Positions 1 through 51,241 of a stretch of 51,241 bases of DNA are shown piece by piece (position 1 is the first letter of the stretch; each line of letters begins with the position of its first letter). The notes beneath the pieces are model-generated. The model was not told where the DNA came from. It made no database searches and saw only the letters and a program-made list of their open reading frames with translations. The position numbers were made by a program, and so were the translations under genes. Origin of the DNA: an uncultured Pseudacidovorax sp. (GTDB lineage Bacteria > Pseudomonadota > Gammaproteobacteria > Burkholderiales > Burkholderiaceae_C); NCBI RefSeq assembly GCF_913773995.1, contig NZ_CAJYES010000185.1, positions 1 to 51,241 of the forward strand, read 5' to 3'.

Positions 1-1411
1 TGTCCAGGCCGCCGGGCAGGCGCGCCAGCACCTCGTCGAAGGCGCTGGAATGCGCGGCGGCCTGCAAGTCGGCCTCGGGGCGGGCTTCGCCGAAATCGAG
101 GTTCTCGCGCACGCTGGCCTCGAACACCTCGGCCTCCTGCGGGATCAGGGTGGCCAGCTGGCGCAGGCGGGTCCAGGGTGCGGGTTGTCCGTCCAGCCTA
201 AGCTCGCCGGACTGGGGGGCATACAGGCCGGCTAGCACCCGTAGCAGCGTGCTTTTGCCGCCGCCGCTCGCACCCACCAGCGCCACGCGGCTGCCGCGCT
301 GCAGCGTCAGGTCGATGTCCTGCAGCCCATGACCGCGGCTGCCATCGGCATAGCGCCATTGCATGCCCTGCAGCGTCAGCGTCACCCACCGTGCCTGCGT
401 GTCCACGGGCGGCACCGGCTGCTCGGGGTCGCCCGGTGCGGCCCAGATCGGCGCGGCGCTGCCCCAGTCGGTGTGCATGCGCGCAAAGCTCTGGAAGTTG
501 GCCGCCATGGAGCCCACGACGGACGCAGCCTGCTGTGCGTACTGGTAGATCATGAACACGGTGCCCAGCATCACTGGCTGGCCGGGCACGCGGTTCTGCC
601 ACACGTATTCCATGACCAGCGCCCAGGTCAGGCCCAGGCCCAGCAGGTCGACGGTGAACCACTTGCCTTCGTTCACCACCACGGCGCGCTTCAGCGGCGC
701 CGACACCGCGCCCATGCGCCGCCCGAGCAGCCGGCGCGAGGCCGCCTGCAGCCGCAGGCCGATCACCGTGCCGGCATTGCCGATGAAGTCGAACAGGGCG
801 GCGGCGTAGCGCCGGTCGGCATCGTTCTCGGCGCGGGCCAGCTGCATCAGTGTGCGGTCGAAGCGCACGATGACGACCGCGATGGCGACGAAGCCCACCA
901 GCGCGATCAGCCCGCTGGCCGGCGCCAGCAGCGCCAGGGCCACCAGCGGGCCGATGAAGCTGAAGGCGTTCTGCACGTAGACGAACTGGTTCTGGGTGAA
1001 GTCCGACAGCGCGCGGCTGGCCTGGTGCACGCGATGCTGCAGCTCGCCGGAATGGTGGCCATCGCGCCACACCAGCGGCGCGGCGGCGATGCGAGCATAG
1101 AGCTGGTCGGCCACGCGCTCGCGCACGCGCAGCCCGACGTTGCGCTCCAGCACGCGGCCGGGGCCGTGCAGCATCCACGAGACGAGGTAGATGGCCAGCA
1201 GCAGCAGGATCCAGCGGCCCGAGCCGGCGATATCGCCGCGCTGCAGGGTGTCGATGGCGCGACCGGCGAGCCAGGGCAGGGTGAGGCGGATGAGCTGCGA
1301 GGCCGAGATGAGCGTCGTCGCACCCACCAGATGGGTGCGCACGCCCTCGGCATGGCGCCATAGCGCCTGGTAGAGCTCGCGGACCGCACGGGCAGGAGAC
1401 GACGTCGCCAT
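1..1411 (-). CDS. ABC exporter, fused membrane and ATPase domains (3' end outside window)
   Basis: A half-size ABC exporter whose C-terminus lies beyond base 1. The ATG at 1411 opens a frame of 470 visible codons. Several hydrophobic segments lie within about the first 300 residues (for example around residues 65-82 and 145-180) and form the transmembrane domain. The ATPase domain starts near residue 355 and has a clear Walker A, GASGGGKST, near residue 383, then a Q-loop region reading LIPQEAEVFEASVREN. Signature motif and Walker B are outside the window. It starts 12 nt after the creA stop, so it is the last visible gene of an FAH-Nudix-creA-ABC operon. The substrate cannot be inferred. Two long alternative frames in the same region are shadows. 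Confidence 0.85.
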   Translation of the reverse strand, partial: MATSSPARAVRELYQALWRHAEGVRTHLVGATTLISASQLIRLTLPWLAGRAIDTLQRGDIAGSGRWILLLLAIYLVSWMLHGPGRVLERNVGLRVRERVADQLYARIAAAPLVWRDGHHSGELQHRVHQASRALSDFTQNQFVYVQNAFSFIGPLVALALLAPASGLIALVGFVAIAVVIVRFDRTLMQLARAENDADRRYAAALFDFIGNAGTVIGLRLQAASRRLLGRRMGAVSAPLKRAVVVNEGKWFTVDLLGLGLTWALVMEYVWQNRVPGQPVMLGTVFMIYQYAQQAASVVGSMAANFQSFARMHTDWGSAAPIWAAPGDPEQPVPPVDTQARWVTLTLQGMQWRYADGSRGHGLQDIDLTLQRGSRVALVGASGGGKSTLLRVLAGLYAPQSGELRLDGQPAPWTRLRQLATLIPQEAEVFEASVRENLDFGEARPEADLQAAAHSSAFDEVLARLPGGLD

Positions 1412-1423
1412 CGCCGCGGGGCC

Positions 1424-1900
1424 TTACTTCAGCGGGATGGGCGTGCCCCGGTCCACCGGCACGGCGGTGACCGCATTGGTGGGCGAGCCGTCGATCAGCT
1501 TGTCGGAATAGGTGATGTAGACCAGCGTGTTGCGCCTGGCATCGACCATGCGCACCACGCGCAGCCGCTTGAACAGGATCGACTGCCGTTCGCTGTAGAC
1601 CTCTTCCTGCTGCGGCAGGGGATTGGCGATGGCGATGGGCCCGACCTGGCGGCAGGCGATCGAGGCCTCGGCCTTGTCCTCGGCCAGGCCGACGGCGCCC
1701 GACAGGCCACCGGTCTTCGCACGCGAGACATAGCAGGTCACGCCCGTGACCTTGGGGTCGTCATAGGCCTCGACCACCACCTTGTGGTCGGGGCCGATGA
1801 GCTTGAAGGCCGTGCTGACCTCGCCGACCTTGGTGTTCTGGGCCTGGGCCACGCCGGCGGCGGCAGCCAGCAGCAGCGGCAGGAGCAGCGGTGCACGCAT
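1424..1900 (-). CDS. creA: CreA family periplasmic protein
   Basis: A 158-residue protein with an N-terminal signal peptide (hydrophobic run LLLPLLLAAAAG, likely cleavage after AQA near residue 21). The mature part carries CreA family features: GEVSTAFKLIGPDHKVVVEAYDD, a GVTCYVSRAKTGG segment, SIACRQVGPI and a final VDRGTPI. Two conserved cysteines are visible. CreA is a small exported protein of unknown biochemical role, often found in proteobacterial genomes. The start ATG at 1900 shares its A with the stop codon of the upstream Nudix gene (TGATG), which supports this start and suggests translational coupling. Confidence 0.87.
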   Translation of the reverse strand: MRAPLLLPLLLAAAAGVAQAQNTKVGEVSTAFKLIGPDHKVVVEAYDDPKVTGVTCYVSRAKTGGLSGAVGLAEDKAEASIACRQVGPIAIANPLPQQEEVYSERQSILFKRLRVVRMVDARRNTLVYITYSDKLIDGSPTNAVTAVPVDRGTPIPLK

Positions 1901-2448
1901 CACTGGATGTCCAGGGTGTGGATCTGGAAGCGGCCGGCGCGCCGGTCCTCGAAGAAGCAGCGCAGCGCTTCGCGCACGGTGCGGAAGGCGATCTCGTCCC
2001 AGGGGATCTCGTCTTCCTCGAACAACCTCGCCTCGATGGTCTCGTGGCCAGGGTCGAAGCGATCGCTCTGCAGCTCGGCCAGGTAGAACAGGTGCACCTG
2101 GCCGACGCGCATGACGTTCATGATGGCGAAGAGCTCGCCCATCTTGAACTGGGCCCCGGCCTCCTCGACCGTCTCGCGCGCGGCGCCGTCGGCGGTGGTT
2201 TCGCCCAGTTCCATGAAGCCCGCCGGCAGCGTCCACTTGCCCCAGCGCGGCTCGATGTTGCGCTTGCACAGCAGCACGCGCGTGCCCAGCACCGGCACCG
2301 TGCCCACCACGTTCAGCGGGTTCTCGTAGTGGATGGTGCCGCAGGCCGGGCAGACGGCGCGCTCGCGCGTGTCGCCGTCGTCCGGCACGCGGTAGACCAC
2401 CGCGGTGCCGCAGGCCTTGCAGTGCTTGATGCGGGGTCGCTCGAACAT
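1900..2448 (-). CDS. Nudix hydrolase with N-terminal zinc ribbon
   Basis: A 182-residue protein with two domains. Residues 8-40 form a zinc ribbon with CxxC pairs at C10/C13 and C33/C36. Residues from about 45 form a Nudix fold with the box G77-x5-E83-x7-R91-E92-T-V-E95-E96-x-G98. The zinc ribbon plus Nudix layout resembles NudC/ADP-ribose pyrophosphatase-like enzymes, which hydrolyse NADH or nucleotide-sugar pyrophosphates; the substrate is not settled by sequence. The gene lies 25 nt after the FAH gene and overlaps creA by one base, so it belongs to the same minus-strand operon. Confidence 0.88.
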   Translation of the reverse strand: MFERPRIKHCKACGTAVVYRVPDDGDTRERAVCPACGTIHYENPLNVVGTVPVLGTRVLLCKRNIEPRWGKWTLPAGFMELGETTADGAARETVEEAGAQFKMGELFAIMNVMRVGQVHLFYLAELQSDRFDPGHETIEARLFEEDEIPWDEIAFRTVREALRCFFEDRRAGRFQIHTLDIQ

Positions 2449-2473
2449 GGGGCGCCGGCTCCTCGGTGGCCGA

Positions 2474-3178
2474 TCAGGCGATGCGCACCGACAGGCGCGG
2501 CAGGCCGGCCACCTCGCCCTCCAGCAGGTCGCCCTGCACGACCGCGGCCACGCCCTCGGGCGTGCCGGTGTAGATCAGGTCGCCGGGCTGCAGCTCCCAG
2601 GCGGCCGACAGGTGTTCGATGGTCTCGGCGATGTTCCAGATCAGCTGGCTCACGTTGCTGCGCTGGCGGTCGGTGCCATTGACCTGCAGCGAGATCGCGG
2701 CCTTCTCGATGTCGCCAGCTTCGGCCTTGGGCACGATCGGGCCGATGGGCGAGCTCTGCTCGAAGCTCTTGCCGATCTCCCAGGGGCGACCCTGCTTCTT
2801 CATGTCGTTCTGCAGGTCGCGACGGGTCATGTCCAGACCCACGGCGTAGCCGAAGATGTGGTTGTGGGCGTCGGCCGCGGCGATGTTCTTGCCGCCGGTG
2901 CCGATGGCCACCACGAGTTCGATCTCGTGGTGCAGGTTCTTGGTCAGGGTGGGGTAAGCCGCGGTGCCGGTGGTGCCGGCGTCGACCACCACGGCCGCAT
3001 CGGCCGGCTTCATGAAGAAGAAGGGCGGCTCGCGGCCGGTGAAGCCCATTTCCTTGGCATGCTCCTCGTAGTTGCGGCCGACGCAGTAGATGCGGTGGAT
3101 CGGGAAGCGCGCGGCGCTGCCCGCCACGGGAACCGACACCACCGGTGCCGGCGCAAAGACGAAATCCTGGGAAGCCAT
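2474..3178 (-). CDS. Fumarylacetoacetate hydrolase family protein, probably fumarylpyruvate hydrolase
   Basis: A 234-residue FAH-fold enzyme. The motif VGRNYEEHAKEMG begins near residue 33, and the metal ligands E85 and E87 (HHEIEL) and D116 (GLDMTRRDLQ) are visible, as is the late TGTPEGV motif. The short single-domain form fits fumarylpyruvate hydrolase (NagK type, gentisate pathway) better than full-length fumarylacetoacetase. The neighbouring divergent gene encodes a zeta-class GST isomerase of the maleylpyruvate/maleylacetoacetate type, which acts one step earlier, so the two probably work together. No gentisate 1,2-dioxygenase is in the window. The start ATG at 3178 is 78 nt from the divergent isomerase start. 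Confidence 0.85.
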   Translation of the reverse strand: MASQDFVFAPAPVVSVPVAGSAARFPIHRIYCVGRNYEEHAKEMGFTGREPPFFFMKPADAAVVVDAGTTGTAAYPTLTKNLHHEIELVVAIGTGGKNIAAADAHNHIFGYAVGLDMTRRDLQNDMKKQGRPWEIGKSFEQSSPIGPIVPKAEAGDIEKAAISLQVNGTDRQRSNVSQLIWNIAETIEHLSAAWELQPGDLIYTGTPEGVAAVVQGDLLEGEVAGLPRLSVRIA

Positions 3179-3256
3179 GGAGACTGCTCTTGGAAGGGTT
3201 GGGGGAGGGGAAGGGCGCAGTGTGCCAGAGGCGGCGCCGTCGTATGCTCGCCGACC

Positions 3257-3898
3257 ATGATCAAGCTGCACAACTACTTTCGCTCCTCGGCCTCCTTCCG
3301 CGTGCGCATCGCCCTGCAGCTCAAGGGCCTGCCGTATGACTACGTGCCGGTGCACATCGCCCGTGGCGACCACAAGACCGCGCCGTATGCGCAGATCTCG
3401 GCCGACCAGCTGGTGCCGCTGCTGGAGACGGACGACGGCCAGCGTTTCTCGCAGTCCATGGCGATCATCGAATACCTGGACGAGCTGCACCCCGAGCCGG
3501 CCCTGCTGCCGCGCGATGTGGCCGCCCGCGCCCATGTGCGTGCGCTGGCCCAGTCCATCGCCTGCGAGATCCATCCGCTGAACAACCTGCGCGTGCTTAA
3601 GTACCTGGTGCGCGAGCTCAAGCTGAGCGAAGACACCAAGAACGACTGGTACCGCCATTGGGTACGCGACGGACTGGTGGCCTTCGAGCGCCAGCTGGCC
3701 GCCTCGCCCGCTGGCCGCTTCTGCTGGGGCGACACGCCCACGCTGGCCGATTGCTGCCTGGTGCCGCAGATCTTCAATGCCCGCCGTTTCGACAGCGACC
3801 TGTCGGGTCTGCCGCGCACCATGGCGGCGTACGACGCCTGCATGGAACTGCCGGCCTTCCAGGCTGCGCAGCCGTCGCAGTGTCCCGACGCGGAATGA
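3257..3898 (+). CDS. Maleylpyruvate/maleylacetoacetate isomerase (zeta-class GST)
   Basis: A 213-residue glutathione S-transferase fold protein. The N-terminal thioredoxin-like half has the zeta-class motif YFRSSASFRVRIAL (catalytic serine at S10/S11) and the glutathione-site signature QSMAIIEYLDE; the C-terminal half is helical with PTLADCCLVPQIFNARRF. It would isomerise maleylpyruvate to fumarylpyruvate (or maleylacetoacetate to fumarylacetoacetate) using glutathione. The divergent FAH-type hydrolase next door supports the gentisate branch. No Shine-Dalgarno precedes the ATG; instead a -10-like TATGCT sits at 3243-3248, so the mRNA may be leaderless. Confidence 0.88.
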   Translation: MIKLHNYFRSSASFRVRIALQLKGLPYDYVPVHIARGDHKTAPYAQISADQLVPLLETDDGQRFSQSMAIIEYLDELHPEPALLPRDVAARAHVRALAQSIACEIHPLNNLRVLKYLVRELKLSEDTKNDWYRHWVRDGLVAFERQLAASPAGRFCWGDTPTLADCCLVPQIFNARRFDSDLSGLPRTMAAYDACMELPAFQAAQPSQCPDAE

Positions 3899-3932
3899 GC
3901 CGCGGATCGACGGCCGGAGCGTGGGCACGCAA

Positions 3933-4679
3933 ATGATCTGCCCTGACTGGCCGGCGCCGCCTGGCGTGCATGCCCTGTGCACCACGCGCGACGGCGGCGT
4001 GTCCGGAAGCGCGCAGGGTGGCGGCTGGGCGGGCCTGAACCTGGGCACGCATGTGGGTGACGACCCGGCGGCGGTGGCCGAGAACCGCGCCCGGCTGGCT
4101 GAGGCCACCGGCGTGCGCCCTGTCTACCTGCAGCAGGTGCATGGCACGGCCTGCGCGCCGCTGGACGCAGCCAGCCCGGACGGCCTGGAGGCGGACGCCT
4201 GCACGACCGCCGAGCCCGGCATCGCCTGCACGATCATGGTGGCCGACTGCCTGCCGGTGCTGCTGACCGATGCGATGGGCCGGCGGGTGGCCGCCGCCCA
4301 TTGCGGCTGGCGCGGCCTGGCCGCAGGCGTGCTCGACAGTGCCTGCGCTGCTTTCGAAGCTGGCAGCGAATTGCTGGCCTGGCTCGGGCCCTGCATCGGT
4401 CCGACCGCCTTTGAGGTGGGGCCCGAGGTCCGCGTGGCCTTCCTGGCGCGCGACGAAGGCGCTCACGCCTGCTTCGTGCCGGGCGCCGCCGAGGTCAAAT
4501 GGCTGGCGAACCTGCCGGCCTTGGCGCGACGCCGCCTGGCCGCGCTGGGCGTGCGGGACGTGCATGGCAACGACGGCAGCGCCGCCTGGTGCACCGTCGG
4601 CAATCCCTCAGTCTTCTTTTCGTACCGGCGCGATGGGCGCGTCAGTGGCCGTTTCGCGGCCCTCATCTGGCGGGATTGA
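3933..4679 (+). CDS. pgeF: YfiH/PgeF family polyphenol oxidase-type protein
   Basis: A 248-residue protein of the DUF152/YfiH (multicopper polyphenol oxidase, laccase-like) family. The three zinc/copper ligands are visible: H in LQQVHG, C in MVADCLPVL and H in AAHCGWRGLAAG. Also present are CTTRDGGVS near the N-terminus, GPCIGPTAFEVG and the closing SYRRDG..SGR. Members include the YfiH/PgeF peptidoglycan-editing factor and purine nucleoside phosphorylase-like enzymes. The start is set at ATG 3933, giving the usual family N-terminus; an in-frame GTG at 3921 is possible. The 3' end overlaps the convergent small membrane-protein gene by 72 nt. Confidence 0.86.
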   Translation: MICPDWPAPPGVHALCTTRDGGVSGSAQGGGWAGLNLGTHVGDDPAAVAENRARLAEATGVRPVYLQQVHGTACAPLDAASPDGLEADACTTAEPGIACTIMVADCLPVLLTDAMGRRVAAAHCGWRGLAAGVLDSACAAFEAGSELLAWLGPCIGPTAFEVGPEVRVAFLARDEGAHACFVPGAAEVKWLANLPALARRRLAALGVRDVHGNDGSAAWCTVGNPSVFFSYRRDGRVSGRFAALIWRD

Positions 4680-4916
4680 AGCGCCTGGTTGCGCGGACGG
4701 CGCGTTCGCGCCCTCTGCCGCGGCCTCCCGCGCGCGCCGCGCCCGACGCCGCGCGGGCGTGGACAGGATGTAGCCCACGATCGCCATGGGCAGCAGCCCA
4801 TACAGCACGAAGGTGACGATGGCACCCAGCAGGCTGCCGTTGGTGTTCGTGGCTTCGGCCACGGCCATCATCACGGCCACGTAGAGCCAGGCGATCACGA
4901 CGAGATGGAGAAACAC
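4608..4916 (-). CDS. Small membrane protein, hypothetical
   Basis: A 102-residue frame starting at GTG (4914-4916). It has two hydrophobic stretches (residues about 3-22 and 30-50: VVIAWLYVAVMMAVAEA and LLGAIVTFVLYGLLPMAIVGYIL) followed by a very basic segment RRRARRARE and a disordered, acidic/proline-rich tail. This looks like a small inner-membrane protein with a cytoplasmic tail. I do not recognise a named family. The last 72 nt run antisense to the end of the YfiH-like gene. The periodic hydrophobicity and lysine/arginine placement look like a real protein, but the overlap and GTG start lower certainty. Confidence 0.6.
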   Translation of the reverse strand: MFLHLVVIAWLYVAVMMAVAEATNTNGSLLGAIVTFVLYGLLPMAIVGYILSTPARRRARRAREAAAEGANAPSAQPGASIPPDEGRETATDAPIAPVRKED

Positions 4917-5013
4917 GGGGCGGCTTTAGAGGTAGGCTTTCCGGGGGAAGAGGGGTCTCGAAAATGCAGGATACTCCGCCGGACCATCCGTCAGGTGAGG
5001 CACCGGAGACTCC

Positions 5014-6747
5014 ATGAACCAGCAAGACGCGAAGGCCCAGATGAACGCCATGTTCGGGCCGTTTCAGCAGGCATTGACCGATGGTTGGGGCAAGGCAATG
5101 AGTGCCTTCGGCCAGCTCGGCAACGGCGGCAGCTTCGGCGGCGCCGCGCAGCCGGAGTTGCCGCGCTTCTCCTTCGACCCGGGTCGCCTGCAGGCCATCC
5201 AGCAGCAGTATGTGGAAGAGGCCGGCGCCCTGTGGCGCCAGGGCCTGTCGGTGCCGCCGCCGGGCGACAAGCGCTTCGCGGGCGAAGGCTGGGCCGCCAA
5301 TCCCATGGCCGCGTTCTCGGCCGCGGCCTACCTGCTCAATGCCCGCACCCTGCTGGCCATGACCGAGGCGGTCGAGGCCGACGCCAAGACCCAGGCCCGG
5401 CTTCGCTTCGCGGTCGAGCAGTGGATGGCCGCCTCGGCGCCCAGCAACTTCCTGGCCTTCAACGCCGAGGCGCAGCAGAAAGCCCTCAAGACCCAGGGTG
5501 AGAGCATCGCCCGCGGCATGCAGAACCTGATGCACGACATGCGCCAGGGCCACGTCAGCATGACGGACGAGAGCGCCTTCGAGGTCGGCCGCAACGTGGC
5601 CACCACCGAGGGTGCCGTGGTCTTCGAGAACGAGCTGTTCCAGCTCATCGAGTACAAACCGCTGGGCGACAAGGTGCACGAACGCCCGCTGCTGCTGGTG
5701 CCGCCCTGCATCAACAAGTTCTACATCCTCGACCTGCAGCCCGACAACTCCCTGGTGCGCCATGCCGTCGAGCAGGGCCACCGCACCTTCGTCGTCAGCT
5801 GGCGCAATCCCGACGAGTCGCTGGCCCACACCACCTGGGACGACTACATCGAGAAGGGCGCCATCACCGCCATCGGTGCGGTGCAGGCCATTAGCGGCCA
5901 GGACAAGCGCGGCGGCAAGATCAACGTTCTGGGCTTCTGCGTGGGCGGCACCATCCTGGGCACCGCACTGGCAGTGCTAGCGGCACGCGGGCACAAGCCG
6001 GCGGCCTCGGTCACCTTCCTCACGACGCTGCTGCGCTTCGAGGACACGGGCATCCTCGACGTCTTCATCGACGAGGCCTTCGTGCGCTTCCGCGAGATGC
6101 AGATGGGCCGGGGTGGCCTGATGCCCGGCGCGGACCTGGCGGCCACCTTCAGCTTCCTGCGGCCCAACGACCTGGTCTGGAACTACGTGGTGGGCAACTA
6201 CCTCAAGGGCGAGTCCCCGCCGCCCTTCGACCTGCTGTACTGGAACAGCGACGCCACCAACCTGCCCGGGCCCATGTACGCCTGGTATCTGCGCAACACG
6301 TATCTGGAAGACAAGCTGGCCGACAAGGATGCGGTCACGGTCTGCGGCGAGAAGGTGGACCTGGGCCGCATCGACATCCCGGCCTACATCTACGGCTCGC
6401 GCGAGGACCACATCGTGCCCATCGGCGGCGCCTATGCCACCACGCAACTGCTGTCGGGGTCGATGCGCTTCGTGATGGGCGCCTCGGGCCACATCGCCGG
6501 CGTGATCAATCCGCCCGCCAAGAAGAAGCGCAGCCACTGGCTGCGTGAGGACGACGCCTTCCCGCCGACGCATGGCGAGTGGCTGGAAGGCGCCACCGAG
6601 CACCCGGGCAGCTGGTGGACCGACTGGGACGCGTGGCTCAAGCGCCATGCCGGCAAGCAGGTCCCCGCACCCAAGGCCTATGGCAACGGCGCGGCCTACA
6701 AGGCCATCGAGCCGGCGCCGGGCCGCTACGTCAAGGCCAAGGCCTGA
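5014..6747 (+). CDS. phaC: Class I poly(3-hydroxyalkanoate) synthase
   Basis: A 577-residue class I PHA polymerase that links (R)-3-hydroxyacyl-CoA units into storage polyester on granules. The N-terminal domain (about 1-200) is followed by an alpha/beta hydrolase core with the lipase-like box GFCVGGT. The catalytic triad is C309, D465 (GSREDHIVP) and H493 (GASGHIAGVINPP), matching class I spacing. Length is typical (about 560-600). The ATG at 5014 follows a GGAGA Shine-Dalgarno. The beta-ketothiolase gene phaA starts 41 nt downstream, and the pair ends in a strong hairpin terminator. The acetoacetyl-CoA reductase gene phaB is not in this cluster. Confidence 0.96.
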   Translation: MNQQDAKAQMNAMFGPFQQALTDGWGKAMSAFGQLGNGGSFGGAAQPELPRFSFDPGRLQAIQQQYVEEAGALWRQGLSVPPPGDKRFAGEGWAANPMAAFSAAAYLLNARTLLAMTEAVEADAKTQARLRFAVEQWMAASAPSNFLAFNAEAQQKALKTQGESIARGMQNLMHDMRQGHVSMTDESAFEVGRNVATTEGAVVFENELFQLIEYKPLGDKVHERPLLLVPPCINKFYILDLQPDNSLVRHAVEQGHRTFVVSWRNPDESLAHTTWDDYIEKGAITAIGAVQAISGQDKRGGKINVLGFCVGGTILGTALAVLAARGHKPAASVTFLTTLLRFEDTGILDVFIDEAFVRFREMQMGRGGLMPGADLAATFSFLRPNDLVWNYVVGNYLKGESPPPFDLLYWNSDATNLPGPMYAWYLRNTYLEDKLADKDAVTVCGEKVDLGRIDIPAYIYGSREDHIVPIGGAYATTQLLSGSMRFVMGASGHIAGVINPPAKKKRSHWLREDDAFPPTHGEWLEGATEHPGSWWTDWDAWLKRHAGKQVPAPKAYGNGAAYKAIEPAPGRYVKAKA

Positions 6748-6788
6748 CCCCTTTTCCTTCCCAACGATTTCATTGAAGAGAGAGCACC

Positions 6789-7967
6789 ATGGAAGACATC
6801 GTCATCGTCTCGGCCACCCGCACCGCCATCGGCAAGTTCGGCGGTTCGCTGGCCGGCATACCGGCTACCGAGCTGGGCGCCATCGTCATCAAGGAAGCCC
6901 TGGCCCGTGCCAAGGTCGAGGCCGGCCAGGTGGGCGAGGCGATCATGGGCCAGGTTCTGGCCGCCGGCGCCGGCCAGAACCCGGCCCGCCAGGCCTGGCT
7001 CAAGAGCGGCGGCGCGAAGGAGACGCCGGCCCTGACCATCAACGCCGTCTGCGGCTCGGGCCTGAAGGCCGTGATGCTTGCTGCCCAGGCCATCAATGCC
7101 GGCGACAGCGAGATCGTTGTGGCCGGCGGCCAGGAAAGCATGAGCCTGGCGCCGCACGTGCTGCCCAACTCGCGCAACGGCCAGCGCATGGGCGACTGGA
7201 AGCTGGTCGACACCATGATCACCGACGGCTTGTGGGACGTGTACAACCAGTACCACATGGGCATCACGGCCGAGAACGTCGCCAAGCAGTACGACATCAG
7301 CCGTGCCGCCCAGGACGAGCTGGCGCTGGCCAGCCAGCAGAAGGCAGCGGCCGCCCAGGACGCCGGCAAGTTCAAGGACGAAATCACGGCCGTGAACATC
7401 CCGCAGAAGAAGGGCGACCCGATCGTCTTCAATGCCGACGAATTCATCAACCGCAAGACCAATGCCGAAGGCCTGGCCGGCCTGCGTCCCGCCTTCGACA
7501 AGGCTGGCGGCGTGACGGCAGGCAATGCCTCGGGCCTGAACGACGGCGCCGCCGCCGTTGTGGTGATGAGCGCGAAGAAGGCCGCCGCCCTGGGCCTCAA
7601 GCCCCTGGGCCGCATCGCCAGCTTTGCCACCACCGGTCTGGATCCGGCCATCATGGGCATGGGCCCGGTGTCGGCCTCGAAAAAGGCGCTGGAGCGCGCC
7701 GGCTGGAAGGCCGCCGACCTGGACCTGCTGGAGATCAACGAAGCCTTCGCCGCCCAGGCCTGCGCCGTGCACAAGGAAATGGGATGGGACATGAGCAAGG
7801 TCAACGTCAACGGCGGCGCCATCGCGCTGGGCCATCCGATCGGCGCCTCCGGCTGCCGCATCCTGGTCACCCTGCTGCATGAAATGGCCCGCCGCGATGC
7901 CAAGAAGGGCATCGCCTCGCTGTGCATCGGCGGTGGCATGGGCGTGGCGCTGACCATCGAGCGCTGA
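6789..7967 (+). CDS. phaA: Acetyl-CoA C-acetyltransferase (beta-ketothiolase)
   Basis: A 392-residue biosynthetic thiolase that condenses two acetyl-CoA to acetoacetyl-CoA, the first step to polyhydroxybutyrate. The acyl-accepting cysteine C88 lies in INAVCGSG, H349 in [14 protein letters not shown] and the second catalytic cysteine C379 in SLCIGGGMG. Length and N-terminus ([15 protein letters not shown]) are standard. An AAGAGAGAGC purine stretch precedes the ATG. It is co-transcribed with phaC and followed by a 13-bp stem terminator at 8022-8055. Confidence 0.95.
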
Positions 7968-8021
7968 TCGAGGCGCAGCGACCGGCGAGCGTCCGGCGCT
8001 GCCGTCACGGCACAAGCAGCG

Positions 8022-8055
8022 GCACAAGGCCCGGCGCGTCCGGGCCTTGTGCTTT
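8022..8055 (+). terminator. Rho-independent terminator after phaCA
   Basis: A perfect 13-bp stem, GCACAAGGCCCGG (8022-8034) and its complement (8040-8052), closes a 5-nt loop and is followed by TTT. The T-tract is short. It lies between convergent phaA and the diguanylate cyclase gene, whose stop codon begins at its last base, and mainly serves phaCA. Confidence 0.8.
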
Positions 8056-9857
8056 CAGGCTGCGGCAGCGATGTCGTCCGCGAAGTTGAAGCCCGGGGCG
8101 TGCGACTGCTGCTTGCTGTGGTACATCGCCCGGTCGGCGGCGCGCAGGAGGGCGTCCAGGCTGTCGCCGTTCTGGGGGCGGCGCGCAATGCCGATGCTCA
8201 TGCCGACGCGCAGGCCCTGGCCCTCCCATTCCACCGGCAGCGCGGCCTGGGCGAGCAGACGCTGGGCCAGGCCCGTCAGGGCATCACGCTGCGGATCGCC
8301 CGCCACCAACAGGGCAAACTCATCGCCGCCCAGACGTGCCACGAGGTCGGAGTCGCGCACCGACTCGCGCAGCCGCCCTGCCAGCGCTGCCAGCACGGCG
8401 TCGCCGGCTGCATGGCCGTGGCGGTCATTCACGGCCTTGAACCCATCCAGGTCCAGCAGCAGCACGGCGAAGGGCCGTCCCTCGCGCAGCCAGCGGTTGG
8501 CCTGGACCTCCAGCCCGGCGCGGCTGGCAACGCTGGTCAGCGGGTCGGTGCGCAGTGCGTCGATCAGCTCCAGGTTGTGGGCGGCCAGGGCTTGTTCGGA
8601 ACGCAGCACCAGTCGCAGGCGTGAGGCCGCGGCCACGGCGAACACCACAAGTTCGAGCACCAGCGCGCCCTGCGTCAGGTTCATCTGGCCAGGCCGCCAG
8701 CTCAGCCAGCCCCAGGCGGCGAAGACGATGGCGCCCACAGCCAGCAGCAAGAGCGCAACACCCACGCAATACAGCACCGCCGGCCAGTAGCGTCGCCGGC
8801 CTGCCACGATGGCGCCGACCAGGAGCACGGCCGAGGCCAGCACGACCGACGCCTGCACCAGGTTGAAGGTGAGCAGCGGGTGCCGACCGAAGAGTCCGTA
8901 CACGGCCGCGACGCCCAGTGCAACCAGCAGGCCGACGACCAGGCGGTCGAGCCAGGGCGCGAACTGCCGCAGGTTGAGCAGTTGGCGTCCGAACTGCAGC
9001 TTGCAGATGGCCCAGAGCGCCGGCATCAGCGTGTAGGACACGCCGGCCGCTGCCGGCCAGTTGGCGAAGGGGTAGCGCAGCAGATGCCCGTTGAAGCCGG
9101 CGATGGCCCCCAGTGCGCACAGGCAGGACAGCAGGTAGTAGACGTAGATCGGCTCCCCGAAGACCAGCAGCAGCACCAGGCCGTACACCAGCAGGCCGAT
9201 CAGGATGCCGTAGCTGATGCCGTCGAACATGCGCTTGTCCTGCGTCGACTCCAGGTAGTCGGCGGTGCGCCAGACGCGCATGTCATAGATGCGGGCGAAG
9301 GTGGATTCCGCACGCACGTACACCGTGTACGGCTGCGCGTCCGGCAGGTGGAAGCGCCAGGCCATCTGCTCGGACGAGGCCGGGCGGGTGCGCCATGGAT
9401 GGCGCATGCCGGTGACCACGGGTTCGGCCAGCGCATGACCGTCGGGCGCGATGGGGCCGTAGAAGCGCATCTCGTGCGTGGAGACCGATGGCACCAGCAG
9501 CAGCCATTCCTGCGGTGCGTCAATCGGGTCGGCCAGCCGCAGCTGGAACTTGAACCACAGCACCCGGTCGGCCTCACGTCCCAGCAGTGGGTTGTCCGGC
9601 AAGGTGAAGCGCGACTGCCACGCGGGTTGGCGTACCTCTTCCAGGGTGAGGCTGCGGCTGGTGTCGTCGAGCACCTGGAGGTGCCAGGCCAGCGGCAGGC
9701 CGCCTGCCTGGGGGCGGATGGCCACGGGTTCGAGTCGCTCTGCGGCGGAGGGTGCGACGGCCTGTGCGACGGCCCAGGCCGCCAGGCCCAGCCACAGCAG
9801 GACGCCCAGGCACAGCCTGCGCCAGGCGCAAGTGCCGCCGGCGGCGGTGTGCCTCAT
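8055..9857 (-). CDS. Membrane diguanylate cyclase (7TMR-DISM extracellular + 7TM + GGDEF)
   Basis: A 600-residue inner-membrane c-di-GMP synthase. A signal sequence (residues about 12-32) precedes a periplasmic 7TMR-DISMED2-type domain (about 45-205), a seven-helix DISM membrane block (about 213-410), a short linker helix and a GGDEF domain (about 432-590). The active site is intact (G510-G511-D512-E513-F514), and an inhibitory I-site RxxD (R501-D502-S503-D504) sits five residues before it, so product inhibition is expected. The usual DPLTGLxNR reads DPLTSVASR. The ATG at 9857 overlaps the stop of the upstream deoxyribosyltransferase-like gene (ATGA), so the two are probably translationally coupled. 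Extended frames upstream of 9857 are out of register with the real start. Confidence 0.92.
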   Translation of the reverse strand: MRHTAAGGTCAWRRLCLGVLLWLGLAAWAVAQAVAPSAAERLEPVAIRPQAGGLPLAWHLQVLDDTSRSLTLEEVRQPAWQSRFTLPDNPLLGREADRVLWFKFQLRLADPIDAPQEWLLLVPSVSTHEMRFYGPIAPDGHALAEPVVTGMRHPWRTRPASSEQMAWRFHLPDAQPYTVYVRAESTFARIYDMRVWRTADYLESTQDKRMFDGISYGILIGLLVYGLVLLLVFGEPIYVYYLLSCLCALGAIAGFNGHLLRYPFANWPAAAGVSYTLMPALWAICKLQFGRQLLNLRQFAPWLDRLVVGLLVALGVAAVYGLFGRHPLLTFNLVQASVVLASAVLLVGAIVAGRRRYWPAVLYCVGVALLLLAVGAIVFAAWGWLSWRPGQMNLTQGALVLELVVFAVAAASRLRLVLRSEQALAAHNLELIDALRTDPLTSVASRAGLEVQANRWLREGRPFAVLLLDLDGFKAVNDRHGHAAGDAVLAALAGRLRESVRDSDLVARLGGDEFALLVAGDPQRDALTGLAQRLLAQAALPVEWEGQGLRVGMSIGIARRPQNGDSLDALLRAADRAMYHSKQQSHAPGFNFADDIAAAA

Positions 9858-10399
9858 CGGGCGCCGGCCTCCAGCAGGCCGGCAAGCATCCGGATCGCGT
9901 CCGCGGCGTCTTCGGCCAGTCGGGCGGCGCCCGTGAGCATCAGGTTCAGCCGTTGGCCCCGGCCCTCGACTTCGGTGCCGTCCGCCTGCTCGCGCAGCAC
10001 ACCCCGCGCATCGAGCCCGCAAGGCCGCACGGCCTGGACGCGCTCGGCATAGCTGCCGGACGGCACGCCATAGGCCACCACGGGCTTGCCCAGCGCAATG
10101 GCGAAGCCGACCTCGAAGACCGTGCCCGAGTCGGGCTCCAGGCCGCGGAAGCACTGCAGATTGGCGATCACGCCGGCGCTGCTGCGGATCAGGTCGATGT
10201 TGCCCTGGTAGATGCGCCGTGCCTCTTCGTCGCTGTCCTGGGTGTCCGCCAGGTCGACCTGGGCATCGGAGGGCGCGACACCCTCCAGGCCGCAGGTGCT
10301 GCACAGCCGCTTCAGTTCCTGGAACACGGCCGCATGGTCGGCTCGGAAGATGTCCGGTCCCGCCAGATAGACACGCGGGCGCGGGGAGTCTGCATTCAT
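9854..10399 (-). CDS. Nucleoside 2-deoxyribosyltransferase family protein
   Basis: A 181-residue protein with the nucleoside deoxyribosyltransferase fold: RVYLAGPDIF near residue 10, then NIDLIRSSAGVIANL and the catalytic-glutamate motif SGTVFEVGFAIALGKPVVAY (E96). Relatives exchange bases on deoxynucleosides or cleave N-glycosidic bonds of nucleoside monophosphates; the substrate here is unknown. The start is set at ATG 10399; an ATG three codons upstream (10408) is equally possible. There is no obvious Shine-Dalgarno. It overlaps the diguanylate cyclase start by 4 nt and is divergent from the racemase gene. Confidence 0.86.
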   Translation of the reverse strand: MNADSPRPRVYLAGPDIFRADHAAVFQELKRLCSTCGLEGVAPSDAQVDLADTQDSDEEARRIYQGNIDLIRSSAGVIANLQCFRGLEPDSGTVFEVGFAIALGKPVVAYGVPSGSYAERVQAVRPCGLDARGVLREQADGTEVEGRGQRLNLMLTGAARLAEDAADAIRMLAGLLEAGAR

Positions 10400-10517
10400 T
10401 GCGCGCATTTTCGCGAACCGGCGTGCGTTTGGTGATGACGAAGACCATAAGTCATGCTGATGGCCCCTGCGGCGGACGCGATGGTCGCGTCGGTCGGCGG
10501 CCACCTAGCATCGTTCC

Positions 10518-11303
10518 ATGCGCGTTGTCGCCTCCCTTCCATCGATGAATGCGCCTGGCGCCGAGGTCGCCCCCGCGTGGGCGCCTATCGGCATCCTGGG
10601 CGGCATGGGCCCGCTCGCCACGCTGGACTTCATGCACAAGCTGCTGGCGGCAACGCCGGCCCGCTGCGACCAGGAGCACCTTCCGCTGTTGGTCAGCTCC
10701 ATTCCGCAGATCCCGGACCGAACGGCCGCCTTCCTCGGTCAGGGCGCCTCGCCCCTGCCGGCGCTGGTGGACAGCGCCCGTCGCCTGGCCGATGCGGGTG
10801 CGCAGCTCATCGTGATGCCCTGCAACACGGCGCACCTCTGGTTCGAGCCGCTGCAGGCCACGCTTGGCCTGCCGATGCTCCACCTAGTGGATGCCGCATT
10901 AAAGGAGGCGGTGCGCCAGACGCCGGCAGGGGCCGCGATCGGGCTGCTGGCCACGCGCGCCACGCTGGCGTCGGGCCTGTACGTGCAGCGCGCCGATGCC
11001 TCCGTTCGGTGGCTGATGCCGACACCGGACGAATTGGCGCGGTGGGTGATGCCGGGCATCCAGGCCATCAAGGCCGGCGATCTGGCGCGGGGTGCGAGCT
11101 GCCTGCGGCAGGCGGCCCAGGCGCTGGCCGACCGCGGCGCGGGCTCGCTGGTGCTGGGTTGCACCGAGATCCCGCTGGTGCTCGATGCCGAGCGCGCCGG
11201 GTTGCCTGTGATCGATGCCACGGCCGCCCTGGCGCGGGCCACGGTGGCCTGGGCGCTGGCGCAACGTACAACGGCACCGGAGAGGGCGAACGTGCCGGCC
11301 TGA
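10518..11303 (+). CDS. Aspartate/glutamate racemase family protein
   Basis: A 261-residue PLP-independent racemase. The family start GILGGMGPLATLDF lies at about residues 25-38, and the two catalytic cysteines sit in VMPCNTAH (C102) and VLGCTEIPL (C215). It would interconvert L- and D-aspartate (or a related acidic amino acid) by two-base chemistry. The annotated start is ATG 10518; Met10 at 10545 is an alternative, since family homology begins only near residue 23. There is no Shine-Dalgarno; a -10-like TAGCAT lies at 10506-10511. The convergent LysR gene ends 76 nt downstream. Confidence 0.87.
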   Translation: MRVVASLPSMNAPGAEVAPAWAPIGILGGMGPLATLDFMHKLLAATPARCDQEHLPLLVSSIPQIPDRTAAFLGQGASPLPALVDSARRLADAGAQLIVMPCNTAHLWFEPLQATLGLPMLHLVDAALKEAVRQTPAGAAIGLLATRATLASGLYVQRADASVRWLMPTPDELARWVMPGIQAIKAGDLARGASCLRQAAQALADRGAGSLVLGCTEIPLVLDAERAGLPVIDATAALARATVAWALAQRTTAPERANVPA

Positions 11304-11378
11304 CGCCCCGCCCCTTCTAGGCGTCCATGCCGCCCCGGCGTGCTGGCCCGTCGGCCCGCAGAGGCTGCCGCCGGCCGA

Positions 11379-12269
11379 TCAGCGGTGCTCGGCGGTGACC
11401 GACCGCAGCGCCTTCAGGAAGTCGGCGACTGCCCGTGGCGAGCGCACCCCTTGGGGCAGCAACGCGCGCACCTCGACGGTGATCTCGGGCAGCAGCGTGC
11501 GCACATGCAGCGCCTCATCCCGCCGTGCCTGGGCGGTGAAGGAATCGACGATGGCCGGGCCGAAGCCCTGCTCCGCCAGCACCAGCGCGATGTGGTGCGT
11601 CTGCACCGTGATGCCCCCGGTGGGTGCGACGCCCAGGCGGGACCACTGCTCGGCCAGCATGGTGCCGATGGGGTCGCGTTCGTCGATGCGGATGATGGGG
11701 CTGCGGAGCACCTCATCCAGCGCCACGGTGGCGCGGGTGTCGGCGCCGGCATGGTCCACGCGCGAGACGCACACCAGCCGGCCGCTCGCGATGGCCTCCT
11801 CGTGCAGGGCCGGATGCGGCGCGCTGCCATAGACCACACCCACGTCACCCTCGTGCAGCGCCATCGCCTGGGCGATCTCGCGCGAATGCAGGGTGCGGAT
11901 GGTGACCGGCATGTCGGGATGGCGGCGCTTGAAGACGGCCAACGCATCGGGCAGCGCCCGCACCGCCAGCGACGGCACGATCAGCACGCGCAGCGGTGTG
12001 TCCTCGTCGCGGCCAAGGGCCAGCGCCAGACGTCGTACGCGCTCCAGCTGCGCCATCAGCGGCTGCACCTGGGCATACAGCGCCTGGGCTTCCGAGGTGG
12101 GCACCAAACGGTTGCGCTGCCGCGTGAACAGCGGATAGCCCAGCTGCAGCTCGGCATGCTGCAAGGTCTGCGTGGCGGCCGGCTGGGTGACATGCAGAAG
12201 CCGTGCGGCGGCGCTGACGCTGCCGGTCAGCATGACGGCGTGGAAGACCTCGAGGTGCTTGAGCTTCAT
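11379..12269 (-). CDS. LysR family transcriptional regulator
   Basis: A 296-residue LysR-type regulator. The winged helix-turn-helix occupies residues 1-60 (LKHLEVFHAVMLTGSVSAAARLLHVTQPAATQTLQ), followed by a periplasmic-binding-protein-like effector domain from about residue 88. The ligand is not predictable. The ATG at 12269 lies 29 nt after the folA stop, so it may be partly co-transcribed with thyA-folA. It is convergent with the racemase gene; regulation of that gene is possible but not shown by any site I can see. Confidence 0.9.
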   Translation of the reverse strand: MKLKHLEVFHAVMLTGSVSAAARLLHVTQPAATQTLQHAELQLGYPLFTRQRNRLVPTSEAQALYAQVQPLMAQLERVRRLALALGRDEDTPLRVLIVPSLAVRALPDALAVFKRRHPDMPVTIRTLHSREIAQAMALHEGDVGVVYGSAPHPALHEEAIASGRLVCVSRVDHAGADTRATVALDEVLRSPIIRIDERDPIGTMLAEQWSRLGVAPTGGITVQTHHIALVLAEQGFGPAIVDSFTAQARRDEALHVRTLLPEITVEVRALLPQGVRSPRAVADFLKALRSVTAEHR

Positions 12270-12298
12270 CGGCGGACGCGGTGGACGCCGAACGGCGC

Positions 12299-12793
12299 TC
12301 AGCCTCGCTCGTAGGTCACGAAAGCAAAGGGCAAGGCCTCGGGCGCGGCGCTGACGTGTGCTTCTCGCACCGTTTCGCGCCAGCGGGCATCGAGCACCGG
12401 TGCGAAGGCGTCGCCCTCGTAGTCGCGGTCGATCTCGGTGACGACGGCCCGTTGCGCCAGCGGAGCCGCTTCGCCATAGAGCTGGGCGCCGCCGATCACC
12501 CACAGTTCGGGCACGTCGCCCGCTGCGGCGATGGCCTCGGCCAGGCTGCCGGCGCGCACGGCGCTCTCCGCCTTCCAGTCGACCTGGCGTGTGACGACGA
12601 TGTTGGTGCGGCCCGGCAGCGGCCGGAAGCGCGGCGGCAACGAATCCCAGGTGCGGCGCCCCATGATGACCGGGCAGCCGCGGGTCTGGGCGCGGAAGTG
12701 CGCCATGTCCTCGGGCAGGTGCCAGGGCAGGGCGTTGTCCTTGCCGATGACGCCGTTGGCGGCACGGGCGAAGATCAGGTTCAAGCGGCCCAT
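12299..12793 (-). CDS. folA: Dihydrofolate reductase
   Basis: A 164-residue DHFR that reduces dihydrofolate to tetrahydrofolate with NADPH. Diagnostic motifs are NGVIGKDNALPWHLPEDMAHF (substrate-binding acidic residue around D29), VIMGRRTWDSLP, GRTNIVVTRQ and LWVIGGAQLY. The start ATG at 12793 gives a standard N-terminus. It follows thyA by 16 nt on the same strand, the usual thyA-folA pairing: ThyA makes dihydrofolate and FolA recycles it. Confidence 0.95.
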   Translation of the reverse strand: MGRLNLIFARAANGVIGKDNALPWHLPEDMAHFRAQTRGCPVIMGRRTWDSLPPRFRPLPGRTNIVVTRQVDWKAESAVRAGSLAEAIAAAGDVPELWVIGGAQLYGEAAPLAQRAVVTEIDRDYEGDAFAPVLDARWRETVREAHVSAAPEALPFAFVTYERG

Positions 12794-12809
12794 CGGCGAA
12801 GCGCATGCT

Positions 12810-13619
12810 TCAGACGGCCACCGGCGCCTTGATGGCCGGGTGCGGGTCGTAGCCTTCGAACTCGAAGTCCTCGAACTGGTAGTCGAAGATGCTCGCGGGC
12901 CGGCGCTTGATGTGCAGCGTCGGGTAGGGGCGCGGCTCGCGCGAGAGCTGCAGCGCCACCTGCTCGGCATGGTTGCTGTAGATGTGGCAGTCGCCGCCGG
13001 TCCAGATGAAGTCGCCCACCTCCAGGTCGCACTGCTGCGCCAGCATGTGGGTCAGCAGCGCATAGCTGGCGATGTTGAAGGGCACGCCCAGGAAGATGTC
13101 GGCGCTGCGCTGATAGAGCTGGCACGACAGCCGCCCTTCGGCCACATAGAACTGGAAGAAGGCATGGCAGGGCATCAGCGCCATCTTCGAGAGTTCGGCC
13201 ACGTTCCAGGCGCTGACGATGATGCGGCGCGAATCGGGGTTGCTCTTGAGCTGTTCGACCACCTGGGCGATCTGGTCGATGTGACCGCCATCGGGCGTGG
13301 GCCAGCTGCGCCACTGCACGCCGTAGACAGGGCCGAGGTCGCCGTCCTCGCGCGCCCATTCGTCCCAGATCGTCACGCCGCGCTCGCGCAGCCAGTTGTT
13401 GTCGGACGAGCCCGCCAGGAACCACAGCAACTCGTGGATGATGGACTTGAGGTGGACCTTCTTGGTGGTCACCAGCGGGAAGCCCTCGCGCAGGTCGAAG
13501 CGCATCTGGTGGCCGAACACGCTCTTGGTGCCCGTGCCGGTGCGATCCGCCTTGAACACGCCATGCGTGTCGACGTGGCGCATGAAGTCTTCGTACTGGG
13601 AGCGGATGGGGCGGGTCAT
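12810..13619 (-). CDS. thyA: Thymidylate synthase
   Basis: A 269-residue thymidylate synthase that methylates dUMP with methylenetetrahydrofolate. Visible motifs are [19 protein letters not shown], the catalytic cysteine C151 in [34 protein letters not shown] and GDCHIYSNH. The start at ATG 13619 ([13 protein letters not shown]) gives the family N-terminus; a longer in-frame extension to 13685 is proline/serine-rich and not family-like. folA follows 16 nt downstream. The upstream Zeta-like gene ends 111 nt before. Confidence 0.95.
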
Positions 13620-13700
13620 GGCTGAAGAGGGCGGAGGGCCCGGCGGGGCTGGGCTGGGCGGGAAGGACGGGAGACACGACAGCACCGGCTCGGCTGCCGG

Positions 13701-13728
13701 CGTGGCGGCGTGGCGGCGTGGCGGCGTA
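13701..13728. repeat. 8-bp tandem repeat between thyA and the Zeta gene
   Basis: Three perfect copies of CGTGGCGG plus a partial fourth (CGTA) at 13701-13728, just downstream of the Zeta-like gene's stop codon and upstream of thyA. It is probably a slippage-prone simple repeat; its copy number may vary between strains. Confidence 0.7.
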
Positions 13729-13730
13729 GT

Positions 13731-14375
13731 TTATGCGGGGCCGTCGGGGCGGGCAGGCGGCGCAGCCGTCGCGATCGCCGTCGCCCAGCGCGGCAGCGGC
13801 GGATCGAGCGTGACCCAGCCCGCCGCGGTGCGCAGAGCGACCAGCCGCGGGCCGCCTAGTTCGACGTCGCGGCCGTCGTAGAGGTAGGCCGCATCGGCCT
13901 CGCGCACGGCCTCGGCCAGCAGGGCCAGCGTGCGCGGGTAGCGCGCCAGGATGCGCTCGGGCGGCACCGCATGGCCGCCTTCGCGCACGCGCTGGGCCAC
14001 GCGGGTGACCAGCCGCTGCGGATCGTCCAGCGCCACGACGTGCAGCGCGACGGTGAAGCCAGCGGCGCGCGCCTCGCGGATCAGGGTCAGCTTGGAGGGA
14101 TGGGAGAAGACCGTTTCGCTGACGAAAGGCGTGCCTGCGGCAATGAGTGCGGCGCGGCGGGTGTCGGCCCAGCCTCGGGCGGCTTCGGAGCGGGCCTGCG
14201 GGTCGGTGATGTGCTGCAGCTGGGCCCGCTCGTGCAGGTCGGCATTCACGAACTCCAGGCCGGCGCCGACGATGCCCTCGTGCACCAGCGCGCGATAGAG
14301 CGTGGATTTGCCGGCGCCGTTGGGGCCGGCCAAAAGATGCAGCCAGCGCGGCGTGGCACCGGAAGCGGTCGGCAT
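13731..14375 (-). CDS. Zeta toxin family P-loop kinase
   Basis: A 214-residue P-loop protein with Zeta-toxin features: Walker A GPNGAGKST near residue 18, FVNADLHE (the acidic substrate-side position of the family), SETVFSHPSKL, and an RxxxR-type region VTRVAQRVREGGHAVPPERILARYPR resembling the lid. Classical Zeta toxins phosphorylate UDP-N-acetylglucosamine. The start is 13 nt after the stop of a ParD-like gene, forming a two-gene operon with the antitoxin first. There is no epsilon-type antitoxin. The protein is intact; whether it is toxic cannot be told from sequence. Confidence 0.82.
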   Translation of the reverse strand: MPTASGATPRWLHLLAGPNGAGKSTLYRALVHEGIVGAGLEFVNADLHERAQLQHITDPQARSEAARGWADTRRAALIAAGTPFVSETVFSHPSKLTLIREARAAGFTVALHVVALDDPQRLVTRVAQRVREGGHAVPPERILARYPRTLALLAEAVREADAAYLYDGRDVELGGPRLVALRTAAGWVTLDPPLPRWATAIATAAPPARPDGPA

Positions 14376-14388
14376 CGGCAGAAGAGGT

Positions 14389-14736
14389 TCAGGCGGTGGG
14401 CAGCAGTGCGCCTGAATCGGCCGGGGCGCGGTTTTCGTTCACCAGGGTGCGCACGCGCTGTGCCAGCGTGCCGCTGGCCTGGGCAGCCAGCAGGCGGGCG
14501 GTGAGAGCCTCGACGGAGGCGGGTTCGGTTGGCGCCTCGGCCTGGCGCCTTTCATGGGCCTCGATGGCGGCCCGCGCTTCCTGCACGCTCAGGCCGGTGT
14601 GCTCGACGATCTGGCCCAGCGTGGCCCAGTATTCGATCTGGCTGGCGATGGAGCGTCGCATGGGCTGGGCGGCGCGGCGAGCCTGTTCTACCAGCGGGGT
14701 GGGCAATTTGACCGAGGCGAAGGCGGATGCGGGCAT
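14389..14736 (-). CDS. ParD-like antitoxin
   Basis: A 115-residue protein whose N-terminal 60 residues (ASVKLPTPLVEQARRAAQ then RRSIASQIEYWATLG) look like the ribbon-helix-helix DNA-binding part of ParD-like antitoxins. The rest is charged and probably flexible (residues about 65-115) and could wrap the toxin. The start is ATG 14736, with AGGAG about 8 nt upstream; longer readings to 14772 would run through the palindrome. It is immediately upstream of the Zeta-like gene. A perfect 7-bp inverted repeat at 14753-14769 lies just before the Shine-Dalgarno and is a good autoregulatory operator candidate. Confidence 0.78.
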   Translation of the reverse strand: MPASAFASVKLPTPLVEQARRAAQPMRRSIASQIEYWATLGQIVEHTGLSVQEARAAIEAHERRQAEAPTEPASVEALTARLLAAQASGTLAQRVRTLVNENRAPADSGALLPTA

Positions 14737-14752
14737 GGCAATGACTCCTGAT

Positions 14753-14769
14753 TGGCGCATTTTGCGCCA
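14753..14769. promoter_or_regulatory. Palindromic operator candidate of the ParD-like/Zeta operon
   Basis: TGGCGCATTTTGCGCCA is a perfect 7-bp inverted repeat around TTT, 17-33 bp before the antitoxin start codon. Ribbon-helix-helix antitoxins typically bind such repeats to repress their own operon. No T-tract follows, so a terminator is unlikely. Confidence 0.55.
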
Positions 14770-14825
14770 CATCCGCTAATCCGCGCCACGCCCAGGGATG
14801 CGGTGCAGCCGGGGGCTGGCCGGCC

Positions 14826-16256
14826 TCAGCGCACCAGCACCCGCCCCGGATTGAGCAGACCCTGCGGATCGAGCGCGGACTTGATGGCCCGCATCATGCC
14901 GAGCGCCACCGGCGACTTGTGCTTTTCCAGCGTCTCGACCTTCAGGCTGCCGATGCCATGCTCGGCCGAGAAGGAGCCACCGAACTTCTGCACCTGCGCA
15001 TAGACCAGTTCGTTGACCCGCTTCTCCTGCTCGCGCAGGAAGGCCTTGGCATCGCCCTCGGCCGGCGCCTGCACGTTGTAGTGCAGATTGCCGTCGCCCA
15101 GGTGGCCGAAGTTGACCAGGCGCACACCCGGAATCTCGCGCGCCAGCAGGGCGTCGGTTTCGGCGCAGAAGGCCGGGATGCGCGACACCGGCAAGGAGAT
15201 GTCGTGCTTGATGTTGAGGCCTTCCTCGGCCTGGGCCAGCGGAATGCTCTCGCGGATGTGCCACAGCTCGTGCGCCTGCGACAGGTTCTCGGCCACCACG
15301 GCATCGGCCACGCAGCCGGATTCGAAGGCCGATTCGAGCAGCGACTCGAAGCGGGCGCGGGCGTGTTCCTCGGATTCGCTGTCGGAGTTTTCCAGCAGCA
15401 CGAAGTAGGGATGGCCGTCGCCCGACTCGTCGGCGAAGGGCACGCGCAGCTGCGGCATGTGCCGGCGCACCAAGCTGAGGGCGAAGCGGCCCATCACCTC
15501 GAAGCCCGTCAGGCCTGCGCCCAGGTGCCGCTGGGCCTGCCCCAGCAGCTGCACGGCGTCATCGAAGGAGCCCACGGCCGCCCAGGCCGTGAGCCGCGCC
15601 GCCGGCTGTGGAAAGAGCTTGAGCGTGGCCGCCGTGATGATGCCCAGCGTGCCTTCGCTGCCGACCATCAGGTCGCGCAGGTCGTAGCCGGTGTTGTCCT
15701 TGCGCAGGCCGCTGGTGCCGTCCCACACCTCGCCCTGGGCGGTCACCACCTCCAGGCCCAGGCACAGTTCACGCGCATTGCCGTAGCGCAGCACCTGCGT
15801 GCCGCCTGCATTGGTCGCCAGGTTGCCGCCGATGGTGCAGCTGCCTTCGGCTGCCAGGCTCAGTGGAAACAGGAAGCCGGCCTTGGCGGCGGTCTCCTGC
15901 AGCACCTGGAGCACGCAGCCAGCCTCGACGGTGATGGTGAGGTTGGCGGCGTCGATCTCGCGCACTGCCGTCATGCGCGCCAGGCTCATCACCACCTGCG
16001 AGCCGCTCTCGTCCGGAATCGAGCCCACGGCCAAGCCGGTATTGCCACCCTGGGGCACGATGGTCGTGCCGGCCGCGGCGCAGGCCTTGACCACCGCCGC
16101 CACCTCGGCGGTGCTGCCGGGGCGGACCACGGCCAGGGCCTTGCCCCGGGCGCGCTTGCGCCAGTCCTGTTCGTAGGCGGTGAGGTCGCCGTCGGTGAGC
16201 ACATGGGCGGCGCCCACGAGGGCGCGCAGCGAGTCGATCAGTCCAGGGGTCGTCAT
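14826..16256 (-). CDS. FAD-binding 2-hydroxyacid oxidase/dehydrogenase (GlcD/D-lactate dehydrogenase type)
   Basis: A 476-residue flavoprotein of the PCMH/VAO family. The FAD-binding domain (about 40-220) has VRPGSTAEVAAVV, VPQGGNTGLAVGS, CTIGGNLATNAGG and GSEGTLGIITAATLKL. The C-terminal FAD-oxidase domain has the metal/substrate histidines NFGHLGDGNLHYN and SAEHGIG, then LLNPGRVL at the end. Such enzymes oxidise D-lactate, glycolate or D-2-hydroxyglutarate; without the glcEF partners nearby a single-subunit D-2-hydroxyacid dehydrogenase is most likely. The start ATG at 16256 is 4 nt after the DUF2069 gene stop, so the two are co-transcribed. Confidence 0.9.
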   Translation of the reverse strand: MTTPGLIDSLRALVGAAHVLTDGDLTAYEQDWRKRARGKALAVVRPGSTAEVAAVVKACAAAGTTIVPQGGNTGLAVGSIPDESGSQVVMSLARMTAVREIDAANLTITVEAGCVLQVLQETAAKAGFLFPLSLAAEGSCTIGGNLATNAGGTQVLRYGNARELCLGLEVVTAQGEVWDGTSGLRKDNTGYDLRDLMVGSEGTLGIITAATLKLFPQPAARLTAWAAVGSFDDAVQLLGQAQRHLGAGLTGFEVMGRFALSLVRRHMPQLRVPFADESGDGHPYFVLLENSDSESEEHARARFESLLESAFESGCVADAVVAENLSQAHELWHIRESIPLAQAEEGLNIKHDISLPVSRIPAFCAETDALLAREIPGVRLVNFGHLGDGNLHYNVQAPAEGDAKAFLREQEKRVNELVYAQVQKFGGSFSAEHGIGSLKVETLEKHKSPVALGMMRAIKSALDPQGLLNPGRVLVR

Positions 16257-16260
16257 GGTC

Positions 16261-16668
16261 TCAGGAGGTCGATGGATCGGCGGCGCGCATTTGCCGGCCA
16301 GCCCGCAGCCGCAGGCGCACATGCCAGGCACAGGCCACGAAGAGCAGCAGACACAGCGCGATCTCGATGCCCGCGAGGGCGCGGCTCGTCGGCAGCGTGT
16401 CGCTCCAGGCGCGCACCACGCCTTCGGTGAAATAGAGCCAGATCATCAGGCTCAGCCAGCGGTAGGTGTACAGCCGCCACTTGAGCAGGCCGGCCAGCGG
16501 CACCACCAGCGGCAGCACCTTCAGCGCCAGCCAGCTGCCGCCCGGGCGCAGCGGCGCCAGCCACAGCTCCCAGGCCAGGCCCAGCCCGATCAGGCCGAGC
16601 AGACAGCCCACGGCCAGCGTGCGCGTGGCGGCGACGGAGGCCGAGGGACGGGCAGGGGATGTGTTCAA
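16261..16668 (-). CDS. DUF2069 membrane protein
   Basis: A 135-residue protein with four hydrophobic helices (residues about 17-38, 46-64, 70-90, 98-118) and a basic C-terminus, matching the DUF2069 family of small inner-membrane proteins. No ATG gives a sensible N-terminus. A TTG at 16668 (reading MNTSPARPSAS) fits the family, whereas the upstream in-frame ATG would run across the divergent yihY start. Function unknown. It precedes the FAD oxidase gene by 4 nt. Confidence 0.75.
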   Translation of the reverse strand: MNTSPARPSASVAATRTLAVGCLLGLIGLGLAWELWLAPLRPGGSWLALKVLPLVVPLAGLLKWRLYTYRWLSLMIWLYFTEGVVRAWSDTLPTSRALAGIEIALCLLLFVACAWHVRLRLRAGRQMRAADPSTS

Positions 16669-16728
16669 ACCAGGGGAGGAAAGGGGCCGCGGCACGCGAG
16701 GGCGACGGCGGTGTCGGAGGGCGGTGGC

Positions 16729-18003
16729 ATGATACCCAGCATGATTCGCCATCGGCTCTGGAGGGATCTGACGCGCTTTCCGTGGCGCAGCACCGCGGCG
16801 GTGCTGGGCGAGCGGTTCCGCGACGATCGGCTGGCCCTCACGGCCGGCAGCCTCACCTTTACCACCACCATCGCCCTGGTGCCCTTCTTCACGGTGGCCC
16901 TGGCGCTGTTCACCGTCTTTCCGATCTTCGCCACGCTGCAGGACCGGCTGCAGCGCTGGCTGGTGCAAAGCCTCATCCCCGAGAACATCGCGCGCCAGGT
17001 GCTGGGCTACCTGACGCAGTTCGCCGGTGCGGCCAGCGGGCTGGGCATCGTGGGCCTCGGGGTGCTGCTGATCACGGCCATCGCGCTGATCCTGACCATC
17101 GACAAGACGCTCAACGGCATCTGGCGCGTGCCGCGGCCGCGGCCGCTGGCGCAGCGGGTGCTCATTTATTGGGCGTCAATCACGCTCGGGCCGTTGCTGC
17201 TCGCGGTCAGCCTGTCGACCACCGCCTACGTGTTCAGCGCCTCGCGCGGCCTGATCGGCGAGGCGGGGCTCAACCTGCGTTGGCTGTTCGACGGCGCCGA
17301 GTTCCTGCTGCTGGCGCTGGGCATGGCCTCGCTCTACCACTATGTGCCCAATACGCAGGTGCGCTGGGCCCATGCCTGGGCAGGTGGCCTGTTCGTCGCT
17401 GCGGCCATCGAGGTGGCCAAGCGGGTGCTCGCGTTGTACCTGAGCTTCGTGCCCACCTATTCGGTGCTCTATGGCGCCTTCGCCACTGCGCCCATCCTGC
17501 TGATCTGGATCTACACGGCCTGGGTGATCGTGCTGCTGGGGGCGGTGATCGCGGCCTATTTGCCGATGCTCCTGGCCGGCGTGGCCCGGCGCGGGGGGCG
17601 GCCGGGCTGGCCGATGCAACTCGGCATCGAGGCGCTGCGCCTGTTGGCGCAGGCCCGCAAGGGGCCGGCGCGCGGGCTGGGGGTGCAGGAGATGGCCAGG
17701 CGGCTGCGGGCCGACGTGCTGCAGCTGACCCCGGTCGTCGACGCGCTGGTCCTGCTCGACTGGGTGGCGCCGCTGGCCGAGGAGCCGGCGAGCGGCGATC
17801 CGCGCTACGTGCTGCTGGTCGACCCGTCCGTCACGGCGCTGGCACCGATGGTCGAGGCGCTGCTTCTGCCTCGCAAGCCGGTGCTGGAACCGATCTGGGA
17901 GCGCGGCCCGCTGGCCCGCTTGACCCTGGCCGACGCTCTGGCGTCGGAGCGGTCGCCGGGGCCCGCCGAAGGCATCCCGCTGGCGGACGGCATCAGCGCC
18001 TGA
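16729..18003 (+). CDS. YihY/UPF0761 family inner-membrane protein
   Basis: A 424-residue protein. The first 290 residues match YihY/virulence factor BrkB: RDDRLALTAGSLTFTTTIALVPFFTVALALF, an IDKTLNGIWRV segment, LYHYVPN, and PTYSVLYGAFATAPILLIWIYTAWVIVLLGA, giving about six membrane helices. The C-terminal 130 residues are soluble and winged-helix-like (ARGLGVQEMARRLRADVLQLTPVVDALVLLDWV), as in longer family members. Function unknown; it was once mis-called ribonuclease BN. Start ATG 16729 has GGAGG 8 nt upstream; ATG 16741 in the same frame is the alternative. Confidence 0.88.
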   Translation: MIPSMIRHRLWRDLTRFPWRSTAAVLGERFRDDRLALTAGSLTFTTTIALVPFFTVALALFTVFPIFATLQDRLQRWLVQSLIPENIARQVLGYLTQFAGAASGLGIVGLGVLLITAIALILTIDKTLNGIWRVPRPRPLAQRVLIYWASITLGPLLLAVSLSTTAYVFSASRGLIGEAGLNLRWLFDGAEFLLLALGMASLYHYVPNTQVRWAHAWAGGLFVAAAIEVAKRVLALYLSFVPTYSVLYGAFATAPILLIWIYTAWVIVLLGAVIAAYLPMLLAGVARRGGRPGWPMQLGIEALRLLAQARKGPARGLGVQEMARRLRADVLQLTPVVDALVLLDWVAPLAEEPASGDPRYVLLVDPSVTALAPMVEALLLPRKPVLEPIWERGPLARLTLADALASERSPGPAEGIPLADGISA

Positions 18004-18048
18004 GCGTCCGGCCGGCCTTCGGGCGGCCACCCGCCGCGAAGGACCCGA

Positions 18049-18402
18049 TCAGAGCTTGACGCGCCCCGCCCAGATGTCCCGGTACATCACCCAGTCGCCC
18101 ATGAAGCTGTAGAGCGGGCGCTTGAAGGAGGCCGGCTTGTTCTTCTCGAAGACGAAATGGCCGACCCAGGCGAAGCCGTAGCCGGCGAAGAGCGCCCCCA
18201 GCAGCCACCACGGGTTGGCCGTGACCACCAGCGCTGCCAGGCAGGCCAGCGCCAGCGTGGAGCCGATGAAATGCAGGCGCCGGCAGGTGCGGTCGGCGTG
18301 CTCGCTCAGGTAGAAGGGATAGAACTCGGCGAAGCTCGAGAACTGGCGCGGATCGACGGCGGCACCGGCCGGCGTGCGCGTGGCGGCGGGGGAGGGATTC
18401 AT
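18049..18402 (-). CDS. DUF962/Mpo1-like membrane protein
   Basis: A 117-residue protein of the Mpo1/YGL010w (DUF962) family. Conserved features are FAEFYPFYLSEHADRTCRRLHFIGST, a membrane pair around residues 48-80 and the histidine motif WVGHFVFEKNKPASFKRPLYSFMGDWVMYRDI. The yeast member is an iron-dependent dioxygenase in alpha-oxidation of 2-hydroxy fatty acids; the bacterial role is inferred only. Start ATG 18402 has AGGAGA upstream. It is convergent with yihY and divergent from the thioredoxin-like gene. Confidence 0.85.
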   Translation of the reverse strand: MNPSPAATRTPAGAAVDPRQFSSFAEFYPFYLSEHADRTCRRLHFIGSTLALACLAALVVTANPWWLLGALFAGYGFAWVGHFVFEKNKPASFKRPLYSFMGDWVMYRDIWAGRVKL

Positions 18403-18494
18403 CGCTGTCTCCTGTCGCTTCTGAGGGCGTTGCCCATAATAGCGATGGCCCTTGCCTGGGCCAAAACCTCCTCCAAGACCCTGACGCCCGCACC

Positions 18495-18866
18495 GTGACC
18501 GACGCCCCCGCAGCCGATTCCACCTGGGCCGTGTGCCTGTGCGCCGAATGGTGCGGCACCTGCCGCGACTACCGCCCCCTGTTCGCCGAGGCCCAGCGCA
18601 TGCACCCGCAGCTGCGCTTTGCCTGGGTCGACGTCGAGGACCACGCCGACCTGGCTGACGAGTTCGACGTCGAGACCTTCCCCACGCTGCTGCTGGCGGG
18701 GCCACAGGGCGTGCACTTCCTGGGGCCGATGCTGCCGCATGCCGGCACCCTGGCGCGCATGCTCGAATCGCCGCCGGCCGCCCGGCCCGCCGATGCCGCC
18801 GTCACAGCCCTGCTGCAGGCGCTGGCGGCGCGCCGGGACGACGCCTTTGCGGTGGACGGGGCGTAG
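18495..18866 (+). CDS. Thioredoxin-like protein
   Basis: A 123-residue cytoplasmic thioredoxin-fold protein starting at GTG 18495. The redox motif is W19-C20-G-T-C23, followed by DVEDHADLADEFDVETFPTLLLAGPQG with the cis-proline after TF. No signal peptide is present, so it probably acts on cytosolic disulfides. The CGTC pair differs from CGPC of classical thioredoxin. It sits 43 nt before the response-regulator gene and may share its transcript. Confidence 0.82.
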   Translation: MTDAPAADSTWAVCLCAEWCGTCRDYRPLFAEAQRMHPQLRFAWVDVEDHADLADEFDVETFPTLLLAGPQGVHFLGPMLPHAGTLARMLESPPAARPADAAVTALLQALAARRDDAFAVDGA

Positions 18867-18909
18867 CCGGCCTCATATTCGCTTCATCTGCCGGCCCTAG
18901 CCTGCGCCC

Positions 18910-19569
18910 ATGCGGATACTGCTGGTCGAAGACGATGCCTCGCTGGGCGCCACCGTGCAGTCGTGGCTGCAGATGGACGGCCACGCCGTGGACTGGCTGC
19001 AGCGCGGCGACCAGGCCGTGACGGCGCTGGCCACGCATGACTACCAGTGCGTGCTGCTCGACCGCGGCCTGCCGGGCCTGGACGGCGACGGCGTCCTGCA
19101 CGCCTTGCGCGCCCGCGGCGCCACGCTGCCGGTATTGCTGATCACCGCCCGCGACACGCTGGCCGACCGTGTCGAAGGCCTGGATCTGGGCGCCGACGAC
19201 TACCTGGTCAAGCCCTTCGACCTCGAAGAACTCTCCGCCCGCGTGCGGGCCGCGCTGCGGCGCGAGGCCCGGCAGCCCTCGCCGGTGCTGCGGCATGGCG
19301 GCGTCACGCTCGATCCCGTTGCCAAGCGGGTGGCGCTGGAGGGCGTCCCGGTCACGGTCACGGCGCGCGAGTTCGCCGTGCTCGAAGCGTTGATGCGCCG
19401 CCCCACCCACATCCTCAGCCGGGCGCAGATCGAGGAGGCCCTCTACGGATGGGGCGAGGAGGTGGAAAGCAACGCCATCGAGGTCCACATCTACAACCTG
19501 CGGCGCAAGCTGGGCAGCGGCTTCATCACGACGGTGCGCAACCAGGGCTACGGCCTGGCACCTGCATGA
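18910..19569 (+). CDS. qseB: OmpR-family response regulator, QseB-like
   Basis: A 219-residue two-component regulator. The receiver domain (1-115) has the acidic pocket E7-D8-D9, phospho-acceptor D51 (VLLDRGLPGLDG), T in LLITARDT and K in YLVKPFD. The C-terminal winged helix (about 125-217) ends in the OmpR-type wing IYNLRRKLG..ITTVRNQGYGLAP. Sequence style and the adjacent sensor and YgiW-like gene point to QseB/PmrA-type regulators. The last 4 nt overlap the sensor gene (ATGA). Confidence 0.9.
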   Translation: MRILLVEDDASLGATVQSWLQMDGHAVDWLQRGDQAVTALATHDYQCVLLDRGLPGLDGDGVLHALRARGATLPVLLITARDTLADRVEGLDLGADDYLVKPFDLEELSARVRAALRREARQPSPVLRHGGVTLDPVAKRVALEGVPVTVTAREFAVLEALMRRPTHILSRAQIEEALYGWGEEVESNAIEVHIYNLRRKLGSGFITTVRNQGYGLAPA

Positions 19570-20924
19570 GGGCCGACCGCCCCTGGTCGTTGCGTCGACG
19601 CCTGCTGGCCACGGTCGTGGCCGCCAGCGTCGCGGTCTGGCTGGTCAGCCTGGCCATCGTCATCCAGGTGGCCTGGCATGGCGTGAGCGAGACCTTCGAC
19701 GAGGCGCTGGAGGAAAGCGCCGAGCTTGTGCTGCGCCTGGGCCGCGAGCCCGCCACGGCGGCGACAGCCGGCGCACGCGGCGACGGGCTGCGCCTGCGCA
19801 TCTACTACCAACTGGTGTCGCCCGATGGCCGCGTGCTGCAGCGGGGCAGGGATGCACCGGCCACTCCCTTCATCGCGCAACTCGCGGGTGACGACGAGCA
19901 CTACAACGTGCGGGTGGACGGCCACTACTGGCGCGTGCATGTGCGGCGCGACCCCGCCACCGGTCTGCAGGCCCAGGTCGGCCAGCCCTGGGAGGAGCGG
20001 CTGGACCTGCTGGAGGACATCGCCGAGCGCCTGGCGTGGCCGGCGCTTGGCCTGCTGCTGCTGCTGGTGGCCGTGTGCTGGTTCGCCATCCGCCGGCTGC
20101 TGCGCCCACTGGAGACCGCCGCCGCCGGCATCGCCGCCAAGTCGCCGCAGGACCTGACGCCCGTCGACGCGCAGGGCATGCCCGAGGAGCTGCGGCCCAT
20201 CCTCGGCGCGCTGGACGGCCTGCTGGCGCGGCTGGCCACCGCGATGGAGGGCGAGCGCCGCTTCACCAGCGACGCCGCGCACGAGCTGCGCACGCCGCTG
20301 GCCGCTCTGCGCAACCGCGTGCAACTGCTCGCGCGGCAGGGCCACCTGCCCGCGGAGGAAGCACGCCAGCTGCGTGCCGACGTAGACCGCAGCACGCAGC
20401 TGGTCGAAAGCCTGCTGGCCCTGGCCCGGCTGGACCCGGTGAAGACGCTGGAGGCCGTTGAGCCCGTACCGCTGGCGTCCCTGGTGGACGAGGCGCTGGC
20501 CGGTGCGCGGCCGCGGCAGGGCGACCCCGGCGCGGAGATGGCCAAGGCGGCACGCGTGGAGGCGGCACTCGCGGTTCCGGTCCTCACCGGCCATCCCGCG
20601 CTGCTGGCCACGCTGGTGCGGAACCTGGTCGACAACGCGCGCCGCTACGGCGGCAGCGAGGTGCGCATCCGCGTGGAAAGCACGGCCTTGCCTGGCGGCG
20701 GCACGCGTCTGGCCGTGCGCGACGACGGGCCCGGCGTGCCGCCTGCGCAGCGCCGGCGGCTGGGCGAGCGCTTCTTCCGCGTGCTGGGCAGTGGGCAGCC
20801 GGGCAACGGCCTTGGCCTGTCCATCGTGACGCGCATTGCCGCGTTGCACGGGGCGCGGCTGCATTTCGAAGAAGGGCTGGAGGGTCGCGGGCTCTCGGCG
20901 ATCGTCGACTTCCCTGCGCGCTGA
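19566..20924 (+). CDS. qseC: Sensor histidine kinase, QseC-like
   Basis: A 452-residue membrane kinase. Membrane helices lie at about 14-34 and 156-176 and flank a periplasmic sensor region of about 120 residues. Then come a HAMP-like linker (RRLLRPLETAAAGIAAKSPQDLTPV), the H-box FTSDAAHELRTPLAAL with H239, the N-box NLVDNARRYG, G1 DDGPGVP and G2 GNGLGLSIV. It would phosphorylate the QseB-like regulator. Start ATG 19566 overlaps the regulator stop. The signal sensed is unknown; QseC in enterobacteria responds to autoinducer-3/catecholamines, which need not apply here. Confidence 0.9.
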   Translation: MRADRPWSLRRRLLATVVAASVAVWLVSLAIVIQVAWHGVSETFDEALEESAELVLRLGREPATAATAGARGDGLRLRIYYQLVSPDGRVLQRGRDAPATPFIAQLAGDDEHYNVRVDGHYWRVHVRRDPATGLQAQVGQPWEERLDLLEDIAERLAWPALGLLLLLVAVCWFAIRRLLRPLETAAAGIAAKSPQDLTPVDAQGMPEELRPILGALDGLLARLATAMEGERRFTSDAAHELRTPLAALRNRVQLLARQGHLPAEEARQLRADVDRSTQLVESLLALARLDPVKTLEAVEPVPLASLVDEALAGARPRQGDPGAEMAKAARVEAALAVPVLTGHPALLATLVRNLVDNARRYGGSEVRIRVESTALPGGGTRLAVRDDGPGVPPAQRRRLGERFFRVLGSGQPGNGLGLSIVTRIAALHGARLHFEEGLEGRGLSAIVDFPAR

Positions 20925-21070
20925 CGCGCTTGGAGGCCCATCAGTTGGCCTTCATCTTCGGGCCGCCCAATGGCATCACTGGCCCGGGATGCTCCGGGCA
21001 CAGCCTTTGTCCCGCCTGAATCGTTTCGACGAGGCGGCTTTGTCCCCACCCTCTTCAGGAGCCTTGCACC

Positions 21071-21484
21071 ATGCGTTCTTCCCTCTTCGCCTCGACCCTC
21101 GCCCTGTCGCTGCTGGCCGCTGGCGCCGCCAGTGCCGCAGGCAGTGCGGCCCCCGCAGCGGGCCTCACGCCTGCTTCCGCTGCGGTCGCGCCGGGCGGCT
21201 ACAGCGGTCCCAGCACCGTGCCCATCAGCACCGTGCGCCAGCTGCTCGACAGCGGCCGTGACGACCAGCAGGTGCGGCTGCAGGGCCGCATCGTGTCGCA
21301 CGATGGTGGCGAGAACTACACCTTCGCCGACGACACCGGCCGCATCCGCGTGGAAATCGAGCCACAGCACTTTCCGGCCGGCCGCACGCTGGGCGCCGAG
21401 CAGCGCGTCGAACTGCACGGCGAATTCGAGAAGGGCCTGCGCACCACCGAGGTGGAGGTCGAGCGCCTGATCGTCCTCAACTGA
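21071..21484 (+). CDS. YgiW/YdeI family periplasmic OB-fold protein
   Basis: A 137-residue exported protein. A signal peptide (FASTLALSLLAAGAASA) is followed by a linker and a bacterial OB-fold (BOF) domain: STVRQLLDSGRDDQQVRLQGRIV, ENYTFADDTGRIRVEIE and the closing EVEVERLIVLN. Family members (YgiW/VisP, YdeI) are periplasmic stress-tolerance proteins, and ygiW lies next to qseBC in enterobacteria, as here. AGGAG precedes the ATG. The last 8 nt overlap the convergent hydrolase gene. Confidence 0.87.
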   Translation: MRSSLFASTLALSLLAAGAASAAGSAAPAAGLTPASAAVAPGGYSGPSTVPISTVRQLLDSGRDDQQVRLQGRIVSHDGGENYTFADDTGRIRVEIEPQHFPAGRTLGAEQRVELHGEFEKGLRTTEVEVERLIVLN

Positions 21485-22280
21485 GGAAGTCGCGCAGCGC
21501 GAACAGCACTGCGTCGGGCGCCTCGCTCATCAGTGCATGGCCAGCCTTCACGGTCACGACGCGAGCGCCCGGCGCCTTGTCGCGCAGCGCCTTCGTGGCG
21601 CGCGGCGGCGTCATCTGGTCGGCGCCGCCCAGCAGGAAGAGCACTGGGCAGCGCACCTTCTCCATCGCCGCCTCGCCGCCCGCATAGTCGTTGCAGGCCT
21701 TGAAGCCGGTGTGGAAGACGTTGACGGCCGTGTTGCTCGCCAGTACGCGCCGCATCAGCGCGCGCGAACCGCCCATCAGCCAGGTTCCCGGTCCGAGCGA
21801 AGAGGGCGGCGGCGCCAACATGGAATGCGAGAACACGTTGACCATGTCGATGGCCTTCTGCGGGGCGTTCAGCGAACTCTCGAGCAGCGCCGGCGACACC
21901 ACCATCGGATAGGCCGTGCCCACCAGCGCCAGGTGCGTGATGCGCTCCGGCGCGCGGGCCGCGGTCTCCAGCGCGATCAGCGAGCCGAAGCTGTGGCCCA
22001 CCAGCGCGGCGCGCTGGACGCTGGCCGCATCGAGCAGCGCCAGCACGAAATCGGCCGCCGCCTCGACGGAAGCGGGCGGCTCGCCCTCGCTGCGGCAATG
22101 ACCGGGCAGATCGACCGCCAGCACGTTCCAGCCGTGGTGCGCGAACCAGCGGCTCTGCAGGATCCACACGCTGTGGTCGTTGAGCACGCCGTGGATGAAG
22201 ATGACGGTGGGCTTGGCGGCATCGAAGGGCTTTCCGCCGGTATAGGCGTAGGCGCGGTGGCCGTTGACTTGCAGTTCCAT
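21477..22280 (-). CDS. Alpha/beta hydrolase
   Basis: A 267-residue alpha/beta hydrolase. Oxyanion-side motif IFIHGVLNDHSVW, nucleophile S97 in VGHSFGS, the acid in LLGGADQMTPP and histidine in VKAGHALM are all visible. The substrate is unknown. Start ATG 22280 lies one base after the metY/metZ stop, so the two are tightly coupled. MetX-type homoserine acyltransferases share this fold, but this shorter protein lacks their usual features, so I keep the general name. Confidence 0.87.
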   Translation of the reverse strand: MELQVNGHRAYAYTGGKPFDAAKPTVIFIHGVLNDHSVWILQSRWFAHHGWNVLAVDLPGHCRSEGEPPASVEAAADFVLALLDAASVQRAALVGHSFGSLIALETAARAPERITHLALVGTAYPMVVSPALLESSLNAPQKAIDMVNVFSHSMLAPPPSSLGPGTWLMGGSRALMRRVLASNTAVNVFHTGFKACNDYAGGEAAMEKVRCPVLFLLGGADQMTPPRATKALRDKAPGARVVTVKAGHALMSEAPDAVLFALRDFLS

Positions 22281-22281
22281 C

Positions 22282-23592
22282 TCAGGCCCCCGCCTTCTCG
22301 GCGGCCTTGAGCGCGCGCTTGAGGTCATCGATCAGGTCGTCCGCATCCTCCAGGCCGATCGACAGGCGGATCGTCCCCTGGCCGATGCCGGCACCCGCCA
22401 GCGCTTCGTCGCTCATGCGGAAGTGCGTGGTGCTGGCCGGATGGATCACCAGCGAGCGGCAGTCGCCCACGTTGGCCAGGTGGCTGAACAGCCGCAGCGC
22501 CTCGATGAAGGCCTTGCCCTGCGCCCGGCTGCCCTTGATGTCGAAGCTGAACACCGCCCCCGCACCGCGTGCGCCGCCGCGCAGCAGGCGGCCGGCCAGC
22601 GCATGGCTGGGATGCGATTCCAGCAGCGGATGGCCCACGCGCGAGACGAAGGGATGGCTGGCCAGGAACTGCACCACGCGCTCGGTGTTGGCCACGTGGC
22701 GCTCCATGCGCAGGGGCAGCGTCTCGATGCCCTGCAGGATCAGCCATGCCGTGTGCGGACTCATGGCCGCGCCGAAGTCGCGCAGACCCTCGCGGCGCGC
22801 GCGCAGCAGGAAGGCGCCGACGGTGCTCTCCTCGCTGAACACCATGCCGTGGAAGCCGTCGTAGCCTTGCGTCAGCTCGGGAAAGCGGCCGGAGGCCTCC
22901 CAGTCGAAGCTGCCGCCGTCGACCAGCACGCCGCCGATCACGGTGCCGTGGCCCGACAGGAACTTGGTGGCAGAGTGGTAGACCAGGTCCGCGCCCCAAT
23001 CGAAGGGCTTGATGAGGTAGGGCGAGGTGAGCGTCGAGTCGACCAGCAGCGGCACCCTGGCCTCGCGCGCGATCTGGGCGATGGTCGGGATGTCCAGCAC
23101 GTCCAGGCCGGGATTGCCCACCGTCTCGCCAAAGAGCAGCTTCGTCTCGGGGCGGATGGCGGCGCGCCAGCCGTCGATGTCGCCGGGCTTGACGAAGGTG
23201 GTCTCGATGCCGAAGCGCCGCATCGTGTAGTGCAGCAGGTTCTGCGAGCCGCCGTAGAGCGCCGTGCTGGCCACGATGTGCGAGCCGGCGCCCATCAGTG
23301 TGGCGACGGCCAGGTGCAGTGCGGCCTGGCCGCTGGCGGTCGCGATCGCGCCGATGCCGCCTTCGAGCGCCGCCACCCGTTGCTCCAGCACCGCATTGGT
23401 CGGGTTGCTGATGCGGCTGTAGACATGACCGGCGCGCTCCAGGTTGAACAGCGCCGCCGCATGGTCGCTGGACTCGAAGACGAAGGAAGTCGTCAGATGG
23501 ATGGGCACCGCGCGGGCGCCGGTGGCGGGGTCGGGCGCTGAGCCGGCGTGCAGTGCCAGGGTGTCGAAGCCGGGGTCGGAATAGCCGCTCAT
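22282..23592 (-). CDS. metY: O-acetylhomoserine (or O-succinylhomoserine) sulfhydrylase
   Basis: A 436-residue PLP enzyme of the Cys/Met metabolism family that forms homocysteine from acylated homoserine and sulfide. Motifs: GFDTLALHAGSAPDPATGARAVPIHLTTSFVF, YSRISNPTNAVLEQRVAALEGG, and the PLP lysine K210 in VYHSATKFLSGHG. The N-terminal HAG..PDP..GARA pattern is of the MetY type. The start is set at ATG 23592; a TTG frame to 23622 is less family-like. The real Shine-Dalgarno in front (AAGGAG at 23643-23648) is placed instead for a 15-codon leader ORF that ends on this ATG. Confidence 0.9.
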   Translation of the reverse strand: MSGYSDPGFDTLALHAGSAPDPATGARAVPIHLTTSFVFESSDHAAALFNLERAGHVYSRISNPTNAVLEQRVAALEGGIGAIATASGQAALHLAVATLMGAGSHIVASTALYGGSQNLLHYTMRRFGIETTFVKPGDIDGWRAAIRPETKLLFGETVGNPGLDVLDIPTIAQIAREARVPLLVDSTLTSPYLIKPFDWGADLVYHSATKFLSGHGTVIGGVLVDGGSFDWEASGRFPELTQGYDGFHGMVFSEESTVGAFLLRARREGLRDFGAAMSPHTAWLILQGIETLPLRMERHVANTERVVQFLASHPFVSRVGHPLLESHPSHALAGRLLRGGARGAGAVFSFDIKGSRAQGKAFIEALRLFSHLANVGDCRSLVIHPASTTHFRMSDEALAGAGIGQGTIRLSIGLEDADDLIDDLKRALKAAEKAGA

Positions 23593-23636
23593 GGATGCTG
23601 TTCCGACGAATGCATTGCGCAAAGGCGAGGTATCAA
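23589..23636 (-). CDS. Candidate leader peptide ORF upstream of metY
   Basis: TTG at 23636 is preceded by AAGGAG with a 6-nt spacer. It opens a 15-codon frame reading MIPRLCAMHSSEQHP, and its TGA overlaps the metY start as ATGA. It contains one Cys and one internal Met codon. It could couple translation to metY or act as a leader peptide; it could also be chance, as the frame is very short. Confidence 0.4.
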   Translation of the reverse strand: MIPRLCAMHSSEQHP

Positions 23637-23751
23637 GCGTGTCTCCTTGTCAGTGCCTGCGGGCTGGCCCCGAGAAAAGTGTCGAGGCCGGGCGCCAGTC
23701 GCGAGGGATTGTGGGCTATATTTTCAGGACGGTTTCTTGAGGAGCACCCCG

Positions 23752-24219
23752 ATGAAAGTCAGCGACATCCTGCGCGTGAAGGGCAACACGCTCTACACGA
23801 TCGGCCCCGACGATCCGCTGGCCGAGGCGGTGGGCATCATGGCAGACCGGGACATCGGCTCGCTGGTGGTCATGTCCCATGGCGACTTGGTCGGCATGCT
23901 CACCTTCCGCGAGGTCATCCTGCAGATCCAGCGCAACGGCGGCGCCATCGGCGACACCCGGGTGCGAACGGCCATGGACGATGCGCCCCTGACCTGCACC
24001 AACGAGACCGACCTCGACGAGGTCCGCCGCATGATGCTGGAGCGCCATGCCCGCTACATGCCGGTGATGGACAAGCGCATGCTGATGGGCGTGATCAGCT
24101 TCTACGACGTGGCCAAGGCCGTGGTGGACAGCCAGAACTTCGAGAACAAGATGCTCAAGGCCTACATCCGCGACTGGCCGGCCGAGGAAGAGAACGCGCA
24201 GAACCAGCCCTCGCTCTGA
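23752..24219 (+). CDS. CBS-domain protein
   Basis: A 155-residue protein made almost entirely of two CBS repeats (residues about 8-62 and 74-130): TIGPDDPLAEAVGIMADRDIGSLVVM..GDLVGMLTFREV and TCTNETDLDEVRRMMLERHARYMPVMDKRMLMGVISFYDV. CBS pairs bind adenosyl nucleotides and gate partner proteins; the partner is unknown. GAGGAGC precedes the ATG. It is divergent from metY and convergent with the PHB depolymerase gene across a bidirectional terminator. Confidence 0.9.
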   Translation: MKVSDILRVKGNTLYTIGPDDPLAEAVGIMADRDIGSLVVMSHGDLVGMLTFREVILQIQRNGGAIGDTRVRTAMDDAPLTCTNETDLDEVRRMMLERHARYMPVMDKRMLMGVISFYDVAKAVVDSQNFENKMLKAYIRDWPAEEENAQNQPSL

Positions 24220-24236
24220 GGCGAGGCATCGTCAAG

Positions 24237-24272
24237 AAAAGCCGCGTCGCCCCCTGGGCCACGCGGCTTTTT
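24237..24272. terminator. Bidirectional terminator between the CBS and phaZ genes
   Basis: A-run, then GCCGCGT (24241-24247), a 13-nt loop, ACGCGGC (24261-24267) and TTTTT. With flanking A/T pairing the stem reaches 11 bp. The arms are A-rich on one side and T-rich on the other, so it can end both convergent transcripts. Confidence 0.88.
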
Positions 24273-24326
24273 ACATGCGCTTGATTTCCTTGATCGCGCG
24301 CCAAGCGTCACGAGCCGGCGTGGAAG

Positions 24327-25553
24327 TCACCCTAGTTCCGCCGCCTGGTGGATCGTCTCGCGCACCCGCGGATAGATCTGCGCGTTCCACTTGCTGCCAC
24401 TGAAAACACCATAGTGGCCGACGCCCGCCTGCAGGTGGTGCGCCTTCAGATAGGGCCGAATGCTGCTGCACAGGTCCTGCGCCGCCACCGTCTGGCCGAC
24501 GGCGCAGATGTCGTCGCGCTCGCCTTCGACGGTGAGCAGGGCCGTGCGGCGGACGGCCCGCGGATCGACCCGCCGGCCGGCGACGGTCAGCTCGCCGCGC
24601 GGCAGGTCGTAGGTCTGGAAGACCCGCTCGACCGTCTCCAGGTAGAACTCGGCCGGCAGGTCGTTGACGGCGAAATACTCTTCGTAGAAGGTGCGGATCG
24701 CCTGAGCCTTGTCCATTTCCCCCTCGACAAGATGAGCATAGAGGCGGCGGAACTGCTCCTTGTGTCGCTCCATGTTCATGCTCATGAACGCCGACAACTG
24801 CACGAATCCCGGGTACACCCGGCGCATGAAGCCGGCATGCGGCAGCGGCACATGGCTGATCAGGTTGCGCTCGAACCAGTCGATGGGCCGCTCGGTGGCC
24901 AGCCGGTTGACCTGGGTCGGGTTGATGCGGCAATCCACCGGCCCGGCCATCAGTGTCAGGCTGCGGGGGGTGGCGGGGTCGTCGTCCTCGGCCATCAGCG
25001 CGGTCGCGGCCAGGGCGGCCACGCAGGGCTGGCAGACCGCCACCAGGTGCACCCCGGGGCCGACCGCCCGCAGGAAGGCCATCAGCTGCAGGGTGTACTG
25101 GTCCAGACCGAAGCGGCCGTGGGCCAGCGACACGTCGCGGGCGTTGTGCCAGTCGGTGATGTAGACGTCGTGGTCGCGCAGCAGGGTGCGCACCGTTTCG
25201 CGCAGCAGGGTGGCGAAATGGCCCGATAACGGTGCGGCCAGCAGCACCGCGGGCTCGGTCGGTGCATTCGCCGGGCGCATCTTTCGAAAGCGCAGCAACG
25301 TGCCGAAGGGGGCCTGCAAGGCTTTTTCCTCGACCACCGGAATCCGCTCGTCGCCGACGGTCACCTCGTGGATGCCGTAGTCCGGCCGCTGGTGGGTGAG
25401 CTTGAGCCGGTCGAACACGTCCATGGCCGCCGACATGCGCCGGGCGATGGTGCGCTCGGTGCCGGCGGCGAAAAGTGCGTGTCCGAAGAAGTGCGACAGC
25501 TGGCGCAGCGGCGACAGCAGGTCGGCCTGCATCTGATAGGCCTGGTACAGCAT
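24327..25553 (-). CDS. phaZ: Intracellular polyhydroxybutyrate depolymerase
   Basis: A 408-residue intracellular PHB depolymerase that mobilises granule polymer. N-terminus LYQAYQMQADLLSPLRQL and RPDYGI are family-typical, the nucleophile is C174 in VAVCQPCVA (cysteine in place of serine, as in PhaZ1-type enzymes), and the C-terminus has HYGVFSGSKWNAQIYPRVR with the catalytic histidine region. Start ATG 25553 has GAGG just upstream; the longer frame to 25613 is not family-like. It complements phaC/phaA, which lie about 18 kb away. Confidence 0.93.
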   Translation of the reverse strand: MLYQAYQMQADLLSPLRQLSHFFGHALFAAGTERTIARRMSAAMDVFDRLKLTHQRPDYGIHEVTVGDERIPVVEEKALQAPFGTLLRFRKMRPANAPTEPAVLLAAPLSGHFATLLRETVRTLLRDHDVYITDWHNARDVSLAHGRFGLDQYTLQLMAFLRAVGPGVHLVAVCQPCVAALAATALMAEDDDPATPRSLTLMAGPVDCRINPTQVNRLATERPIDWFERNLISHVPLPHAGFMRRVYPGFVQLSAFMSMNMERHKEQFRRLYAHLVEGEMDKAQAIRTFYEEYFAVNDLPAEFYLETVERVFQTYDLPRGELTVAGRRVDPRAVRRTALLTVEGERDDICAVGQTVAAQDLCSSIRPYLKAHHLQAGVGHYGVFSGSKWNAQIYPRVRETIHQAAELG

Positions 25554-25671
25554 GCAGACCTCAAGGCAATTTGCGGGCCAAGCCGGTGCACGGCGGGCCC
25601 GGGCGGCATGCACTGTTCTGGCACAGGCTTTGCACAGCAGGTGGAGAAGTCATCGACTGGAGCATTGCGAC

Positions 25672-26328
25672 ATGGCCAAGGCCGTTCTCACCATCAGCAG
25701 CAAGAACAACGGCGCCTGGGCCCTGCGCGGCTGGCTGATGTGCCGGCTGGCCGGGCTGGATTTCGTCGAAAAGGTCATTCCGCCCGACGATCCGGCGATG
25801 AAGGCCGAGATGCTGCTGCTGTCTTCGTCCATGTTGGTGCCCTCACTGGAGCACCAGGGCATCCGGGTCTGGGACACGATGGCCATCGGCGAGTACCTGC
25901 ACGAGACCTTCCCCAAGGCCGGCCTGCTGCCGGCCGATGCCGCGGCCCGCGCCCACTGCCGCGCGATCTGCGGCGAGATGCACTCGGGCTTCTCCGCCCT
26001 GCGCGGCGCGCTGCCCATGAACATCAAGGCCCGCTTCAAGGACTTCAAGGTCTGGTCGCGAGCCCAGGCGGACATCGACCGCATCGTGGCGATCTGGCGC
26101 GAATGTCTGTCGACCTATGGCGGTCCCTTCCTGTTCGGCAAACGCCCAGGCCTGGCCGATGCGATGTATGCGCCGGTGGTCACCCGCTTCCGCAGCTACG
26201 GCGTGGCGCTGGACGAGGTCTGCGCCGCCTACAGCCAGCAGGTGCTGGAACTGCCCGCCATGCGCGAGTGGATCGCCGCGGCCCTGCAGGAGCCCGAAGA
26301 GATCGACGAACTCGACGCCGAGTTCTGA
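25672..26328 (+). CDS. Glutathione S-transferase family protein
   Basis: A 218-residue GST-like protein. The N-terminal half (about 1-80) has the thioredoxin-like pattern SSKNNGAWALRGWLMCRLAGLDFVEKVI, a PSLEH cis-proline segment and DTMAIGEYLHETFP for glutathione contact; the C-terminal half is helical with FLFGKRPGLADAMYAPVVTRF. The substrate is unknown. Start ATG 25672 is 118 nt from the divergent phaZ start. It is convergent with mog, with 46 nt between. Confidence 0.87.
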   Translation: MAKAVLTISSKNNGAWALRGWLMCRLAGLDFVEKVIPPDDPAMKAEMLLLSSSMLVPSLEHQGIRVWDTMAIGEYLHETFPKAGLLPADAAARAHCRAICGEMHSGFSALRGALPMNIKARFKDFKVWSRAQADIDRIVAIWRECLSTYGGPFLFGKRPGLADAMYAPVVTRFRSYGVALDEVCAAYSQQVLELPAMREWIAAALQEPEEIDELDAEF

Positions 26329-26374
26329 TCGCGTTCCCGCGTCGGCGCCCGGGACGGGCAGGGCCTAAAGACGC

Positions 26375-26974
26375 TCAACTCCGGGCCGGCCGAATCGCCG
26401 ACTTGGGTCGAAAGGCCTTGCACACGGCGTCGTTCGTCTCGAGGTAAGGGCCACCGATCAGATCGATACAGTAAGGCACGGCCGCGAAGATGCCGGGCAC
26501 GATCTGGCTGCCATCGGCCGCCTTGAGGCCCTCCAGCGTCTCTGCGATGGACTTGGGCTGGCCGGGCAGGTTGATGATCAGGCTGCGATCACGGATCACC
26601 GCCACCTGGCGCGACAGGATCGCCGTCGGCACGAAGCGCAGGCTGATCTGCCGCATCTGTTCGCCGAAACCGGGCATCTCCTTGTGCGCGACGGCCAGTG
26701 TGGCCTCGGGCGTGACGTCGCGCGGCGCGGGGCCGGTGCCGCCGGTGGTCAGCACCAGGTTGCAGCCGGCGTCCACCAGCTCGATCAGCGCGGCGCTGAT
26801 GCGCGCGGCCTCGTCGGGGATCAGGCGCGGCTCGAAGGCGATGGGGTTCTTGAGCGCCCGCGTCAGCCAGTCCTGCAGCGCGGGCAGGCCTTTGTCCCCG
26901 TAGACACCGCTGCTGGCGCGGTCGCTGACCGAGACGATGCCGATCTTCACCGGCTCGAAAGCGGCGCCGTCCAT
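26375..26974 (-). CDS. mog: Molybdopterin adenylyltransferase
   Basis: A 199-residue MogA-type enzyme that adenylylates molybdopterin before molybdenum insertion. Motifs: IGIVSVSDRASSGVYGDKG, LVLTTGGTGPAPRDVTPEAT, and SLIINLPGQPKSIAETL. The cofactor is needed by NasA encoded further along. Start ATG 26974 shares one base with the darP stop (TGATG), so it is coupled to darP. Confidence 0.93.
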   Translation of the reverse strand: MDGAAFEPVKIGIVSVSDRASSGVYGDKGLPALQDWLTRALKNPIAFEPRLIPDEAARISAALIELVDAGCNLVLTTGGTGPAPRDVTPEATLAVAHKEMPGFGEQMRQISLRFVPTAILSRQVAVIRDRSLIINLPGQPKSIAETLEGLKAADGSQIVPGIFAAVPYCIDLIGGPYLETNDAVCKAFRPKSAIRPARS

Positions 26975-27630
26975 CAGGCGTCCTCCTCGCGCGACTGGGC
27001 CGAGGCCTGGTCGGCATGGTCGTCGTCGCCATGTACCGACAGCTGCTCGCGGATGCGCTGGAACAGCTCGCGGAAAGCCTTGCCCTGGCGGGGTGCCTCG
27101 CCGGGCTTGCCGGCCAGGTGGTCCTTGCGGGCCTGGCGCACCAGGGCGCGCATCTGCTGGGCGTCGGTGCCGGGGTGGGTCTCGATCCAGGCGCCCAAAG
27201 CGTCGTCGTCGGCCAGCAGGCGCTCGCGCCATTGCTCGGCCTCGTGCAGCATGGCGGTGGCCTGGGCGGGACCGCGGGCCTGCTCGTCGAGGGCGGTGCG
27301 CACGGCCTCCAGCGTCTCGGGGTCCAGCTTGCGCATGAGCTTGCCGACGAACTGCGACTGCCGGCGGCGGCCTTCGAAGTTGGTGATGCGGCCGAGTTCC
27401 TTGAGTGCTTCGATCAGCTGATCGGGCAGCTGCAGGCGTTCGCTGGCTTCGCCGCGCAGCGTGAGCAGGGCCTCGCCCAGCGCCTGCAGCTCCGCGCTTT
27501 CGCGCTTGAGGTCGGTCTTGCTGGTCTCGATGCCGCCCTTGAGCTCGCGCTTGTATTCGATGTCGAGTTCGCTGCCTTCGGCGACGAACTGGCCACGGAC
27601 GAAGTAGCCTTTTTTGGGTTTGCGGGACAT
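26974..27630 (-). CDS. darP: Ribosome-associated protein DarP (YjgA, DUF615)
   Basis: A 218-residue charged, helical protein of the YjgA/DUF615 family, a late 50S assembly factor. Family landmarks are LQALGEALLTL, ERLQLPDQLIEALKELGRITNFEGRRRQSQFVGKLMRKLD and a late ALVRQARKDH. The tail is acidic and disordered. It is divergent from pmbA with 61 nt between starts, the same arrangement as yjgA/pmbA in E. coli. It precedes mog with a one-base overlap. Confidence 0.92.
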   Translation of the reverse strand: MSRKPKKGYFVRGQFVAEGSELDIEYKRELKGGIETSKTDLKRESAELQALGEALLTLRGEASERLQLPDQLIEALKELGRITNFEGRRRQSQFVGKLMRKLDPETLEAVRTALDEQARGPAQATAMLHEAEQWRERLLADDDALGAWIETHPGTDAQQMRALVRQARKDHLAGKPGEAPRQGKAFRELFQRIREQLSVHGDDDHADQASAQSREEDA

Positions 27631-27691
27631 GGCGGGGGAATTGGGTGCGCCGCCCGGGCGTCGGGGGCGCGTCGCTATCATTGTCCCTCAC

Positions 27692-29062
27692 ATGAGCACC
27701 ACCACTTCGCGCGCGGAAAGCGGCTTCGCCTACAGCCGAGATTACTTCGAGAACCTGGTCGACACCGCCCTGGCGCATGCCAAGAAGCTGGGTGCCACCG
27801 ACGCCGGCGCCGAGGCGTCCGAAGGCTGCGGACTGAGCGTCTCGGTGCGCAAGGGTCAGCTCGAGAACGTGGAGCGCAACCGCGACAAGTCGCTCGGCGT
27901 CACCGTCTACGTCGGCAACCGCCGCGGCAATGCCAGCACCTCCGACTTCTCCGAGGCCGCCATCCGACAGACGGTGCAGGCCGCCTACGACATCGCCCGC
28001 TTCACGGCCGAGGACCCGGTCGGTGGCCTGCCCGACGAGGCGGACATCGCCAAGGAGCATCCGGAACTCGACCTCTTCCATCCCTGGGCCATCGACAGCG
28101 AAGGCGCGGCCAGGCTGGCGCTGGAGTGCGAGGCGGCCGCCCTGTCGACCGACCGGCGCATCACCAACAGCGAAGGCGCGGGCGTGTCGGCCCAGCAGAG
28201 CCATTTCTTCAGTGCGCACACGCATGGCTTTCGCGGCGGGTATGCCAGCTCGCGCCATTCGATCTCGGTCGCGCCCATCGCTGGGCGCGGCGACGACATG
28301 CAGCGCGACGCCTGGTACAGCTCCATGCGCTCGGCGGACGAGCTGGCCTCGCCGCAGGCCGTGGGTCGCTATGCGGCCGAGCGGGCGCTGAGCCGGCTGA
28401 AGTCGCGCAAGATCAAGACCACCGAATGCCCTGTGCTGTTCGAGTCGCCGCTGGCTGCCGGCCTGCTGGGCGGGCTGGTGCAGGCCGTCAGCGGCGGCGC
28501 GCTGTACCGTCGCAGCACCTTCCTGCTCGACTCGCTGGGCAAGGACGTGCTGCCGTCTCACATCGACGTGACGGAGGACCCGCACGTGATGCGCGGCAAG
28601 GGCAGCGCGCCTTTTGATGACGAGGGCGTGATCACCCGCGCGCGCACGGTGGTCGACGCCGGCCGGCTGGAGGGCTACTTCCTGTCGACCTATTCGGCCC
28701 GCAAGCTGGGCATGAAGACCACCGGCAATGCCGGTGGCTCGCACAACATGACGCTGCGCTCGCGGCTGACCGATCCGGCCGACGACCTGGATGCCATGCT
28801 GCGCAAGCTGGGCACCGGCCTTTTCGTCATCGAGCTGATGGGCCAGGGCGTCAACTACGTCACCGGCGACTATTCGCGCGGCGCCAGCGGCTTCTGGGTC
28901 GAGAACGGCCAGATCGCCTTCCCGGTGCAGGAGATCACCATCGCCGGCAACCTCAAGTCCATGCTGATGGGCATCCAGGCCATGGGGGCCGATGCCTACA
29001 ACTACGGCGCCAAGACCGTCGGCTCGATGCTGATCGACCGGATGAAGGTGGCAGGGGCCTGA
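27692..29062 (+). CDS. pmbA: Metalloprotease PmbA (TldE)
   Basis: A 456-residue TldE/PmbA subunit, which together with TldD forms a heteromeric metalloprotease for peptide maturation and degradation. Motifs: GCGLSVSVRKGQLENVERNRDKSLGVTVYVGNRRGNASTSDF, FDDEGVITRARTVVDAGRLEGYFLSTYSARKLG and QGVNYVTGDYSRGASGFWVENG. TldD is not in the window. The ATG at 27692 lacks a Shine-Dalgarno; a -10-like TATCAT is at 27676-27681. A longer frame from 27614 is not family-like. It ends 4 nt from the convergent LysR stop. Confidence 0.93.
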   Translation: MSTTTSRAESGFAYSRDYFENLVDTALAHAKKLGATDAGAEASEGCGLSVSVRKGQLENVERNRDKSLGVTVYVGNRRGNASTSDFSEAAIRQTVQAAYDIARFTAEDPVGGLPDEADIAKEHPELDLFHPWAIDSEGAARLALECEAAALSTDRRITNSEGAGVSAQQSHFFSAHTHGFRGGYASSRHSISVAPIAGRGDDMQRDAWYSSMRSADELASPQAVGRYAAERALSRLKSRKIKTTECPVLFESPLAAGLLGGLVQAVSGGALYRRSTFLLDSLGKDVLPSHIDVTEDPHVMRGKGSAPFDDEGVITRARTVVDAGRLEGYFLSTYSARKLGMKTTGNAGGSHNMTLRSRLTDPADDLDAMLRKLGTGLFVIELMGQGVNYVTGDYSRGASGFWVENGQIAFPVQEITIAGNLKSMLMGIQAMGADAYNYGAKTVGSMLIDRMKVAGA

Positions 29063-29066
29063 GGCT

Positions 29067-29972
29067 TCAGGCGCAGCGCGCCGCCTGCGGCAGTGCCGTG
29101 AGGTGCGCAAGCAGCGTCCGCGCCTGCGGCGACAGCGCCGCCTCGTCGCGCACGCAGACCCGCAGTTCGCGACCGGCCCATTCCTCCGCCAGGGGCACCC
29201 GGGCCAGCGCCATGGTGCGCGCGCACCGCGCTGCCGCCGTGTGCGGCACCACGCCAGCGCCGATGCCCTGCGCGGCCATGCGGCACACCGCGTCGAAACT
29301 GCGCACCCGCGCCCGGTAGCGCGACGGCAGCCCGGCTGCACGGATCTGGCGGCTGATGTGTTCCTGCAGCGGATTGCCGGCGGCCAATCCCACCCATTCC
29401 GCATTGCCGATTTCGGCGAGCGTTACGCGGCGTCGACGGGCCAGCGCATGGCCGCGCGGCAGCACCAGCACCAGGTCGTCGCGGCGGAAGGCGTGGTGGA
29501 CCAGGCCGCCGAAGTCGGCGAGCTGCGAGGCAATGCCGATGTCCGCCAAGCCGGCGCGCACCGCATCGGCCACGTCGGCGCTTGCCCGCTCGTCCAGATC
29601 CACCGAGACCTGCGGATGCGCCGCCAGGAAGTCTGCCAGGGGACCGGGCAAGTGCTCCATCAGCGCGGCCGTGTTGGCGAGCAGGCGCACGCGGCTGCGC
29701 AGGCCCTGGCCGTGCTCGGCCATCTCGCCGTACAGGCACTGCATCTGCGCCAGCACCGTGCGGGCATGGTGCAGCAGCGTGCGGCCTGCGTTCGTGGGCG
29801 TGACGCCCGTCGCGTGCCGCTGAAGCAGCGGGCCGCCCAGCGCCTGCTCCATGCCGCGCACTCGCTGGCTGGCGGAGGCGAGCGTCATGTGGGCCCGATC
29901 GGCGCCGCGGGTGAGGCTGCCGGCTTCCACCACGTGGACGAAGAGGCGCAGATCTGTCAGGTCGAATCGCAT
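29067..29972 (-). CDS. LysR family transcriptional regulator
   Basis: A 301-residue LysR regulator: N-terminal helix-turn-helix (LRLFVHVVEAGSLTRGADRAHMTLASASQRVRGME, residues about 8-42) and an effector domain from about 90. It is divergent from the TSUP transporter gene with 281 nt between, the usual layout for a LysR protein that controls its neighbour. No effector can be assigned. Confidence 0.92.
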   Translation of the reverse strand: MRFDLTDLRLFVHVVEAGSLTRGADRAHMTLASASQRVRGMEQALGGPLLQRHATGVTPTNAGRTLLHHARTVLAQMQCLYGEMAEHGQGLRSRVRLLANTAALMEHLPGPLADFLAAHPQVSVDLDERASADVADAVRAGLADIGIASQLADFGGLVHHAFRRDDLVLVLPRGHALARRRRVTLAEIGNAEWVGLAAGNPLQEHISRQIRAAGLPSRYRARVRSFDAVCRMAAQGIGAGVVPHTAAARCARTMALARVPLAEEWAGRELRVCVRDEAALSPQARTLLAHLTALPQAARCA

Positions 29973-30253
29973 GGCGGCAAGGTAGCACGCGGGGCGGTGC
30001 GCCGCGCGGGTTCGCGGAAGCGCGGGTTGGATCCGCGCAGGTCCATTCCGCTCTGGCCCTGGCGCGCATCGGCCGATGCTTCTCTTCGGTGGTCAGGGGC
30101 TCAGTTTCGGCCATAGGCGCCTGCGCCTCTTCCGCATTGGCGCCGTGCAGCGCCGCCGCCAGACTCGCGGGCTTCCGCAGTGCTGCTGCGCATTCCCCAA
30201 TACCCCCATGCCCGTCCCCGTATCCAACAACGCTCCGCCACCGGGAGCACACC
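29973..30253. other. Intergenic region between divergent LysR and TSUP genes
   Basis: About 280 nt without a convincing gene. It must hold both divergent promoters and the LysR operator, but I cannot point to a single convincing T-N11-A site or sigma-70 promoter. In-frame extension of the TSUP gene across it lacks membrane-protein character. Confidence 0.5.
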
Positions 30254-31015
30254 ATGGCCGTTGACGCCGCTGCGCTCCCGATCTGGACGCTGACCGTCGG
30301 CGTCTTCGTGCTGGCCGGCGCGGTCAAGGGGTTGCTCGGCCTGGGCCTGCCTACCGTGTCGATGGCGCTGCTCGCGCTGTGGATGCCCCAGGCCCAGGCG
30401 GCGGCCTTGTTGGTGCTGCCGTCGTTGGTGACCAACCTGTGGCAGGCGGGTCCGTGGCCTGCGGCCTGGGCCCTGCTGCGCCGCACGGCGGGTCTGCAGA
30501 TCGGCATGGCTGCCGGCACGCTCGGCGGGCTGGTGGTCTGGGGGCCGCCTGCCGGTCCCACCGGTGTCCTGCTGCTCGGCCTGGCGCTGATCGCCTATGC
30601 GGGATGGGGCCTGGCGGGTCGGGCGCACACCCTGACGGCGGAGCAGGCGCGCTGGGCCGGGCCCGTCGTGGGCCTGCTGACCGGCCTGCTCACGGCGCTC
30701 ACCGGCGTGTTCGTGATGCCGGTGGTGCCCTACCTGCAGAGCCTCGGGCTGGATCGCGGGGCGCTGATGCGGGCCATGGGTCTTTCGTTCAGCACCTGCA
30801 CGCTGGCACTGGGCGTAGGGCTGGGCGGGTCGTCCGGGATGATGGCCGCAGAGGTCGGCTGGACGTCGGCGGCGATGCTCGTGCCAGCCTGGCTGGGCAT
30901 GGCGCTGGGACAGCGACTGCAGGCACGCATGCCCGTGCCGCTGTTTCGCCGCTGCTTCTTCGCCGCGCTGGCGGTGCTCGGCGGCTGGATGGTGCTGAGT
31001 GCAGCGGGCGGCTGA
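30254..31015 (+). CDS. TSUP family transporter (TauE/SafE type)
   Basis: A 253-residue membrane protein with about eight hydrophobic helices in two halves. Family-type glycine-rich starts are VLAGAVKGLLGLGLPTVSMALL and GLLTGLLTALTGVFVMPVVPYLQSLGL. TSUP proteins export or import sulfite, sulfoacetate and other organic anions; the substrate here is not known. The start ATG at 30254 follows GGGAG. It is divergent from the LysR gene, which may regulate it. Confidence 0.87.
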   Translation: MAVDAAALPIWTLTVGVFVLAGAVKGLLGLGLPTVSMALLALWMPQAQAAALLVLPSLVTNLWQAGPWPAAWALLRRTAGLQIGMAAGTLGGLVVWGPPAGPTGVLLLGLALIAYAGWGLAGRAHTLTAEQARWAGPVVGLLTGLLTALTGVFVMPVVPYLQSLGLDRGALMRAMGLSFSTCTLALGVGLGGSSGMMAAEVGWTSAAMLVPAWLGMALGQRLQARMPVPLFRRCFFAALAVLGGWMVLSAAGG

Positions 31016-31107
31016 CGACGGTCGTGCGCAGCGCATAGTGACCAGCTACCGATAACGGTACCGCGGCGGAGGTGCCGCTCGTCAGTGTCCGAGCGCGAAG
31101 GGGCGGC

Positions 31108-31572
31108 TCAGGCCCGTCCGAGCGCCTGCCAGACCCGCTCGATGGTCTGCCGGTACGGCAGCGTGAAGTCGTCCATCGGCTCCTGCGGCGTCAGCCAGCG
31201 GAACGCGAACACCAGCCCATCCTCTTCGGGGCTTCCGCGGGCCGTGTGTTCGAAGTGCTCGGGCGCCGGCGTGTCGATGCGCATCAGGAACAGGTGCCAC
31301 AGCTGTTCGTGCGTGTGATCGTTGCCCTCGTGACCCGCATCGCAGTGGCGCAGCAGCGTGCCCAGGGGCCGCAGCGGGCCGTCGAAGCGCAGGCCGGATT
31401 CCTCCAGCAGCTCGCGCCGTACGGCATCTTCCGCCGACTCGCCGGGCTCGATGGTGCCCTTGACCAGCTGCATGCCCCGGTCGCCCGGGTGGTGGAAGAC
31501 CAGCAGCCGGCCGCGCGTGTCCACCACGCAGGCGCAGGCTTTGCCGATGGGGGTGGCGGCCGGCGTGTCCAT
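31108..31572 (-). CDS. Nudix hydrolase
   Basis: A 154-residue Nudix protein. The box is clear: G-TIEPG-E-SAEDAVR-RELLEESGL, beginning near residue 39. Flanking HPGDRGMQLVK and a C-terminal FRWLTPQEPMDDF are typical of small NUDIX hydrolases. The substrate is unknown. Start ATG 31572 (MDTPAATPIG) is 4 nt after the yqeY stop; the longer frame to 31608 overlaps yqeY and is not needed. It is the third gene of rpsU-yqeY-nudix. Confidence 0.85.
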   Translation of the reverse strand: MDTPAATPIGKACACVVDTRGRLLVFHHPGDRGMQLVKGTIEPGESAEDAVRRELLEESGLRFDGPLRPLGTLLRHCDAGHEGNDHTHEQLWHLFLMRIDTPAPEHFEHTARGSPEEDGLVFAFRWLTPQEPMDDFTLPYRQTIERVWQALGRA

Positions 31573-31576
31573 GCAA

Positions 31577-32023
31577 TCAGCCGGCGAGTGCGGCCTTGAC
31601 CGCGGCACTGACCTGGCCCATCTCGGCCTTGCCCGCCAGGCGCTGCTTGGCGGCGCCCATCACCTTGCCCATGTCGCCGGAGCCGCTGGCGCCCAGCTCG
31701 GCCACGATGGCCTTCACTTCGGCGGCGATCTCGTCGGCGCCCAGGCGCTGGGGCAGGTAGGCCTCGAGCACGACGATCTCGGCGGCTTCCTTGTCGGCCA
31801 GTTCGGTACGGCCGGCCTGGGTGAAGGCGGTGATGGAGTCCTTGCGCTGCTTGATCATCTTGTCGATGACACCGACCACGGCGGCGTCGTCCAGCTCGAT
31901 GCGTTCGTCCACTTCCTTCTGCTTCATCGCGGCCAGCAGCAGGCGGATGGTGGCCAGGCGCTCGGCTTCCTTGGCGCGCATGGCGGTCTTCATGTCTTCG
32001 GTGATGCGGGCCTTGAGGCTCAT
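31577..32023 (-). CDS. yqeY: GatB/YqeY domain protein
   Basis: A 148-residue helical protein of the YqeY family, related to the tail domain of GatB and linked to tRNA-dependent amidation. Landmarks: MKTAMRAKEAERLATIRLLLAAMKQKEVDERI, EAYLPQRLGADEIAAEV and MGKVMGAAKQRLAGKA. Following rpsU is its usual position in proteobacteria. A terminator (32131-32168) lies between rpsU and yqeY, so expression may depend on read-through. Confidence 0.92.
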   Translation of the reverse strand: MSLKARITEDMKTAMRAKEAERLATIRLLLAAMKQKEVDERIELDDAAVVGVIDKMIKQRKDSITAFTQAGRTELADKEAAEIVVLEAYLPQRLGADEIAAEVKAIVAELGASGSGDMGKVMGAAKQRLAGKAEMGQVSAAVKAALAG

Positions 32024-32130
32024 GGTGCGTCCTTGCTGCAGGGGAAGAGAGGAAAGAGCGGCGCGCTCCCCGTGGCGTGCGGCCCCGGCCCGTGGATCGG
32101 GCGATGTCGTGCCGGCGAGCGGCTGGCGAC

Positions 32131-32168
32131 AAAAACAAAAGCCGCGGCAGGTTTCCCCGGCGCGGCTT
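32131..32168 (-). terminator. Terminator after rpsU
   Basis: On the minus strand AAGCCGCG (32168-32161) pairs with CGCGGCTT (32146-32139) across a 14-nt loop and is followed by TTTTGTTTTT. It lies between rpsU and yqeY and would trim the abundant rpsU message. Confidence 0.8.
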
Positions 32169-32222
32169 GCGTGTTGCGCGACCGGCGGCGTCGAGGACGT
32201 GCCGGCGTTGCCTGCGGATCGA

Positions 32223-32435
32223 TCAGTACAGCTTCTTGGGCAGCTGCATGCTGCGCACGCGCTTGTAGTGGCGCTTGACGGCCGCAGCCTTCTTGCGCTT
32301 GCGCTCGGCGGTCGGCTTTTCGTAGAACTCGCGGGCGCGCAGATCGGTCAGCAGGCCGAGCTTTTCGATGGTGCGCTTGAAGCGGCGCAGCGCGACGTCG
32401 AAGGGCTCGTTTTCTTTAACGCGGATGGTGGTCAT
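32223..32435 (-). CDS. rpsU: 30S ribosomal protein S21
   Basis: A 70-residue S21 protein: [21 protein letters not shown] with the highly basic [22 protein letters not shown] tail. Full length for betaproteobacteria. S21 helps the 30S subunit select mRNAs with Shine-Dalgarno sequences. No Shine-Dalgarno precedes this ATG; instead a 6-bp hairpin (32438-32456) ends 2 nt before it. A good sigma-70 promoter lies at 32547-32575. Confidence 0.97.
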
Positions 32436-32437
32436 TG

Positions 32438-32456
32438 ATTCAAAGAGATGTTGAAT
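32438..32456 (-). promoter_or_regulatory. Hairpin directly upstream of the rpsU start codon
   Basis: On the minus strand ATTCAA-CATCTCT-TTGAAT is a perfect 6-bp stem with a 7-nt loop, ending 2 nt before the rpsU ATG where a Shine-Dalgarno would lie. It may control translation initiation. The A/U-rich stem is weak, so this is tentative. Confidence 0.4.
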
Positions 32457-32546
32457 GTGACCAGGGAAGATCGAGGCCCCCGGCCGGTGGTCCTCAACTC
32501 TAAAGATTTTGCGGCCCGCTGAGGGGTAGGCCAAAGTTAGCCGGCT

Positions 32547-32575
32547 AATGTAGCAGGTTTGGAGGCCCGACTCAA
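32547..32575 (-). promoter_or_regulatory. rpsU: Sigma-70 promoter of rpsU
   Basis: -35 TTGAGT (32575-32570), 17-nt spacer, -10 TACATT (32552-32547). Both hexamers match consensus in four of six positions with ideal spacing. Transcription would start near 32540, giving about 105 nt of 5' leader before rpsU. Confidence 0.65.
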
Positions 32576-32685
32576 GCTGCGTCGGGCGGCGCCGTACCCA
32601 GTGTGATGTTCGAGACGCCCCGACCCACGCGCTGCATCCCGGGCAACCCGCGTCGTCGTGCCGCGCCGGCAGTCGTTCGGCGCGC

Positions 32686-33906
32686 TCAGCTTGGCCGCAG
32701 GGCCTGGGCACAGGCATGGCCGCTGGCCCAGGCCCACTGGAAGTTGTAGCCGCCCAGCCAGCCGGTCACGTCCACCGTCTCGCCGATGAAGAAGAGGCCG
32801 GGCTGGCGTGTGGCCTCCAGGGTCTGCGAGGAGAGTTCGCGGGTGTCGACGCCGCCGGCCGTGACCTCCGCCTTCTTGTAGCCCTCCGTGCCGTCGGGCA
32901 CCAGCGACCAGCGGCTGACGCGCTCGGCCAGGCGGGCCAGCGACTTGTCAGCCGCTTCGTTGATGGGGCGTTGCAGGCCTGGGTCCTCGCCAGACCATGC
33001 GTCCGCCAGCCGGGAGGGCACCAGCGCTGCCAGTTCGTTGGCCACGCGCTTTCGTGAGTCGCGCTTGGCTTCGGTGAGGCGGGCCTGGACATCGGTGCCG
33101 GGCGCGAAATCCACCGTCAGCGGCGTGCCGGGCTGCCAGTAGCTGGAGATCTGCAGGATGGCCGGGCCCGAGAGCCCGCGGTGGGTGAACAGCAGGTCCT
33201 CGTCGAAGCGCATGCGCGCCTTGCCGCTGCCGGTGCTGATGGCCACCGGCAGCGCGAGTCCTGCCAGTTGCGCATAGGGCGTCCAGGCCTCGCCGCCGAA
33301 GGTCAGCGGCACCAGCGCAGGACGAGGGGCGATGGTCTTCAGGCCGAACTGCGCCGCGATGCGCCAGCCGAAATCGGTGGCGCCGATCTGCGGAATGGCC
33401 AGGCCGCCGGTGGCGATGACGAGCTGCGGCGCCTCCACCGGGCCGCGTGCGGTCTGCAGGCGGTAGCGCTTGGCGTCGGCGTCGAAGGCCACCGACTGCA
33501 CGGCGCAGGGCTGCCAGCGTTCGGCGCGGCCGTCGGCGCATTCGGCCAGCAGCAGGTCGATGATCTGCTGCGAGGGGCCATCGCAGAAGAGCTGGCCCTT
33601 GTGCTTCTCGTGCCAGGCGATGCCGTGGCGGTCCACCAGCGCGATGAAGTCGGCCGGCGTGTAGCGGGCCAGCGCCGAGCGGCAGAAATGCGGGTTCTCG
33701 CCCAGGTAGTGGCGCTGCGGCGCGCGCGGGTCGAGTTCGCGGTTGGTGAAGTTGCAGCGGCCGCCGCCGGAGATGCGGATCTTTTCGGCAATGCGCTCGG
33801 CATGGTCGATCAGCAGCACCCGCAGGCCGCGCTGGCCCGCCTGGGCCGCGCAGAACAGGCCGGCGGCGCCGGCACCAATGACGATGGCGTCGAAGTGGGA
33901 AGACAT
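32686..33906 (-). CDS. BaiN/HI0933 family NAD(P)/FAD-dependent oxidoreductase
   Basis: A 406-residue flavoprotein of the HI0933/YhiN family. N-terminal FAD Rossmann motif [38 protein letters not shown], a later [40 protein letters not shown] and C-terminal [22 protein letters not shown]. The reaction is not established for this branch. The start is ATG 33906, without a Shine-Dalgarno; a -10-like GATACT lies 9 nt upstream. Confidence 0.9.
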
Positions 33907-34069
33907 GGGGTGCGCAGTATCCGTGCCGAGACCACCCCGCTGGCTACGCTGGCTTTTGCGCGCATCAGGCGCGCAAGCCTGGTCCGGCACTGCACGCCGA
34001 AGGGACACCCGGACCGGCCGTCACAGTTGACGTCTGGCGAGGCCAGTCGCCGGGCCGGCCAGCCTCCTT

Positions 34070-34882
34070 TCAGGTCCCGAAGCGCGAGGAGGGCGCGTCG
34101 CCGGCGGCCGCCATTCCATGCAGCACATCCCCCACCACGATGATCGACGGACTGCCCAGGCCGCTCGCCGCGAGCTCGACGACCAGGGTACCCAGCGTGG
34201 CGACGATCCGCCGCTGCTGCGGCAGGCTGGCATGCTGCACCACCGCCACCGGCGTGGCGGCCGGCAGGCCGCCGGCAAGCAGTTGCGCCTGGATGTGGGC
34301 GGCGCCCGCCACACCCATGTAGATGACCAGCGTGAGGCGCGCATTCCGGGCCGTGGCGGCAAGGGCCGCCCAGTCGGTGCTGTCGTGGCGGGCGGCGTCG
34401 GCCGCGCCGGTCTTGGCATGGCCAGTGACGAACACCACGCCCGCCGCATGGTCGCGGTGGGTCAGGGGCACGCCCAGCGCCGTCACGGCGGCCAGGCCGG
34501 CGGTGATGCCGTTGACCACCTCGCAGGCGATGCCGGCCTCGCGCAGGTGCTCGACCTCTTCGCCACCGCGGCCGAAGACGAAGGGGTCGCCGCCCTTCAG
34601 GCGCACCACGGTCTCGCCCTCCTGCACGGCGGCGATCATCAACTTCTCGATGAAGGCTTGCGGCGTGCTCTTGCAGCCGCCGCGCTTGCCCACATGCACG
34701 ATGCGCGCATCGGGCCGGGCCCATTGCAGGATCTCGTCGTTGACCAGGTCGTCCACCAGCAGCACCGTGGCGGCCTGGATGGCCTTGACGGCCTTGAGCG
34801 TGAGCAGTTCCGCATCGCCCGGTCCGGCGCCGACGAGGGTGCAGCGGCCGAGCGGACGCGAAGAGGTCGTGAGGGTGTTCAT
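34070..34882 (-). CDS. cobA: Uroporphyrinogen-III C-methyltransferase
   Basis: A 270-residue SUMT that methylates uroporphyrinogen III to precorrin-2, the entry to siroheme and cobalamin. Motifs: LVGAGPGDAELLTLKAVKAIQAA, VHVGKRGGCKSTPQ, VVRLKGGDPFVFGRGGEEVEHL and GVPLTHRDHA. It is the last gene of the nitrate-assimilation operon, overlapping ybiB by 4 nt (ATGA). In such operons it supplies siroheme for nitrite reductase, although no nitrite reductase gene is present in this window. Confidence 0.94.
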   Translation of the reverse strand: MNTLTTSSRPLGRCTLVGAGPGDAELLTLKAVKAIQAATVLLVDDLVNDEILQWARPDARIVHVGKRGGCKSTPQAFIEKLMIAAVQEGETVVRLKGGDPFVFGRGGEEVEHLREAGIACEVVNGITAGLAAVTALGVPLTHRDHAAGVVFVTGHAKTGAADAARHDSTDWAALAATARNARLTLVIYMGVAGAAHIQAQLLAGGLPAATPVAVVQHASLPQQRRIVATLGTLVVELAASGLGSPSIIVVGDVLHGMAAAGDAPSSRFGT

Positions 34883-35787
34883 GCGTGGGCGGCCAGTTGG
34901 CGGATGTGCGCGACCTGGGCGGCGATCGCATCGGGAAGGGGAAGTTCACCCGCCAGCACGCGACGGGTGTAGGCGGCGGTGGCGACGGCGTCGAGTTCGG
35001 CCGGCAGGCCGGGGATCTCGGCCAGTGTGCCGGGCTGCTGCGTCTGCAGCGCCTGGCGCTGGCCGCGCACGAAGCCTCCGATGTGCAGGGTGCGGCGCGG
35101 ATCCACCACCACCTCGCCTTCGAGGCCGCGCGAGAGCATGGCCGTCATGCCCAGCAACTCGAACAGTTCGGTCATCACCGTGCCGAAGGCCGGGTGGGTG
35201 TAGCTGCCGACCACCACGGCCGGCCCGGCCACCGGCTGCATCAGCTTGACCACGCTGTGGCCCGCGTTGCGCAGGCCGACCACGCGGCGCACTTCCAGCA
35301 GGCGCTTGAGGCCGCCGTGCAGCAGGCCGGTGTCGACCACGGCGATCTGGCCGGCGTCCAGCGGCGTCAGCGTCGTCGCTTCGGCATGGCCCAGTTCGGC
35401 CAGCACCTCGGCGGCCGTGACCCGGCTGCTTTCGGTGCGGCTGCCGTGCACCAGCACCGGCAGGCCTTCGCGGGCCAGCAGCAGCGCCAGCAGGGGCGTG
35501 AGCACCGGCAAACGGCGCGCGCCGTTGTAGCTGGGTAGCACGACCACCGGACCGGCCAGGCTCTGCACGCAGGCCAGCCGCGCATGGGTGGCGTCAAGGA
35601 AGCCGGCCATCTCCTGCGTGGTCTCGCCCTTGACGCGCATGGCCAGGCAGAACGCACCGATCTCCAGGTCGGTGACGCTGCCGTCCAGCACCTGGCCGAA
35701 GAGGTCCGCCGCCTGTTCGCGGGCGAGGGGCTTCGCACCGCGGGCGCCGCGGCCGATGTCCTTGATGTAATGCGCAATGCTTCCCAT
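34879..35787 (-). CDS. ybiB: YbiB/TrpD2 family nucleic acid-binding protein
   Basis: A 302-residue protein with the fold of anthranilate phosphoribosyltransferase: GAKPLAREQAADLFGQVLDGSVTDLEIGAFCLAMRVKGET for the helical N-domain, then LPSYNGARRLPVLTPLLALLLAREGLPVLVHG, and LRNAGHSVVKLMQPV. In E. coli YbiB (TrpD2) binds nucleic acids and lacks TrpD activity. It lies 47 nt after nasA and overlaps cobA, embedded in the nitrate operon. Its role there is unknown. Confidence 0.88.
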   Translation of the reverse strand: MGSIAHYIKDIGRGARGAKPLAREQAADLFGQVLDGSVTDLEIGAFCLAMRVKGETTQEMAGFLDATHARLACVQSLAGPVVVLPSYNGARRLPVLTPLLALLLAREGLPVLVHGSRTESSRVTAAEVLAELGHAEATTLTPLDAGQIAVVDTGLLHGGLKRLLEVRRVVGLRNAGHSVVKLMQPVAGPAVVVGSYTHPAFGTVMTELFELLGMTAMLSRGLEGEVVVDPRRTLHIGGFVRGQRQALQTQQPGTLAEIPGLPAELDAVATAAYTRRVLAGELPLPDAIAAQVAHIRQLAAHA

Positions 35788-35834
35788 GGGTGTCCGGATT
35801 GTCCTGCAGCGCTTATGCCGGAATGCGAGGGCGC

Positions 35835-38672
35835 TTATGCCGCCTGGCGCTGCAGGCGCACCGGCGTCTCGCGCACCATGCGGCGCAGTTCGGGCACGCA
35901 GGAGCCGCAGTTGGTGCCGCAGCGCAGCGCCTGCTGCAGGCTGGACAGCCGCGCGGCCTCGCTGCCCTCGCAGGCGGCCAGATGGCCGGTGATGTCCTGT
36001 TCGGCCACGCCAAAGCAGTTGCACACGGTCTTGCCGCGCGACACCACGGCCACCGGCGGCGTGGACTGGTACGAGAGCAGGCGGCGGCCGAAGTCCTGCG
36101 CCGGCAGGCGGTCCTGGATGAGCGTCTTGAGCCAGCCCTCGGCCCGCGTGTCGCCGGCCAGCAGCACGGCGCGCACGTGCGCCAGCTCGCCATCGCGCTG
36201 CAGCCGCACCGCGCGGCGGTGGCCGCGGGCGGGGTCGGCATAGCGCAGGGCCTGGCCGTCGTCCAGGCCGAGCAGGGTCTCGATGCGGTCGACCAGCGCG
36301 GCGGGCGGTGGCCTGTCGGCTGCGGCGCGCAGCAGCACACCGCCTTCGCTGCCGCCGGCACCTTCGTCGCCGAAGGGCACGCAGCTGACGAAGCGCAGGT
36401 CGCGGGCCGTTTCGCGCAGGGCCTGCCGCACAGCCAAGGCGCGGTCGGCCGGCAGCCAGGCGATGCCCAGCAGCGTCCAGGGCAGGGTCAGGCGGTGGAT
36501 GCGCACGGCCGCGTGCTTGAGTTCGGGCTGCTTGGAGGTGGGGCAGAAGGTGGGCGTCGTCAGGCCGTTGACGCCGGTCATCTTCCGGCCCTGCGGGTCC
36601 AGCCCGCCGAGGAACTCCTCGCCCCAGTGCATCGCGAGGAAGGTCTGCGCCGGCGCCAGCGTGGCATCGGGCTGCACCGGCAGCACCGCGCTGCCGCGGC
36701 GGGAGCTGACCTCGACCAGGTCGCCCGCCGCCAGGCCTTCGCGGGCCATGTCCTGCGGCGCCATCTGCAGCGCCGGTTCGGCCACATGGCCGAACAGCCG
36801 GCCCAGCGTGCCGGTGCGGCTCATGCCGTGCCACTGGTCGCGCAGGCGGCCGGTGTTGAGCGCGTAGGGCCAGTCGGCGTCGCGCGCCTCGGCCAGGGGG
36901 CGCCACGGCTCGGGGCTGAAGCGGGCGCGGCCGTCGGGCGTGGCGAAGACGCCGTCCTGGTACAGGCGCGTCGTGCCGGCCACTTGCCCTTCGGGCATGG
37001 GCCACTGCTGCGGGCCGAGTTCGTCGAGCAGGGCATAGGACAGGCCCGTGATGTCGAGGTCACGGCCACGGGTGGTGGCGCGGTGCTCGTTCCAGACCTG
37101 CTCGGGCGTGCCGTAGGCGGTGAGGGCGGGCATGGCGGGCGCCAGTGCCTGCAGGGCCAGCCGCGACTGCAGCCGCTGGCCGAACTCGGCCGCGATGGCC
37201 CAGTCGTGGCGCGCCTCGCCGGGCGCCGGCACGGCCGGGCGCACGCGGGAGATGCGTCGTTCGCTGTTGGTGACGGTGCCGTCCTTCTCGCCCCAGGTCG
37301 TGGCGGGCAGCAGCAGGTCGGCGAAGGCTGCAGTGGCGGTGGTGGCGAAGGCCTCCTGCAGCACCACGAATTCGCAGCGTTCCAGCGCCCGGCGCACCAG
37401 CGCCTGGTCGGGCAGGGACTGCGCGGGATTGGTGCAGGCGATCCACAGCGCGCGCACCCGGCCTTCGGCCGCGGCGCGGAACATCTCGATGGCGCTCAGG
37501 CCCGGCGTGGCCGGGATCGTCGGAACGCCCCAGAAGGCGGCCACCTCGGCCCGGTGACCGGCATTGGCCATGTCGCGGTGCGCGGGCAGCAGGTTCGACA
37601 GACCACCCACCTCGCGCCCGCCCATGGCGTTGGGCTGGCCGGTCAGTGAGAAGGGGCCGGCACCCGGCTTGCCGATTTGGCCGGTGGCCAGGTGCAGGTT
37701 GATCAGTGCGGCGTTCTTGTCCGTGCCATGCGAGGACTGGTTCAGGCCCATGCAATAGAGGCTGAGCGTGGGTGCGCGATGCGCCACATCGCCGGTGCCG
37801 CCGGTGGCGAACAGGCGCGCTGCCCGAATGATGCTGTCCACGGGCAGGCCGCAGACCTCGCTCACCTGTTCGGGCGTGCAGCCCTGCACCGTCTCGCGCA
37901 GCGCCTCGAAGCCCTGGGTGTGGTCGGCGATGAACGCCTCGTCGGTCCAGCCCTCGCGCAGCATCACATGCAGCAGGCCGTGGAAGAGCATGACGTCGCT
38001 GCCCGGCTGCAGCGGCAGGTGCAGGTCCGCGATCTCGCAGGTGTCGGTGCGGCGCGGGTCGACCGCCACGATCTTCATGGCCGGGTTGGCGCGCTTCGCC
38101 TCCTCGATGCGGCGGAAGAAGATGGGATGGGCCCAGGCCGTGTTGCTGCCGGCGATGAACAGGCAGCCGGCCTCCTTCACGTCGTCGTAGCAGGCCGGCG
38201 GAGCGTCGGCGCCCAGCGTCTTCTTGTAGCCGGCCACGGCGCTGCTCATGCACAGGCGCGAGTTGGTGTCCAGGTTGTTGGTGCCGACGAGGGCCTTGGC
38301 CAGCTTGTTGAAGACGTAGTAGTCCTCGGTGAGCAGCTGTCCCGACAGGTAGAAGCCGACGGCATCGGGGCCGTCTTCGGCGATCACCTGCGCGAAGCGG
38401 TCGGCGGCCAGGTCCAGGGCCGCGTTCCAGCCGATGGCCTCAGACGCCTTGCCGCGCGCCGGGCGCAGCGCCGGTGACAGCAGGCGCGCCTGCTGCGCGA
38501 TGGCGGGCGATGCTGTCAGGTGCAGCGTGCTGCCCTTGGTGCACAGTCGCCCGAAGTTCGCGGGGTGCAACGGGTCGCCGCGCACGCCGGTGATGCGGTC
38601 GCCGTCGGCCTGGATGAGCACACCACAGCCCACGCCGCAGTAGGGGCAGGTGGAGCGTGTCTCCTCAGCCAT
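35835..38672 (-). CDS. nasA: Assimilatory nitrate reductase large subunit with C-terminal [2Fe-2S] domain
   Basis: A 945-residue molybdenum bis-MGD nitrate reductase. The N-terminal [4Fe-4S] ligands are C9, C12, C16 and C44 (CPYCGVGC ... RLCTKG). The molybdopterin domains follow (NTNSRLCMSSAVAGYKKTLG, CMGLNQSSHGTDKN, LTGQPNAMGGREVGG, WGEKDGTVTNSERRISRVR), and the dinucleotide-binding domain runs to about residue 730. The C-terminal 65 residues hold a BFD-like [2Fe-2S] domain with CNC at 884-886 and CGTNCGSC at 918-925. No Tat signal, so cytoplasmic. It overlaps the upstream electron-transfer gene by 8 nt, and ybiB follows. Confidence 0.95.
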   Translation of the reverse strand: MAEETRSTCPYCGVGCGVLIQADGDRITGVRGDPLHPANFGRLCTKGSTLHLTASPAIAQQARLLSPALRPARGKASEAIGWNAALDLAADRFAQVIAEDGPDAVGFYLSGQLLTEDYYVFNKLAKALVGTNNLDTNSRLCMSSAVAGYKKTLGADAPPACYDDVKEAGCLFIAGSNTAWAHPIFFRRIEEAKRANPAMKIVAVDPRRTDTCEIADLHLPLQPGSDVMLFHGLLHVMLREGWTDEAFIADHTQGFEALRETVQGCTPEQVSEVCGLPVDSIIRAARLFATGGTGDVAHRAPTLSLYCMGLNQSSHGTDKNAALINLHLATGQIGKPGAGPFSLTGQPNAMGGREVGGLSNLLPAHRDMANAGHRAEVAAFWGVPTIPATPGLSAIEMFRAAAEGRVRALWIACTNPAQSLPDQALVRRALERCEFVVLQEAFATTATAAFADLLLPATTWGEKDGTVTNSERRISRVRPAVPAPGEARHDWAIAAEFGQRLQSRLALQALAPAMPALTAYGTPEQVWNEHRATTRGRDLDITGLSYALLDELGPQQWPMPEGQVAGTTRLYQDGVFATPDGRARFSPEPWRPLAEARDADWPYALNTGRLRDQWHGMSRTGTLGRLFGHVAEPALQMAPQDMAREGLAAGDLVEVSSRRGSAVLPVQPDATLAPAQTFLAMHWGEEFLGGLDPQGRKMTGVNGLTTPTFCPTSKQPELKHAAVRIHRLTLPWTLLGIAWLPADRALAVRQALRETARDLRFVSCVPFGDEGAGGSEGGVLLRAAADRPPPAALVDRIETLLGLDDGQALRYADPARGHRRAVRLQRDGELAHVRAVLLAGDTRAEGWLKTLIQDRLPAQDFGRRLLSYQSTPPVAVVSRGKTVCNCFGVAEQDITGHLAACEGSEAARLSSLQQALRCGTNCGSCVPELRRMVRETPVRLQRQAA

Positions 38673-39882
38673 GCGCCGGCTCCCCGAAGATCAGCTGCTC
38701 GCGCAGCCCCGCCACGCTGCGGCCTTCGCGCAGCAGGTCCAGGTACCAGCCGCCGCCCTCGGCATCGCCGTAGAGGCAGGCGCCGACCAGCCGCTCGTCC
38801 TTGAGCACCAGCTTGCGGTAGACGCCACTGTGCGGATCGCGCAGCACCAGCTTCTCGGTGCCTTCGCCGCCCATGAAGTCGCCGGCCGACAGCAGCTCTA
38901 CGCCCGTGACCTTGAGCTTGGCCGACACGGTGCTGCCCTCGTAGCGGCCAATGCCCAACTGCGCCAGGTGGTTCGCGGCCACACGGCCCTGCTCGAACAG
39001 CGGCGCCACCAGGCCGTAGGCCACGCCGCGGTGCTGGGCACATTCGCCCACGGCGTAGATGCGGCCGTCGGTCACGGTCTGCAGCGTGTCGCTGACGACG
39101 ACGCCGCGCTCGCAATGCAGGCGCATCTGCTGCGCCAGCGCGATGTGGGGGCGGATGCCGATGGCCATCACCACCAGGTCCGCGGGCAGCTCGCTGCCGT
39201 CCGTTAGGCGCACCGCGCGCACGCGGGCCTGGCCATCGTCCAGCAGCGCTTCGGTCTGCGCGCCGAGGCGGAAGTTCAGGCCTTGTTGTGTTTCCAGCGT
39301 CTCGCGCAGCAGCGTGGCGGCCTCGGCGTCGAGCTGGCGCTCCATCAGCCAGTCGTTGCGGTGCACCACCGTCACGGCCATGCCGCGCCGGCCCAGGCCG
39401 CTGGCGGCTTCCAGGCCCAGCACGCCGCCGCCGATCACCACGGCATGGCGGTGCGTGCGGGCAGCTTCGATCATGGCCTCGGTGTCGGCGATGTCGCGGT
39501 GGGCAAGCACGCCGCGCAGGCCGGCGCCCGGCACGGGCAGCAGCACGGGCCGCGAGCCGGTGGCCAGCAGCAGCCGGTCGTAGGCGGCCTCGGTGCCGTC
39601 GTCGGCGCGCACGATGCGGCGGGCGCGGTCCACCTGCGTGACGGTGCGGCCCGCATGCAGGGTGATGCCCTGCTCGCGGTACCAGTCCCAGTCGTTCAGC
39701 ACGATGTCCTGCAGGCTGCGCTCGCCAGCCAGCACCGGCGACAGCAGAATGCGGTTGTAGTGCGGATGCGGCTCGGCACCGAACACCGTGATGTCGTAGA
39801 GCCCCGGCGCGATGGCCAGCAGCTCCTGCACCGTGCGCATTCCGGCCATGCCGTTGCCGATCACCACCAGTTTCTGCCGCAT
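38665..39882 (-). CDS. FAD/NAD(P)H oxidoreductase, nitrate reductase electron-transfer subunit (NasC type)
   Basis: A 405-residue flavoprotein resembling the N-terminal part of NirB. FAD motif VVIGNGMAGMRTVQELL, PHYNRILLSPVLAGE, the NAD-binding VVIGGGVLGLEAASGLGRRGM and GRIYAVGECAQHRGVAYGLVAPLFEQGRVAANHL are visible, ending in the NirB-type small domain (KLKVTGVELLSAGDF). There are no siroheme or [4Fe-4S] cysteine motifs and no remnant of them downstream, so this is not a nitrite reductase. By analogy with Klebsiella NasC it passes electrons from NADH to NasA. Stop and nasA start overlap by 8 nt. Confidence 0.88.
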   Translation of the reverse strand: MRQKLVVIGNGMAGMRTVQELLAIAPGLYDITVFGAEPHPHYNRILLSPVLAGERSLQDIVLNDWDWYREQGITLHAGRTVTQVDRARRIVRADDGTEAAYDRLLLATGSRPVLLPVPGAGLRGVLAHRDIADTEAMIEAARTHRHAVVIGGGVLGLEAASGLGRRGMAVTVVHRNDWLMERQLDAEAATLLRETLETQQGLNFRLGAQTEALLDDGQARVRAVRLTDGSELPADLVVMAIGIRPHIALAQQMRLHCERGVVVSDTLQTVTDGRIYAVGECAQHRGVAYGLVAPLFEQGRVAANHLAQLGIGRYEGSTVSAKLKVTGVELLSAGDFMGGEGTEKLVLRDPHSGVYRKLVLKDERLVGACLYGDAEGGGWYLDLLREGRSVAGLREQLIFGEPAHG

Positions 39883-39920
39883 CCTTGTCTCCTGCGTGCC
39901 GTGTTCCCGGGTGGCCGCCC

Positions 39921-40757
39921 TCAGGCGGCCTGCTTCTCCACGTGACCCTGCCGGGTGTAGAGAAAGTCGATCACCGCCTTGCGGTAGTGCACGTAGTCGC
40001 GGTCCTCGGCCAGTTCCACGCGATTGCGCGGGCGGGGCAGGTCGACCGCCAGCACCTCGCCGATGGTGGCGGCGGGGCCGTTGGTCATCATCACGATCTT
40101 GTCGGACAGCAGCACCGCTTCGTCCACGTCGTGCGTGACCATGACCACGGTGCTCTGCGTCTTCTGCACGATGGCCAGCAGCTCGTCCTGCAGCTTGGCG
40201 CGGGTCAGGGCGTCGAGCGCGCCGAAGGGCTCGTCCATCAGCAGCACCTTGGGCTCCATGGCCAGAGCGCGGGCGATGCCCACGCGCTGCTTCATGCCGC
40301 CGGAGATCTCGCCGGGGCGCTTGTGGGCGGCATGCCCCAGGCCGACCAGGGCCAGCGCGTCGGTGGTGCGCTGGCGCAACTGCGCCTTGGACTCGCTGCC
40401 GCCGAACACACGCTCCACACCCAGGTAGATGTTCTCGAAGCAGGTCAGCCAGGGCAGCAGCGAATGGTTCTGGAACACCACCGCGCGCTCGGGGCCGGGG
40501 CCGGCGATCTCCTTGTTGGCGCACAGCAGTGCGCCCTGCGTGGGCCGGGTCAGGCCGGCGATCAGGTTCAGCAACGTGCTCTTGCCGCAGCCGGAGTGGC
40601 CGATCAGCGCCACGAACTCGCCCTTGGCGACGGTGAGGTCGATGCCCTGCAGTGCGACGAAGCGGCCCTTGGGCGTCTTGAAGGCCTGCTCGACGCCCTG
40701 GATCTGGATGAACCGGGCGCCTGCAGCGGAGGTGGTGGTGGAAGCGGCGGTGTTCAC
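39921..40757 (-). CDS. nrtD: Nitrate ABC transporter ATP-binding protein
   Basis: A 278-residue ATPase of the nitrate/sulfonate/taurine import group. Walker A GHSGCGKST, Q-loop FQNHSLLPWLTCFENI, signature ISGGMKQR, Walker B VLLMDEPFGALD and H-loop VMVTHDVDEAVLLSDKI. It starts at GTG 40757, overlapping the permease stop (GTGA); longer frames run into the permease gene. It pairs with the permease and the Tat-exported binding protein encoded upstream. Confidence 0.94.
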   Translation of the reverse strand: MNTAASTTTSAAGARFIQIQGVEQAFKTPKGRFVALQGIDLTVAKGEFVALIGHSGCGKSTLLNLIAGLTRPTQGALLCANKEIAGPGPERAVVFQNHSLLPWLTCFENIYLGVERVFGGSESKAQLRQRTTDALALVGLGHAAHKRPGEISGGMKQRVGIARALAMEPKVLLMDEPFGALDALTRAKLQDELLAIVQKTQSTVVMVTHDVDEAVLLSDKIVMMTNGPAATIGEVLAVDLPRPRNRVELAEDRDYVHYRKAVIDFLYTRQGHVEKQAA

Positions 40758-41689
40758 GACTTGACCTCTTCGAAGGTGAATGCGGTGGCGAGCTTGACCA
40801 GGGCGGCTTCGAGCAGCAGGCCCACGATGCCGATCACGAAGATGGCGATGATGATGTTCTTGACGTTGAGGTTGTTCCACTCGTCCCACACCCAGAAGCC
40901 GATGCCCACGCCGCCGGTCAGCATCTCGGCGGCCACGATCACCAGCCAGGCGGTGCCCACGGCCAGGCGCACGCCGGTGAGCATGTAGGGCAGCACGGCC
41001 GGGAACAGGATGCGCGTCAGGATCTTCCATTCCGACAGGTCCAGCACGCGGGCCACGTTCATGTAGTCCTGTGGCACGCGCTGCACGCCCACGGCGGTGT
41101 TGATGACCATCGGCCAGATCGAGCAGATGAAGATGGTCCAGATGGCGGCGGGGTTCGCGCCCTTGAACACCAGCAGGCCGATGGGCAGCCAGGCCAGCGG
41201 TGACACCGGCCGCAGCAGGCTGATCAGCGGGTTGAACATGCGCGCCAGGAAGACCGAGCGGCCGACCGCGAAGCCCGCCGGAATGCCCACCAGTGCCGCC
41301 AGGCCAAAGCCGACCGCCACGCGCTGCAGCGAGGCCAGCACGTTCCAGCCCACGCCCTGGTCATTCGGGCCGTTGCTGTAGAAGGGGTCGGAGAAGACCG
41401 TCACGGCCTGGGCCCAGGTCTCGCGCGGGCCCGGAAAGCTGCCGCCGCTGCGCGCGGCCACGAGCTCCCACACCAGCAGCAGCAGGCCGAAGCCCAGAAG
41501 CGGCGGGACGATGCGCAGCCACAGGCCGCTGAAGTCGCGCGGCGCACGCGGTGCCTTGACCGGCTGTGCAGTGGCCGCTGGCGCTTCGGGCGTGGGCGCC
41601 ACGGCGAGCGGCTTGGCCTGCGCATGCACGGCCGGGATCGGGGCCGCGATGTCGGCCTCGCGCGGAAGATGGAAAACGGCGGCAACCAT
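40754..41689 (-). CDS. nrtB: Nitrate ABC transporter permease
   Basis: A 311-residue inner-membrane permease. A 50-residue cytoplasmic, proline/alanine-rich N-terminus is followed by about six helices (first PPLLGFGLLLLVWELVA) and the EAA-type loop MNVARVLDLSEWKILTRILFPAVLPYMLTGVRLAVGTAWLVIVAAEML. Start ATG 41689 has AGGAG upstream. It overlaps nrtD by 4 nt and follows nrtA by 32 nt. Confidence 0.93.
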   Translation of the reverse strand: MVAAVFHLPREADIAAPIPAVHAQAKPLAVAPTPEAPAATAQPVKAPRAPRDFSGLWLRIVPPLLGFGLLLLVWELVAARSGGSFPGPRETWAQAVTVFSDPFYSNGPNDQGVGWNVLASLQRVAVGFGLAALVGIPAGFAVGRSVFLARMFNPLISLLRPVSPLAWLPIGLLVFKGANPAAIWTIFICSIWPMVINTAVGVQRVPQDYMNVARVLDLSEWKILTRILFPAVLPYMLTGVRLAVGTAWLVIVAAEMLTGGVGIGFWVWDEWNNLNVKNIIIAIFVIGIVGLLLEAALVKLATAFTFEEVKS

Positions 41690-41721
41690 GGTGATGGGCT
41701 CCTGCTGAGTGGCGGCCGGCC

Positions 41722-42969
41722 TCAGGCGCGGACCTTGAACGAATCGGCGTACTTGGCCGGCTCCTTGCCGTCCCACACCACGCCGTCGATGAGCTTGCTG
41801 CTGCGCATCGGGCTGGCGGGCACCGGCGTCTTGGTGGCGGCGGCGGCCTGCTTGTAGATGTCGATGCGGTTGATCTCGGTGGCCACCTTCAGGTAGTCCG
41901 GATGCTCCTTGAGCAGGCCCCAGCGCTTGTGCTGGGTGAGGAACCACATGCCGTCCGACAGGTAGGGAAAGTTCACCGCGCCGTCGTTGTAGAACTTCAT
42001 GTAGTTCGGGTCGTCCCAGGTCTTGCCCAGGCCGTTCTGGTAGCGGCCCAGGATGCGCTGGTTGATGGCGTCCACGCTGGTGTTGACGTAGCTCTTCTCG
42101 GCGATGGTCTCGGCCATCTTGTTCTTGTTCGATAGACCGCCGTCGATCCACTTGCCGGCCTCCAGGATGGCGGCCGTCACGGCGCGGGCGGTGTTCGGGT
42201 ACTTCTTGACGAAGTCGGCCGAGGTGCCCAGCACCTTCTCGGGATGGTCCTTCCAGATGTCCTGCGTGGTCACGGCGGTGATGCCGATGCCGTCCATGAT
42301 GGCGCGGTGGCCCCAGGGCTCGCCCACGCAGAAGCCGTCCATGTTGCCCACGCGCATGTTGGCCACCATCTGCGGCGGCGGCACCACGATGGCCTTGGCG
42401 TCCTTCATCGGGTTGATGCCGTTGGCGGCCAGCCAGTAATAGAGCCACATGGCATGGGTGCCGGTGGGGAAGGTCTGGGCGAAGGTGTATTCGCGCTTCT
42501 CGGCGGCCATCAGCTTGGCCAGCGAGGCGCCGTCCACCGCACCCTTGTCGGCCAGCTTCTTCGACAGCGTGATGGCCTGGCCGTTGTTGTTGAGGGTCAT
42601 GAGCACGGCCATGTCCTTCTTGGGGCCGCCGATGCCGAGGTGCACGCCGTAGACCAGGCCGTAGAGCACATGGGCGAAGTCCAGCTCGCCGTTGACCAGC
42701 TTGTCGCGCACGCCGGCCCAGCTGGCTTCCTTGCTGGGAACGATCTTCACGCCGTACTTCTTGTCGATGCCCAGCACCGAGGCCATGACGACGCTGGCGC
42801 AGTCGGTCAGCGGGATGAAGCCGATCTTCACCTCCTCTTTCTCGGGCTTGTCCGAGCCCTGCGCCCAGACGGCGGCGCGCAGGGCGGGGTCGATGGTCAG
42901 GGCGCTGGCGGCGGCGGCCTGCAGCACGCGGCGGCGGCTCAGCGGGGCGGGGCGGTGGGCGTCGGTCAT
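41722..42969 (-). CDS. nrtA: Nitrate ABC transporter substrate-binding protein (Tat-exported)
   Basis: A 415-residue CmpA/NrtA-type binding protein. The N-terminus carries a twin-arginine signal ([16 protein letters not shown], residues about 9-24). The mature part has [62 protein letters not shown] and [19 protein letters not shown], all typical of nitrate/nitrite binding. Start ATG 42969 follows GGAG. It is the first gene after a leader with a regulated terminator. Confidence 0.94.
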
Positions 42970-43004
42970 GGGCAGACTCCGGGGCAAGAAGGGCGGCGAA
43001 GGGG

Positions 43005-43084
43005 AAAAACAAAAAGGCGTCCTCGCCGCGCCGGGCCCATGGCATGCGGTGCATGCCATGGAGCCAGCGGGAGAGGACGCCTTT
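43005..43084 (-). terminator. Attenuator terminator in the nrtA leader
   Basis: On the minus strand AAAGGCGTCCTC (43084-43073) pairs perfectly with GAGGACGCCTTT (43024-43013), followed by TTGTTTTT. The loop holds a second perfect 11-bp hairpin (arms 43061-43051 and 43047-43037, loop ACC). It lies inside the leader, 36 nt before the nrtA start, so it must be overridden for the operon to be expressed. Its 5' arm includes the loop and 3' arm of antiterminator hairpin P2. Confidence 0.88.
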
Positions 43085-43121
43085 GTCCTGTGTCCGGCCT
43101 GCCGCGCCCGCCTTTGGGCAC
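43074..43121 (-). promoter_or_regulatory. Two-hairpin ANTAR antiterminator target
   Basis: P1: GTGCCC-AAAGGC-GGGCGC (43121-43104), six pairs including one G-U. P2: AGGAC-AAAGGC-GTCCT (43089-43074), five pairs. Both have the same hexaloop with A at position 1 and G at position 4, the known ANTAR recognition pattern; the linker is 14 nt. P2 and the terminator stem are mutually exclusive. NasR binding here on nitrate/nitrite would stabilise P1/P2 and let transcription continue. Confidence 0.82.
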
Positions 43122-43162
43122 CACCTGCCGGACGACCGTTTCCGGTCTGTGGTCAGGACTAC

Positions 43163-43177
43163 GCAAGCGGTGTGCCA
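43163..43177 (-). promoter_or_regulatory. Sigma-54 (-24/-12) promoter of the nrt/nas operon
   Basis: Minus strand TGGCAC-ACCGC-TTGC (43177-43163), an exact match to the TGGCAC-N5-TTGC consensus. The start would be near 43151, giving about 180 nt of leader holding the ANTAR hairpins and terminator. Implies NtrC control. Confidence 0.8.
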
Positions 43178-43388
43178 GGATGGGCTGATGGGCGGTCCAA
43201 GGTGGCTTCGTCAGAGGGAGAACGGCCGGACAGGGCTTGCCGAGCCCACTGTTGCATGCGTCCCTGGGCGACCGTCATGCGCCACGGACGTGCACCGCGC
43301 ATTGCTGCTGTGCACCAAAAGCAGCTGCGGTGCGTTCGTCAGCGCCGGGTCTGTGTCAACCTGGGGCGCGGCTCGGCAGTGGCCGAAG
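43178..43388. other. Upstream region of the nrt promoter with NtrC-like half-sites
   Basis: No gene here. TGCACC occurs at 43291-43296 and 43311-43316 and GGTGCG at 43329-43334, about 115-155 bp upstream of the sigma-54 promoter, a usual distance for NtrC enhancers. They resemble NtrC half-sites (GCACC/GGTGC), but none forms a full site with canonical 5-nt spacing, so this is weak. Confidence 0.35.
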
Positions 43389-44648
43389 TTAGCGCGGCGC
43401 GCTGGCGCCCAGCGGCAGGAAGTCGGCCATGGCCAGCACCGACTCGGCCACGTCCACCAGCCGGCGGTTCTGGTTCATGGCGGTCTGGCGCAGCATCTTG
43501 TGGGCCTCTTCCTCGCTGAGCTTGCGGTGGGCCATCAGCAGGCCCTTGGCGCGTTCCACCACCTTGCGCTCGTTGAGCGAGGCGCGCACGGTCTGCAGCT
43601 CGTCGTTCATGGCCTGCAGGCGACGCGACTGCTCCTGCACCATCTGCAGCACCGAGCGCTCCAGGTTGCGGCCGTAGCCGGCCGCGGGGGCTTCGGCGGT
43701 CTCGCCGGCGCCGTCGGCGAAGAAGTCGCCGGGCTTCACCGCCTCGGCCTGCAGCGCCTCGTAGCGTTGCAGCTCGGCGCGGGCCTGCTCTATCTTGCGG
43801 CCGCACAGCGCGCGCAGCTCGCGCGCCAGGCCATCCTCGATGGCCTGCATGGCGTCGATGCGGCGGGTGCAGCCCTCGAACCACAGCGGGCTCAGGTTGG
43901 CGTCCAGCACCGTGCCGGCCGGCGATGTGCAGCCGATGCGGCGCAGGCGCTCCAGTTCGGCGAGCTGCGCCGGCGCCTGGCTGGCCTGCCACTGGGCGCG
44001 CAGCGTCTCGTCGCTGAACTCGCAGAACAGGCCGAAGCAGCGCTCCTGCGATTCGATCAGGTGCAGCCACTGCTGACGCTGGGCATCGTCGTTGCCGCCG
44101 CGCAGGAAGGCGGCGGCGCCGAAGGCACGTTCCTGGCCGGCGAATTCCTTGCCCTGCATGAAATTGAACATGGCGACCAGCCAGCGCGAGATGTCCGGGT
44201 CGGTGGCGCCATCGGCCGCCTCGAACACCACCGCCAGCAGGCCGGCGATCAGCTTCACGTAGGCGGCGGTGGAGACGTCCGGCCCGATCGACAGCGCCTC
44301 GATGCGGGCGCGCAGGGCAGGCAGGGCGTCCAGCCCCTGCAGCACATAGGCCACCCGGGGAAAGAGGCGCGAGCCGCCCGCCAGCCGCCGCGGGTCGTCC
44401 ACCAGCGGGTCGAGGGCGGCGCGGACCTGTTGCTCCCGGGCCAGGCAGTCGGCCACCTGCGCGGCACGCTCGGCGGCGAAGCGCTGGCCGCCCGAGCCCA
44501 GGAAGACATTGGTGATGCCGCGCTCGCGCTGCAGGGCATGCACCAGCCGGCCCAGCGTGCCCACCAGCTCGCTGGTGCGGGCGAGCTGGTCGAGCTCGTC
44601 GATCTCGCAACGGCGGGCGGCGATCAGAAAGCCAAGGCTGGTCGTCAT
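43389..44648 (-). CDS. nasR: Nitrate-responsive antiterminator NasR (NIT-ANTAR)
   Basis: A 419-residue cytoplasmic regulator. The NIT sensor domain fills residues about 30-290, with the signature [52 protein letters not shown], and the late [10 protein letters not shown]. The C-terminal ANTAR RNA-binding domain (about 355-412) has [49 protein letters not shown]. It senses nitrate/nitrite and binds leader RNA to block termination; the target is seen just downstream. Start ATG 44648; an upstream in-frame ATG at 44693 is possible. Confidence 0.93.
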
Positions 44649-44696
44649 GGGGCAGGCGGCAATGAAGCAGGAAGACGCGAGGGGCGAGAGCATGCC

Positions 44697-44711
44697 GCAA
44701 ATTCCATGCCC
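44697..44711 (-). promoter_or_regulatory. Possible sigma-54 promoter of nasR
   Basis: Minus strand GGGCAT-GGAAT-TTGC has the GG-N10-GC spacing and a perfect TTGC, with a weaker -24 element. A start near 44685 would suit the nasR ATG at 44648. Weaker than the nrt promoter. Confidence 0.4.
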
Positions 44712-44816
44712 CTCGACGTGCAACCGGGCCGCCCGGCCGGCTTTGCGCACCGCATCGGCGCAGGGGCATGGCGCGCGCGGGCGGCTCCGCGCCGGGGCGC
44801 CGCCTACACTGCCGCG

Positions 44817-45872
44817 ATGCGCATCCTGGGCATCGAATCCTCCTGCGACGAAACGGGCGTGGCCCTCGTCGAGACCCTGGCCGACGGCGGCGTGCCGCGA
44901 CTGGCGGCCCACGCCCTGCACAGCCAGATCGCCATGCACCAGGCCTACGGCGGCGTGGTGCCCGAGCTGGCCAGCCGCGACCACATCCGCCGCGTGCTGC
45001 CCCTGACCGAGACGGTGCTGGCCGAAGCCGGCTGCACGCGCGCCGACATTGACGTCGTCGCCTTCACCCGCGGCCCGGGTCTGGCGGGGGCGCTGCTGGT
45101 GGGCGCGGGCGTGGCCTGCGCGCTGGGCGCGGCGCTGGGTCGGCCGGTGCTGGGCGTGCATCACCTCGAGGGGCATCTGCTCTCGCCCTTCCTCAGCGTC
45201 GATCCGCCGCAGTTCCCCTTCGTGGCGCTGCTGGTGTCGGGTGGCCACACGCAGCTGATGCGGGTGGAAGGCGTCGGGCGCTACGAGCTGCTGGGCGAGA
45301 CCATCGATGACGCCGCGGGCGAGGCCTTCGACAAGAGCGCCAAGCTGATGGGCCTGCCCTATCCCGGGGGGCCCTGGCTGTCGAAGCTGGCCGAGGGCGG
45401 CGATGCGCAAGCCTTCAAGCTGCCGCGACCGCTGCTCCACAGCGGCGACCTAGATTTTTCCTTCGCCGGCCTCAAGACGGCGGTGCTCACGCAGACCCAG
45501 AAGCTGGGCGCCGAGCTGGAAGCGCGCAAGGCCGACCTGGCCGCCTCGACCCAGGCGGCCATCGTCGAGGTGCTGGTGCGGAAGTCGCTCGCGGCGCTGG
45601 CGCAGACGGGCCTTCAGCGCCTGGTGGTGGCCGGTGGGGTGGGCGCCAACAAGTTGCTGCGCGAGCAGCTCAATGCCGCCTGCGCCAGGCGCAAGGTGCG
45701 CGTGCACTACCCGGAACTGGCGCTGTGCACCGACAACGGCGCCATGATCGCCCTGGCGGCGGCCATGCGCATCCAGTCCGGCCTGTCGCAGCCGGAGGCG
45801 CGCTACGCCTTCGACGTCAAGCCGCGCTGGCCGCTGGATGCGCTGGCCGAGGCGGCGCCGGCGTCGGCCTGA
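44817..45872 (+). CDS. tsaD: tRNA N6-adenosine threonylcarbamoyltransferase TsaD
   Basis: A 351-residue TsaD that transfers the threonylcarbamoyl group to A37 of ANN-decoding tRNAs, with TsaB/TsaE partners elsewhere. Motifs: [16 protein letters not shown], the metal-binding H116/H120 in [52 protein letters not shown] and CTDNGAMIA. Standard length. The start ATG 44817 has no Shine-Dalgarno; a -10-like TACACT lies 6 nt upstream. The 3' end overlaps the convergent fruR gene by 56 nt. Confidence 0.96.
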
Positions 45873-46878
45873 GCACGCTCGATCCACGCACCAGCAGTTC
45901 GCCTTCGAGCACGATGCGCCGCGGCGGCCGGCCGGGTTCGGCCATGCGCTGCAGCAGCAGTTCGGCGGCGGTGCGGCCGATGTCGGCCGTCGGCTGGGCC
46001 ATCACGGTGACGGCGGGCTCGGGCAGGGTGGTCCAGTCGTTGTTGTCGAAGCCGGCGATGGCCACGTCCTCCGGCATGGCGAGGCCGGCCTCGCGCACCG
46101 CCTTCCAGGCGCCTAACAAGAGAAGGCCGTTGGTGGCCAGCAAGGCGTCCGGGCGCTCGGCCTGGGCCAGCAGCGTGGCGGCGGCCGCCTGGCCCTCAGC
46201 CGCGAGCGGACGCAGGGCCACCACCTGCGGCTGCAGGCCGGCCTCGCGCATGGCGGCCTCATAGCCGGCCTGGCGCTCGCGGCCGGTGCTGCTGCGCGAG
46301 CCCGCCAGCAGCGCGATGCGTCGGCAGCCCTGCGCGATCAGGTGCTCGGTCAGGCGGCGGGCGGCTGGGGCGTTGTCCAGCAGCACCAGATCGCTGGGCG
46401 TGCTGCCTTCGGGCGCCCGGTCGACCATCACCACGGGAAAGGGGTGCTGCCCCGCCCGGAATCGCCGTGTCAGCTCCAGCGTGGGCGAGAGGATCACGCC
46501 GCTGGCCTGTTCGTCCGCCATCAGCTCCAGGTAGGACTGCTCCTTGGCCGGGTCCTCGTCGCTGTTGCACAGGATCAGGCGCAGGCCGTGGCGGTAGGCG
46601 ATGTCTTCCACCGCCCGGCTGATCTCGGTGAAGAAGGGGTTGCGGATGTCCGAGACGATCAGCCCGATGAGCGAGGCTCGCTGCTGCCGCAGCCGCCGCG
46701 CGGCCAGGTTGGGCCGGTAGCCCAGCTCGTCGATGGCCTGCTGCACGCGCTGGCGCAGGTCGGGTCGCACCGCCTCGGGGTGGCTCAGCACCCGCGAGAC
46801 GGTGGTGGTGGAGGCGCCGGCGCGTTCGGCGACGTCCTTGATGCTGGCGCTCTGGCGATGCGGCAGGGGCTGCGTCAT
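45817..46878 (-). CDS. fruR: LacI family repressor, probably FruR
   Basis: A 353-residue LacI-type repressor. The helix-turn-helix and hinge occupy residues 12-62 ([53 protein letters not shown]), followed by a sugar-binding domain. Divergent from fruBKA. Two matching palindromes lie at 46888-46903 (next to its own start) and 47033-47048 (next to fruB), implying autorepression and repression of the operon; fructose 1-phosphate is the likely inducer by family analogy. Confidence 0.9.
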
Positions 46879-46887
46879 GGATGAAAG

Positions 46888-46903
46888 CTGAAATCGATAC
46901 CAG
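46888..46903. promoter_or_regulatory. FruR operator O1
   Basis: CTGAAATCGATACCAG, a 16-bp imperfect palindrome centred on CG, 10-25 bp upstream of the fruR start. Its reverse complement, CTGGTATCGATTTCAG, shares the core TGGTATCGATT with operator O2, 145 bp away. Confidence 0.65.
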
Positions 46904-46997
46904 GATTCTGCATTCCGAAGACGGCGAGGCGATGAAGGTTCTATCGCCTGAATCTCAGTGTTTACCCTGATTTTTGAGACATATCAGCGGGTTTTGG

Positions 46998-47025
46998 TGG
47001 ACAGCCGGGCGCCTGTTTCGATAAT
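46998..47025 (+). promoter_or_regulatory. Promoter of fruBKA
   Basis: -35 TGGACA (46998-47003), 16-nt spacer, -10 GATAAT (47020-47025). The expected start near 47032 abuts operator O2, the classic repression layout. Confidence 0.55.
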
Positions 47026-47032
47026 TCCGCCA

Positions 47033-47048
47033 TTGGTATCGATTCCAA
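47033..47048. promoter_or_regulatory. FruR operator O2
   Basis: TTGGTATCGATTCCAA, a LacI-type palindrome with one mismatched pair and a central CG, at the predicted fruB transcription start and 7 bp before the AGGAG Shine-Dalgarno. Confidence 0.72.
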
Positions 47049-47065
47049 AACTTTCAGGAGACGGT

Positions 47066-49624
47066 ATGGATCTTCCCGTGCAAGTCCAACTCGCCGCCAC
47101 GGTCGCCGACCGTGAGGCTGCCATCCGCGCCGCCGGCGCCCTGCTGGTCCAGGCCGGCTTCTGCGACCCCGCCTATGCCGACAGCCTGCTGCGTCGCGAG
47201 CAGGTCGCCACCACCTACATGGGCCGTGGCCTGGCCGTGCCGCATGGCATGGTGGAAGACAAGGGACTGGTGCGCCGCACCGGCCTGGCCGTGGTTCAGG
47301 TGCCGGGCGGTGTCGCCTGGGACGCGCCCGACCACCGCGTGCAGCTCGTGGTGGCGGTGGCCGCCGCCTCCGACCAGCACATCGCCGTGCTGCGCCGCCT
47401 GACCCGGCTGATGGCCGACGGCCAGCGCCTCGAAGCCCTGGCCGCCACCGGCAATGCGGAAGAGATCGTGGCCGCGCTCACCCGCGACGGCGCCGCGCCG
47501 GTCGCCACCGCCGTGCCCGAAGACCTGCCGATGGCGCAGGACGTGGTGCTCGACTATCCCAACGGCCTGCATGCCCGCCCGGCGACGCAATGGGCCCAGG
47601 TGGCTTCGCGCTTCCTGGCCGAGCTGCGGGTGCGCCACGGCGACACCGTGGCCGACGCCCGCAGCATGCCCGCGCTGCTGGGCCTGGGCGCAGGAAGCGG
47701 TGCACGCCTGCGTATCTCGGCCGCCGGCCCGGACGCCCAGCAGGCGCTGGCCGCCCTCAAGGACGTGATCGTGCGCCTGGCGCAGGATGAAAAACGCCAG
47801 GCCGAACAGGCCGCCGCCCGCGAGAAGCAGGCCCACGGCCTGGGCCGCGAACTGGCCGGCTGGCAGCCCGAGGCGCGCCAGCACATCGGCGGCATTGCCG
47901 CCAGCCCGGGCCTGGTGATCGGCACGCTGGTGATGGCCGACGCGCCCGCGCTGGAGGTGACGGATCAGCCCGGCCAGGGCGTGGCCGCCGCTGCCGCCGC
48001 GCTCGACGCGGCGCTGGCTTCGGCCGAGGGCGAGCTGATCGAGCTGGCCGAAGGCGCCCGCCGCAAGAACGCCGCCGAGCAGGCCGGCATCTTCGAGGCG
48101 CACCGCCAGATTCTGGCCCACCCGGAACTGCTGCGCGACGCCACCCGCCTGGTCGTGCAGGGCCACGGCGCCGCCTGGTCCTGGCGCCATGCGCTGGCCG
48201 GCCATGTGGCGGCCCAGCGCGCCGTCGCCGACCCGGTGCTGGCTGCCCGCGCCGCCGACCTGCAGGACGTGGGCGACCGCGTGCTGCGCGCCCTGGTGGG
48301 CGAGGCCGGCGCCGCCGCGCAGGACCCGTCGCGCTGGCCCGCCGACAGCCTGCTGCTGGCCGACGACCTGTCGCCCTCGGTCACGGCGCAGATCGACGTG
48401 CAGCGCGTCAAGGGCTTCTGCACTGCCCGCGGCGGCCCGACCGCCCACACCGCCATCCTGGCGCGCGCCCTGGGTCTGCCGGCGGTGGTGGCCGCCGGTC
48501 CCGCCGTGCTCGCGGCCCGCAGTGGCGAACGCGCCATCCTCGACGGCTACCGCGGCCAGCTGCACATCGGCCCCAGCGACGAGGCGCTGGCCCAGGCCCA
48601 GGCCATGATCGACCGCCTGGCCCGCCGCCAGGCCGAGGAGGCCCGCAGCCGCCTGCAGCCGGTGACCACGCTGGACGGTCACGGCCTGGAGATCGCCGCC
48701 AACATCAACAAGCCCGAGCAGGTGGCCAAGGCGCTGGACCACGGCGCAGAAAGCGTCGGCCTGATGCGCACCGAATTCCTCTTCCTGGAGCGTGACCACG
48801 TGCCTGATGAGGAAGAGCAGTACGCCGTCTACCGCGACATGGTGCGCGCCCTGGGCGGCCGACCGCTGATCGTGCGCACGCTGGACATCGGCGGCGACAA
48901 GCAGGTGCCTCACCTGGACCTGCCGGTGGAAGAGAACCCCTTCCTGGGCCTGCGCGGCGCCCGCCTGTGTCTGGCCCGCGACGACCTGATGATGCCCCAG
49001 CTGCGCGCCCTGGTGCGCGCCGCGCAGGAAGGACCGCTGTCGCTGATGTTCCCCATGATCAGCACACTCGACGAAGTGCGCCGCCTGCGCGAGCGCCTGG
49101 CCGAGGTGCAGCAGTCGCTGGGCCTGGCGCCCGAGCAGGGCGGCCGGCGCATTCCGGTGGGCATCATGATCGAGGTGCCTTCGGCCGCCATGATGGCCGA
49201 CCGCCTCGCGGCGCACGTGGACTTCTTCTCCATCGGCACCAACGACCTGACGCAGTACGCGCTGGCCGTGGACCGCCAGCATCCGCAACTGGCCACCATG
49301 GCCGACAGCCTGCATCCGGCCGTGCTGCGCCTCGTTGCGCAAACCGTGGAAGGCGCCCGGCGCCATGGTCGCTGGGTGGGCGTGTGCGGCGGCCTGGCCG
49401 GCGAGCCGCTGGGCGCGGCCCTGCTGGCCGGCCTGGGCGTGCAGGAATTGAGCATGAGCGTGGGCGACATCGCCGGCGTCAAGGCCCTGCTGCGCCGCCA
49501 CAGCCTGGCCGAGCTGCAGGCGCTGGCGAAGGCCGCCCTGGACATGGACGACGGCGACGCCGTGCGCGCCCTGGTTGCCCAGCTGCGCGACACCGCGCCG
49601 GCCGGCGACGAGGTGGCGGCATGA
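47066..49624 (+). CDS. fruB: Fructose PTS multiphosphoryl transfer protein (EIIA-HPr-EI)
   Basis: An 852-residue fusion. Residues 1-145 are a fructose-type EIIA (phospho-His H60 in GLAVPHGMVED). Residues about 155-245 are HPr (H169 in YPNGLHARPATQW). From about 272 follows enzyme I: H461 in GGPTAHTAILARALGLPAV, SVGLMRTEFLFLERD, IMIEVPSAAMMAD, FFSIGTNDLTQYALAVDR and the catalytic cysteine in GVCGGLAGEP. It carries phosphate from PEP to FruA without a separate EI/HPr. AGGAG lies 5 nt before ATG 47066. It overlaps fruK by 4 nt. Confidence 0.95.
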   Translation: MDLPVQVQLAATVADREAAIRAAGALLVQAGFCDPAYADSLLRREQVATTYMGRGLAVPHGMVEDKGLVRRTGLAVVQVPGGVAWDAPDHRVQLVVAVAAASDQHIAVLRRLTRLMADGQRLEALAATGNAEEIVAALTRDGAAPVATAVPEDLPMAQDVVLDYPNGLHARPATQWAQVASRFLAELRVRHGDTVADARSMPALLGLGAGSGARLRISAAGPDAQQALAALKDVIVRLAQDEKRQAEQAAAREKQAHGLGRELAGWQPEARQHIGGIAASPGLVIGTLVMADAPALEVTDQPGQGVAAAAAALDAALASAEGELIELAEGARRKNAAEQAGIFEAHRQILAHPELLRDATRLVVQGHGAAWSWRHALAGHVAAQRAVADPVLAARAADLQDVGDRVLRALVGEAGAAAQDPSRWPADSLLLADDLSPSVTAQIDVQRVKGFCTARGGPTAHTAILARALGLPAVVAAGPAVLAARSGERAILDGYRGQLHIGPSDEALAQAQAMIDRLARRQAEEARSRLQPVTTLDGHGLEIAANINKPEQVAKALDHGAESVGLMRTEFLFLERDHVPDEEEQYAVYRDMVRALGGRPLIVRTLDIGGDKQVPHLDLPVEENPFLGLRGARLCLARDDLMMPQLRALVRAAQEGPLSLMFPMISTLDEVRRLRERLAEVQQSLGLAPEQGGRRIPVGIMIEVPSAAMMADRLAAHVDFFSIGTNDLTQYALAVDRQHPQLATMADSLHPAVLRLVAQTVEGARRHGRWVGVCGGLAGEPLGAALLAGLGVQELSMSVGDIAGVKALLRRHSLAELQALAKAALDMDDGDAVRALVAQLRDTAPAGDEVAA

Positions 49625-50595
49625 CGTCCACCGCCATGCAGCTGATCACGGTCACGCCCAATCCGGCGATTGACCACACCGTCTCGCTCGACCGGCTGGA
49701 GCCCGGCGCCGTGCACCGGGCCCGCGCCGAGCAGTTCGAGGCTGGCGGCAAGGGCATCGGCGTCGCGGCCGTGGCCGCGGCGCTGGGCCTGCGCACCGCG
49801 GCCTCCGGCTGGCTGGGCGACCAGAACCCGCAGCTCTTCGAGCGCGCCTTCGCCGAGCGCGGCATCGCCGACGCCATGGTGCGCGTGCCGGGCCGCACCC
49901 GCACCAACATCAAGCTGGCCGACGCCGAGCGCGGCGACAGCACCGACATCAACCTGGCCGGCATTGCCTTCGATGCCGAATCGACCGCGCAGGCCGAGGC
50001 CGCGTTGCTGGCGCGCCTGGCGCCGCTGGTGGGCGAGGGCACCTGGTGCACCCTGGCCGGCAGCCTGCCGCCCGGCGTGGGCGTCGAGAGCCTTCTGCGC
50101 CTGGCCGAGGCGCTGCGCGCCCGCGGCGCCCGCCTGATGGTGGACACCGGCGGCAAGGTGCTGGGCGAGCTGCTCGACCGCCTGCCCGCCGCGCCCGACT
50201 TCCTCAAGCCCAACCGCGCCGAGCTGGAAGAGATGGTCGGTGAGCCGCTGCCCGCTGTGGCCGACGTGGCGCGCGCGGCGCTGGCGCTGGCGCTGCGCGC
50301 GCGCGGTGTCGGCCGGGTGGTCGTCTCGCTGGGCGGCGAGGGTGCCGTCATCGCGGGCGAAGGCGGCTGCTGGCTGGCCCGGTCGCCGCGCGTGCCGGTG
50401 GCCACCACCGTCGGCGCCGGCGATGCACTGGTGGCCGGCACGCTGGCGGCGCTGGTCGAAGGTCGCGACTTCCCCGAAGCCGCGGTCTTCGGCATGGCCT
50501 GCGCCGCTGCCCGCATCCAGCGCATCGCGCCCGGGCTGCCGCCGCGGGCCGAGATCGAGGCCCTGGCCGCGCGCATCGCTCTGCAGCCGGTCTGA
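49621..50595 (+). CDS. fruK: 1-phosphofructokinase
   Basis: A 324-residue PfkB-family kinase that phosphorylates fructose 1-phosphate to fructose 1,6-bisphosphate. Motifs: VTPNPAIDHTVSLDRLEPGAVHRA, AGGKGIGVAAVAAALG (GGKG at 42-45; most family members have Asn where this has Gly47), TNIKLAD, and the ATP/catalytic VGAGDALVAGTLAAL near residue 265. The ATG overlaps the fruB stop (ATGA). Confidence 0.94.
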   Translation: MTSTAMQLITVTPNPAIDHTVSLDRLEPGAVHRARAEQFEAGGKGIGVAAVAAALGLRTAASGWLGDQNPQLFERAFAERGIADAMVRVPGRTRTNIKLADAERGDSTDINLAGIAFDAESTAQAEAALLARLAPLVGEGTWCTLAGSLPPGVGVESLLRLAEALRARGARLMVDTGGKVLGELLDRLPAAPDFLKPNRAELEEMVGEPLPAVADVARAALALALRARGVGRVVVSLGGEGAVIAGEGGCWLARSPRVPVATTVGAGDALVAGTLAALVEGRDFPEAAVFGMACAAARIQRIAPGLPPRAEIEALAARIALQPV

Positions 50596-50680
50596 CCGGC
50601 ATCGAAGCCGCCGACGCCCCATTCAAGATTCCGTTTTCCCTTCCGTCACTCACCCCACCAAGACCCCGCCAGGAGACACC

Positions 50681-51241
50681 ATGGCCTCACTCATCGCCAT
50701 TGCCGCCAGCCAGGCCGGACCCGCGCACAGCTTCATGCTGGGCGAGGTGCTGGCCGACGCCGCCCGCCAGCTCGGGCACGACCTGAAGCTGCAGGTGCAG
50801 AGCTCGCTCGGCACCCAGGGCCAGCTCTCGACCGCGGAACTCGCCCAGGCTTCGGCCGTCATCGTGGCGGCCGACGCCGGTGCCGCCGTGGACCGCAGCG
50901 CGCTGCCCGCCGGCCGCGTGCTGGACGTGGCGCCCGACGCCGTGTTCCGCGATGCCGGCGCCGTGCTGCGCCAGGCGCTGGCCCTGGCCGGTGCGCCGGC
51001 TTCTGCGCCTGTTTCCGCAGCGCCCGTGGCAGCCGCGGCAGCCAGGTCGCTGAAGATCGTCGCCATCACCTCCTGCCCCACCGGCGTGGCCCACACCTTC
51101 ATGGCTGCCGAGGCGCTGGAGCAGGGCGCCAAGGCGCTGGGTCATCAGATCCAGGTGGAGACGCAGGGTTCGGTCGGCGCGCAGAACACGCTGGGGGCCG
51201 ACACCATCGCCGGGGCCGACCTGGTGCTGATCGCCGCCGAC
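50681..51241 (+). CDS. fruA: Fructose PTS EIIB'BC component (3' end outside window)
   Basis: The first 187 residues of FruA. Residues 1-100 are the degenerate B' domain (LIAIAASQAGPAHSFM, with no phosphorylatable cysteine). An alanine/proline linker leads to the active EIIB domain with phospho-Cys C132 in IVAITSCPTGVAHTFMAAEAL. The EIIC membrane part is beyond the window. AGGAGA precedes ATG 50681. Third gene of fruBKA, which imports fructose as fructose 1-phosphate. Confidence 0.92.
   Translation, partial: MASLIAIAASQAGPAHSFMLGEVLADAARQLGHDLKLQVQSSLGTQGQLSTAELAQASAVIVAADAGAAVDRSALPAGRVLDVAPDAVFRDAGAVLRQALALAGAPASAPVSAAPVAAAAARSLKIVAITSCPTGVAHTFMAAEALEQGAKALGHQIQVETQGSVGAQNTLGADTIAGADLVLIAAD

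Follow-up and report, generated by a model that had tools for sequence, protein, structure and literature searches.

A probable ANTAR-type attenuator behind a sigma54-type promoter box ahead of a nitrate-assimilation operon in Pseudacidovorax, and its likely kinship with narK RNA

We analyzed a 51,241-bp stretch of DNA from an uncultured Pseudacidovorax sp. (the window) and found on its minus strand, between a gene for a NasR-like regulator and an nrtA-like gene, a leader that we read, with a probability of roughly 93%, as an ANTAR-controlled attenuator of a nitrate-assimilation operon that is started by sigma54 and NtrC and switched by nitrate. The mechanism itself is already known (the nasF leader of Klebsiella oxytoca and NasR are reportedly the subject of papers by Chai and Stewart from 1998 and 1999), and the window holds a further attenuator of the NasR/nasF type with a sigma54 input like that of NalA, which gives Pseudacidovorax, Variovorax and related bacteria a clean, well-conserved example of the switch. 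The newer part, and most likely the one of greatest interest to specialists, is the probable reassignment of narK RNA to the same module.

Results

The leader is preceded by a -24/-12 promoter box, TGGCACACCGCTTGC (43177-43163, minus strand, a sequence match to TGGCAC-N5-TTGC), which we take to be of the sigma54 type from the sigma54 consensus, and by spacing from this box transcription would be expected to start near 43151. The box falls within the range covered by the preliminary description (42970-43177), which does not mention it. On the same strand, 116 nt upstream of the -24 box, stands an imperfect palindrome, GCAC-N7-GCGC with one mismatch (43293-43279), presumably NtrC-like to judge by the NtrC consensus. 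Behind the expected start, the minus strand can fold into P0 (43147-43134), a small hairpin with which the leader begins, and into two hairpins with the hexaloop AAAGGC: P1 (43121-43104), with six pairs of which one is G-U, recognized by sequence, fold and covariation, and P2 (43089-43074), with five pairs and a closing C-G. Folding and the alignment of the window's clade (A1, below) place P0 and also extend P1 to 43133-43092, through pairing of 43133-43127 with 43098-43092. The terminator hairpin (43084-43013, minus strand) combines a perfect 12-bp base, 43084-43073 with 43024-43013, with a paired apical part that includes an 11-bp hairpin, perfect in the window (43061-43037, by folding), and it is followed by the T tract TTGTTTTT (43012-43005). 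Its 5' arm consists of the loop and 3' arm of P2. The two hairpins with their identical loops, the 12-bp terminator and the T tract all lie exactly where the preliminary description had put them.

ANTAR antiterminators are described as two stem-loops with hexanucleotide loops, A1 and G4 in the loop and a closing C:G pair (PMC7496416, PMC3369931), which is also the binding motif published for NasR (PMC7496416), and the window leader has two hexaloop stem-loops, A1, G4 and the C:G closing pair. P1 and P2 are separated by 14 nt (43103-43090), the linker length previously given; that figure holds for P1 as then drawn, and most of the linker is absorbed into extended P1, after which just 2 nt stay unpaired ahead of P2. 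Induction through EutV was impaired by a linker of 14 nt (PMC3369931).

The gene upstream of the leader is, as claimed earlier, a NIT-ANTAR gene on the same strand (43389-44648), whose product, a NasR-like regulator, has 419 aa from an ATG at 44648 that we chose as the start. It contains the Pfam domains NIT (PF08376, E 1.4e-56) and, at its C-terminus, ANTAR (PF03861, E 8.2e-21), and its match to the NasR structure 4akk spans residues 12-411 of 423 (E 9.1e-51, 176.6 bits), which makes it a distant homologue that may, by this homology, sense nitrate and bind RNA. Its closest relatives among the best 80 of 138 are from Pseudacidovorax (98% identity to P. intermedius DSM 21352), and it is the sole ANTAR match in the genome (5.37 Mb, 261 contigs, 99.99% complete). 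The first gene behind the leader (41722-42969, minus strand; NMT1_2, PF13379, E 5.8e-103), which we take to be nrtA, encodes an NrtA-like nitrate-binding protein from an ATG at 42969 chosen by eye behind GGAG; next comes a gene for a transporter permease, and a molybdopterin oxidoreductase is encoded further downstream. A gene on the plus strand at about 44.8-45.9 kb, presumably TsaD/Gcp-like, diverges from the NIT-ANTAR gene.

Folding singles out the terminator, at -59.3 kcal/mol (z -9.45, none of 200 shuffles equally stable), and the whole of 42970-43177 (z -6.57, again 0/200). The stability of P1 alone was equalled by 8 of 200 shuffles and that of P2 alone by 2 of 200; the energy of the 61-nt stretch spanning both is unremarkable (z -1.38, 23/200), and P1 and P2 therefore rest on comparison rather than on energy. 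The full leader folds at -103.5 kcal/mol when free versus -87.1 kcal/mol with P1 and P2 enforced, a cost of about 16 kcal/mol in energy models that leave out protein and polymerase kinetics, so the terminator would win unless something holds P2. When the leader was folded stepwise from the expected start (14 lengths), P2 was the predicted state at lengths between 78 and 128 nt; at 130 nt it had shifted, and at 132 nt and beyond the terminator had taken its place. P2 and the terminator thus exclude each other by sequence and by predicted folding, the outcome that the preliminary description had anticipated from competing folds. In the fold of 43177-42970, GUCCUG at 43158-43153 pairs with the 5' arm of P2; we rejected this pairing because these bases lie upstream of the expected transcription start and should be outside the RNA.

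A scan of both strands of the window for the arrangement as such, defined as two A1/G4 hexaloops on stems of at least 5 bp, a perfect stem, 10 bp or longer, beginning at the second loop, and a T tract, returned the leader as its only match, and returned nothing in 60 shuffled windows (300-nt blocks, which keep base composition and not dinucleotides). A simple terminator scan of 41500-45500, set for loops of 3-8 nt, does not list the leader terminator and gave two terminator-like sites elsewhere, both on the plus strand; a scan of the same region for sigma70 promoters gave none.

We then compared 110 NIT-ANTAR loci, comprising the best 80 of 138 and the best 30 from genomes of the same family, with some genomes in both subsets and the window itself included (L082). 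In 107 of the 110, the window among them, a P2 sequence follows the NIT-ANTAR match within 700 nt; at two of the others (L020, L030) the contig ends first, and at the third (L081) P2 lies at about 1.35 kb. The sigma54-type box (pattern TGGCA-N7-TGC, about 0.01 expected per 100 nt) stands at most 130 nt upstream of P2 in 105 of the 107 (it is absent from L025 and L098), and 78 of these 105 loci have a perfect GCAC-N7/8-GTGC no more than 250 nt ahead of the box, against 1.75 expected from base shuffles and none in control regions; the window itself has the one-mismatch version only. These data bear on the possibility that the leader answers to another ANTAR protein, or to a small ligand as a riboswitch, instead of to the neighboring NIT-ANTAR protein. 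Elsewhere this leader type accompanies REC-ANTAR proteins (seven of eight scanned, below), which would fit such a controller, but the window's genome contains no second ANTAR match, P2 keeps close company with the NIT-ANTAR match in nearly all loci, and the most conserved parts of the leader are those that bind ANTAR proteins. We accordingly regard a different controller as quite improbable and the neighboring NIT-ANTAR protein as the preferred one.

The same comparison qualifies two features on which the preliminary description had laid weight. The tandem identical hexaloops are present in the window, and such identity is ordinary: the loops of P1 and P2 are the same in 28 of the 98 leaders that the hairpin finder detected, including L003-L006 from the same genus and not the closest relative, L002, and we rejected it as a functional feature. 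Likewise, the 11-bp hairpin nested at 43061-43037 is real and is a normal apical part of the terminator, not an unusual one, because the apical segment (16-48 nt long, with the window at the upper end at 48 nt) forms five or more pairs in every one of the 75 distinct terminators that we folded; the 11-bp hairpin has one mismatch in L002, L003 and L006 and is replaced by different sequences in other relatives.

The distance from loop to loop falls into two classes. Of 69 leaders in the window's clade, 68 have a distance of 27-31 nt, the exception being L078, at 56 nt, where the hairpin finder took P0 for P1; in the Polaromonas-type clade the distance is 39-44 nt in 28 of 29 leaders and 34 nt in the other. 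Among the 33 Polaromonas-type leaders, the linker between P1 and P2 could be delimited in 26 and contains a small hairpin in 25 (L063, L091 and L075, for example), a modest signal against shuffles (mean z -1.81, median p 0.07). That long gaps tend to fold into a spacer hairpin suggests that the spatial distance between the loops is conserved. Of the 53 leaders of the window's clade, 49 have P0, and in 29 its loop is a hexaloop; the alignment of the Polaromonas-type clade shows no P0. Since A1 and G4 occur together in P0 in just 5 of the 53, we rejected it as a third ANTAR site as a general rule.

For covariation analysis, removal of near-duplicates reduced the 107 leaders to 85, which were aligned around the P2 sequence without use of structure. 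Alignment A1 comprises 53 sequences of the window's clade (52 relatives and the window) and A2 comprises 33 of the Polaromonas-type clade, both from related species, in which counts of sequences are not counts of events; A3 consists of 17 rows that we picked, namely the window, five relatives and 11 of the 16 narK matches described below, the last selected by a model that pairs P1, and its P1 evidence is not independent. Cells in the named structures are paired at 91.5% in A1, 93.0% in A2, 93.3% in A3 for P1 and P2, and 95.3% in A3 for P1 and the terminator, and in all four counts the covariation score was reached in none of 500 shuffles. Structures slid along the alignment scored far lower on paired cells and on covariation. 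Other measures separate less sharply: 45 of 500 shuffles equalled A1 in further pair types, 61 of 500 equalled A3 (P1 and P2) in the number of pairs changed on both sides, and A1 in one slid version had 15 such pairs versus 14 in the actual structure. The P0 helix is paired in 91.1% of A1 cells, with three of its five pairs changed on both sides, and the outer GG/CC pairs of extended P1 are kept in 95.2%.

Compensatory change is strong for P1 and the terminator. The inner four pairs of P2 are invariant in A1, and hence uninformative there, and P2 is supported through its outer pairs in A3 alone. In that alignment, the outer P2 base, its partner and the opposing terminator base are G/C/G in the window and 12 of the 17 rows; they change in concert to C/G/C in L120, T/A/T in L132, G/T/A in L121 and A/T/G in L135 (in the last two, one of the two pairings is G-U), and L126 (C/T/C) has lost the outer pair of P2 together with the corresponding pair of the terminator. 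Loop position 3, unpaired in P2 and paired in the terminator, takes part in A-U in 11 rows and C-G in four and is unpaired in two. The concerted changes, few of them independent, favor selection on both folds. The covariation test proposed with the preliminary description did not speak against it, with P1 and the terminator covarying in relatives and P2 doing so by its outer pairs. That the hairpin is a constitutive terminator of the NIT-ANTAR gene with coincidental hexaloops has next to no chance of being right: it does follow that gene on the gene's own strand and folds as a strong intrinsic terminator, but a sigma54-type box separates gene and hairpins in nearly every locus, P1 covaries along with the terminator, P2 and terminator bases change together in some relatives, and a plain terminator has no need of A1/G4 hexaloops.

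Across the family, the pattern GGACAANGGCGTCC-N25-55-GGNCGCC, which joins P2 to the terminator, occurs in 97 of 299 genomes and its reversal in 7. An ANTAR gene is present in 96 of the 97, versus 240 of all 299 (Fisher p 1.9e-10); the one exception (G027:C175:6277-6337), in a genome of 340 contigs, may reflect either a missing contig or an orphan leader. Conversely, 144 of the 240 ANTAR-bearing genomes have no such pattern, so ANTAR genes often go with other sequences. Taking a match with E up to 1e-20 to the whole protein as being of NIT-ANTAR type, we found the pattern in 57 of the 76 genomes with such a match and also in 40 genomes without one. For 92 of 109 pattern places (the other 17 had no ANTAR position among the matches listed, and some positions are rounded), 83 lie at most 15 kb downstream of the ANTAR gene on the same strand, 68 of them at most 1 kb, and 9 do not.

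At the gathering threshold, no Rfam family matches the window. Below it, narK RNA (RF03032) matches at 23.6 bits (E 0.011, gathering 43.2), from within the promoter box to the last base of P2, and P11 (RF00625) matches 43189-43016 at 22 bits (E 0.0046, gathering 70). Genome-wide, there are 15 weak narK matches, among which the window site ranks first (E 0.06), at a cut-off at which 13 of 14 control genomes also match. We searched 369 genomes of the class at E of at most 0.001, for which the match in the window's own genome is too weak to be included, and found narK matches in 15, two of them above gathering. An ANTAR gene is present in 13 of the 15, versus 114 of 369 overall (Fisher p 8e-6), and all 14 matches in these 13 genomes lie on its contig and strand: 13 follow it at a distance of 54 to 9,194 nt, and one precedes it by about 10 kb. 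By eye, 13 of 16 narK matches show a P1 with an A1/G4 hexaloop, a P2 and a T tract; L129 has P1 without a standard P2, and this arrangement is absent from L130 and L134, which come from the two genomes lacking an ANTAR match. Four genes behind narK leaders gave, by Pfam, an MFS transporter, NMT1_2, Alginate_exp and one without a match, and at L125 the downstream gene starts, by eye, like a molybdopterin nitrate reductase.

Viewed against L120 and L121 (1501-1571), the narK model begins with GGCaCAgcucUUGCU, a -24/-12 box without its first T, and it resembles a sigma54 promoter over its first 15 positions; promoter box, P1 and P2 succeed one another as they do in the window. Unlike the window leader, it pairs P1 alone (loop AACGGC), and CGACAAAGACGUCG, which would make a perfect hexaloop hairpin, is given no pairs. 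Of the ANTAR proteins encoded with narK matches, eight from the 13 genomes were scanned, and seven are REC-ANTAR and one NIT-ANTAR; near-identical P2 sequences accompany NIT-ANTAR in one lineage and REC-ANTAR in others, which suggests that the sensor was replaced and the RNA code kept. The P11 model, too, contains a sigma54-type box, the same P2 and a terminator, and its promoter box and the P2 stretch GGACAAAGGCGUCC align with those of the window; P11 probably is the NalA leader. We think it likely that narK RNA is not a class of its own but a sigma54 promoter joined to the ANTAR hairpins P1 and P2, that narK and P11 are the module seen in the window, and that this module is indifferent to the sensor and conserves the spatial distance between its loops.

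Rfam lists P11, which is alignable to the leader, as an sRNA gene, and the terminated product would retain a folded P1, both of which would suit a terminated leader that works mainly as a short trans-acting RNA capturing the regulator, in the manner of eut leader RNAs, rather than as an attenuator of nrtA. We give this reading very little credence, as P2 is buried in the terminated form, full NasR affinity needs both hairpins (PMC7496416) and the element directly precedes nrtA; attenuation of nrtA remains our reading.

Discussion

Antitermination under ANTAR control, as read from the sequence in the preliminary description, is supported by the anatomy of the leader, the covariation, the concerted changes of P2 and terminator, its recurrence across the NIT-ANTAR loci and the single ANTAR match of the genome. 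In such an attenuator, sigma54 polymerase, probably activated by NtrC under nitrogen limitation, would start near 43151, and the nascent leader would first fold into P0, extended P1 and P2. About 50 nt separate the completion of P2 from the emergence of the terminator's 3' arm, an interval that would serve as binding time and for which the apical arm may provide; within it, a nitrate-loaded NIT-ANTAR dimer would bind the A1/G4 hexaloops and hold P2. With P2 held, no terminator would form, and nrtA and the following genes would be transcribed; without nitrate, P2 would be displaced, the long hairpin would form and transcription would stop at the T tract. The net logic would be an AND of nitrogen hunger, sensed at the promoter, and nitrate, sensed at the attenuator. 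For NasR itself, PMC7496416 reports nitrate-dependent binding of the motif and nitrate-dependent readthrough (52% vs 5%).

As described in PMC7496416 and PMC3369931, the nasF/NasR system shares with the window a one-component NIT-ANTAR regulator, two hexaloop hairpins, a P2 that overlaps an intrinsic terminator, and a nitrate-assimilation operon. The first genes differ, that of the window being an nrtA-type transporter gene. The window leader shows, in addition, P0 and an extended P1. Pseudomonas NalA resembles the window in its sigma54 promoter and ANTAR antitermination, and NtrC control is reported for it, with NtrC motifs reported missing in P. protegens; its regulator is NasT, released by NasS, whereas that of the window is a one-piece NIT-ANTAR protein (PMC12830290 and PMC3973561). 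The eutP leader of Enterococcus faecalis, bound by EutV, likewise has a dual hexaloop with A1 and G4 and a P2 excluded by a terminator, but it differs in its two-component regulator, its ethanolamine genes and its linkers of 5-12 nt (PMC3369931 and PMC8934654). Around the two spacing classes, the natural variation in P1 length, linker length and linker pairing offers testable material on why the spacing of ANTAR hairpins has to be fixed.

If the reassignment is true, narK RNA, which here comes with merely a name and a 'Cis-reg' label, gains a mechanism. Both the narK and the P11 models appear to extend into untranscribed promoter DNA and would then need to be redrawn. In the literature searched, covering titles and the beginnings of abstracts, we found no link between narK RNA and ANTAR proteins; the founding description, said to be that of Weinberg in 2017, lay outside this coverage.

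Six genomes (G020, G022, G068, G148, G150 and G232) carry two leader codes about 3-11 kb apart, the one nearer the NIT-ANTAR gene with the P2 loop AACGGC (AATGGC in G232) and the one further on with AAAGGC, an arrangement that suggests a second attenuated operon.
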